This document shows, in pieces, positions 1 to 32,508 of a stretch of 32,508 nt of DNA; the first letter of the stretch is position 1, and the number at the start of each line of letters is the position of its first letter. Source of the stretch: Bryobacterales bacterium (GTDB lineage: Bacteria; Acidobacteriota; Terriglobia; Bryobacterales; Bryobacteraceae). The position numbers and the translations under genes were made by a program. The DNA lies in NCBI GenBank assembly GCA_003136675.1, contig PLFE01000169.1, positions 11,346 to 43,853 of the forward strand, written 5' to 3'. Under the pieces are notes generated by a model. It worked only from the letters and a program-made list of their open reading frames with translations, did not search any database and was not told where the DNA came from.

Positions 1-347
1 GCCACTCCGGGGAAATCGAGATTGGCCTGCTGGGTCACCGCGAGGCCGGCGTTGTAGACGGTTAAGCTCGACCCGAACACGTAGATTGACCCATTGGGCG
101 CTAGAGCGAACGCGGAGACCGGGGCGATGCTCGTGTTGAGGGTGGTCAAAGCGCTGAGACTGCCTCCGTTGGTCTCCGACGCCAGCAGCGCTTGCTCCTG
201 GTTTGTCGCCAGGATGTAAGCCGTGGAACCATTGAACCTGATCTGGGCGCTGGAGCCGGGGCCCCACGACGGAATAGAATAGGCAGGCTGCTGCGCCCAA
301 ACTGCAAGCGGCAGGACGGTCAAAGTGAGGAGTAACTGAGGAGTCAC
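1..347 (-). CDS. Exported protein of unknown function, N-terminal part only
   Basis: The reading frame opens with GTG at 347-345 and runs off the left edge, so about 115 residues are visible. It starts MTPQLLLTLTVLPLAVWAQQ, a short hydrophobic signal peptide with a plausible cut after VWA. The mature part is rich in small and polar residues (Ser, Asn, Gly, Thr) and has phrases such as ALAPNGSIYVFGSS that resemble blades of NHL or SBBP-type beta-propellers common in Acidobacteria; this family assignment is only an impression. A TAG stop lies four codons upstream in frame, so the GTG is the likely start. It has no Shine-Dalgarno but has TAGACT six bases upstream, fitting a leaderless mRNA. It lies 51 bp downstream of the isomerase-like gene on the same strand. 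Confidence 0.6.
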   Translation of the reverse strand, partial: MTPQLLLTLTVLPLAVWAQQPAYSIPSWGPGSSAQIRFNGSTAYILATNQEQALLASETNGGSLSALTTLNTSIAPVSAFALAPNGSIYVFGSSLTVYNAGLAVTQQANLDFPGV

Positions 348-353
348 GCGAAA

Positions 354-359
354 AGTCTA
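354..359 (-). promoter_or_regulatory. -10-like TAGACT for a leaderless start
   Basis: On the minus strand TAGACT is followed by exactly 6 nt and then the GTG start at 347. No ribosome-binding site and no clear -35 are present. The same hexamer-N6-start spacing recurs at other genes of this window. Confidence 0.45.
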
Positions 360-398
360 CCACTCACTGGGCCTATAGGACCGGTAAGGAATTGTAAG

Positions 399-1226
399 TT
401 AAACTTCCGCGCTTAGCGCGGCGAGATACGCTTTGCCGCGGGCGATGTCGCGCAAGCGCGTACCAGGGTCTTCCGCCTCGCGTTCGATGAACAGCGGACC
501 CTCATAACCAAACTTATGGAGGATAGCGAGGAATGCCGGGAAATCCACTTTGCCTTCGCCTAAAGCCACTTCGCGGCCCAGCGAGCCGGGCGCGTCTGAA
601 TCCGGCCAGATCCCGTCTTTCGCATGCACGGTGATCAGATGCGGCCCTACCACTTCCAGCGCTTCGATGGGGTCGCCGGTTCCGTAGAGAATCATGTTGG
701 CGGGGTCGAAGTTGACGCCCACGTTATCGCGCTCCACGGCAACAAGGAACGCCAGCAGCGATTCCGCGGTCTCCTGACCGGTCTCCAGGGCGAATGTGAT
801 GCCATGCTTTGCGGCGTGGTCCGCAATGCGCCGCACCATCGCGAGCACGGCCTGGTAATCCGCGCTCCCGGCATCTTCCGGCACGAACCCGATGTGGGTC
901 GCGAAGCCGGGGACGCCCATTTCCGCGGCCAAGTCGACGATGGCGATGGAGCGCGCTTCCCTCTCTTGACGCGTGGCCGGCGGAATGAATCCTACCGTTT
1001 GTTGCACGGCAGGGATATCGGCGTAGCTTTCGCCGTTGTAGACGCCGAAAAGGGTGTGCAGGGTGAAGCCTGCGTTGTCGAGGGCGCGACGCCAGTCGGC
1101 GCCGTCGAGAGAGAGACCGCCGGGAACGGCCATCTGCCCGTGCGCGATGCCCATTCCGGTGAGGTCGCGAAGGGTATGGGCAAGGTCGTCTGATGCGGTG
1201 AACATCACTCCAATGGGATGGGGCAT
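399..1226 (-). CDS. Sugar phosphate isomerase/epimerase-like TIM-barrel protein
   Basis: A 275-residue protein of the xylose-isomerase-like AP-endonuclease-2 fold, usually involved in isomerising or epimerising sugars or inositol derivatives in the cytoplasm with a divalent metal. Metal-ligand signatures in the right order are visible: a Glu in FALETGQ, an Asp in VGVNFDPAN, a His in LITVHAKDG and a Glu in LFIERE near the C-terminus. The start is placed at ATG 1226. A longer reading from 1253 adds nine residues, but the inner ATG has TAGAGT seven bases upstream and continues into the conserved first strand (IGVMFTASDD). The substrate cannot be read from the sequence. The next gene downstream is an exported protein, so context does not help. 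Confidence 0.85.
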   Translation of the reverse strand: MPHPIGVMFTASDDLAHTLRDLTGMGIAHGQMAVPGGLSLDGADWRRALDNAGFTLHTLFGVYNGESYADIPAVQQTVGFIPPATRQEREARSIAIVDLAAEMGVPGFATHIGFVPEDAGSADYQAVLAMVRRIADHAAKHGITFALETGQETAESLLAFLVAVERDNVGVNFDPANMILYGTGDPIEALEVVGPHLITVHAKDGIWPDSDAPGSLGREVALGEGKVDFPAFLAILHKFGYEGPLFIEREAEDPGTRLRDIARGKAYLAALSAEV

Positions 1227-1476
1227 TGTTATTACTCTAGTGCATCGACACAACTAACGGGCGGCGTCCTTCGTAATAGTGAGCAACTCAGGAGGTTCAG
1301 CTGCTTACAGGGCCGCGACTGAAAGAAGCGGTTACTGCCGAGGGATGCTCTAGGCGTACTTGAGAATGGTGCTCCATAGGATTCCCCAGAGTCCGACCCG
1401 GCGGATGGGAAGGACGCGGGCTTGGTAACGGATGGGCAGGCGAAACCGCCTACCCCACCACCCGGGCCGTCCAATC
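1227..1476. other. Intergenic region with inverted repeats, possible structured RNA
   Basis: 250 bp between the isomerase-like gene and manC. A 9-bp perfect inverted repeat (GCGTCCTTC at 1264-1272 and GAAGGACGC at 1409-1417) encloses three small hairpins on the plus strand, including ATGG-TGCT-CCAT and GGATTC-CCCA-GAGTCC. The last contains a G-T pair that would be a mismatch on the other strand, weakly favouring a plus-strand RNA. The 80-codon minus-strand frame here has no coding character. I could not match the region to a known RNA family. Confidence 0.25.
1434..1455 (-). terminator. Hairpin downstream of manC, possible terminator without U-tract
   Basis: On the minus strand GGGTAGGCG / CGCCTGCCC forms a 9-bp stem with a 4-nt loop, complete when one G-U pair is allowed. 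On the plus strand that pair is a C-A mismatch, so the minus orientation is favoured. It starts about 20 bp after the manC stop codon. No run of T follows, so it may be a Rho-aided or processing hairpin. Confidence 0.4.
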
Positions 1477-2550
1477 TTAGAGCAGCTCGTGCCGCCCTTT
1501 AGATTCCAGTTGCTTCACGATCTCGCCCACCTGCTGCGCCCGCTTGCGATCGGCCACTAACAGCGCATCCGGCGTGTCCACAATAATCAAGTCGCGCACG
1601 CCCAGCAGAGCCACCAGCTTCTTGCCGGCCTCCACAAAGTTTCCAGTCGAATCGTGCACCAGCAGCTCGGAGCCGGAGTTCTGAAATTCATCGCGCGCCA
1701 GCAGTTCATAAACGGCGTCCCAACTGCCGACGTCATTCCACCCGAAATCGGCGCAGGGAACGCCAACCACGTTTTTCGCTTTTTCCAGAACCGCGTAATC
1801 GATGGAGATGTTTTCGCACAGCGGGAAGATCTTTTTCAACGCCGGGGCAAAGCGCTTGTCATGAAACGCGGGCAGCCCGGCCAGCAGCGTCGCGGTCTTC
1901 GGCAGATGCAGCCGCAAATTATCGAGCAGGACGGCGGCGCGCCAGAAGAACATGCCTGCGTTCCAGAAGAATCGTCCCGCGGCCACATACTTTTTCGCGG
2001 TCCGGGCGTCGGGCTTTTCGCGGAAACTGCGCACTTCGTGAGCGTGCAGATCGGCCTCGACACCGCGCTCAAACTCGATATAGCCGTAGCCCGTTTCCGC
2101 CCAGCGCGGCGCAACGCCCAGAACCGCGATTTTGCCGGCCTCGGCTGCCTGGAACGCGGGCTTCAGCGAACGCAGGTAACGCTTGGGATTCGCAATCACG
2201 TGATCTGAGGGGAACACGCCGAAGACCGCATCCGGATTGATGGAGTGCAGAATGTGCGCCGCGAGTCCGATGGCCGGCGCGGTATTGCGCTGCTCCGGCT
2301 CGGATAAAATCTGCGCTTTCGGGATCGCCGGAAGCTGCCTGACGATCTCACTTCGCACGTGATCGTTGGTGAGGATCCAGAGATTCTCCGGAGGAATCAG
2401 CGGGCTCAGCCGCTGAGCCGTCGCCTGAATCAACGAGAGATGACCCACCACGTTCAGAACTTGTTTGGGGGTTCGCCGGCGGCTGCGAGGCCAGAAACGC
2501 GTGCCTCTTCCGCCCGCCAGGATGAGGCCGTAGTAACTGGGCTTGGGCAT
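1477..2550 (-). CDS. manC: Mannose-1-phosphate guanylyltransferase
   Basis: Makes GDP-mannose from mannose-1-phosphate and GTP in the cytoplasm, for polysaccharide and glycoconjugate synthesis. The nucleotidyltransferase signature LAGGRGTRFWPRSR followed by PKQ lies at residues 11-30. Later family motifs are FPSDHVI, EKPDART, WNAGMFFW and GWNDVGSWDAV. At 357 residues it is the short, single-domain form: the C-terminal phosphomannose isomerase cupin of the long bifunctional enzymes is absent. It is the last gene of the rpsA-HU-HIT-lepB-manC run, starting 4 bp after the lepB stop. TACAAT, overlapping the lepB stop codon, sits 6 nt before its ATG, so it may also have its own leaderless promoter. 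No Shine-Dalgarno is obvious. Confidence 0.93.
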   Translation of the reverse strand: MPKPSYYGLILAGGRGTRFWPRSRRRTPKQVLNVVGHLSLIQATAQRLSPLIPPENLWILTNDHVRSEIVRQLPAIPKAQILSEPEQRNTAPAIGLAAHILHSINPDAVFGVFPSDHVIANPKRYLRSLKPAFQAAEAGKIAVLGVAPRWAETGYGYIEFERGVEADLHAHEVRSFREKPDARTAKKYVAAGRFFWNAGMFFWRAAVLLDNLRLHLPKTATLLAGLPAFHDKRFAPALKKIFPLCENISIDYAVLEKAKNVVGVPCADFGWNDVGSWDAVYELLARDEFQNSGSELLVHDSTGNFVEAGKKLVALLGVRDLIIVDTPDALLVADRKRAQQVGEIVKQLESKGRHELL

Positions 2551-2554
2551 CCCG

Positions 2555-3397
2555 CTATTGTAAGTTGTATTCGTGATAGCCGCGGATCAGACGGAACGTC
2601 CGGTTCCAACGCGTCTTTGAAAAGAAGTGCAGCGCCAGATCCTTCATGTGGGGCAGGCCGATGGTGGGGTCGGAAAGCTCTTCCGTGGACGCATCGTACG
2701 ACCAATAAATAATCAGGGGCTTTCCGATAATGTTGTCCCTGGGCACGAAGCCCCAGAAGCGGCTATCGAGCGACAAATCGCGGTTATCGCCCATCGCGAA
2801 AATGCTGCCTGCCGGAACCACCACGTCGCCGTTTTTCACATCGTCCGCCAGCATGGTTTGCGCGGGCGGGTAGATCATGGTGTTCGGCTCACTGGGGAAG
2901 TTGTCGCGGTAAGAGTCGATGTAGTTGCTTTTATGCACGACGTAAGGCTCTACGAGGGGCTTGCCGTTCAGGTAAACCTGCTTGTTCACCAGGCGCAGGT
3001 GGTCGCCCGGCAGGCCGATGGCGCGCTTGACGAAGGTCTGCGTGATGTCGATGGGGTAGCGGAATACGATAATATCGCCGCGGCGCACGTCGCTGTAGGG
3101 CAGGATATATTTCGAAACCGCTCCCGCGGGCGAGTAAGCCAGTTTGTCGACCAGCAGGTGATCGCCGATGAGCAACGTGTCTTCCATGGAACCCGTGGGA
3201 ATCACGAACGCCTGCACCAGCGTGGTGGTTCCAAACAGAAGCAGGATGATGGTGACGGTCCACTCCGCAATCACTCCGCGGGCGACGTCGTTTGAAGGCT
3301 TCTTGGTGCTGGCCGCACCGGCGGACTTCTCGCCAGGTGCTGGTTTTATGTCGGGTTTCGTGGATTTTTCTTCCACCACGGGCTTTGAGCGGCTCAC
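2555..3397 (-). CDS. lepB: Signal peptidase I
   Basis: Membrane-bound serine/lysine peptidase that removes signal peptides from exported proteins on the outer face of the cytoplasmic membrane. A Lys/Pro/Ser-rich cytoplasmic stretch (residues 1-40) precedes one membrane segment (about 43-65). Box B follows as PTGSMEDTL with the nucleophile Ser70. Box D is VKRAIGLPGD with general base Lys124, and box E is GDNRD at 203-207 followed by DSRFWGFV. At 280 residues it is complete. The start is GTG at 3397, overlapping the HIT stop by 4 bp (GTGA), which implies translational coupling; TACAAT lies 8 nt before it. The many exported proteins in this window would be its substrates. Confidence 0.95.
   Translation of the reverse strand: MSRSKPVVEEKSTKPDIKPAPGEKSAGAASTKKPSNDVARGVIAEWTVTIILLLFGTTTLVQAFVIPTGSMEDTLLIGDHLLVDKLAYSPAGAVSKYILPYSDVRRGDIIVFRYPIDITQTFVKRAIGLPGDHLRLVNKQVYLNGKPLVEPYVVHKSNYIDSYRDNFPSEPNTMIYPPAQTMLADDVKNGDVVVPAGSIFAMGDNRDLSLDSRFWGFVPRDNIIGKPLIIYWSYDASTEELSDPTIGLPHMKDLALHFFSKTRWNRTFRLIRGYHEYNLQ
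2557..2562 (-). promoter_or_regulatory. -10-like TACAAT upstream of manC
   Basis: TACAAT on the minus strand, six bases before the manC ATG and overlapping the end of lepB (TTA CAA TAG). It is close to the sigma-70 -10 consensus and could start a leaderless manC mRNA within the operon. No convincing -35 was seen. Confidence 0.35.
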
Positions 3398-3909
3398 AGA
3401 CTCTTATTGTAGCTGGAAGACGTCTGCGCCGAAAAAAACTCACGCAGCCTGCTCCACGTCACCGGCAATTCCTCGGGCAGGATTCTGGTTTCCCCGATCG
3501 TGCTCAGGAAGTTGGCGTCCCCCATCCAGCGGGGAAGAACATGCATGTGGATGTGGTCCGCGATGCCGGCTCCCGCCGCTGCGCCGATATTCATTCCGAG
3601 GTTGATTCCCGGCGGGTGGTACAAGCCTTCCAGGGCTGTCTCCGCGAGACGAACAAGCCGCATCATCTCCGACGTGGTTTCTTCGTCCGCCGCTCCCAGC
3701 TTCGAAACGTGCGCGTAAGGCACCACCATCATGTGGCCGCAGGTATAGGGGTAAAGGTTCAGAATCACGAAGTTCTTGGCCGCCCGGTGAACCACAAAGT
3801 TCGACTCGTCGTTGGCGGTATCCTCAGCCAGGCGGCAGAACACGCAGCCGCCTTTGGGGGAGCCCTCGGTGATGAAGCGGTAGCGCCACGGACTCCAGAT
3901 GTGGTCCAT
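3394..3909 (-). CDS. HIT-family nucleotide hydrolase/phosphorylase
   Basis: A 171-residue histidine-triad protein, probably acting on dinucleoside polyphosphates or adenylated nucleotides in the cytoplasm. The triad is DHIHMHVLP with His119, His121 and His123. The N-terminus MDHIWSPWRYRF is typical of the AP4A phosphorylase-like branch. Cys22 and Cys25 (CVFC) lie where related proteins bind zinc, and NLYPYTCGHMMVVP is the usual substrate-loop region. It sits 8 bp after the HU/IHF gene and overlaps lepB by 4 bp, so it belongs to the rpsA-to-manC operon. The exact substrate is not readable from sequence. Confidence 0.9.
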   Translation of the reverse strand: MDHIWSPWRYRFITEGSPKGGCVFCRLAEDTANDESNFVVHRAAKNFVILNLYPYTCGHMMVVPYAHVSKLGAADEETTSEMMRLVRLAETALEGLYHPPGINLGMNIGAAAGAGIADHIHMHVLPRWMGDANFLSTIGETRILPEELPVTWSRLREFFSAQTSSSYNKSL

Positions 3910-3917
3910 GCCGGCCC

Positions 3918-4262
3918 CTAATTCTCTGGAATGACTGGCGTTGGAGTGATTGGAGTGGGCTCGGGGGCCGGCGTGGCGTCATGGTCCGAGTTGTTGACCA
4001 CGTCTTTCAGTTCCTTGCTGGGTTTGAAGTACGGAATCTTCTTGGCGGGCACTTCGACGCGCGTTCCCGTCTTGGGATTGCGCCCCACCCTGGGCTGCCG
4101 CTGGCGTGTCCGGAAACTCCCGAAACCGCGGATTTCAATCTTGTCGCCCGTCCGGAGGGACTTCACAATGCTGTCGAAAATCGCCTCCACGATGACTTCC
4201 GATTCTTTCCGGGTCATCTCGACCACTCGCGAAACTTCCTCGATCAGATCCGCTTTGGTCAC
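3918..4262 (-). CDS. HU/IHF-family DNA-bending protein with proline-rich tail
   Basis: A 114-residue nucleoid protein. Residues 1-90 are a complete HU/IHF fold: MTKADLIEEV helix, then GFGSFRTRQRQPRVGRNPKTG-type beta arm around 46-66 that inserts into the DNA minor groove. The form RxGRNPKTG is closer to IHF than to classic HU. After about residue 90 there is an extra tail of some 24 residues rich in Pro, Thr and acidic residues (ATPAPEPTPITPTPVIP), not found in standard HU or IHF. The start is GTG at 4262 with AGGGAG six bases upstream. A good promoter lies just before the gene, so it can be expressed apart from rpsA. Confidence 0.9.
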   Translation of the reverse strand: MTKADLIEEVSRVVEMTRKESEVIVEAIFDSIVKSLRTGDKIEIRGFGSFRTRQRQPRVGRNPKTGTRVEVPAKKIPYFKPSKELKDVVNNSDHDATPAPEPTPITPTPVIPEN

Positions 4263-4300
4263 AACGCGCTCCCTTGCTTCAGTCTAAATGATGCCATCTC

Positions 4301-4348
4301 AATCGATTAGCGATTCCACAGTATCTCGTGAATCGCCTTCGTTTGCAA
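4301..4348 (-). promoter_or_regulatory. Promoter of the HU/IHF-HIT-lepB-manC run with adjacent palindrome
   Basis: On the minus strand TTGCAA (4348-4343) and GATACT (4325-4320) are 17 bp apart, a reasonable sigma-70 pair. A palindrome AATCG-N5-CGATT (4301-4315) lies just after the -10 box, near the expected transcription start, and could be an operator. It separates rpsA from the HU/IHF gene. Confidence 0.45.
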
Positions 4349-4368
4349 CGTCTGGAGGCGTACACCCG

Positions 4369-6102
4369 CTATTTCTCGCCGTCACCGCCCGCCGTCATGT
4401 AATCTTCGATGCCGGAAGTGGCCGCGGCCGCCTTGCGCTGGTAGTCGCCGAAGCGCGCCCGTTCCTCATCGGCGGCTAAAGCCTTTAGACTCAATCCGAT
4501 CTTGCGCTCGCCTTCGTTCATCCGGATGATCTTGAAGTCGGATTCCACGCCCACCGTGAGCGGGGCCGGATCGCCCTTACGCCCTGTGTATCCAGCAACT
4601 TCCGAGAAGTGGCACAAACCTTCCACACCTTCGGCAAGTTCCACGAATCCGCCAAATCCGGCCAGCCGGCAGACGCGTCCGTGCACGATGTCGTTCACAT
4701 TGTGTCCCTGGAAATAAGTCTCCCAGGCGTCCGGCTGCAATTGTTTAATTCCCAGGGAAAGCCGCTTGCTTTTGGCGTCAATTCCCAGAATCGCCGCCTG
4801 CACCACCTGCCCGCGCCGCAAAACCTCGGAGGGATGCTTAATTCGTTTGGTCCAGGAGATGTCGGAAACGTGGACCAGGCCGTCGATCCCTTCTTCGATC
4901 TCCACAAACGCACCGAAGTCCGTCATGTTGCGGACGCGCCCTTCCACCACCGAGCCGATGCTATAGCGGTGCTCAATGGTGGACCACGGATTCGCTTCCA
5001 ACTGCTTGAATCCAAGCGAAATACGCCGCTCTTTCGGATGGACGTCCAGGACTATCGCCTCCACCTGATCCCCCGGTTTCACCACCTTCGAGGGATGCTT
5101 CATCCGCCGCGACCAGCTCATTTCACTTACATGGATCAAGCCCTCGACCCCGGCCTCCAGTTCGACGAACGCTCCGTAATCGGCCACGTTCACCACCCGG
5201 CCGCCCACGCGCGCGCCCTTGGGGTAACGCGCTTCGACGCCATCCCAGGGGTCCGGCGCCAGTTGCTTCATGCCCAGCGAGATCCGCTCCCGCCCCGGGT
5301 CATATTTCAAAATCGTTACAGTGATGGAATCTCCAGGGTTCAGAATTTCAGACGGATGGCCCACGCGTCCGAACGTCATGTCGGTGATGTGAAGCAGCCC
5401 GTCGATGCCGCCCAGATCCACAAATGCGCCGTATTCGGTCAGGTTTTTCACCACCCCTGTCACCACCGCGCCTTCCTGCAGGTGCTCCAGGGTTTGCTGC
5501 TTCACCGATTTCGTCTGCTCTTCCACGGCTAACTTGCGGGAGACCACCAGATTTCCGCGCCGGCGGTTTAATTTGACGATTTTTACGGGAATATCCTGAC
5601 CCAGGAAAATGTCGAGATTCCGCACCGGCCGCGCGTCCGCCTGTGAGCCCGGCATGAACGCCGGTACTCCGATATCGACCGAAAGGCCGCCCTTCACGCG
5701 CTCCAGCACGCGGCCGCTGATCACCAGTTGCTCGGCCGCCGCACGTTCCAGGTCCGCCCAAATGCGCAAACGCGCCGCCTTCTCGTGAGAAAGCAGCACA
5801 TAACCTTCCACGCGTTCCCCGGTGTGATCGACCATGACGTCGATCACGTCACCCGTTTTCACGCGTATCTCGCCGGAAGCGGAAGTAAATTGTTCGATGG
5901 GTACAAGTCCCTCGGACTTGTAATTGAAATCGACGATAACTTCTTTTGGTGTGACCTTTAGAACACGGCCCTGCAAGACCTCATTTTCCGCGGGCGGCGC
6001 GAAATGGCTGAAGTCATCCAGCAAATGCTCGTAGTCTTCTACTGCTACCGCATCCGCCATTCCCGTGGCAGCCGCGGCCCCTGGATTATCGTTCCCGGTC
6101 AT
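4369..6102 (-). CDS. rpsA: 30S ribosomal protein S1
   Basis: RNA-binding ribosomal protein that brings mRNA to the 30S subunit. At 577 residues it carries six S1 OB-fold repeats at about 41-109, 126-190, 210-278, 296-365, 383-452 and 470-540. Repeats 3 to 5 are the most regular, with the typical GAFVxL, GLxHxS and PxxVxxxGD signatures (for example [20 protein letters not shown]). Repeats 1 and 2 are more diverged, as expected for the ribosome-binding half. The ATG at 6102 has GGGAG about 13 bases upstream and a strong promoter. It is first in the minus-strand run. If many mRNAs here are leaderless, the role of a full-length S1 in this organism is of interest. Confidence 0.95.
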
Positions 6103-6179
6103 TACTCAAAAAACTCCCGGGGTTACTGACAAAGCAACCTGAAAAACAGAACCCCACCAATACAACTGTACGTTACGCG

Positions 6180-6209
6180 AATATACCGTGCCTTAGTACT
6201 TAGTGTCAA
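6180..6209 (-). promoter_or_regulatory. Strong promoter of rpsA
   Basis: On the minus strand a perfect TTGACA (6209-6204) and TATATT (6185-6180) are separated by 18 bp. Transcription would begin near 6172, giving rpsA a leader of about 70 nt. It is the best sigma-70 promoter in the window, as expected for a ribosomal protein gene. Confidence 0.75.
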
Positions 6210-6276
6210 CGCGCCATCGTGTATTACGGGGTGGCGCGGCACAGAGACGTCACGCTCCGTCACCGGATCGAAACGC

Positions 6277-6282
6277 TAAACT
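6277..6282 (+). promoter_or_regulatory. -10-like TAAACT for a leaderless start
   Basis: TAAACT followed by 6 nt and the GTG start of the CDF-cupin gene. The surrounding 10-mer CGCTAAACTA recurs at 15186-15195, upstream of the methyltransferase gene. No Shine-Dalgarno and no clear -35 element. Confidence 0.45.
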
Positions 6283-6288
6283 ATTGTT

Positions 6289-7512
6289 GTGCAGAAAGGG
6301 CAACGCGTCGCTCTCACCGGTGTCGTCATCAGCGCGCTGCTCGCTGTCTCTAAGATTTTAACCGGAGCCTTTTCCGGATCGAGCGCGCTGCTGGCCGACG
6401 GGTTCGAATCCGCCGGCGATGTGCTCGCCTCGGGGCTGGTGTCGCTGGGGCTCACCTACGCCGCGAAACCCGCCGATGACAACCACCCCTACGGGCATGG
6501 CCGCGCTGAAACCATTAGCGGCCTCGTGGTTGGTCTTCTGCTTCTGTGCGGCGGCCTCGCCATCGCCATCGAAGCATTCGTCGATGTCGGCCCGGGCAAT
6601 GCCGTTCCCGCCGTCTATGCGGTTTGGCCGCTGGTCATTTCTATCGCCGTCAAGCTGTGGATGATGCGGCTGAAGTATACGACGGCGCGGAGCATCGGCA
6701 GCGCCGCTCTGCTGGCCGACGCGTTGAACGACACGGTGGACACTTTCTCGGGCTTTGTCGCTTTGGCCGCCCTCGCGCTCACGCTCTACGACCCCGCCCA
6801 CTTCCTGCATTTCGATCACTATGGCGCATGCGCGGTGGGCGTCATCATGGTTCTCGCCGGCATCCGCGCCACCTTCCGCACCGGGCAGGACCTGATGGAC
6901 ACCCAGCCGGAGAACGATTTATTGAAGGACCTTCGAGATATCGCGCTCGGTGTTCCGGGGGTTGACGGGGTGGAGAAAGTGTTCGCCAGAAAAACCGGCC
7001 TGCGCCACCACGTCGACCTTCATCTGGAGGTGAACCCGGCCATGACCGTGCGCCAATCACACCTGTTGGGCCACATGGTGGAGTCCACAATTTTGGCGCG
7101 CATGAGCACCATTGCGAAGGTGCTGGTGCATATCGAGCCTTCCGTTCGCGCCGACGCCGAAACCCCGATGCGCGAATTGACCGGCGTTACGTTGAATCTC
7201 GCCGATCTGAAGACGGCTCGGGAATCGTTTGGCGAAGTCCGCATGTATTTTGAAGGGCGTACGGATCAACTGAAATCGATGACGGCGGGCAGCATTTTGC
7301 TCCTGCCGGGAATGAGTCCGCATCCTCCACACCTGCACGAGGAGGAGGAATTCATGCTGGTGGCTGAAGGCGCCGGCGAGATCGTCTGCGGCGAGGAAAC
7401 CACACCAGTGGGACCCGGGTCCATGATGTACTGCGCCGGAGACAAAATGCACGGCATCACCAATACCGGCGCGACGCCGATGCTCTTCTATTTCTACAAA
7501 TGGCTCGCTTGA
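6289..7512 (+). CDS. Cation diffusion facilitator fused to a C-terminal cupin domain
   Basis: A 407-residue inner-membrane metal/proton antiporter. Residues 1-200 are the CDF membrane domain, with site residues in LLADGFESAGD (Asp37, Glu40, Asp44) and LLADALNDTVD (Asp144, Asn147, Asp151), and the conserved NHPYGHGRAE loop. Residues 205-290 are the cytosolic ferredoxin-like domain (HHVDLHLEV, VLVHIEP). Residues 315-405 form a complete cupin: HLHEEEEFMLVAEG fits motif 1 (HxH-x3-E-x6-G; His348, His350, Glu354), and MHGITN fits the end of motif 2 (His388, Asn392). No stop or start separates the domains. The His usual in the zinc HxxxD site is Glu40 in helix 2 and Asn147 in helix 5, so the metal is uncertain. 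It uses a GTG start and may be leaderless. Confidence 0.9.
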   Translation: MQKGQRVALTGVVISALLAVSKILTGAFSGSSALLADGFESAGDVLASGLVSLGLTYAAKPADDNHPYGHGRAETISGLVVGLLLLCGGLAIAIEAFVDVGPGNAVPAVYAVWPLVISIAVKLWMMRLKYTTARSIGSAALLADALNDTVDTFSGFVALAALALTLYDPAHFLHFDHYGACAVGVIMVLAGIRATFRTGQDLMDTQPENDLLKDLRDIALGVPGVDGVEKVFARKTGLRHHVDLHLEVNPAMTVRQSHLLGHMVESTILARMSTIAKVLVHIEPSVRADAETPMRELTGVTLNLADLKTARESFGEVRMYFEGRTDQLKSMTAGSILLLPGMSPHPPHLHEEEEFMLVAEGAGEIVCGEETTPVGPGSMMYCAGDKMHGITNTGATPMLFYFYKWLA

Positions 7513-7826
7513 ACCGGGTGGCATTGGTTGCGGCGCTTTCAATCAGCTTGCTGGACGTTCTTGAGAACTTACAGAACGATCTGAGCAGCGCGCTCGTGCG
7601 CGGCCATCTGACTAATGACGATCGATCGCGCCTTCTGGATATCAATGGCGTGCTCGCGGTGAATCTGGGGCGCCAGCGCAATAAGAAACCGGTGGACGAA
7701 AAGGAGCTCAAGTCGACCATGAAAGACATTGAGAAGTTAGTGAGAAGGCCGGCATTCGAACGCGAGGACGCCGTGAAGCTGGATACGGATCTTGATGAGT
7801 TGCGAACCGGCCTGGCGGGCCATTGA
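7500..7826 (+). CDS. Small hypothetical protein
   Basis: 108 residues, unrecognised. The ATG lies inside the last codons of the CDF-cupin gene (13-bp overlap), implying coupled translation. The sequence is mostly helical and charged: a hydrophobic start (VALVAALSISLLDVLENLQN) and then a Lys/Glu/Asp-rich half (DEKELKSTMKDIEKLVRR). There is no Cys and no recognisable motif. It ends two bases before the stop codon of the convergent gene at 7828. Coding character and the overlap argue for a real gene; a role connected with the transporter is only a guess. Confidence 0.6.
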   Translation: MARLNRVALVAALSISLLDVLENLQNDLSSALVRGHLTNDDRSRLLDINGVLAVNLGRQRNKKPVDEKELKSTMKDIEKLVRRPAFEREDAVKLDTDLDELRTGLAGH

Positions 7827-7827
7827 A

Positions 7828-8733
7828 TTATTGCCCGAAGGGAACCCAACGGAGTGTATTCGTGCCCGCCTCTCGAAACACCAGGTCGTTGCCATCGGCG
7901 CCAAGAAGCTCTCCACTGGGAGCATCCGCGACCCTTCGCCAGGTCTTCGCGGAGCGGTCGAACAGCGAAAGGCCACCGCCCGTTCGATAGAGCGCCCCGC
8001 TACGTGTGAACGCTCGTGGTGCGTAAGTTCCGCCCATCTCCCACCGTCCCAATTCCTTGCCCTTCAAGTCGAGTTCCACCCACAGCATCGGCGGCAGTTG
8101 CTGTCCCGGCTGCAGGATGGACGATTCATAAAAGAGCGCACCGATCCGTTCGCCCGTCACGCGCAGTTGCCACGCGCCGGTCATGGGGCCAACCGGTTCT
8201 GGATCATGCTCAAAGGAAGATCGCGGAAGAAACGCCCCAAGCTCCTCTCCGTTCTGAGAATAGTTCCGCAGAATGAAGTAATCCTCGTGGCTGGCTTTCC
8301 CGTGCCGCCATCCCAAAGTCCAGATCGTGTGATCGTCCGCGAACGAGACTTGCGTGGGCAGATACTTGCCCGTGTCGAAGAATTGTAACTGCTTACCGGA
8401 ATTGTCGAACACCGCGATACCGCCGCCGCGGTCGTCTCCCTTTCGGTACTCGATGGCCGCCGCCAACGTTCCATCCACATCCGCCCCGGCGTTCTGAATG
8501 CGCGGGAATATGCGTGCGGGATCCGCTTCCGGCGCGATGCTGCACAAGGGAGACCCATCGGCCGCATACACGTGGACCCTCGGATAGTCATAGACCAACA
8601 GATAGCCTTTTTCAAAGGTCGGCGTGATGTTGTTGGGCGTGAGCGGACCCTGGTAGGTAACTTCGCGCTGTTGCGCGCCGCAACACACGCCGCAAGAAAG
8701 GGCGAGCGCGAAGAAGAAAGCAGGCAGGCGCAT
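7828..8733 (-). CDS. Exported protein, probable beta-propeller, function unknown
   Basis: 301 residues beginning with a clear signal peptide (MRLPAFFFALALSCGVCCGAQ). The mature part alternates short hydrophobic strands with turns: KGYLLVYDYPRVHVYAADG, GGIAVFDNSGKQLQFFDTG and ALYRTGGGLSLFDRS look like successive propeller blades of the 6-bladed NHL or WD type. No catalytic motif was seen. AAGGAG lies 5 bases before the ATG, a strong ribosome-binding site. It follows the GNAT gene by 15 bp on the same strand, so the two are probably one transcript. Confidence 0.75.
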   Translation of the reverse strand: MRLPAFFFALALSCGVCCGAQQREVTYQGPLTPNNITPTFEKGYLLVYDYPRVHVYAADGSPLCSIAPEADPARIFPRIQNAGADVDGTLAAAIEYRKGDDRGGGIAVFDNSGKQLQFFDTGKYLPTQVSFADDHTIWTLGWRHGKASHEDYFILRNYSQNGEELGAFLPRSSFEHDPEPVGPMTGAWQLRVTGERIGALFYESSILQPGQQLPPMLWVELDLKGKELGRWEMGGTYAPRAFTRSGALYRTGGGLSLFDRSAKTWRRVADAPSGELLGADGNDLVFREAGTNTLRWVPFGQ

Positions 8734-8748
8734 AAGAGCTCCTTTGTT

Positions 8749-9261
8749 CTATTTTGACGCACAATGTGCGCCGAGCGTTGAGTCCGCCTGCCGGAAAAGT
8801 TCCATGGAAACATCGGAACGCGCGTAGGGGGAAGTTACGCGGCGCTCGGCTGGAACATGCCGAAATCCAACCGACTCATAGAGACGAATGGCCGTGATCA
8901 ACTGGTGGTTTGTTTCCAGGTACAGACGGGTTGCGCCCAGGGCGAAGCCTTCCTCGATCGCTCTCTCCAGCAGCCGGCGGCCAATTCCACGGCCCTGCGA
9001 CGATTCCGTTACCGCCATCTTCACGAGTTCAAACTCGCCAGGGCCCATAGCCTGTAGGGCGCAGCACCCAACCGGCCGCCCATCCTCGACAGCCAGAAAG
9101 ATTCTGCCGCCGCCTACCAGAATGGTCTTTTGCGGGTCGTCGAACGCCGCCCGGTCCTTGGCTTCAAGAACAAAATAGCGCCCGATCCACTCTTCATTCA
9201 GCGTGCGAAAGGCCGCTTCGTCGCCCGGCAGGAACTCGCGAATCACGTGATCATTCCTCAC
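8749..9261 (-). CDS. GNAT-family N-acetyltransferase
   Basis: 170 residues. The acetyl-CoA pyrophosphate-binding motif is SSQGRGIGRRLLERAIEEG, preceded by the usual strand VKMAV and followed by ATRLYLETNHQ and AIRLYESVGF, in the order of the Gcn5-related fold. It would acetylate an amine on a small molecule or protein; the acceptor is unknown. The frame opens with GTG at 9261 and no ATG is available upstream. It is divergent from the lysR-type gene, with 73 bp between them, and leads the exported-protein gene at 7828-8733. Confidence 0.88.
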   Translation of the reverse strand: MRNDHVIREFLPGDEAAFRTLNEEWIGRYFVLEAKDRAAFDDPQKTILVGGGRIFLAVEDGRPVGCCALQAMGPGEFELVKMAVTESSQGRGIGRRLLERAIEEGFALGATRLYLETNHQLITAIRLYESVGFRHVPAERRVTSPYARSDVSMELFRQADSTLGAHCASK

Positions 9262-9321
9262 TTCACAACTACGTTACGGCAAGAACGATAAAGATGTCCA
9301 ATAGTTCAAAGGTGCGCATTT

Positions 9322-9336
9322 ATATGATGATCGTAT
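9322..9336 (+). promoter_or_regulatory. Palindrome and -10-like TATGAT at the lysR-type start
   Basis: ATATGATGATCGTAT is an imperfect dyad (ATA-N-GAT-N-ATC-N-TAT) containing a T-N11-A pair (T9323, A9335), the form of LysR-type binding boxes. It overlaps the start codon. The same bases include TATGAT (9323-9328) exactly 6 nt before the ATG, so a -10 box for a leaderless start and an autoregulatory operator may coincide. Either reading alone could explain it. Confidence 0.4.
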
Positions 9337-10228
9337 GAATGATGAGATTGAGCTACGGCATCTCCGCTACTTTATGGCCGTGGCCGAGACGCTGCATTTC
9401 AGCCGGGCTGCCGAACGGCTGGGGATGGCCCAGCCGCCGCTGAGCCAGCAGATCAAGCGGCTCGAACAGATCGTCGGCCACAGGCTCTTTGACCGGACCA
9501 CGCGGGGCGTGAAGGTGACCCCTGCCGGCCAACTGCTGGCCGAGCGCGCTCGCAGCACGCTCGAAAAAGTTCAGGACGACCTGGCGCAGGTCCGACGGCT
9601 GGGACGCGGCGAAGAAGGCACGCTGACCATCGGTTTCAGCGGCTCCGTCATGCTGACCAAACTTCCCGCCGCAATTCAAAGCTACCGGAGCCGTTACCCG
9701 AAGGTGGAGCTTCGGTTACTCGACTTAGTGACTTCGGCGCAGATTGCCGCGCTGCTTGACGGGATTCTTGATCTGGCCTTCCTGCGCGATGGAGACCCCA
9801 CGGAAGGAATCCTGTTAGAGACCTTACTCAGCGAACCGTTCCTCGCGGTGGTTCCGGAATCGCACCGGCTTGCGCGTAAGAGGACGTTCCGTCTGAACGA
9901 TCTGCAGGCCGAGCCGTTCGTGCTCTTTCCCCGCCGCATGGGTCCGCTCGCCTTCGACAGGACCATCGCCTGCTGCGAGAGGAATGGCTTCCGGCCCCAC
10001 ATTGTTCAGGAAGCGCACCAATGGCCGACTCTGGTTCGTCTTGTGGCCGCCGGGCTCGGCGTGTCGCTCGCCCCGGCCTGCGTGGGAAGCGTGTCGATCC
10101 CGGGCGCGGTTTACCGCAAGGTTGATGCGAGTTGCGTGACCACGGTCGATCTCGGTATCAAATCCGGCCCGGTGAAGATGCTGGCGGCGAACTTTATTGC
10201 GATTGCGCGCGAGCATTTGGGAAGCTAA
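9335..10228 (+). CDS. LysR-type transcriptional regulator
   Basis: 297 residues. The winged helix-turn-helix is at about 5-65 (LRYFMAVAETLHFSRAAERL, then QPPLSQQIKRLE and LFDRTTRGVKVTPAG), followed by a linker helix and a two-lobed periplasmic-binding-like effector domain from about residue 90 (GTLTIGFSGSVM onward). The DNA-binding part resembles the BenM/CatM/AlsR branch, which often senses aromatic or organic acids, but the effector is unknown. It is divergent from the GNAT gene and is followed after 3 bp by an exported unknown protein, so its regulon may be either neighbour. No Shine-Dalgarno; see the palindrome at its start. Confidence 0.93.
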   Translation: MNDEIELRHLRYFMAVAETLHFSRAAERLGMAQPPLSQQIKRLEQIVGHRLFDRTTRGVKVTPAGQLLAERARSTLEKVQDDLAQVRRLGRGEEGTLTIGFSGSVMLTKLPAAIQSYRSRYPKVELRLLDLVTSAQIAALLDGILDLAFLRDGDPTEGILLETLLSEPFLAVVPESHRLARKRTFRLNDLQAEPFVLFPRRMGPLAFDRTIACCERNGFRPHIVQEAHQWPTLVRLVAAGLGVSLAPACVGSVSIPGAVYRKVDASCVTTVDLGIKSGPVKMLAANFIAIAREHLGS

Positions 10229-10231
10229 AGA

Positions 10232-10765
10232 ATGCTGCGCCTTTGGATCGTTGTTTTGTTTTGCGTCCTCGCTCAGGCCCTGGCAACTGCGGAGACCGCG
10301 AAGTTCTCAGGGCGCGTCCTGCAAGGCCAGGATTTCGGCCGCCGGCTCAGCAGCGGCCTCTGGTTTTGCCTTCAATACGAACCCGGCGCCAACGAAAACG
10401 GATGGGTCATCGGCATCCAGGAATCGTGCGCGGAGGGCGCGCACAACTTCGCCACCATCGTGACTCCTCCACTCCACGGTCCCAATGACACGGACGTTCA
10501 GAGCTGGGAGTTCGCGCCGACAACCAATGCCTCAAAATTCGTACGGCGCTTTTCGTTCGTATTATCGGAGGAAGACTGGCAGCGGGCTATCAATACCCTC
10601 AACGATTCTTACGCGCCTGCTGCCAATACATCCAAAGAGGTTGACGCCCGCTGCGGACACGGGACCTTGACGATTACCAGGATGCGGCATCATGAATCGC
10701 CAGACGGCGGATTGTTACTTGACACACTCGATTTCCGGGTGACCCTGACATGGCCTGGTAACTAA
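10232..10765 (+). CDS. Exported protein of unknown function
   Basis: 177 residues starting MLRLWIVVLFCVLAQALATA, a clean signal peptide cut near residue 20. The mature domain has alternating polar and hydrophobic strands, four Cys spaced through it (in WFCLQYEP, QESCAEG and DARCGHG among others), and acidic loops; I recognise no family. GGGAAG about 7 bases upstream may serve as ribosome-binding site. It starts 3 bp after the lysR-type stop codon and is presumably co-transcribed. It converges with yceH with 4 bp between stop codons. Confidence 0.7.
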   Translation: MLRLWIVVLFCVLAQALATAETAKFSGRVLQGQDFGRRLSSGLWFCLQYEPGANENGWVIGIQESCAEGAHNFATIVTPPLHGPNDTDVQSWEFAPTTNASKFVRRFSFVLSEEDWQRAINTLNDSYAPAANTSKEVDARCGHGTLTITRMRHHESPDGGLLLDTLDFRVTLTWPGN

Positions 10766-10769
10766 TGAC

Positions 10770-11405
10770 TTACTTCAGCGCCGCTTCCAACTCCTCAAAC
10801 CTTCGCTTCAACTCCGCAAACTCGTTTTTCAGCGCCACCACCTCCGCCTCAAGCTGCGCCACTCTTCCGCCGCCGCTCACCACCGGAGCGTCCATCTCCA
10901 CTTCCAGCAAAGGCTCGCCGCTCAGCACCTGCGCATAGCGTTGTTCCTTCTGCCCCGGCTGCCGTGGCAGTTTCCGCGCCAGCGCGCCCAAAGGGAACTC
11001 GGCCATCTTCTCCAGCACGCGCTCGGTTTCTTCCAGATCCGCGAAGTTATAGATGCGCTCGCTGCGATCCTTCACCTCGCCCAGCGTTTGCGCCCCACGC
11101 AGCAGCAGGGTGCAAAGCGCGGCCAACTCCCTGCGCCCCAGGTTCAAGGTCTCCGAAAGCCTTTGCGCATACTTACTCACGCGCCCGCTGCCGACAATCA
11201 CCGCCGCATACCGTTTATGCCGCAAACGGGCCAGCGCTTCGCTCACCGTTTCTTCGTCATAATCCACCACGGGATGCCGGTTGGATTTCTGGTTACAGGC
11301 GTTGATCAGGGCGTTTAAGGAAAGCGGATAATACTCGGGCGTGGTGGCTTCTTTCTCAATGAGCGCTCCCAGCACGCGCGCTTCGATGGAATCAATCAGG
11401 TCCAT
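10770..11405 (-). CDS. yceH: YceH family protein (DUF480)
   Basis: 211 residues. The N-terminal region (IEARVLGALIEKEATTPEYYPLSLNALINACNQK) and RHPVVDYDEETVSEAL, RHKRYA and YAQRLSETLNL are characteristic of the DUF480/YceH family, which forms two winged-helix domains. The last 30 residues (VAQLEAEVVALKNEFAELKR and on) form a clear heptad coiled coil. The molecular function of the family is not established. It is the third gene of a nuoI / MetX-like / yceH run with 3-bp gaps. Confidence 0.9.
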   Translation of the reverse strand: MDLIDSIEARVLGALIEKEATTPEYYPLSLNALINACNQKSNRHPVVDYDEETVSEALARLRHKRYAAVIVGSGRVSKYAQRLSETLNLGRRELAALCTLLLRGAQTLGEVKDRSERIYNFADLEETERVLEKMAEFPLGALARKLPRQPGQKEQRYAQVLSGEPLLEVEMDAPVVSGGGRVAQLEAEVVALKNEFAELKRRFEELEAALK

Positions 11406-11408
11406 AAG

Positions 11409-12401
11409 TTAGTGGAGGAACTGAGCAACCGCGGCACTCAGCCGGGCGCTTTCACACCCGGTCGCCAGATGCCCGCAATCGCTATCGAGCACCAGCGTTT
11501 CCGCATGGGCCTGTTTCGCAAAGGCAAGCGCCGAGGTGGGGTTCACCATATGGTCCTGCGCCGAAACCACCACCAGCAGCTTCGCCTTGACGGCGCTGGC
11601 CGGTCCCGCATCCTGCGCGATCATGGCTTCCAGTTGCCGCAGCCAGTCATTGGCGTCGAAGCCCTTCACCATAGCGGCTTCGCTGTTTGTTAGAAATTGG
11701 TCGAAGCCCGCCGCCGGCGTCTGTTTCACGCGCCCCGCCGGTGTGGTCAACGCGAACTCGTGGATATCCTCCACCGCGCGCATCGTCTCTACCGGAGGCG
11801 TCTGGTAGTTGCCATGCTTCCAATCCGCCCCGGCTTCGATGGCGTGCTTCTCGGCGTTCCACAGCAGCAGATCGATGGAAGACAGTTTCGGACTGCCCAC
11901 AATGGGAATCGCCTTATCCATGAAATCGGGATATGCGGTTACCCAGGCGAAGGTCTGCATCCCGCCCATCGAAATGCCCATCACGGCGCGCAGATGCGGA
12001 ATGCCCAGCTTCTGAGTGAGTAACCGGTGCTGTGATTCCACCATGTCGCGAATGGTGAATTGCGGAAAGTTCATCCGCGGCTGCAGCTTACTGTTGGACG
12101 GGGAGGAGGACACGCCGTCACCCAGCGCATCCACCAGAATCACGAAAAGGCCCGCAGGATTCACCACGCCGTTTGAACCCACGAGGCCCTTCAGGCTTTC
12201 GCTGCGGCCGCCAAACCAGGTGGGAAACAGAATCGCATTCGACTTGCCGGTGTTGAGCGTGCCGTAAGTCCGGTAGCCGATCAGACAATCGCGAATCACC
12301 TGGCCGCTTTCGAGCTTCAGGTCGCCGATCCGCGCTTTTTGCAAATCGCCATCCGCCGCGAAGGCGGCCACCGCGAACAAGAATGAAATCCAAGCGCGCA
12401 C
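11409..12401 (-). CDS. Exported alpha/beta hydrolase of the MetX (homoserine acetyltransferase) family
   Basis: 330 residues. An N-terminal signal peptide (MRAWISFLFAVAAFAADG) suggests export, unusual for a family best known for cytoplasmic homoserine O-acetyltransferase. The nucleophile elbow is GISMGGMQ with Ser144, and the acid and base are Asp283 (VVVSAQDHMVNP) and His311 (DCGHLA). YRTYGTLN and ALGDG(V)SSSPSN match the MetX family. The signal peptide and distant lid region argue against a role in methionine synthesis; a periplasmic esterase or acyltransferase is more likely. It uses a GTG start and lies 3 bp from both nuoI and yceH. Confidence 0.82.
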   Translation of the reverse strand: MRAWISFLFAVAAFAADGDLQKARIGDLKLESGQVIRDCLIGYRTYGTLNTGKSNAILFPTWFGGRSESLKGLVGSNGVVNPAGLFVILVDALGDGVSSSPSNSKLQPRMNFPQFTIRDMVESQHRLLTQKLGIPHLRAVMGISMGGMQTFAWVTAYPDFMDKAIPIVGSPKLSSIDLLLWNAEKHAIEAGADWKHGNYQTPPVETMRAVEDIHEFALTTPAGRVKQTPAAGFDQFLTNSEAAMVKGFDANDWLRQLEAMIAQDAGPASAVKAKLLVVVSAQDHMVNPTSALAFAKQAHAETLVLDSDCGHLATGCESARLSAAVAQFLH

Positions 12402-12404
12402 GTT

Positions 12405-12908
12405 TTAGTGGGCGCCCGATGGCGGCGCGGGCGCAATCACAACCGGCTTGGCGCCCGCGGGCATCGGCGCCAGCAGGTCTTCCTTGCGATAGATCAGTGT
12501 GGACGTGTTGTAGCTCGCCAGTTCAAACCCATGGCCATGCGTGATGGCATCGGTGGGGCACGCCTCCACGCAGAACCCGCAGAAGATGCAGCGGTTGTAA
12601 TCAATATTGTAGGCCTTCGCATAGCGTTCGCCGCCGCTGATGCGCACCTGTTCTGTGTTCTCCGCCGCCTCGATATAGATGCACTGCGCGGGGCAGGCAG
12701 CCGCGCACAGGAAGCACGCCACGCACTTCTCCAGTCCGTTCTCGTCGCGCTGCAGCACGTGTTTGCCGCGGTAGCGTTCTTCGAGGGTTGGCGGCGCGTC
12801 CGGATAATCTTCGGTGATATCCGGCTGCACCATCTCTTTGATGGTGACGCTCATGCCCTTGGCCACGGCCGCGGCCGCGCTGAAGATCTCTTCGAGTTTG
12901 TTCGCCAT
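12405..12908 (-). CDS. nuoI: NADH-quinone oxidoreductase subunit I
   Basis: 167 residues with two 4Fe-4S ferredoxin motifs: CVACFLCAAACP (Cys62, 65, 68, 72) and CIFCGFCVEACP (Cys107, 110, 113, 117). These hold clusters N6a and N6b on the path to quinone in complex I. The family hallmarks YRGKHVLQRDENGLEKC and YNIDYNRC are present. It stands outside any nuo operon; its neighbours are an exported hydrolase and yceH. Many Acidobacteria carry split or duplicate complex I genes, so this could be the only copy or a second one. The C-terminal tail is rich in Ala and Pro. The ATG has no strong ribosome-binding site; TACCAT lies 10 nt upstream. Confidence 0.93.
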   Translation of the reverse strand: MANKLEEIFSAAAAVAKGMSVTIKEMVQPDITEDYPDAPPTLEERYRGKHVLQRDENGLEKCVACFLCAAACPAQCIYIEAAENTEQVRISGGERYAKAYNIDYNRCIFCGFCVEACPTDAITHGHGFELASYNTSTLIYRKEDLLAPMPAGAKPVVIAPAPPSGAH

Positions 12909-12978
12909 GGTCTTTTCTATGGTATCGAACGCCGGTTTAGAATGCGTGGCCTCCGACCGGAAGCTAATTCTTCCCGTG

Positions 12979-13434
12979 TCAGCCGGCTTTGAGAGCGGGA
13001 ACGTTTTCGTCTTCGCGAAACGTCTCGATCCCGAAGCGCCGCCCCAGCCCTTCCAGTTCGTTTTTCACGAAGCCGGTGAACGAACGCTCGATCTTGCCGT
13101 CCTGGCCAATCTCGAAGAAAGTTGGCACGTATTCGATCCCGTAGGCATTGCTGGCCGGATAGCCTTTGCCGTCCAGCAGCGTTTCCATCTGGATTCCAAA
13201 ACGCCGGTTGAACTGGCGCGTGGCCTCCGCGTCATCTTGTGAAATGGCCACGAGAGGGCCGCCCGCGCGCGCTATCCGGTCGGCAATAGGAAGCGCGAAC
13301 TGGCACGTGGGGCAACTGATCTTGAAAAACACCAGCACCACCGGCCCGCCCGCCAGCAGATCCGCCAGCGATTTGCGGCCGCCACGGAGCGCGGTCAGAT
13401 CAAAAGGAGGCGCTTTACTTCCCGTGCCCGGCAT
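12979..13434 (-). CDS. Thioredoxin-fold redoxin (AhpC/TSA or TlpA-like)
   Basis: 151 residues, no signal peptide, so cytoplasmic. The N-terminal GSKAPPFDLTAL, the active site FFKISCPTCQFALP with Cys41 and Cys44, and the later YVPTFFEIG (cis-proline region) define a thioredoxin-fold redox protein. CPTC instead of CGPC suggests a TlpA- or peroxiredoxin-like branch. The ATG overlaps the end of the DUF885 gene by 20 bp in another frame, with GGAGG upstream inside that gene, so translation is probably coupled. The reason for pairing it with a peptidase is not apparent. Confidence 0.85.
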   Translation of the reverse strand: MPGTGSKAPPFDLTALRGGRKSLADLLAGGPVVLVFFKISCPTCQFALPIADRIARAGGPLVAISQDDAEATRQFNRRFGIQMETLLDGKGYPASNAYGIEYVPTFFEIGQDGKIERSFTGFVKNELEGLGRRFGIETFREDENVPALKAG

Positions 13435-15166
13435 TCACCCAAACCTCCACCCTTCTCTGCAAAACATCCAGCGGAAGGGCGCCACCACTCAACACCAAAT
13501 CGTGAAACGCGCGCTCGTCAAACGCCGCGCCGAGGCGCTGCTCCGCCATGGTGCGCAGCTCCCGGATCTTTAGCTGGCCAATCTTATAAGCCAGCGCCTG
13601 GCCCGGCCATGAGATATAGCGGTCCACCTCGGCCGTGATGTTTTGTTCCGAGAGCGCCGTGTTGGCCTTCATATAATCGATGGCTTGTTGACGCGTCCAG
13701 CCCATGGCATGCATCCCCGTATCCACCACCAGACGGCACGCGCGCCACATATCGAAGCTCAACTGCCCGAAGCGCGAGTACGGATCTTTATAAAACCCCA
13801 TTTCATAGCCCAGGCTTTCGGAATACAATCCCCAACCCTCCACAAAAGCCGTGGTTTCGAGGTGCTTGCGAAACTCCGGAACATTCTGCATCTCCTGCGC
13901 CAGGGCGATTTGCAAGTGGTGGCCGGGGACGGATTCATGCATCGAGAGCACTTCCATTTCAAACTTCGGCCGTGAATCCAGCTTATAGGTGTTCACGCGG
14001 TACATGCCGGGACGCCGGCCATCCACCGAACCCTCCTCATAGAATGCCGAAGTCTGTGACGGCGCGTAGTAAGCGTCCATCGGCTCCACGCCGTAAGGCT
14101 CGCGGGGCAGCTTCCCGAATAACTTCGGCAACTGTTCATCCACGCGCTTGCAAATGTCCCGGTAACCCTCCACTAAGTCATGCTCATTGGTGAAGTAGAA
14201 CTTCGGGTCTGTTCGCAGCATGTTGACAAATTCGTCGAAGCTGCCTTTGAACCCGGTCTGGGCGATGGTGGCATCCATGGCCGTGCGAATCCGTTTCACC
14301 TCGGCGAGGCCGATCTCATGAATTTGCCGCGGAGTCAGATTCGTGGTCGTGCGCGTCCGGATTGCGGACTGATACCACTCCAGGCCGTTCGGCAGCGCCG
14401 AAATCCCAATCGTTTCCCGGCAGTTCGGAAGATACTCCGTGGCCAGGAAATCGCGCCACTTGCGGAACGCGGGGTACACCACCCCATCCACCGCGGCATT
14501 CGCCGCGCGGCGCAGGCGGTCCTGATCCGCCGGGCTGATTGTTGCGGGGAAATTCTGAAAGTTCTTCAGCATCACGCTCGCCGCGGGCGCGTCTTTCAGA
14601 ATCTGGCCCACCTGCGCCGGCACATCCCGCATCACGATCTTCGGCTGCGTAATCCCGCGCTTGATTCCTTCGCGCAGTAAGGCGATATTTTGATCCACGA
14701 GCTCCGGCACTTTGTTTAAGCGCGTGATGGCGTCTTCATAATCCTTCACCGTGCGCGCGGGCGCTTGCTGCATCACTTGCGGGACCCAGCTATGCACGCC
14801 GCCGCCCAGCGGATCTACCGCCAGATACTCCTGCGGGAAACGGTTCCCATCCACGTCCGTCCCGACGCGCCAGCGGAACAGGTCGTAGTTCAGTTGATCG
14901 TCGGGATTCAGCCGGGCCCGCTGGATGGAATCAAGCACCTTCAAATTCGCGGCGGCGTGCTGTTTTGACTTCTCAATCGCCGCGGGAGAGAAATCCGACC
15001 AGCGATCGTTCTCGCCGGGATAGCCATAAGAGGTCGCCGCTTCCGGAGAAGTCTTCAGCATCCAGGCCTGGTCTTCATCGAAAAGTTGATGGAGGCGGGC
15101 CGAATCGTCCTGCGCGAAGGCGGGCGTGAGCAACAGGAACAAAAGGAAAGGGGCGGAGAAGCGCAT
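13415..15166 (-). CDS. DUF885 family exported protein, putative metallopeptidase
   Basis: 583 residues with signal peptide MRFSAPFLLFLLLTPAFAQ. The family signature HESVPGHHLQ lies at 410-419 (His410, Glu411, His416, His417), followed by FVEGWGLYSE with Glu443, which together form a plausible zinc site as in M32-like carboxypeptidases. The long helical N-terminal half (TNLTPRQIHEIGLAEV and others) is also typical. Its length is normal for the family. It probably cleaves peptides in the periplasm; activity is inferred from fold. TACAAT lies 10 nt before the ATG without a Shine-Dalgarno. It is divergent from the methyltransferase gene and overlaps the redoxin gene. Confidence 0.88.
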   Translation of the reverse strand: MRFSAPFLLFLLLTPAFAQDDSARLHQLFDEDQAWMLKTSPEAATSYGYPGENDRWSDFSPAAIEKSKQHAAANLKVLDSIQRARLNPDDQLNYDLFRWRVGTDVDGNRFPQEYLAVDPLGGGVHSWVPQVMQQAPARTVKDYEDAITRLNKVPELVDQNIALLREGIKRGITQPKIVMRDVPAQVGQILKDAPAASVMLKNFQNFPATISPADQDRLRRAANAAVDGVVYPAFRKWRDFLATEYLPNCRETIGISALPNGLEWYQSAIRTRTTTNLTPRQIHEIGLAEVKRIRTAMDATIAQTGFKGSFDEFVNMLRTDPKFYFTNEHDLVEGYRDICKRVDEQLPKLFGKLPREPYGVEPMDAYYAPSQTSAFYEEGSVDGRRPGMYRVNTYKLDSRPKFEMEVLSMHESVPGHHLQIALAQEMQNVPEFRKHLETTAFVEGWGLYSESLGYEMGFYKDPYSRFGQLSFDMWRACRLVVDTGMHAMGWTRQQAIDYMKANTALSEQNITAEVDRYISWPGQALAYKIGQLKIRELRTMAEQRLGAAFDERAFHDLVLSGGALPLDVLQRRVEVWVNAGHGK

Positions 15167-15214
15167 CGGTGACGCTATTGTACTTCGCTAAACTAATGCT
15201 GGGCGGCTGAAACC

Positions 15215-15856
15215 ATGAATATCCACGACATCTACCGGCCGTTCCTCAAACACTTCAGGACCAAGCGCGTCAAGAACTTTTACGCCACGTTGGGAATTGG
15301 TCCGGAAACATCCATCATCGATGTGGGCGGCAATGGATTCTTCTGGCGCACCGCGAGGGAACTCAATCTTCCTCGACCGCGCGCAGTCACCATCCTCAAC
15401 ATCTACGATCAGGATGAGGACCTGCCGGAGGGTATCACCTGGGTCCGCGCGGATGCCCGGGACATGCCGTTCGCGGATGGCCAGTTCGACGTCGCTTTCT
15501 CAAATTCGGTGATCGAACATTTGGAAACGTCCAAAAACCAGGCCGCGATGGCCTCCGAGATTCGCCGCGTCGCAAAAAGATACTGGATACAGACCCCGGA
15601 CCCGAGATTCCCGGTGGAACCGCACTACATCACGCCATTCGTCCACTGGCTTCCCAAAACCGTGCGCCGGCGCGTCGTGCGCAATGGGACGGTTTGGGGC
15701 ATCATCACGCGCCCCACTCAGGAGCAGATCGACGCCAATCTGAAGGAAATCCGCCTGATTCCTCCCAGCGAGTTTCGAGGCTTTTTCCCGGATGGGAAGA
15801 TCGTGATTGAACGGTTCGCTGGAATTCCAAAATCGATGATGGCCGTTCGCATCTGA
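15215..15856 (+). CDS. Class I SAM-dependent methyltransferase
   Basis: 213 residues. Motif I is SIIDVGGNGFFWRT, followed by VTILNIYDQD, the post-II region WVRADARDMPFADGQFDVAFS and SNSVIEHLE, in the order of the Methyltransf_11 fold. The Gly-rich loop (DVGGNGFFW) is atypical at its end. The C-terminal part (RYWIQTPDPRFPVEPHYITP, HWLPKTVRRR) matches a group often found with glycosyltransferases and polysaccharide genes, but no such genes are next to it. It is divergent from the DUF885 gene. TAAACT lies 20 nt before the ATG, so this one would have a short leader. Substrate unknown. Confidence 0.85.
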   Translation: MNIHDIYRPFLKHFRTKRVKNFYATLGIGPETSIIDVGGNGFFWRTARELNLPRPRAVTILNIYDQDEDLPEGITWVRADARDMPFADGQFDVAFSNSVIEHLETSKNQAAMASEIRRVAKRYWIQTPDPRFPVEPHYITPFVHWLPKTVRRRVVRNGTVWGIITRPTQEQIDANLKEIRLIPPSEFRGFFPDGKIVIERFAGIPKSMMAVRI

Positions 15857-15867
15857 CAAGTAAAAAC

Positions 15868-15893
15868 GAGCAATAAAAAAGAGCAATAAAAAA
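15868..15893. repeat. Tandem 13-bp repeat, two copies
   Basis: GAGCAATAAAAAA occurs twice head to tail at 15868-15880 and 15881-15893, just after the methyltransferase stop codon. The A-run of the second copy is the U-tract of the minus-strand terminator that follows, so the duplication may have doubled that tract. Confidence 0.8.
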
Positions 15894-15921
15894 GCCGGCT
15901 CGCCCCTCACGACGAACCGGC
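15888..15921 (-). terminator. Left-facing intrinsic terminator
   Basis: On the minus strand GCCGGTTCG / CGAGCCGGC forms a 9-bp stem (one G-U pair), followed by TTTTTT (15893-15888). Read on the plus strand the same stem has a C-A mismatch and no T-run, so it acts on leftward transcription. No gene on the minus strand ends nearby. Confidence 0.7.
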
Positions 15922-15978
15922 CGTACTACCCTCGTTCTCTCTTGTGCTTTGAGATTAGCTGTTGCCCGGTACGCCGGC

Positions 15979-16043
15979 AATCAGGCGAAATCCTGATTTC
16001 GCAGGGGTAAGACGCCGTAATCAAACGTCAGACTTTCCTGACG
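15979..16043. other. Cluster of perfect hairpins with mutually exclusive pairing
   Basis: AATCAGG-CGAAAT-CCTGATT (15979-15998) overlaps an alternative stem GCGAAAT-CCTG-ATTTCGC (15985-16002); both cannot form at once. A third hairpin CGTCAG-ACTTTC-CTGACG lies at 16026-16043. They sit between two left-facing terminators, in a region without a gene. This could be a regulatory RNA with two states or a cluster of protein-binding palindromes. It does not match any riboswitch consensus that I know. Confidence 0.5.
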
Positions 16044-16073
16044 GTACTAGGGTGCACAGCCCGCCGACAAACG

Positions 16074-16102
16074 AAAAAGCCCCCGTTTGGCGAGGGCTTT
16101 CG
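16074..16102 (-). terminator. Second left-facing intrinsic terminator
   Basis: On the minus strand AAAGCCC / GGGCTTT flanks an 11-nt core and continues into TTTTT (16078-16074). On the plus strand the stem is followed by CGTGC, with no T-run. With the terminator at 15888-15921 it brackets about 150 nt of structured sequence. Confidence 0.6.
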
Positions 16103-16134
16103 TGCAATCTGAAGCAGAGAGGAGGTGTTGCTGT

Positions 16135-16422
16135 ATGACACTTCGCTTGAAGATTGTGTGGCTACGCTACACGGTCGAGATCGTCTTCCGCCTAAAAAGG
16201 AAGGTAATCTTGGGATTGGGATGCTACCAACATCCCAATCCCTTCACGCATCATAGCGCGGATTACATCACTCCAAAGTTCTTCAGATTCCTCGGGAGAA
16301 ACGAGTTCACCGTAGCACCCGAACGCGGCCGTCGATCCCGCCGGCCCCCAAAGCCTTGTGCGACGCGTGGCGCCGCGGGCTGCGTGCGGCACTGGGCGTC
16401 GGAGATTTGGCGGGGCGGATGA
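16135..16422 (+). CDS. Possible small ORF with strong ribosome-binding site
   Basis: The ATG at 16135 is preceded by AGGAGGT with 8 nt spacing, the best ribosome-binding site in this region. The first 24 codons encode a basic, hydrophobic peptide (MTLRLKIVWLRYTVEIVFRL, then KRK), plausible for a membrane-active or leader peptide. The frame then runs through a 12-bp perfect hairpin (16212-16242) and into arginine- and proline-rich sequence that does not look coding; the 95-codon length is probably not real. It may be a degraded gene, a leader peptide, or a type I toxin-like peptide. No family is recognised. Confidence 0.3.
   Translation: MTLRLKIVWLRYTVEIVFRLKRKVILGLGCYQHPNPFTHHSADYITPKFFRFLGRNEFTVAPERGRRSRRPPKPCATRGAAGCVRHWASEIWRGG
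16212..16242. other. Perfect 12-bp hairpin
   Basis: GGGATTGGGATG (16212-16223), a 7-nt loop CTACCAA and CATCCCAATCCC (16231-16242). It is the second longest perfect stem in the window. Only TT follows on the plus strand and AA on the minus, so it is not a standard intrinsic terminator. It lies inside the small ORF that starts at 16135. Confidence 0.7.
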
Positions 16423-16753
16423 GGCGGGGTTGGTGGGCGTGTCGCTCGGGAACGGCGATGGCACGTTCCGGACTCCGGTGACGTATACCATTGACGCGGC
16501 TGCGACGGCACTCACGATCGGCGACTTTAACGGCGACGGAATCCCCGATCTGGCTGTGGCGGACGGGCTGGCCAACGATGTCTCCATTCTTCTGGGAACC
16601 GGGAACGGTGCCTTTGCGCTCGAGCCGATCAGTTTCGGCGTAGGCGGAGTTCCGGTGTCCATCGCGTCGGGGGATCTGAATGGCGACGGCAAGCTGGATT
16701 TGGTGGTGGGGCAGGGATCGGGCGTGGACGTGTTGATCAACATGCCGAAGTAG
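16389..16753 (+). pseudogene. Frameshifted 3' remnant of an FG-GAP/VCBS repeat protein
   Basis: From about 16429 to the stop at 16751-16753 the frame encodes two FG-GAP repeats: VSLGNGDGTFRTPVTY, LTIGDFNGDGIPDLAVAD, ILLGTGNGAFALEP and IASGDLNGDGKLDLVVGQ. The Asp-rich calcium loops (DFNGDGIPD, DLNGDGKLD) are intact. Upstream, ALGVGDLAG (16389-16415) is in a different frame and would be the start of the repeat that continues as ADEAGLVGV, so a frameshift lies near 16415. Nothing further upstream resembles the several repeats and signal peptide expected of such an exported protein. It is best read as a decayed tail. Confidence 0.7.
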
Positions 16754-16796
16754 GGGGCAGTTCTACGCGGAACTGGCGGCTGTTCAATAACTGAAG

Positions 16797-17678
16797 CTAT
16801 GGCTTCGCCAGGCGGATACTCCCGTTCGATGTCTCCAGATCCAGCATCGGTCCCCCTCCATGAATCGTCCCTTCCAGATGAGTCTTGGAAACCGTCCCCG
16901 ATTGATCCACCTGGAAATCCGAAGTGATGCTCGAATTCGACGTGGAGGCCCGCACGCGCACCGCGCTCGATTCCGGCATCGAGACCTCGATTGAGGAATT
17001 GCTCGTCTCAGCGTGAATGTCGCTCTTGGGCGGCGCTTCGAAGGCAATATTGATCGACCCGTTGGAACTCGTCGCCTCCACCGGACCCGTCAGGTGATCC
17101 GCCTGAATGTGCCCGTTGCTGGTGGTCAAAACCGCGCGGCCCGTCAGTTCATTCAACTCGATCGCTCCATTGTTTGTGGTCGCGTCCACATTCCCCTTGA
17201 TCCGCGAAAGGTGAATTCCTCCATTCGAGGTGTGTACGCGCACGCCGCCCTCCAGATCTTCGACCTTGATCTGCCCGTTCGAGCTGGTAATCCGGTCCAG
17301 CACAAAGTTCAGCGGCACCCGGATCACAAAGCGCGCGCCCATGTTGCCGCCGTGATGTTCGGAAGGCCGGATCACCCGCACCTCCACGCCATCGGGAGTG
17401 GCATGGGAATCAATCTTGATCTGGTCGCGCAGGGCTGCGGAATTCGCATACTTGGCCCCGGAGACATCCACCTTGTTCTGATCCCAGGAACGGATCTCTA
17501 CGGCCCCGTTGAACGTCTCCACTTCCAGCCGTCCGCCCGGCTTCACGTCGTAGCTGTAGTGAAACGGAGATTCGACGCGCGTGCCGCCGCCCTCACCGAA
17601 ATCAAAATCCATGTCGTCGCAGGCGACCGTTGCGCACGAACCCGCGAGCACGCAGAAAAATAAGATGTTTCGTGTCAT
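16797..17678 (-). CDS. DUF4097 family exported beta-strand repeat protein
   Basis: 293 residues with a signal peptide (MTRNILFFCVLAGSCATVAC region). From about residue 50 on, it repeats strand units of about 18-20 residues with TSNG-type turns: TFNGAVEIRS, SSNGQIKV, TSNGGIHL, TNNGAIEL, TSNGHIQA, SSNGSINI, TSNSSIEV and TSNGSIRL. This ladder is the mark of the DUF4097/DUF4098 right-handed beta-helix group, annotated as adhesin-like but of unproved function. GAGG lies about 8 bases before the ATG. It is divergent from the cytochrome-oxidase accessory operon and converges with the FG-GAP remnant. Confidence 0.88.
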   Translation of the reverse strand: MTRNILFFCVLAGSCATVACDDMDFDFGEGGGTRVESPFHYSYDVKPGGRLEVETFNGAVEIRSWDQNKVDVSGAKYANSAALRDQIKIDSHATPDGVEVRVIRPSEHHGGNMGARFVIRVPLNFVLDRITSSNGQIKVEDLEGGVRVHTSNGGIHLSRIKGNVDATTNNGAIELNELTGRAVLTTSNGHIQADHLTGPVEATSSNGSINIAFEAPPKSDIHAETSNSSIEVSMPESSAVRVRASTSNSSITSDFQVDQSGTVSKTHLEGTIHGGGPMLDLETSNGSIRLAKP

Positions 17679-17761
17679 GTTGCTTACCTCAAATCAATAC
17701 TCTTACGGGTAATCATACGCTTCAGCATGAACCGGCGTTCGCACAAATGCAAAAATAAGGG

Positions 17762-18481
17762 TTGCGAAATCGGATCATGACGGCGGCCAGCCTTCTCGGG
17801 GCGGTCGGCCTGCTCTCCACGGCCGCGGTCGATCCGAATGCCACCGGCGAAATCCGGGGCTCCGTCAGGTTCCACGGCCCCAGGCCCGCGATGAAAGTGA
17901 TCGACTTCTCTTCCAATCCGCAGTGCGAGCGCGAGCATCACAAAAAGCAGGTGCGCGAAGAGACCGTGATCGTCAATCCGAATGGTACGCTCCGCAATAC
18001 CTTGGTCTGGCTCAAAGCCGGCGTGCCCCAGCGCCACTGGGAAACGCCCTTTTCAACCGTCACCCTCACCCAGGCCGGCTGCGTTTACCAACCCCACGTC
18101 CTGGCCCTGATGACCAATCAAGACCTTGAAATTCGCAACGAAGATCCTGTCAATCACAATGTCCACATGGAATCCACCGTCAATCTTGGCTCCAGCGAAA
18201 TCGAGTTCCCGCGCGGCGAATCCCTTCACAAACGGTATCTGCGGCAGGAGGTCTGGTTCCCCGTCGGTTGCAGCGTGCATCCCTGGATGCATGCTTATGT
18301 CGCCGTGATCGCGCATCCCTTTTTCGCGGTTACGGGTCCCGATGGCTCGTTCGACCTGAAGGGCGTTCCACCGGGCGAGTACACTGTGGAAGCTGTCCAT
18401 GAAAAGTACGGGCGCAAAGAACAGCATGTCACCGTGCAGCCGCACCAGGTGAAAAGCATGGAGTTTGCTTATGGCGGCTGA
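17762..18481 (+). CDS. Exported cupredoxin-like protein with carboxypeptidase-regulatory C-terminus
   Basis: 239 residues, exported. Residues 80-180 look like a cupredoxin: NEDPVNHNVHM supplies His132 or His135, and VGCSVHPWMHAYV gives Cys170, His173 and Met176, the C-x2-H-x2-M spacing of a type 1 copper site. Residues 186-239 (TGPDGSFDLKGVPPGEYTVE) are a carboxypeptidase-regulatory-like domain. It leads the ctaB-sco-DUF420 operon, so it may carry copper or electrons for the terminal oxidase; this is an inference. The start is TTG at 17762, which gives the signal peptide its basic N-terminus (MRNR); ATG at 17777 is the alternative. A stop codon lies two codons upstream. Confidence 0.82.
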   Translation: MRNRIMTAASLLGAVGLLSTAAVDPNATGEIRGSVRFHGPRPAMKVIDFSSNPQCEREHHKKQVREETVIVNPNGTLRNTLVWLKAGVPQRHWETPFSTVTLTQAGCVYQPHVLALMTNQDLEIRNEDPVNHNVHMESTVNLGSSEIEFPRGESLHKRYLRQEVWFPVGCSVHPWMHAYVAVIAHPFFAVTGPDGSFDLKGVPPGEYTVEAVHEKYGRKEQHVTVQPHQVKSMEFAYGG

Positions 18482-19385
18482 CACCGCAATTGCGCTGAAA
18501 CCCACGCCCATGATGGACTTCGTGGCCCTCACCAAGCCCCGCATCACCTGGCTCATTCTCATGAGCACGGGCATTGGATTCTTTTTCGGCCTCGAAGACC
18601 GCACTGGAACCGGTGCGTGGAACTGGGCGGAACTCCTCATCTTCGTCTATACCGTGATCGGTACGGCTCTCATCGCCTCCGGCACCGCCGCCCTCAATCA
18701 GTGGTTCGAACGCGAGGCCGACGGTAAAATGCGGCGCACGGAAGGCCGGCCGCTCCCCGCGAAAAAACTCACCCCGCGCGCCGCTCTCCTGTTCGGGATC
18801 GGTCTTGCCGCCATCGGTTTCGCGGGGCTCGCGCTCTTCGTGAACCTGCTCAGCGGCTTGCTCGGCTTATTCACCCTGTCGGCGTACCTGTTCGTCTATA
18901 CGCCTCTCAAGCAGCGCACTTCGCTCTCCACGGTTGTCGGGGCGCTGCCCGGAGCGGTGCCGCCACTGATCGGCTTCGCCGCCGCCAGCGGACATCTCAA
19001 CCTGCAGGCCTGGTCGCTGTTCGCCATCCTGTTCCTCTGGCAGTTTCCGCACTTCCTGGCCATCGCCTGGATGTACCGTGAAGATTACGCCAGGGCCGGC
19101 ATCCTCATGCTTCCCGTCGTCGAGCCCGATGGCGAATCCACTTCTCGCCAGATTGTGGCCTACGCCTCGACTTTGATTCCAATCAGTCTGCTTCCCACGC
19201 TGCTCGGCATGACGGGTCGCGTCTATCTTGTAGGAGCGCTTCTGCTGGGCGGATGGTTTCTTTCCGCGGGCGTTCGCGTTGCCTTCAACCGCACCCTGGT
19301 GAACGCGCGTAAAGTCCTGCTGGTCTCCGTAATTTATCTTCCGTTGATGTACGGGCTGATGATTCTGGACCACGCGCGCCTGTGA
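18471..19385 (+). CDS. ctaB: Protoheme IX farnesyltransferase (heme O synthase)
   Basis: An inner-membrane UbiA-type prenyltransferase that adds farnesyl to heme b to make heme O for cytochrome oxidases. Visible motifs are TKPRITWLILMS at the N-terminus, the first Asp-rich loop ALNQWFEREADGKMRRTEGR, and YTPLKQRTSLSTVVGALPGA with the second conserved loop and REDYARAGILMLPVV. About nine membrane segments fit the family. ATG at 18471 lies inside the upstream gene (11-bp overlap); a TTG two codons earlier is less likely. The stop overlaps the sco GTG by 4 bp. Confidence 0.96.
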   Translation: MAADTAIALKPTPMMDFVALTKPRITWLILMSTGIGFFFGLEDRTGTGAWNWAELLIFVYTVIGTALIASGTAALNQWFEREADGKMRRTEGRPLPAKKLTPRAALLFGIGLAAIGFAGLALFVNLLSGLLGLFTLSAYLFVYTPLKQRTSLSTVVGALPGAVPPLIGFAAASGHLNLQAWSLFAILFLWQFPHFLAIAWMYREDYARAGILMLPVVEPDGESTSRQIVAYASTLIPISLLPTLLGMTGRVYLVGALLLGGWFLSAGVRVAFNRTLVNARKVLLVSVIYLPLMYGLMILDHARL

Positions 19386-19930
19386 CCGCGCGTTTCGCCC
19401 TCATGGCCTGTCTCCTGCTCGCCGGCTGTTCCCGGGAAACGCCCCTGCCTGTCCTCGGCCAGGTTCCCGGCTTCACCCTCACGGCGCAAACCGGACAGGC
19501 CTTCAACGGTTCCTCTCTGCTTGGCCGCGTCTGGATCGCCGACTTCATCTATACCCACTGTCCCGGTCCGTGTCCCCTGATGACGCAGCGCCTCAAGCAC
19601 GTCCAGCAGGCCACTCCGGCTTCCGTCCGCCTGGTTTCCTTCACGGTGGACCCGGCGCGTGACACCCCGCCCGTACTCACCGCCTATGCCGCCCGCTTCG
19701 GCGCACAGCCCGATCGATGGACCTTCCTCACCGGCGACCCGGCGACCCTCAACATGCTCGATCGCGACGCCTTCAAACTCGGCTCGCTGGACGCCACCTT
19801 CGACCACAGCACTCGTTTCGTCCTCATAGACCAACAGGGCCGGATTCGCGCGTACTATAGTCTCGCCCTCGAAAACATGGTCGACCGCATCGGCCACGAC
19901 GCGCATCAATTAGAAAAGGAGACAACTTGA
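19382..19930 (+). CDS. Sco1/SenC family copper chaperone lipoprotein
   Basis: 182 residues. A lipobox LLAGC with the lipidated Cys16 marks it as a lipoprotein anchored at the membrane. The copper-binding residues are Cys60 and Cys64 (THCPGPCPLM) and His142 (FDHSTRFVLID), all in place in a thioredoxin fold. It would deliver or reduce copper for the Cu-A site of cytochrome c oxidase subunit II. The GTG start overlaps the ctaB stop (GTGA), and its own stop overlaps the next start, so translation is coupled across the operon. Confidence 0.94.
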   Translation: MTARFALMACLLLAGCSRETPLPVLGQVPGFTLTAQTGQAFNGSSLLGRVWIADFIYTHCPGPCPLMTQRLKHVQQATPASVRLVSFTVDPARDTPPVLTAYAARFGAQPDRWTFLTGDPATLNMLDRDAFKLGSLDATFDHSTRFVLIDQQGRIRAYYSLALENMVDRIGHDAHQLEKETT

Positions 19931-20382
19931 TTACCGTTCGGGATTTACCGCTTGTGAATGCGACCCTCAATGGCCTCGCCGGCATTCTATTGATCTGGGG
20001 CTATATCCTGATTCGCCGGCGCAAGATCGCTGCGCACCGCCGGGTGATGATCTCCGCGTTCATCACATCCATGGTTTTCCTTGCCTGTTATCTCACTTAT
20101 CACTACAAGGTTCACGGCTCGATTCACTACCCCAATCCCGGACCCATCCGCTACGTCTACTACACCATCCTGATCACCCACACTATGCTGGCCGTCACAG
20201 TTCCCGTGCTCGCCATCATCACCCTGAATCGCGCCCTGAAAGCCCGCTTCGACAAGCACCGCAAAATTGCCCGCTGGACATTCCCCATCTGGCTCTACGT
20301 CAGCGTCACCGGAGTCATCGTTTACCTGATGCTCTATCAGTTCGCGAATCCGATCATTCCCGGCGCGATGATACTCCGCTAA
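19927..20382 (+). CDS. DUF420 family membrane protein
   Basis: 151 residues with about four membrane helices. LPLVNATLNGLAGILLIWGY, KIAAHRRVMISAF, YLTYHYKVHG and HKKIARWTFPIWLYVSVTGV-type segments, with conserved His residues, are typical of DUF420, found with cytochrome oxidase genes and related to the CtaM assembly factor of Gram-positive bacteria. It starts with TTG at 19927, chosen because AAAGGAGA lies just upstream and it overlaps the sco stop by 4 bp (TTGA). It is the last gene of the operon. The oxidase structural genes are not in this window. Confidence 0.88.
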   Translation: MITVRDLPLVNATLNGLAGILLIWGYILIRRRKIAAHRRVMISAFITSMVFLACYLTYHYKVHGSIHYPNPGPIRYVYYTILITHTMLAVTVPVLAIITLNRALKARFDKHRKIARWTFPIWLYVSVTGVIVYLMLYQFANPIIPGAMILR

Positions 20383-20670
20383 GTTTCGGGGCCGCCCCAG
20401 GGGATCACCGATTGCCGTTGGGAAATAGGAGAACTACTCGCGGTAGCGGAATAGCGACCGAAAGGGCTCCGATTCAACCAAACTCCAGGCCGGTCCGTCT
20501 GTCTCTCGCCACATAATATACTTGTAAGCGAACAGCATAATTGACTCGTAGTGGCGCGCGCAGTTGATTTCTATCCCGAAATTCGTCTGGAAAGCGCTGC
20601 CATGCGGTCACACTAAGGGGAAGCCAACCTCCCGTTTCTTTCTCTCCCCCAATCGTTTACCCTAAGCCTT
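20383..20670. other. Intergenic region upstream of the first TonB receptor
   Basis: 288 bp with no ORF. A short hairpin GGGG-CCG-CCCC follows the DUF420 stop. TTGACT occurs near 20543 but no good -10 is spaced from it, and ATAATATACTT near 20515 has no -35. TACCCT at 20658-20663, seven bases before the receptor ATG, is the best candidate start signal. Confidence 0.3.
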
Positions 20671-23600
20671 ATGTATCTGAAGGAGCGAAGCCTCTCTCCG
20701 CTTGTGCGCGCAATGCTGACAAGCGTCACGCTAATGCCGCTTTTCCTGCAGGCTCAGGATTTCCGGGGCAGCCTGGTGGGCGCAGTGAATGACTCCAGTT
20801 CGGCCGTGGTTTCCGGCGCCGCCATCGAGCTGCGCGCCGTCGAATCTACCGTAGAGCGGCGCGCGTCCAGCGACGCCCGCGGCCAGTTCCGCTTCGATGA
20901 CCTTCAGCCTGGGACTTACTCCATCACCGTCAACTTGAAAGGCTTTGCCGAGGCGCGCGCCCAGGTCAAGATCGAAGTCAGTACCTCTCGTGAGATCGCC
21001 GTCACCATGTATCCGGCATCGGTGACCCAAGCCTTGACGGTCGCCGGTCAGGCTTCCTCCATCGCTACCCAGCCCATGAACACCACCAGCGCCGTACACG
21101 GGGGCACTGTCACTTCGCAGGATTTGGAATCCATTCCGCTGGCCATGCGTAGCTTCGCCAACATTGCCTACCTCATCCCCGGAACGGAACCAGTCGAGCC
21201 ATCCGACCCTACCAAAGCCAGAATCACCGCAATGTCCGTCGGCGGCAGCTCCGGGTTGAATAACGTCCTTTCCGTCGATGGGGGGGACAATTCCGACGAC
21301 TACATCGGCGGCTTCTTACAGAACTTCTCGCCCGATGCCATTCAGGAGTTCGCCGTGCGCACGTCCCAGGAGGACGCGGATACCGGCCGCACCGTTGGCG
21401 GGTCCGTCGTGATCACCACCAAGCGCGGCAGCGACGTGTTCCATGGAGATCTCGCGTTCTATGAGCGCGCCGCCGCTCTCGACGCTCGCTATCCCATCGA
21501 GAATCCCGCGCCGCTGCCCAAGCAGCCGTTCTCCCGGCAGAATTATATCGGCACCCTGGGCGGTCCGCTCATCAGGGACAAGGTGTGGTTTTTCGCCTCC
21601 TTCGAAGCGGTGCACGAAGATGCCAGCATCGCCTACAGTCCGGCCAGCCTGACGCAGTTCAATGCACTGGCGTCCCTCGCGCAGCAAGGTCTCATCCCCG
21701 GAGTTACTTCCATCCCTGTACCGGATAACGTCGCCGTTCCTTTCCGCGACTATCTGGGAACCATGCGCCTCGATTGGGCCCAATCGCCGCGCTCCAACTG
21801 GTTCGGGCGCGCGGCGGAAGATAACTACACCACCGACAATGCCTTCGTGCAGCAGGCCACGCTCGCCTCCACCGGCGCCACCTGGCACAACAACTACCTG
21901 AATGGAGTCATCGGCAACTCGTTCATCTTCAGTCCCACCTGGGTTGGTTCATTCACGCTCGACGCCAGTTATCTGCATCTCACCGAAGCCCGCAATTCCT
22001 ACCTGGGTTTCGCCCTCGCGTTCCCATTCAGTTCCACTTTCCAAACGATCTCCGGTTTTGAAACCTTCGGCGATAACCAGTTCGTGACGCCCATCACCGC
22101 ATTCCCCGTTCTGCGCAATCAGGAGAAATATCAGGCGCGCTACGTGGTCACGCATTCCTCCGGAAACCATGCGCCCAGTTTCGGAATCGATTTCATTCAT
22201 GAGCCTGTGCTCAGCGGCGCGCTTCCGGGCACGGCGGAAAACCTGACCGTGTTCGCGCAAGATCCTATTGACTACCTGAACAATCCCCAGCAGTTCTCGG
22301 CAGACCTCACTTGCACCCCCACCGCCGCCGTGCAGGTGACCGCGGGCACAACCTGCACAACCACGCCCGCCGGGAATGGCAGCTTCTCTCAAAATGTCCA
22401 GCGGCTCGGTTTCTACGCGCAGGATTCCTGGCGCGCCACCCCGCACCTGACCATCAACTATGGGCTGCGCTACGACACAACTTTCGGATTGTTCACCGCT
22501 TCCGGGCGCTCGCAACTCGATAACCCGGCTCTATTAACGCTCGAAGCCTTGCAAATCAATCTGTTCGCCCATCCCGGCGCGCCGCATGACTATCACAAGC
22601 AGATTGCTCCCCGTCTCGGTCTCGCCTATGCGTTTGGAAAATCCCGCAGCACCGTGCTTCGCGCCGGCGCCGGCCTCTACTACAACGACTTAGCGCAGAA
22701 TGGCTGGGTGACTGCTTTCCAGGCAGTCAACCAGGCGCCGGGCGCGTGTGTTTCTCCCGGCGACGCCGGCTGCCTTCCGGGCGCGTCCAACGGTGGCATG
22801 GGCTCACTGATCGATCCCGCGTACAAGACGCCGTATGCATTGCACGCCAGCGCCGGCGTGGAGCACGCGTTCAACGCCAAATGGATGATGAGCGCGGACT
22901 GGACTCACGAAGAAGGCGTTCACGGCTACCGACGCTATCTCTATCAAGCCGGCTACACGTTAAACTCTCCGCTTTTTTCAAGCGACGTGGCCACCCAGCA
23001 GGCCAACGTTCCGGACATCAACGTATTCCGCACCGATAACCGCTCGCGTTATGACGGCATGTCCGTCCACTTACAAGGCAATGTTTCGCGCCGCCTGAAT
23101 GTCATCGCCAATTACACGCTCTCGAGCGCGGAGACCTGGGGATGCGTGCTCGGCGAACTCTTCGATTACGTCAACGGAGTGTGCGATCCCCTGAACGCGT
23201 TCGCGAAGGGCGACTACGGCCCTTCAGGAGAAGATGTTTTGCATCGCTTTGTACTTGCGGCGACGGTACATGCCCCAGCCGGATTTGAAGTCACGCTGCT
23301 CGGCCAGGCGGAAAGCGGCCGTCCCATCACGCTCACGACCCCGGTGGACGTGAACGGTTTCGGAGATACTCTCGACGATCGCGCCGTGGTCAATGGAGTG
23401 CAAACCTCACTCGATGAACTTCGCGGCACGCCTTACATCCAATTCGATATGCGCGTCAGCCGGCCTTTTACGAAGGAGCGGTGGCAAGCCACTCCATTCA
23501 TCGAGTTCTTCAATCTCTTCAACCGCAATAACCCGGGCGCGAACTACGTGACCAATGTCGCGGCCTTCCCAATGCCCGTCAACAACCTGGCGAACATCAC

Positions 23601-23757
23601 CGCATTCTGCCTCAATCCTTCCTGCACCCAGCAGCAACCGATCACCAGCCTGAATCAACTGCGCGTTCCCGCCGGTGCATTAGGTGATTTCTTCGGACCC
23701 GGAACCACGGTCGGGATTCCATTCGCCGCGCAAGTAGGCGTGCGCGTCAGCTTCTGA
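20671..23757 (+). CDS. Oar-like TonB-dependent receptor
   Basis: 1028 residues, outer membrane. A signal peptide (VRAMLTSVTLMPLFLQAQ region) is followed by a carboxypeptidase-regulatory-like domain at about 30-115 (GSLVGAVNDSSSAVVSGAAI ... GTYSITVNLKGF). A plug domain (about 140-250) includes VDGGDNSDDYIGG and GGSVVITTKRGSDVFHG. The rest is the beta-barrel, closing with AAQVGVRVSF, whose terminal Phe suits barrel assembly. Such receptors are expanded in Acidobacteria and import large substrates using TonB energy; the ligand is unknown. The barrel loops contain Cys-rich turns (CTPTAAVQVTAGTTCTTTP). No Shine-Dalgarno; TACCCT lies 7 nt before the ATG. Confidence 0.93.
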   Translation: MYLKERSLSPLVRAMLTSVTLMPLFLQAQDFRGSLVGAVNDSSSAVVSGAAIELRAVESTVERRASSDARGQFRFDDLQPGTYSITVNLKGFAEARAQVKIEVSTSREIAVTMYPASVTQALTVAGQASSIATQPMNTTSAVHGGTVTSQDLESIPLAMRSFANIAYLIPGTEPVEPSDPTKARITAMSVGGSSGLNNVLSVDGGDNSDDYIGGFLQNFSPDAIQEFAVRTSQEDADTGRTVGGSVVITTKRGSDVFHGDLAFYERAAALDARYPIENPAPLPKQPFSRQNYIGTLGGPLIRDKVWFFASFEAVHEDASIAYSPASLTQFNALASLAQQGLIPGVTSIPVPDNVAVPFRDYLGTMRLDWAQSPRSNWFGRAAEDNYTTDNAFVQQATLASTGATWHNNYLNGVIGNSFIFSPTWVGSFTLDASYLHLTEARNSYLGFALAFPFSSTFQTISGFETFGDNQFVTPITAFPVLRNQEKYQARYVVTHSSGNHAPSFGIDFIHEPVLSGALPGTAENLTVFAQDPIDYLNNPQQFSADLTCTPTAAVQVTAGTTCTTTPAGNGSFSQNVQRLGFYAQDSWRATPHLTINYGLRYDTTFGLFTASGRSQLDNPALLTLEALQINLFAHPGAPHDYHKQIAPRLGLAYAFGKSRSTVLRAGAGLYYNDLAQNGWVTAFQAVNQAPGACVSPGDAGCLPGASNGGMGSLIDPAYKTPYALHASAGVEHAFNAKWMMSADWTHEEGVHGYRRYLYQAGYTLNSPLFSSDVATQQANVPDINVFRTDNRSRYDGMSVHLQGNVSRRLNVIANYTLSSAETWGCVLGELFDYVNGVCDPLNAFAKGDYGPSGEDVLHRFVLAATVHAPAGFEVTLLGQAESGRPITLTTPVDVNGFGDTLDDRAVVNGVQTSLDELRGTPYIQFDMRVSRPFTKERWQATPFIEFFNLFNRNNPGANYVTNVAAFPMPVNNLANITAFCLNPSCTQQQPITSLNQLRVPAGALGDFFGPGTTVGIPFAAQVGVRVSF

Positions 23758-23774
23758 CCACAACTGGCCGAAAC

Positions 23775-23891
23775 ATGAGCCTAGACGGCCCGGGTCAATT
23801 TGCGGGACCCGTGTTGATCCTGTTTATCGGCGGCTATGTCTTCCGTCGGGTCTATCTTCCGCTCAACGAGTCAGTCACAATAGTCAAGTGA
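23775..23891 (+). CDS. Possible 38-residue membrane peptide
   Basis: A short frame between the TonB receptor and the DUF4126 gene. It encodes MSLDGPGQFAGPVLILFIGG and then a basic hydrophobic tail (YVFRRVYLPL), resembling a single membrane segment. Its TGA stop overlaps the next gene's GTG start (GTGA), the arrangement of coupled genes elsewhere in the window. There is no ribosome-binding site, and a CGGGTC/GACCCG hairpin lies inside it. It may be chance. Confidence 0.25.
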   Translation: MSLDGPGQFAGPVLILFIGGYVFRRVYLPLNESVTIVK

Positions 23892-24487
23892 ACACTCTCA
23901 GCACCCTCGGCTTTGCCATGGGTTCGGCATGGCTATCGGGAATCAACCTCTACGCCACCGTGTTCACCTTGGGCCTGCTCCAGCGCTTCCACCTCGTGCA
24001 GCTCCCCGGCGACCTCTCTCGCATCAGCGACACCTGGGTTCTCGCCATCGCCGGCGCAATGTACCTGATCCAATTCATCGCCGACAAAATCCCCGCCATC
24101 GATTCCACGTGGGACGCCATTCACACCTTCATTCGCATCCCCGCCGGCGCCATCCTGGCCGCCTCCGCCTTCGCTCACTTCGACCCCGCTATCCGCATCG
24201 CGGCCCTCCTCATCGGTGGCGGAGTTGCCCTCGGCTCGCATGGCACGAAAGCCACCGTCCGCCTCGCAGCCAACACCAGTCCGGAGCCGTTTTCGAATAT
24301 TGCTCTCAGCCTCTCGGAAGACGCCCTGACCTTCGCATCCACTCTGTTGATGGCCTTCCACCCCGTCATCATCCTCGCGGTCGTCATCGTCTTCGTCACC
24401 CTGTCGGCCTGGTTCGTGCCGAAGATCGTCCGCACCCTCGCGCGCCTGTTCCGCCGAGCGCCCAACGTCAAATCCGCAACCGCATAA
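23888..24487 (+). CDS. DUF4126 family membrane protein
   Basis: 199 residues, about five or six membrane helices. GSAWLSGINLYATVFTLGLL, IADKIPAIDSTWDAIHTFIR, and GGGVALGSHGTKATVRLAAN with SPEPFSNIALSLSED are conserved features of DUF4126. The function of the family is not known. It starts with GTG at 23888, preceded by CACAAT six bases upstream, and is followed after 9 bp by the AhpD-like gene on the same strand. Confidence 0.88.
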   Translation: MNTLSTLGFAMGSAWLSGINLYATVFTLGLLQRFHLVQLPGDLSRISDTWVLAIAGAMYLIQFIADKIPAIDSTWDAIHTFIRIPAGAILAASAFAHFDPAIRIAALLIGGGVALGSHGTKATVRLAANTSPEPFSNIALSLSEDALTFASTLLMAFHPVIILAVVIVFVTLSAWFVPKIVRTLARLFRRAPNVKSATA

Positions 24488-24490
24488 ACT
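24485..24490 (+). promoter_or_regulatory. -10-like TAAACT for a leaderless start
   Basis: TAAACT followed by exactly 6 nt and the ATG of the AhpD-like gene. It overlaps the DUF4126 stop codon. There is no Shine-Dalgarno before this ATG. Confidence 0.4.
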
Positions 24491-24496
24491 GGCCAG

Positions 24497-24931
24497 ATGG
24501 CCACCCTCGGATTCATCGAATACCAGGACGCGAGCGCGGAAGTCCGCGCCGTCTATGACGACATCATGCGCACCCGCGACACGGATTGGATCAATAACTT
24601 CTGGAAAGCACTGGCGCACGATCCAGCCACGCTGCGCCGCACATGGGAAAGCATCCGGCAGATCATGGCGCCCGGAACTCTCGACGCGCTCACCAAAGAG
24701 ATGATCTACCTGGCGGTGAGCGTCACCAACGGCTGCGGCTATTGCATCGCGTCCCACACCGCCGCTTCGCGCAAGGCCGGTATGTCGGACTCCATGTTCG
24801 CCGAGCTCATGGCCGTTGTCGGCATGGCCAATGAAACCAACCGCCTCGTGAACGGCTACCAGGTGGAAATCGACGAGCGCTTCAAACCGTCGCCGGCCCA
24901 CCGGAAGGAGGAAGATTCCACCGTGAAATAA
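24497..24931 (+). CDS. Carboxymuconolactone decarboxylase/AhpD-like protein
   Basis: 144 residues, all helical. The family active site is NGCGYCIASHTAASRKAG with Cys80, Cys83 and His87, the CxxC-x3-H pattern of AhpD-type alkylhydroperoxidases, so a thiol redox or peroxide-reducing role is likelier than lactone decarboxylation. The last 17 codons overlap the 3' end of the antiparallel histidine phosphatase gene by 50 bp. It lies just after DUF4126 on the same strand. Confidence 0.9.
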   Translation: MATLGFIEYQDASAEVRAVYDDIMRTRDTDWINNFWKALAHDPATLRRTWESIRQIMAPGTLDALTKEMIYLAVSVTNGCGYCIASHTAASRKAGMSDSMFAELMAVVGMANETNRLVNGYQVEIDERFKPSPAHRKEEDSTVK

Positions 24932-25472
24932 CGCGCTGCTCGCGTTCATAGCCCAGAATACTCACCGTGGCCGTGCTTAACGCGAACAGCCGTCCCGCGT
25001 TTGGCGGCAGCGCCAGCCAGCAGGCCGCCAGAATGCGCAGAATGTGCCCGTGCGCGAAAAGGGCAACATCACCCGTCGCTTGCATGGCCCGGTCGATCAC
25101 TTTGGCCGCCCGCGCATACACCTGCTCCACCGTCTCGCCGTTTGGAACGCCGTCCTTCCACAACTCCCACCCAGGCCGCACCTCGCGAATCTGCGGCGTG
25201 GACTTCCCTTCGTAGTCCCCATAATTCCATTCCGAGAGGTTCGCGTCCACCTGCGCCCCGTCCGCATAGCCCGCAATGCTGCAGGTCTCCCTGGCCCGTT
25301 GCATGGGACTCGTGAGTACCAGCGCGAACTGCTTTCCGGCCAGCATTTTGCCCAGAAGCGCCGCGCGCCGCTCGCCTTCCGCCGTCAGCGGCAGGTCGGT
25401 CGTGCCCGTGTGGGCCCCCGATAAGCTCCACGCCGTCTCGCCGTGCCGGATTAACCATAATTCATTGGGCAT
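24882..25472 (-). CDS. Histidine phosphatase family protein
   Basis: 196 residues of the phosphoglycerate-mutase-like fold. The catalytic motif is LIRHGETAW with phospho-acceptor His10 and Arg9, followed by LTSPMQRARET (Arg59), Glu81 in LSEWNYGDYEGK and LFAHGHILR with His141. The lack of the mutase insert suggests a broad phosphatase (CobC or SixA-like) rather than glycolytic mutase. The start at 25472 has TATGCT six bases upstream and no Shine-Dalgarno. Its 3' end overlaps the AhpD-like gene on the other strand. It is divergent from the DUF2076 gene. Confidence 0.92.
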   Translation of the reverse strand: MPNELWLIRHGETAWSLSGAHTGTTDLPLTAEGERRAALLGKMLAGKQFALVLTSPMQRARETCSIAGYADGAQVDANLSEWNYGDYEGKSTPQIREVRPGWELWKDGVPNGETVEQVYARAAKVIDRAMQATGDVALFAHGHILRILAACWLALPPNAGRLFALSTATVSILGYEREQRVISRWNLPPSGGPATV

Positions 25473-25478
25473 CCTACG

Positions 25479-25484
25479 AGCATA
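25479..25484 (-). promoter_or_regulatory. -10-like TATGCT for a leaderless start
   Basis: TATGCT on the minus strand followed by 6 nt and the ATG of the histidine phosphatase. No ribosome-binding site and no clear -35. Confidence 0.4.
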
Positions 25485-25530
25485 ATTGAACCAAACCCGC
25501 CTTCGCTCCGTCTACTAGGTGGAGGAACAA

Positions 25531-26187
25531 ATGACCCCGCAGGAAAGACAACTGCTCGAATCCCTGGCCGCCCGCATCGCCAACACGCCGCCGCCGCAGA
25601 AAGACCCGGAGGCGGATCAGATGATTCAGGAGCGGATCGGTTCCCGGCCGGATGCGCTCTACATACTGGCGCAAACGGTTCTGATTCAGGAAATGGCCCT
25701 CAACCAGGCCAACGGCCGGCTCCATGAACTCCAGCAGGCCCAGCAAAATCCGCCGCAGCATACCAGCTTCCTCGGCCGGCTCTTCGGCGCAGATCCTCAA
25801 TATGCCCAGCCGCAATACGCTCCGCAATATTCACAGCCCCAATACGCTCCGCCCCAATATCCACCGCAATACCAACAAGCCCAACCCAGCTTCCTGCGCA
25901 GCGCGGCCACTACCGCAACAGGCGTAGCGGCGGGAGCGCTGGCCTTCGAAGGCATCGAATCTCTCATGCATGGATTCGGCGGCGGCGGAGGTAACTATGG
26001 AGGAAACTACGGCGGCGGCGGATACGGCGGCGGTAACGAGACCGTAGTCAATAACTACTACGACGAGCCCCGCGCCGGCGACGGCGGCGGCGATGACAAC
26101 TCGCCCGACGTCAGCACGGCCGATGACTCCGGCGGCGACAGCGGGGATTCTTCGTTTGACGATTCATCCGGCGGAGACAACAACTAA
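25531..26187 (+). CDS. DUF2076 family protein
   Basis: 218 residues. The N-terminal 70 residues (MTPQERQLLESLAARIA, DPEADQMIQERIGSRPDALYIL AQTVLIQE region) are the DUF2076 helix domain. A Gln/Pro/Tyr repeat stretch follows (about 90-125; PQYAPQYSQPQYAPPQY), then FLRSAATTATGVAAGALAFEG, a Gly/Tyr/Asn-rich segment and a Gly/Asp/Ser acidic tail. Low complexity over more than half of the protein suggests a disordered surface or envelope-associated protein; its role is unknown. ATG at 25531 has GGAGG with 5 nt spacing, so it is chosen over the GTG four codons earlier. Confidence 0.87.
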   Translation: MTPQERQLLESLAARIANTPPPQKDPEADQMIQERIGSRPDALYILAQTVLIQEMALNQANGRLHELQQAQQNPPQHTSFLGRLFGADPQYAQPQYAPQYSQPQYAPPQYPPQYQQAQPSFLRSAATTATGVAAGALAFEGIESLMHGFGGGGGNYGGNYGGGGYGGGNETVVNNYYDEPRAGDGGGDDNSPDVSTADDSGGDSGDSSFDDSSGGDNN

Positions 26188-26209
26188 ACACAATGACAAC
26201 TGCCGGATC

Positions 26210-27856
26210 TTAACGCTGCGCAAGATCCCGCGGCAGTTCCGGCCAATCTGAAATCGGATCGATATCCACCGGCACGCCCTTCACGTTCTTGATCGCCGCT
26301 GTCAACTCCGCCGGCATCGTGTCAAATTTCGCGAACCAGGCTGCCGCGCGCTTTCCATCCCCCGTGGCTTCCATTTCCAGCAGTTCTTTCGCCAGCGCGG
26401 CAATCACCACTGGCATCAACTCGTAATTAATCGCGTAGCGGCCGCTCGCGTACTCCACGGCTTTTTTCTCGTTCAAATAATTGAACTCCATCATCTCGGC
26501 GCGGCCATGCGCTTCGGCGGTCCCGTAGCGCACCGTTCGGAATACGCCCGCTACATAGGAGGCGTAATATTCCTCCTCGCGGCGGCTCGGCAGCGCGCCA
26601 TGGTCGATCAGCCAGTGCAAACCGAACATGCCCACCACATCCGCCTTCGCCTCTTCCAGCGCCGCATACACCGGGCCGATGGCCGCGCGAATATCCTGCT
26701 GGTGGCCGCCCACCGTCGCATACGACGGCCCCAATCCGTGCGAGATCTCGTGAAGCACCACGGCCGCCAGATACCCCTCGCCGGAAGCCGATTGCGCCTG
26801 GTCCGCGCGCATCAACTGCTTCGCCAGAGGCAGAATCACGGAATTCACGCGAGCGTCCATGAAATTCTTGAAGAAGATCTTCTTCGTCCCCTTCTCCGCA
26901 TGAATCCGGGGATCGTTCGGAAGGTTATCGGCTACCGCCTGGTAACCGTGGCGCAGGTCTCCCGCGCGGAACGGCGAATCCATCACCTCCAGAGGCGTGG
27001 CCTGCCCTGCCTTGGAAGGCTTGTCCGCCGCCGCCACCGGCAGCGCATTCTGAATGTCCGGGACGTACTTCTCATAAATCGCCAGCTTCGCGCTCTCCGC
27101 TTCATTCCGGATTAACACCGCCGCGCCCCACGATGCCTTCACCCCCAGCACATCGTCCAGATAAGTCTCGTAAGGAGCAAAAATGAGGTCGATCCGCGGA
27201 TTCTTCAAATCCACCCACGCGGAATCGCTCTTATAGTAGTCATCGTCCAGCAGCGCCGCCGCGCGCAGACGCAGGAAGTTCGCAAAAGCCGCATCGTCGC
27301 TCAAATCCGCCGCCCGCCGCAGCGATCCAGCCGCCCGCCCGAGCTGCCACTGGTATTCCAGGTGATAGGGAATTGCCCGCAGCTTCTTCGGACCAGGCTC
27401 GTTCGAATCGGACCACCGCAAGACCGTCAGCGGGTTGTAGATTGCCGCTTTCTGATCCGGATGCTTCGCCACATACGCTTCAATGTCTTCGCGCGTTAGC
27501 TTGGCCGGATAAATCTGCCGCCCTGGGCGAAATGGCTCATTGCCCGCAAATTGCTTGTTCTCGTGCAGCAGGTCGAACCGGCTCCCGTTGATCATCAGCA
27601 TCCGCTTCAGCTTTGCGTCTTTGGTGGTCAGCAGAATGCGCAGCCCTTCCGGATCGCTTTGTTTCCAGTAGATCAGCTCCAGATCCTGTGACGCCCGCAC
27701 CAGTTCTTCCACCATCTGCCTCTGCTTCACCGTGAGCCCTGTGGAATCATAAGGCATCTTCACCGGCTGCCACTCGGCCAGCGTCGCATCCATCTCAGAC
27801 GCTGTTTCCGATGCGGTGAGTACAGTGATCACGGCGAGAGCAAGCAGGAGGCGCAT
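26210..27856 (-). CDS. Exported M49-like zinc peptidase
   Basis: 548 residues with a signal peptide (MRLLLALAVITVLTASET). The zinc motif is VVLHEISHGLGPSY (His369, Glu370, His373) and the third ligand region is EEAKADVVGMFGLHWL (from Glu401). This resembles the dipeptidyl-peptidase III group (M49), whose motif is usually HExxxH; the shorter HExxH form here is known in bacterial relatives. A periplasmic peptidase is probable, with substrate unknown. TACAAT lies 6 nt before the ATG with no Shine-Dalgarno. It starts 12 bp after the phosphopantetheinyl transferase stop. Confidence 0.82.
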   Translation of the reverse strand: MRLLLALAVITVLTASETASEMDATLAEWQPVKMPYDSTGLTVKQRQMVEELVRASQDLELIYWKQSDPEGLRILLTTKDAKLKRMLMINGSRFDLLHENKQFAGNEPFRPGRQIYPAKLTREDIEAYVAKHPDQKAAIYNPLTVLRWSDSNEPGPKKLRAIPYHLEYQWQLGRAAGSLRRAADLSDDAAFANFLRLRAAALLDDDYYKSDSAWVDLKNPRIDLIFAPYETYLDDVLGVKASWGAAVLIRNEAESAKLAIYEKYVPDIQNALPVAAADKPSKAGQATPLEVMDSPFRAGDLRHGYQAVADNLPNDPRIHAEKGTKKIFFKNFMDARVNSVILPLAKQLMRADQAQSASGEGYLAAVVLHEISHGLGPSYATVGGHQQDIRAAIGPVYAALEEAKADVVGMFGLHWLIDHGALPSRREEEYYASYVAGVFRTVRYGTAEAHGRAEMMEFNYLNEKKAVEYASGRYAINYELMPVVIAALAKELLEMEATGDGKRAAAWFAKFDTMPAELTAAIKNVKGVPVDIDPISDWPELPRDLAQR

Positions 27857-27862
27857 GCCAAG

Positions 27863-27868
27863 ATTGTA
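27863..27868 (-). promoter_or_regulatory. -10-like TACAAT for a leaderless start
   Basis: TACAAT on the minus strand, immediately after the phosphopantetheinyl transferase stop codon and exactly 6 nt before the ATG of the M49-like gene. Confidence 0.45.
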
Positions 27869-28594
27869 TTAGATCTTACGGGCGTATAGCGCGACCGGAA
27901 GTTGATCCGGTTCAAGAATCGGACTCGTCCACAGTCGAATTTCCCTTGCGCGCACCGCCAGAGCCGCCGCGTAATCCTCCGGCGCTGCTACATCCGTAAT
28001 CAGCCACTCCAATTCCAGCCCCGGGTTTCCGCGGATCTCCAGTAACCCCGCCGGCTCGCCCGGCAACAAAGACACCCGGAAGCTTTCAAGAGGCAGGGAA
28101 AGTCCGATACCCAGCGCCTTAATATAAGCTTCCTTGCGAGCCCAACAGTGATGGAACGCTCGCGACCGCGCCTCGCCGGATAAACTCGCCAGGTCTCTTG
28201 CTTCCGCCTCGCTAAAGAACCTTCCCGCGACGCTCATCAGATCCGCCAACGGCCGCACCTTCTCAATGTCGATTCCCACTTCCAGCCCACCAACCGCGAA
28301 AAGCGCCATTTCGCCCGAATGCGCGACATTGAAGTGAATGCCCGCCTCAGCTACGAATGGCTTGCCGTGAGCCGCGTACTCGAATTCCAAACTCCGCGCC
28401 TCCACGCCCAGGTAGTGTCCCAGCAGGAATCGCAGCACTCCCCTCGAAATCGCAAACTTCTGGCGGTGCTCCTCCGCATGAAACGAAGCCGCTCGTTTGC
28501 GCTCCGTCGCCGAAAGCAGGTCGGCGAGCATCTGCGACGCGGCGCCCCGGCCGCCCAGGCGCACGCACCAAACGTCTACCTCCATTTCGTTCAC
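27869..28594 (-). CDS. 4'-phosphopantetheinyl transferase (Sfp-type)
   Basis: About 241 residues. It moves the phosphopantetheine arm from coenzyme A onto a serine of acyl or peptidyl carrier proteins. Motifs are HFNVAHSGEMALFAV, the magnesium site VGIDIEKVRP, RFFSEAEARDL and WARKEAYIKALGIGL, in the order of Sfp/HetI enzymes, and the two-lobed length fits. The start is uncertain: GTG 28600, GTG 28594 or ATG 28585. TACTTT sits exactly 6 nt before GTG 28594, following the pattern of the window, while GGGGGTGA lies 5 nt before ATG 28585. No polyketide or peptide synthase is visible nearby. Confidence 0.9.
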   Translation of the reverse strand: MNEMEVDVWCVRLGGRGAASQMLADLLSATERKRAASFHAEEHRQKFAISRGVLRFLLGHYLGVEARSLEFEYAAHGKPFVAEAGIHFNVAHSGEMALFAVGGLEVGIDIEKVRPLADLMSVAGRFFSEAEARDLASLSGEARSRAFHHCWARKEAYIKALGIGLSLPLESFRVSLLPGEPAGLLEIRGNPGLELEWLITDVAAPEDYAAALAVRAREIRLWTSPILEPDQLPVALYARKI

Positions 28595-28600
28595 CCCCAC

Positions 28601-28678
28601 AAAGTACCACTCGTCTCACATCGGTTCGCACCCCACCCACACCTGATATGTGATATTCGCCGAAAGTTGGTATATCAA
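28601..28678 (-). promoter_or_regulatory. Two candidate promoters of the phosphopantetheinyl transferase gene
   Basis: On the minus strand TTGATA (28678-28673) and TATCAC (28655-28650) are 17 bp apart and would give a leader of about 55 nt. Closer in, TACTTT (28606-28601) is 6 nt before GTG 28594, a leaderless reading. The outer pair overlaps an inverted repeat TGATAT-N15-ATATCA (28651-28677). The sequence cannot decide between them. Confidence 0.35.
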
Positions 28679-28955
28679 TCCGTCCTACACCCCAAACCCA
28701 CAAGTCTTTCATTTCTCATAGGTTACGGATTCCATTCTTGGGGCTGTAACAACGTGTAACGCGACCACTAAGTTACTGAATAGAAAAATCTTATGGGGCT
28801 TAACAGTATCAAACCCCTTGAAACTTGTGCTGCGCCTAGTGCAGATACATTATTAGACTGCACAAAGAGGTTTGTCTTGGTCCTACTCGGGAGGCCGTAT
28901 GGACCCACGTACATTGCAAGGCGAAAGCCTTGCCAAAAAGGAGAACGCGAACAAC
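28679..28955 (+). promoter_or_regulatory. Leader region of the second TonB receptor
   Basis: No gene in this stretch. GTGCAG-N13-CTGCAC (28839-28863) is a perfect 6-bp inverted repeat that may bind a regulator or form an RNA stem. GGGAGG (28889-28894) stands 4 nt before an in-frame ATG at 28899, and AAGGAG (28938-28943) serves the main start at 28956. No promoter stands out; TTGTGC with CATTAT 17 bp later is the weak best guess. Confidence 0.35.
28916..28933 (+). promoter_or_regulatory. GNRA-capped leader hairpin next to the ribosome-binding site
   Basis: GCAAGGC-GAAA-GCCTTGC is a perfect 7-bp stem with a GAAA tetraloop. It ends 4 nt before AAGGAG of the receptor start at 28956 and lies between two in-frame start codons. 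It could adjust access to the second ribosome-binding site. Confidence 0.6.
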
Positions 28956-31900
28956 ATGTTCAGGTATCGTCGTTGCGCGACTATGCTGGGATTGGCCGTA
29001 ATGCTCTTCGCGAGCGTTTCCGCCAGCTTTGCCCAACAAGTCTTCGGCAGCATTTATGGAACCGTTACCGATGCAAACGGGGGTGGGGTACCCAATGCAA
29101 AGGTCACAATCACGGATCAAAACAAAGGAACCGTTATCGATATCGTCACGGACGCGTCGGGTAACTACAACAGAGGCCAGCTCATCCCGGATGCCTACAA
29201 GGTAACCGTTGAGGCCCCTGGATTTTCGAAGGTGACCTCCGATGTCATCACCGTCCAGGTGGATGAAGCACAAAAGTATGACGTCGGCCTGAAGGTCGGC
29301 GCAGTCACCACCGAAGTGGAAGTCAGCGCGGAAGCGCCGCTCCTGCAAGCCGATCGAGCGGACGTCGCCCAGACGTTCACCGCGAAGGAGGTCAATGACT
29401 TGCCGAACATCGGACGCAACCTGCAGTCCATGGAGCTCCTGAATCCCGGTACCGCGAAACTCGGCTGGCAGCATGCCTCCGACGAAAACCCGCAAAACAG
29501 CGTCCAGTTGATCGCCAATGGCCAGTTGTTCGACGCCATCGGTTATGAGCTCGACGGCACCACCGACCAGGACCCAATTTTGGGCATCATCGTCATCAAC
29601 CCCAACATCGACGGCGTGCAGGAAGTGAAACAGGCCGAGCAGAACTTCGACGCCGAATTCTCCTACGTCGGCGGCGGTGTGATCAGCTATTCCACTCGCT
29701 CCGGCACCAACCAGTTCCACGCCGATGGTTTTGAAACCCTGCAGCTCAACACGCCTGGTTTCACAACGTTTGCCGCGAATCCCTTCTCCGGTTTGCCCGC
29801 TGCCACGTACCGCCAGAATCAGTTTGGCGGAGCCATTGGCGGCAGAATTATCAAGAACAAGCTGTTCTTCTTCGGCGATGCGCAGCTCAACCGGCAATCC
29901 CAGGGCGCCAGCGTCGTCACCACGGTGCCGGACGCGCTCGATAGCACCGGCAATTTCAGCGAGTGGTCCGCGGTCAATAAGAATTACACGATTTTCGACC
30001 CCAACACCGGCGACCCGTCGACGGGCGTTGGCAGAACCGCGTACGCGAACAATACAATTCCCGCAAGCGAGATCAGCCCGCAAGCTCTGGCGATCATGAA
30101 GTATTTCCCCGCGCCCAACTTCCAGCAGATCGCCGGCGAGCCCTTCGTGAACAACTACGCCATCAACGGAGCGGTTGCCATCACCGGGAACGCATTTGAC
30201 ACCCGCGAGGATTACTACCTCAACGAGAAGAACACCATCTTTGGCCGTTACAGCTACTATGCTTACACCGAGCAGGCGCCGGGCGCATTCGGTTCCGAGG
30301 CCGGCGGTCCGGCTTTCGGAAACTACGCAGGTGACTCGCAGGCGCTGAATCAGAGCATCGCCCTCGGTTGGACCACCACCCTGAGCCCCACCCTGATCAA
30401 CGAATTCCGGTTCGGCTATATGCGCTACCACGTGTTCGACGTGCCCAACGGCTACGGCACGGACCCCGCCACCGCGGCCGGAATTCCCGGCCTGAACCTC
30501 GATAAAACCTACACCTCCGGTCTGCCTTATTTCAATATCAACGTGCCGACCGGCGACGGGCTCGATCTGGGCTATGCACTGGGAGCGAATCAATGTAACT
30601 GCCCGCTCACCGAGACCGAGACGCAGTACCAGTTCGTCGACAACTTAAGCAAGACGGCTGGCAAGCACACCTTCAAGTTCGGAGCGGACCTTCGCTATGC
30701 CGAGAACCTTCGGGTCCCCAGCGATAGCCACCGCGCCGGCGAACTCACCTTCGGGGACGGCGAGACCGGCTCGGTTTCCGCAGTCGGCGCCAATGCCACG
30801 GACGGCGTTGGTCTGGCGACCTTCCTGCTCGGCGACACCACCTACTTCCAGCGTTACGTCAGCAGCAGCACCAACGCGCAGGAACACCAACGCCGCTTCC
30901 TGTGGTACGGACAGGACGAATGGCGTCCCACGCCGAAATTGACCGTTACGTTGGGTCTGCGCTGGGAAATGATCTTCCCGGAGAGCGTCAACGGCGCTGG
31001 CAACGGCGCAACTCTGAATTTGAACGACGGCTTGATGTACGTCTTCGGAGTCGGCGGGGTGCCGCTTTCCGGCATTCAGGCGGAAAACTGGAAAACCTAC
31101 GCTCCTCGCGCGGGCGTCGCCTATCAGATCAACCATAAGACCGTCATTCGGGCGGGCTACGGCTGGGGATACGACCTTGGCGTGTTCGGGTCCACCTTCG
31201 GTCACAATGTCACCCAGAATCCTCCGGTTCTCAGCAACCAGCAGTTAAACGCCGTGGGTAACTTCACGGACGTGTTTAACCTCGCTCAGGGTCCCCCTGC
31301 TCCGGCGGGCTACACCGTCAGCGCCAACGGAACCTTCCCGCTTCCCAATGGCATCGATCCGAAGTTCCGCCCCGATCACCAAACGCTGCCCGTCACTTAC
31401 CTGTACAACCTGTCTCTTCAGTACCAGCTCACCAACCGGATTGCGCTCACCGCCGCCTATGTCGGCAACGCGAACCGGCACGGATTCCTGGGAACTGGAA
31501 ACTCCTACTCGTTGAATACGCCGGACTATGTCCCTGGAGAGAATAACAACCAGGAACGGCCTTATTACGCAAAGTATGGGTGGACGCAGGATATCAGCTA
31601 TTACGGCGATGATGCCAACGAGGAATATAATTCGTTCCAGGCGCAATTCAAAGTCAACAACCTGGCTGGCTGGACCCTGCAGGGCAGCTACACCTACCAG
31701 GAACAATGGGGCGATGGATGGGGTCCGGATGCGAATTACACCTTCCTCTACGACCGCTCCTTCGGCCAGGGCTATAGCAACACTCTACCCCGGCAGCAGT
31801 GGACGCTCGCCCAGATCTACCAGATCCCCTACGGAAGGGGCCAGAAGTATGGTTCGAGCTTGAACCGTCCGCTGGATGCACTGATCGGTGGTTGGCAGAT

Positions 31901-32372
31901 CAGCGGCGTGATGACCTACTACAGTGGGTTCCCGTTCATGCCGTCTCTTGAAAACTACGGAACCGATGCGAACGGTAACCCGGTTCTTATCCCGAACGCG
32001 GGGCCGACGGGCGTGCCCAACATCGGGAACGTCAGCCCCTACGCCGGCGCGCCGGGCAACCGCAGCGGCTGGATTACCGGCTTGAGCAGCGGTGCTTACA
32101 CTCTGCCGGCTGCCGGTACGTTCGGCAACTACCCGATCAACACCTTGTTTGGTCCACAATTCATCCAGCAGGACCTTTCACTCTCGAAGACCTTTAAGGT
32201 CACAGAACGGCTCAACTTTACGTTCAAGACGGAAGCAAGAAACGCCTTTAACCACACCAATCTCGGGCTTCCGAATTCCGACATTCAAAGCTCGACGGTC
32301 GGCTTGATCACCGGTTTGGCCGGCGGCGCGAACATGCGCTCGTTGCAGTTCGACGGCGCGTTCCACTTCTAG
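28956..32372 (+). CDS. Oar-like TonB-dependent receptor
   Basis: 1138 residues from the ATG at 28956, chosen because it opens a textbook signal peptide (MFRYRRCATMLGLAVMLFAS, cut near SFA-QQ) with AAGGAG upstream. An in-frame ATG at 28899 with GGGAGG would add 19 residues. Mature order: carboxypeptidase-regulatory domain (GSIYGTVTDANGGGVPNAKV ... YKVTVEAPGF), plug (LPNIGRNLQSMELLNPGT, ELDGTTDQDPI, GGGVISYSTRSGTNQFH) and a long beta-barrel ending LQFDGAFHF. The terminal Phe suits barrel assembly. It imports an unknown substrate, often thought to be polymer fragments in Acidobacteria. A strong terminator follows. Confidence 0.94.
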   Translation: MFRYRRCATMLGLAVMLFASVSASFAQQVFGSIYGTVTDANGGGVPNAKVTITDQNKGTVIDIVTDASGNYNRGQLIPDAYKVTVEAPGFSKVTSDVITVQVDEAQKYDVGLKVGAVTTEVEVSAEAPLLQADRADVAQTFTAKEVNDLPNIGRNLQSMELLNPGTAKLGWQHASDENPQNSVQLIANGQLFDAIGYELDGTTDQDPILGIIVINPNIDGVQEVKQAEQNFDAEFSYVGGGVISYSTRSGTNQFHADGFETLQLNTPGFTTFAANPFSGLPAATYRQNQFGGAIGGRIIKNKLFFFGDAQLNRQSQGASVVTTVPDALDSTGNFSEWSAVNKNYTIFDPNTGDPSTGVGRTAYANNTIPASEISPQALAIMKYFPAPNFQQIAGEPFVNNYAINGAVAITGNAFDTREDYYLNEKNTIFGRYSYYAYTEQAPGAFGSEAGGPAFGNYAGDSQALNQSIALGWTTTLSPTLINEFRFGYMRYHVFDVPNGYGTDPATAAGIPGLNLDKTYTSGLPYFNINVPTGDGLDLGYALGANQCNCPLTETETQYQFVDNLSKTAGKHTFKFGADLRYAENLRVPSDSHRAGELTFGDGETGSVSAVGANATDGVGLATFLLGDTTYFQRYVSSSTNAQEHQRRFLWYGQDEWRPTPKLTVTLGLRWEMIFPESVNGAGNGATLNLNDGLMYVFGVGGVPLSGIQAENWKTYAPRAGVAYQINHKTVIRAGYGWGYDLGVFGSTFGHNVTQNPPVLSNQQLNAVGNFTDVFNLAQGPPAPAGYTVSANGTFPLPNGIDPKFRPDHQTLPVTYLYNLSLQYQLTNRIALTAAYVGNANRHGFLGTGNSYSLNTPDYVPGENNNQERPYYAKYGWTQDISYYGDDANEEYNSFQAQFKVNNLAGWTLQGSYTYQEQWGDGWGPDANYTFLYDRSFGQGYSNTLPRQQWTLAQIYQIPYGRGQKYGSSLNRPLDALIGGWQISGVMTYYSGFPFMPSLENYGTDANGNPVLIPNAGPTGVPNIGNVSPYAGAPGNRSGWITGLSSGAYTLPAAGTFGNYPINTLFGPQFIQQDLSLSKTFKVTERLNFTFKTEARNAFNHTNLGLPNSDIQSSTVGLITGLAGGANMRSLQFDGAFHF

Positions 32373-32387
32373 AAAGCACCCTCCTAC

Positions 32388-32426
32388 AAAAGGCCGGCAG
32401 AGTTCAACCTCTGCCGGCCTTTTTTC
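32388..32426 (+). terminator. Strong intrinsic terminator of the TonB receptor gene
   Basis: AGGCCGGCAGAG (32391-32402), loop TTCAAC, and CTCTGCCGGCCT (32409-32420): a perfect 12-bp stem, extended by the A-run before and T-run after (TTTTT to 32425). It starts 16 bp after the stop codon. It also forms the 5' exon motif of the group IIC intron that follows. Confidence 0.92.
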
Positions 32427-32428
32427 TT

Positions 32429-32508
32429 GTGTGCCGAGCATGTTCGACAGCTCGAAGGTGAAAGTCCTTTTGACAACCTGATGGAGGTGAAGTCATGGCG
32501 AAGCGCAA
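32429..32508 (+). mobile_element. 5' end of a group IIC intron, cut by the window edge
   Basis: Right after the terminator U-tract the sequence reads GTGTGCCGAGCATG, beginning with the GUGUG 5' splice-site form of bacterial group II introns. It then continues CTCGAAGGTGAAAGTCCTTT, the domain I hairpin with the GGTGAAAGTCC motif, and further on GAAGCGCAA. From memory it resembles the start of the Oceanobacillus iheyensis group IIC intron (GUGUGCCCGGCAUG, then GGGUGAGAGUCCC) in order and spacing. Insertion behind a terminator hairpin is the known habit of group IIC introns. The reverse transcriptase and catalytic domain V would lie beyond the right edge, so activity cannot be judged. Confidence 0.82.

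Follow-up and report, generated by a model that had tools for sequence, protein, structure and literature searches.

The window, by which we mean the whole 32,508-nucleotide stretch of DNA analysed here, contains what is probably a degenerate copy, with an intact antisense gene, of a dispersed Bryobacterales family built like a type I toxin–antitoxin module. By its anatomy, the element is a candidate type I locus with putative transcripts and a putative toxin. The argument is carried by computed observations: a dispersed family, coding selection on its peptide frame, covariation in its leader, −10 boxes on the antisense strand, the polarity of its terminator and the decay of the window copy. 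The features referred to below are located in the window as follows.

15893–15922, minus strand: second leftward intrinsic terminator (fold z −4.41 against shuffles), facing the 3′ end of a methyltransferase gene
15979–16002, no strand: two mutually exclusive, perfect 7-bp hairpins, single copy and not conserved
16017–16137, plus strand: leader covariance-model match, 45.8 bits with model R2 (window not in training) and 43.6 bits with model R3 (window in training)
16074–16102, minus strand: right-hand intrinsic terminator (hairpin 16101–16075; fold z −3.84 against shuffles)
16120–16127, plus strand: Shine–Dalgarno site AGGAGGTG, read from the sequence
16135–16422, plus strand: toxin-like reading frame, the first 22 codons of which, MTLRLKIVWLRYTVEIVFRLKR, are homologous to the paralogues
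16212–16242, minus strand: hairpin at the 5′ end of the predicted antisense RNA (plus-strand sequence GGGATTGGGATG..CATCCCAATCCC), conserved in position, with a different sequence in other genera
16073–16244, minus strand: predicted antitoxin-like antisense RNA of about 172 nt, from its promoter, 5′ hairpin and terminator
16250–16255, minus strand: predicted −10 box TATGAT of the antisense promoter, from the TANNNT count

Intact copies consist of a leader with covarying hairpins and a Shine–Dalgarno site, followed by the gene for a hydrophobic, positively charged peptide of about 20–29 codons. From this layout we infer how transcription, pairing, membrane insertion and toxicity would be linked. 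A minus-strand antisense RNA would cover the tiny plus-strand gene for the cationic hydrophobic peptide and would pair with the peptide mRNA over its ribosome-binding site and coding region, leading to a block of translation or to decay of that mRNA. The mRNA leader would itself fold in such a way that its own Shine–Dalgarno site can be hidden. Were the level of the antisense RNA to drop, the peptide would be made and would insert into the membrane. In the window copy, unrelated DNA would have replaced the leader and sense promoter and the stop codon would be gone, leaving the antisense gene intact.

A DNA search of the window's own genome with 15860–16260 gave nine matches, the window included; all except the window's own are limited to the part to the right of about 16069. 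The own-genome copies have in common the right-hand terminator hairpin, the Shine–Dalgarno site, the short reading frame and the 3′ hairpin, and the ninth copy, L050, is a remnant in the same genome with the left (5′) half only. The leader that the other copies carry to the left of the terminator includes a strongly conserved hairpin, GAAGCACTTGAGCTTC, which the window copy lacks.

Covariance models extended the family beyond this genome. A model built on the own-genome copies (R1) matched 3 of 200 family genomes, its own included, and with a leader model built on 11 sequences (R2) there were matches in 22 of 237 family genomes, representing 14 of 76 genera. A second-round model (R3), trained on 79 matches and reported at E up to 0.001 (E-values are rough, the calibration having been shortened), gave 122 matches in 35 of the 237 genomes of Bryobacterales/Solibacteraceae (Acidobacteriota) and 16 of the 76 genera; the remaining 202 family genomes had no match at its threshold. 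Across the class, 26 of 399 genomes were matched. Loci L143, L146, L147 and L148, from family genomes but not in training, carry a whole or nearly whole module and provide an out-of-sample check, and L144, also not in training and from another family of the class, has the full module. Ten R3 matches fell outside the family; one (G113) contains the whole module, and the other nine look like chance. A pattern scan of named genomes found relatives in Solibacteraceae bacterium SbA4, Bryobacterales GL140_5 and Bryobacterales bog_159; its matches L043, L045 and L046 and the viral contig L049 were set aside as chance. None of the three models matched the sister species G001 (71% complete), and copy L002, used as a DNA query against 151 genomes, returned own copies only.

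SbA4 has tandem arrays, one at L083 (G049:C615), with leaders at 25462, 25832 and 26192 (spacing about 360–370 nt), and another at L085 (G049:C679). At L085:3168–3356, an additional inverted repeat, rich in G+C and several tens of nucleotides long, is inserted in the conserved leader hairpin, and the downstream peptide frame is intact. Tandem copies occur in some type I families.

For counts over copies, one of the 79 R2 matches was dropped as cut by a contig end, leaving 78. The −10 box count used 70 of these, eight being without an 18–34-codon frame or 100 nt downstream, and the stop-distance count, which needs at least 120 nt downstream, used 76, two lying near contig ends. Copies from the same genome are kin, and such counts are therefore not independent.

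The peptide frame is under purifying selection. In seven groups comprising 48 frames, dN/dS was 0.33, 0.17, 0.40, 0.51, 0.38, 0.20 and 0.42 (range 0.17–0.51). Column-permuted pN/pS was about 1 and six of the seven groups fell below all 300 permutations; for the remaining group, the 26-aa frames of G063, which was not beyond all permutations, the permutation fraction was 0.073. Read from the start codon at the end of the model, the frame is 18–30 codons long in 64 of 76 copies, compared with 0 and 32 of 76 for the other two frames; as the start codon belongs to the covariance model, the stop distance alone is independent evidence. At least five bases of the Shine–Dalgarno consensus are kept in 48 of 70 copies.

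The peptides diverge strongly between genera, as seen when the first 22 codons of the window frame given above are set beside MLTLWLKIVTLVVTIRFKLTIRKGR (SbA4), MILLLVGLLLLGRVTVTITWTRKGRR (bog_159), MDLLMLFVFLMLLLIRKRRTKLKIEIDL (G222) and MSVLILIVLLIVIRNRQIRLKIEIDL (G009). After removal by hand of nine broken or wrong-frame peptides, the 61 kept are 18–29 aa in length (median 26) and hydrophobic on the whole (median GRAVY 0.87), and every one has a positive net charge (+1 to +7, median +5). Together with the coding selection, these computed properties are those by which a type I toxin is defined, namely fewer than 60 aa, hydrophobic, cationic and encoded by a real gene. Pfam and PADLOC had no family for ten peptides, NCBIfam gave just sub-cutoff anchor-domain matches for one of the ten, and the PDB gave no match up to E 10 for two. 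A peptide search in 101 genomes found the own genome only, probably because the peptides diverge too fast. In one subfamily (L107:390–496, L107:781–886, L111:391–505 and L144), the same leader precedes a different type of peptide, IPxGYRIxV...DGxxEVxLEP, which is not obviously transmembrane or membrane-active; this subfamily might have another function or target.

The same anatomy would suit any antisense-controlled small protein, and some of the peptides resemble β-strands rather than a transmembrane helix, so that the product could be a non-toxic membrane peptide with an antisense regulator, acting in signalling or stress. We consider this unlikely, given that the copies are multiple, tandem, rapidly diverging and often broken, which is commoner in type I toxins than in housekeeping small proteins.

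The leader covaries. In an alignment of 79 sequences fitted to the model structure (A6), 91.4% of the cells of leader pairs are standard pairs, and 16 of 20 pairs have two-sided changes, with 209 two-sided cells compared with 75 in shuffles. The four helices include one formed between the Shine–Dalgarno region and the strand 3′ of the G+C hairpin; this helix is 84.8% paired and has two-sided changes in all five of its pairs. In the own-genome copies, the same strand can alternatively close the outer stem of the leader. It is plausible from these alternative pairings that the leader acts as a switch in which the Shine–Dalgarno site is either hidden or open. In a loose sense, the two-state leader suggested in the earlier note would hold for the element's plus strand, where the covarying leader can pair with the Shine–Dalgarno region, but most of that leader is missing from the window copy itself. 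The sense promoter is weakly visible (mean best score 6.87 versus 6.29, sd 0.21). A GAAGC-ACTTGA-GCTTC hairpin in the leader (for example, L031:1434–1545) is conserved in sequence beyond the needs of its stem in several genomes; the predicted antisense RNA ends before it, so its loop may have a partner of its own.

An antisense RNA with its own promoter is predicted from two properties, a −10 box and the polarity of the terminator. Within a −10 box, TANNNT is the best-conserved part. Of 70 copies, 65 carry it on the antisense strand at a distance of 2–14 nt beyond the 3′ hairpin, whereas 1,000 rounds of shuffling gave a mean of 14.8 and never more than 28; at the same place on the sense strand, it is present in 24 of 70. 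Five-of-six matches to TATAAT number 43 on the antisense strand and 12 on the sense strand. All but one of 21 genomes (20) contain one or more copies with the antisense TANNNT. The inner three bases of the box vary (TATAAT, TATGAT, TACAAT, TATACT, TAGAAT and TAATTT), a variation that a promoter would be expected to show and mere inheritance would not. No clear or consistent −35 element was seen, and a sigma-70 scan found no promoter in this region of the window. The hairpin at the 3′ end of the peptide gene, which would form the 5′ hairpin of the antisense RNA, has a median fold z of −2.26 over 70 copies.

The G+C hairpin of the leader would be the terminator of the predicted antisense RNA; read on the plus strand, it forms part of the peptide leader. 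A four-A run 5′ of it, corresponding to the antisense U-tract, is found in 50 of 78 copies, and a four-T run on its sense side in none of the 78. Taken together, −10 box and terminator polarity would give an antisense RNA of about 170–190 nt that covers the peptide frame and the Shine–Dalgarno site and ends inside the leader; in the window, the predicted RNA overlaps the whole conserved part of the frame and the Shine–Dalgarno site. The right-hand terminator thus seems to be the predicted end of the antisense RNA, not the start of a new unit. That no minus-strand gene ends here, as had been stated, is probably wrong, as an RNA from the promoter at about 16250–16255 is predicted to end at 16074.

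The window copy has decayed, with loss of the leader and of the toxin stop codon, whereas the antisense gene is intact. The model match at 16017–16137 is recognisably homologous from about 16069 rightward; the 5′ stem and the conserved leader hairpin are missing, and there is no visible sense promoter (score 0). Without its TAG stop, the frame continues to 95 aa. An FG-GAP repeat fragment (PF13517; 16358–16753, plus strand), which may be a gene remnant, overlaps the end of this run-on frame. The antisense half is 83–91% identical to the matching stretch of seven paralogues, with a 47-nt perfect run shared with L002; among these seven, L002, L004 and L006 retain both a standard start codon and an intact frame. 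The window copy may serve as an orphan antitoxin acting in trans, or it may simply be decaying.

The earlier note had drawn attention to the DNA between the two leftward terminators, proposing that it holds, in leftward orientation, either a small RNA gene of about 180 nt with a terminator of its own or a two-state leader. Several of its observations were borne out. Both minus-strand intrinsic terminators are found (16101–16075 and 15922–15893, with the z-scores given above), and after neither hairpin is there a T-run on the plus strand. The second is strong, has a direct repeat, GAGCAATAAAAAA, at 15870–15894 that forms a doubled U-tract behind it, and faces a gene with the Pfam domain Methyltransf_11; it probably acts as a fail-safe against leftward read-through transcripts. 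The mutually exclusive hairpins are present exactly as described (AATCAGG 15979–15985 with CCTGATT 15992–15998, versus GCGAAAT 15985–15991 with ATTTCGC 15996–16002), and no comparable pair arose when the block was dinucleotide-shuffled 3,000 times, while 2 of 444 overlapping blocks of the window hold one, making the pair locally unusual.

The block as a whole, described as structured, is no more so than chance: the fold z of 15923–16068 is −0.70 on the minus strand and −0.79 on the plus strand, the level of shuffles, and most of the z of −3.3 obtained over all 215 nt is due to the two terminators. A DNA search found the block in single copy in its own genome, and a search with 15870–16080 in 151 genomes found no relatives except a 22-mer, overlapping 15979–16002, in one distant genome (G112). 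We read this 22-mer as chance, as it lies within a gene-like stretch there and a 21-base part of it was not found in viral contigs. The sigma-70 scan matched no promoter in the block, and Rfam gave no match at gathering in the window, with only weak, sub-threshold matches that lie outside the block. An RNA of about 180 nt between the terminators, lacking conservation, a promoter match and excess structure, is very improbable, and we reject it on the first and last of these. Conservation in relatives, proposed as a check, fails for 15923–16068 and holds for the part to the right of 16069. A small RNA ending in a terminator of its own does seem to lie on the minus strand, but to the right of the block, from about 16244 to 16074. 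The block is unrelated DNA that lies where the leader and sense promoter of the window copy should be.

A leader peptide with an attenuator for the next gene, which the short frame with hairpins before and after it might suggest, is scarcely credible: the main downstream long frame lies on the opposite strand in 20 of the 31 copies with enough flank (same strand in 11), and the element is therefore not the leader of a following gene; moreover, the leader hairpin is followed by no sense U-tract in any of 78 copies. Equally far-fetched is a purely non-coding mobile repeat (MITE or REP-like), its hairpins being DNA or transposition features; the scattering of copies through a single genome and their several inverted repeats would fit such a repeat, but it is rejected by the synonymous-biased divergence in the frame and by the conservation of start, stop distance and Shine–Dalgarno site across genera.

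None of the loci and peptides searched matched a described family in Rfam, Pfam, PADLOC, NCBIfam or the PDB at the cut-offs used. Rfam gave no match up to E 1 in eight own-genome loci, and at gathering neither a riboswitch nor any other Rfam family was matched; a plasmid search also gave no match. According to a 2025 paper, type I systems had been known only from Proteobacteria, Firmicutes and Tenericutes, with Cyanobacteria providing the first candidate beyond these, and this narrow range is thought to reflect search bias (PMC12390103). A literature search limited to non-subscription papers returned no report of type I toxin–antitoxin systems for Acidobacteria; work on Solibacter toxin–antitoxin systems included none on type I by title, and work on small proteins and toxin–antitoxin systems in Acidobacteria none by title or start of abstract.

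The search-bias explanation would gain direct support from a family that covaries, has selected frames and occurs in 35 of the 237 genomes of a single acidobacterial family, and a covariance model from the element can be used for wider searching. In addition, genomes with multiple copies, some broken and possibly antitoxin-only, make the life cycle of such a module testable, from spread through toxin loss to orphan antitoxin. It is possible, although we hold it to be doubtful, that the element is an unrecognised type I family, the first in Acidobacteriota and widespread in Bryobacterales, of which the window copy is a toxin-dead orphan antitoxin that silences the mRNAs of its paralogues in trans and frees the genome from addiction.

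Among known systems, msoT1/msoA1 of Microcystis aeruginosa is also an in-silico type I candidate outside Proteobacteria, Firmicutes and Tenericutes; it comes from one genome, with assays in E. coli (PMC12390103), whereas the present element is a family predicted from sequence across 16 genera. The ibs/Sib and shoB/OhsC systems of E. coli, with hydrophobic toxins of 19 and 26 residues repressed by antisense small RNAs, resemble its predicted arrangement of a small hydrophobic peptide under an antisense RNA (PMC8309996). They differ in that Pfam, NCBIfam and Rfam revealed no sequence relation, and the peptides of the element are strongly basic, whereas IbsC and ShoB, according to the same review, have no positively charged C-terminal residues (PMC8309996). 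In aapA/IsoA of Epsilonproteobacteria, a short cationic membrane peptide, a cis antisense RNA, a Shine–Dalgarno-hiding leader and several paralogous loci come together (PMC6733600, PMC8309996). The element shares the cationic peptide, the antisense RNA and Shine–Dalgarno-hiding leader (both predicted here) and the paralogous loci, and many of its peptides also end in basic residues. It differs in belonging to another phylum, in having no Rfam relation that could be found and in the conserved ACTTGA-loop hairpin of its leader, and the 5′–3′ long-distance interaction of aapA/IsoA is not evident in it. The metastable, Shine–Dalgarno-sequestering hairpins of aapA3 resemble the hidden/open switch that the leader of the element may form (PMC6733600).
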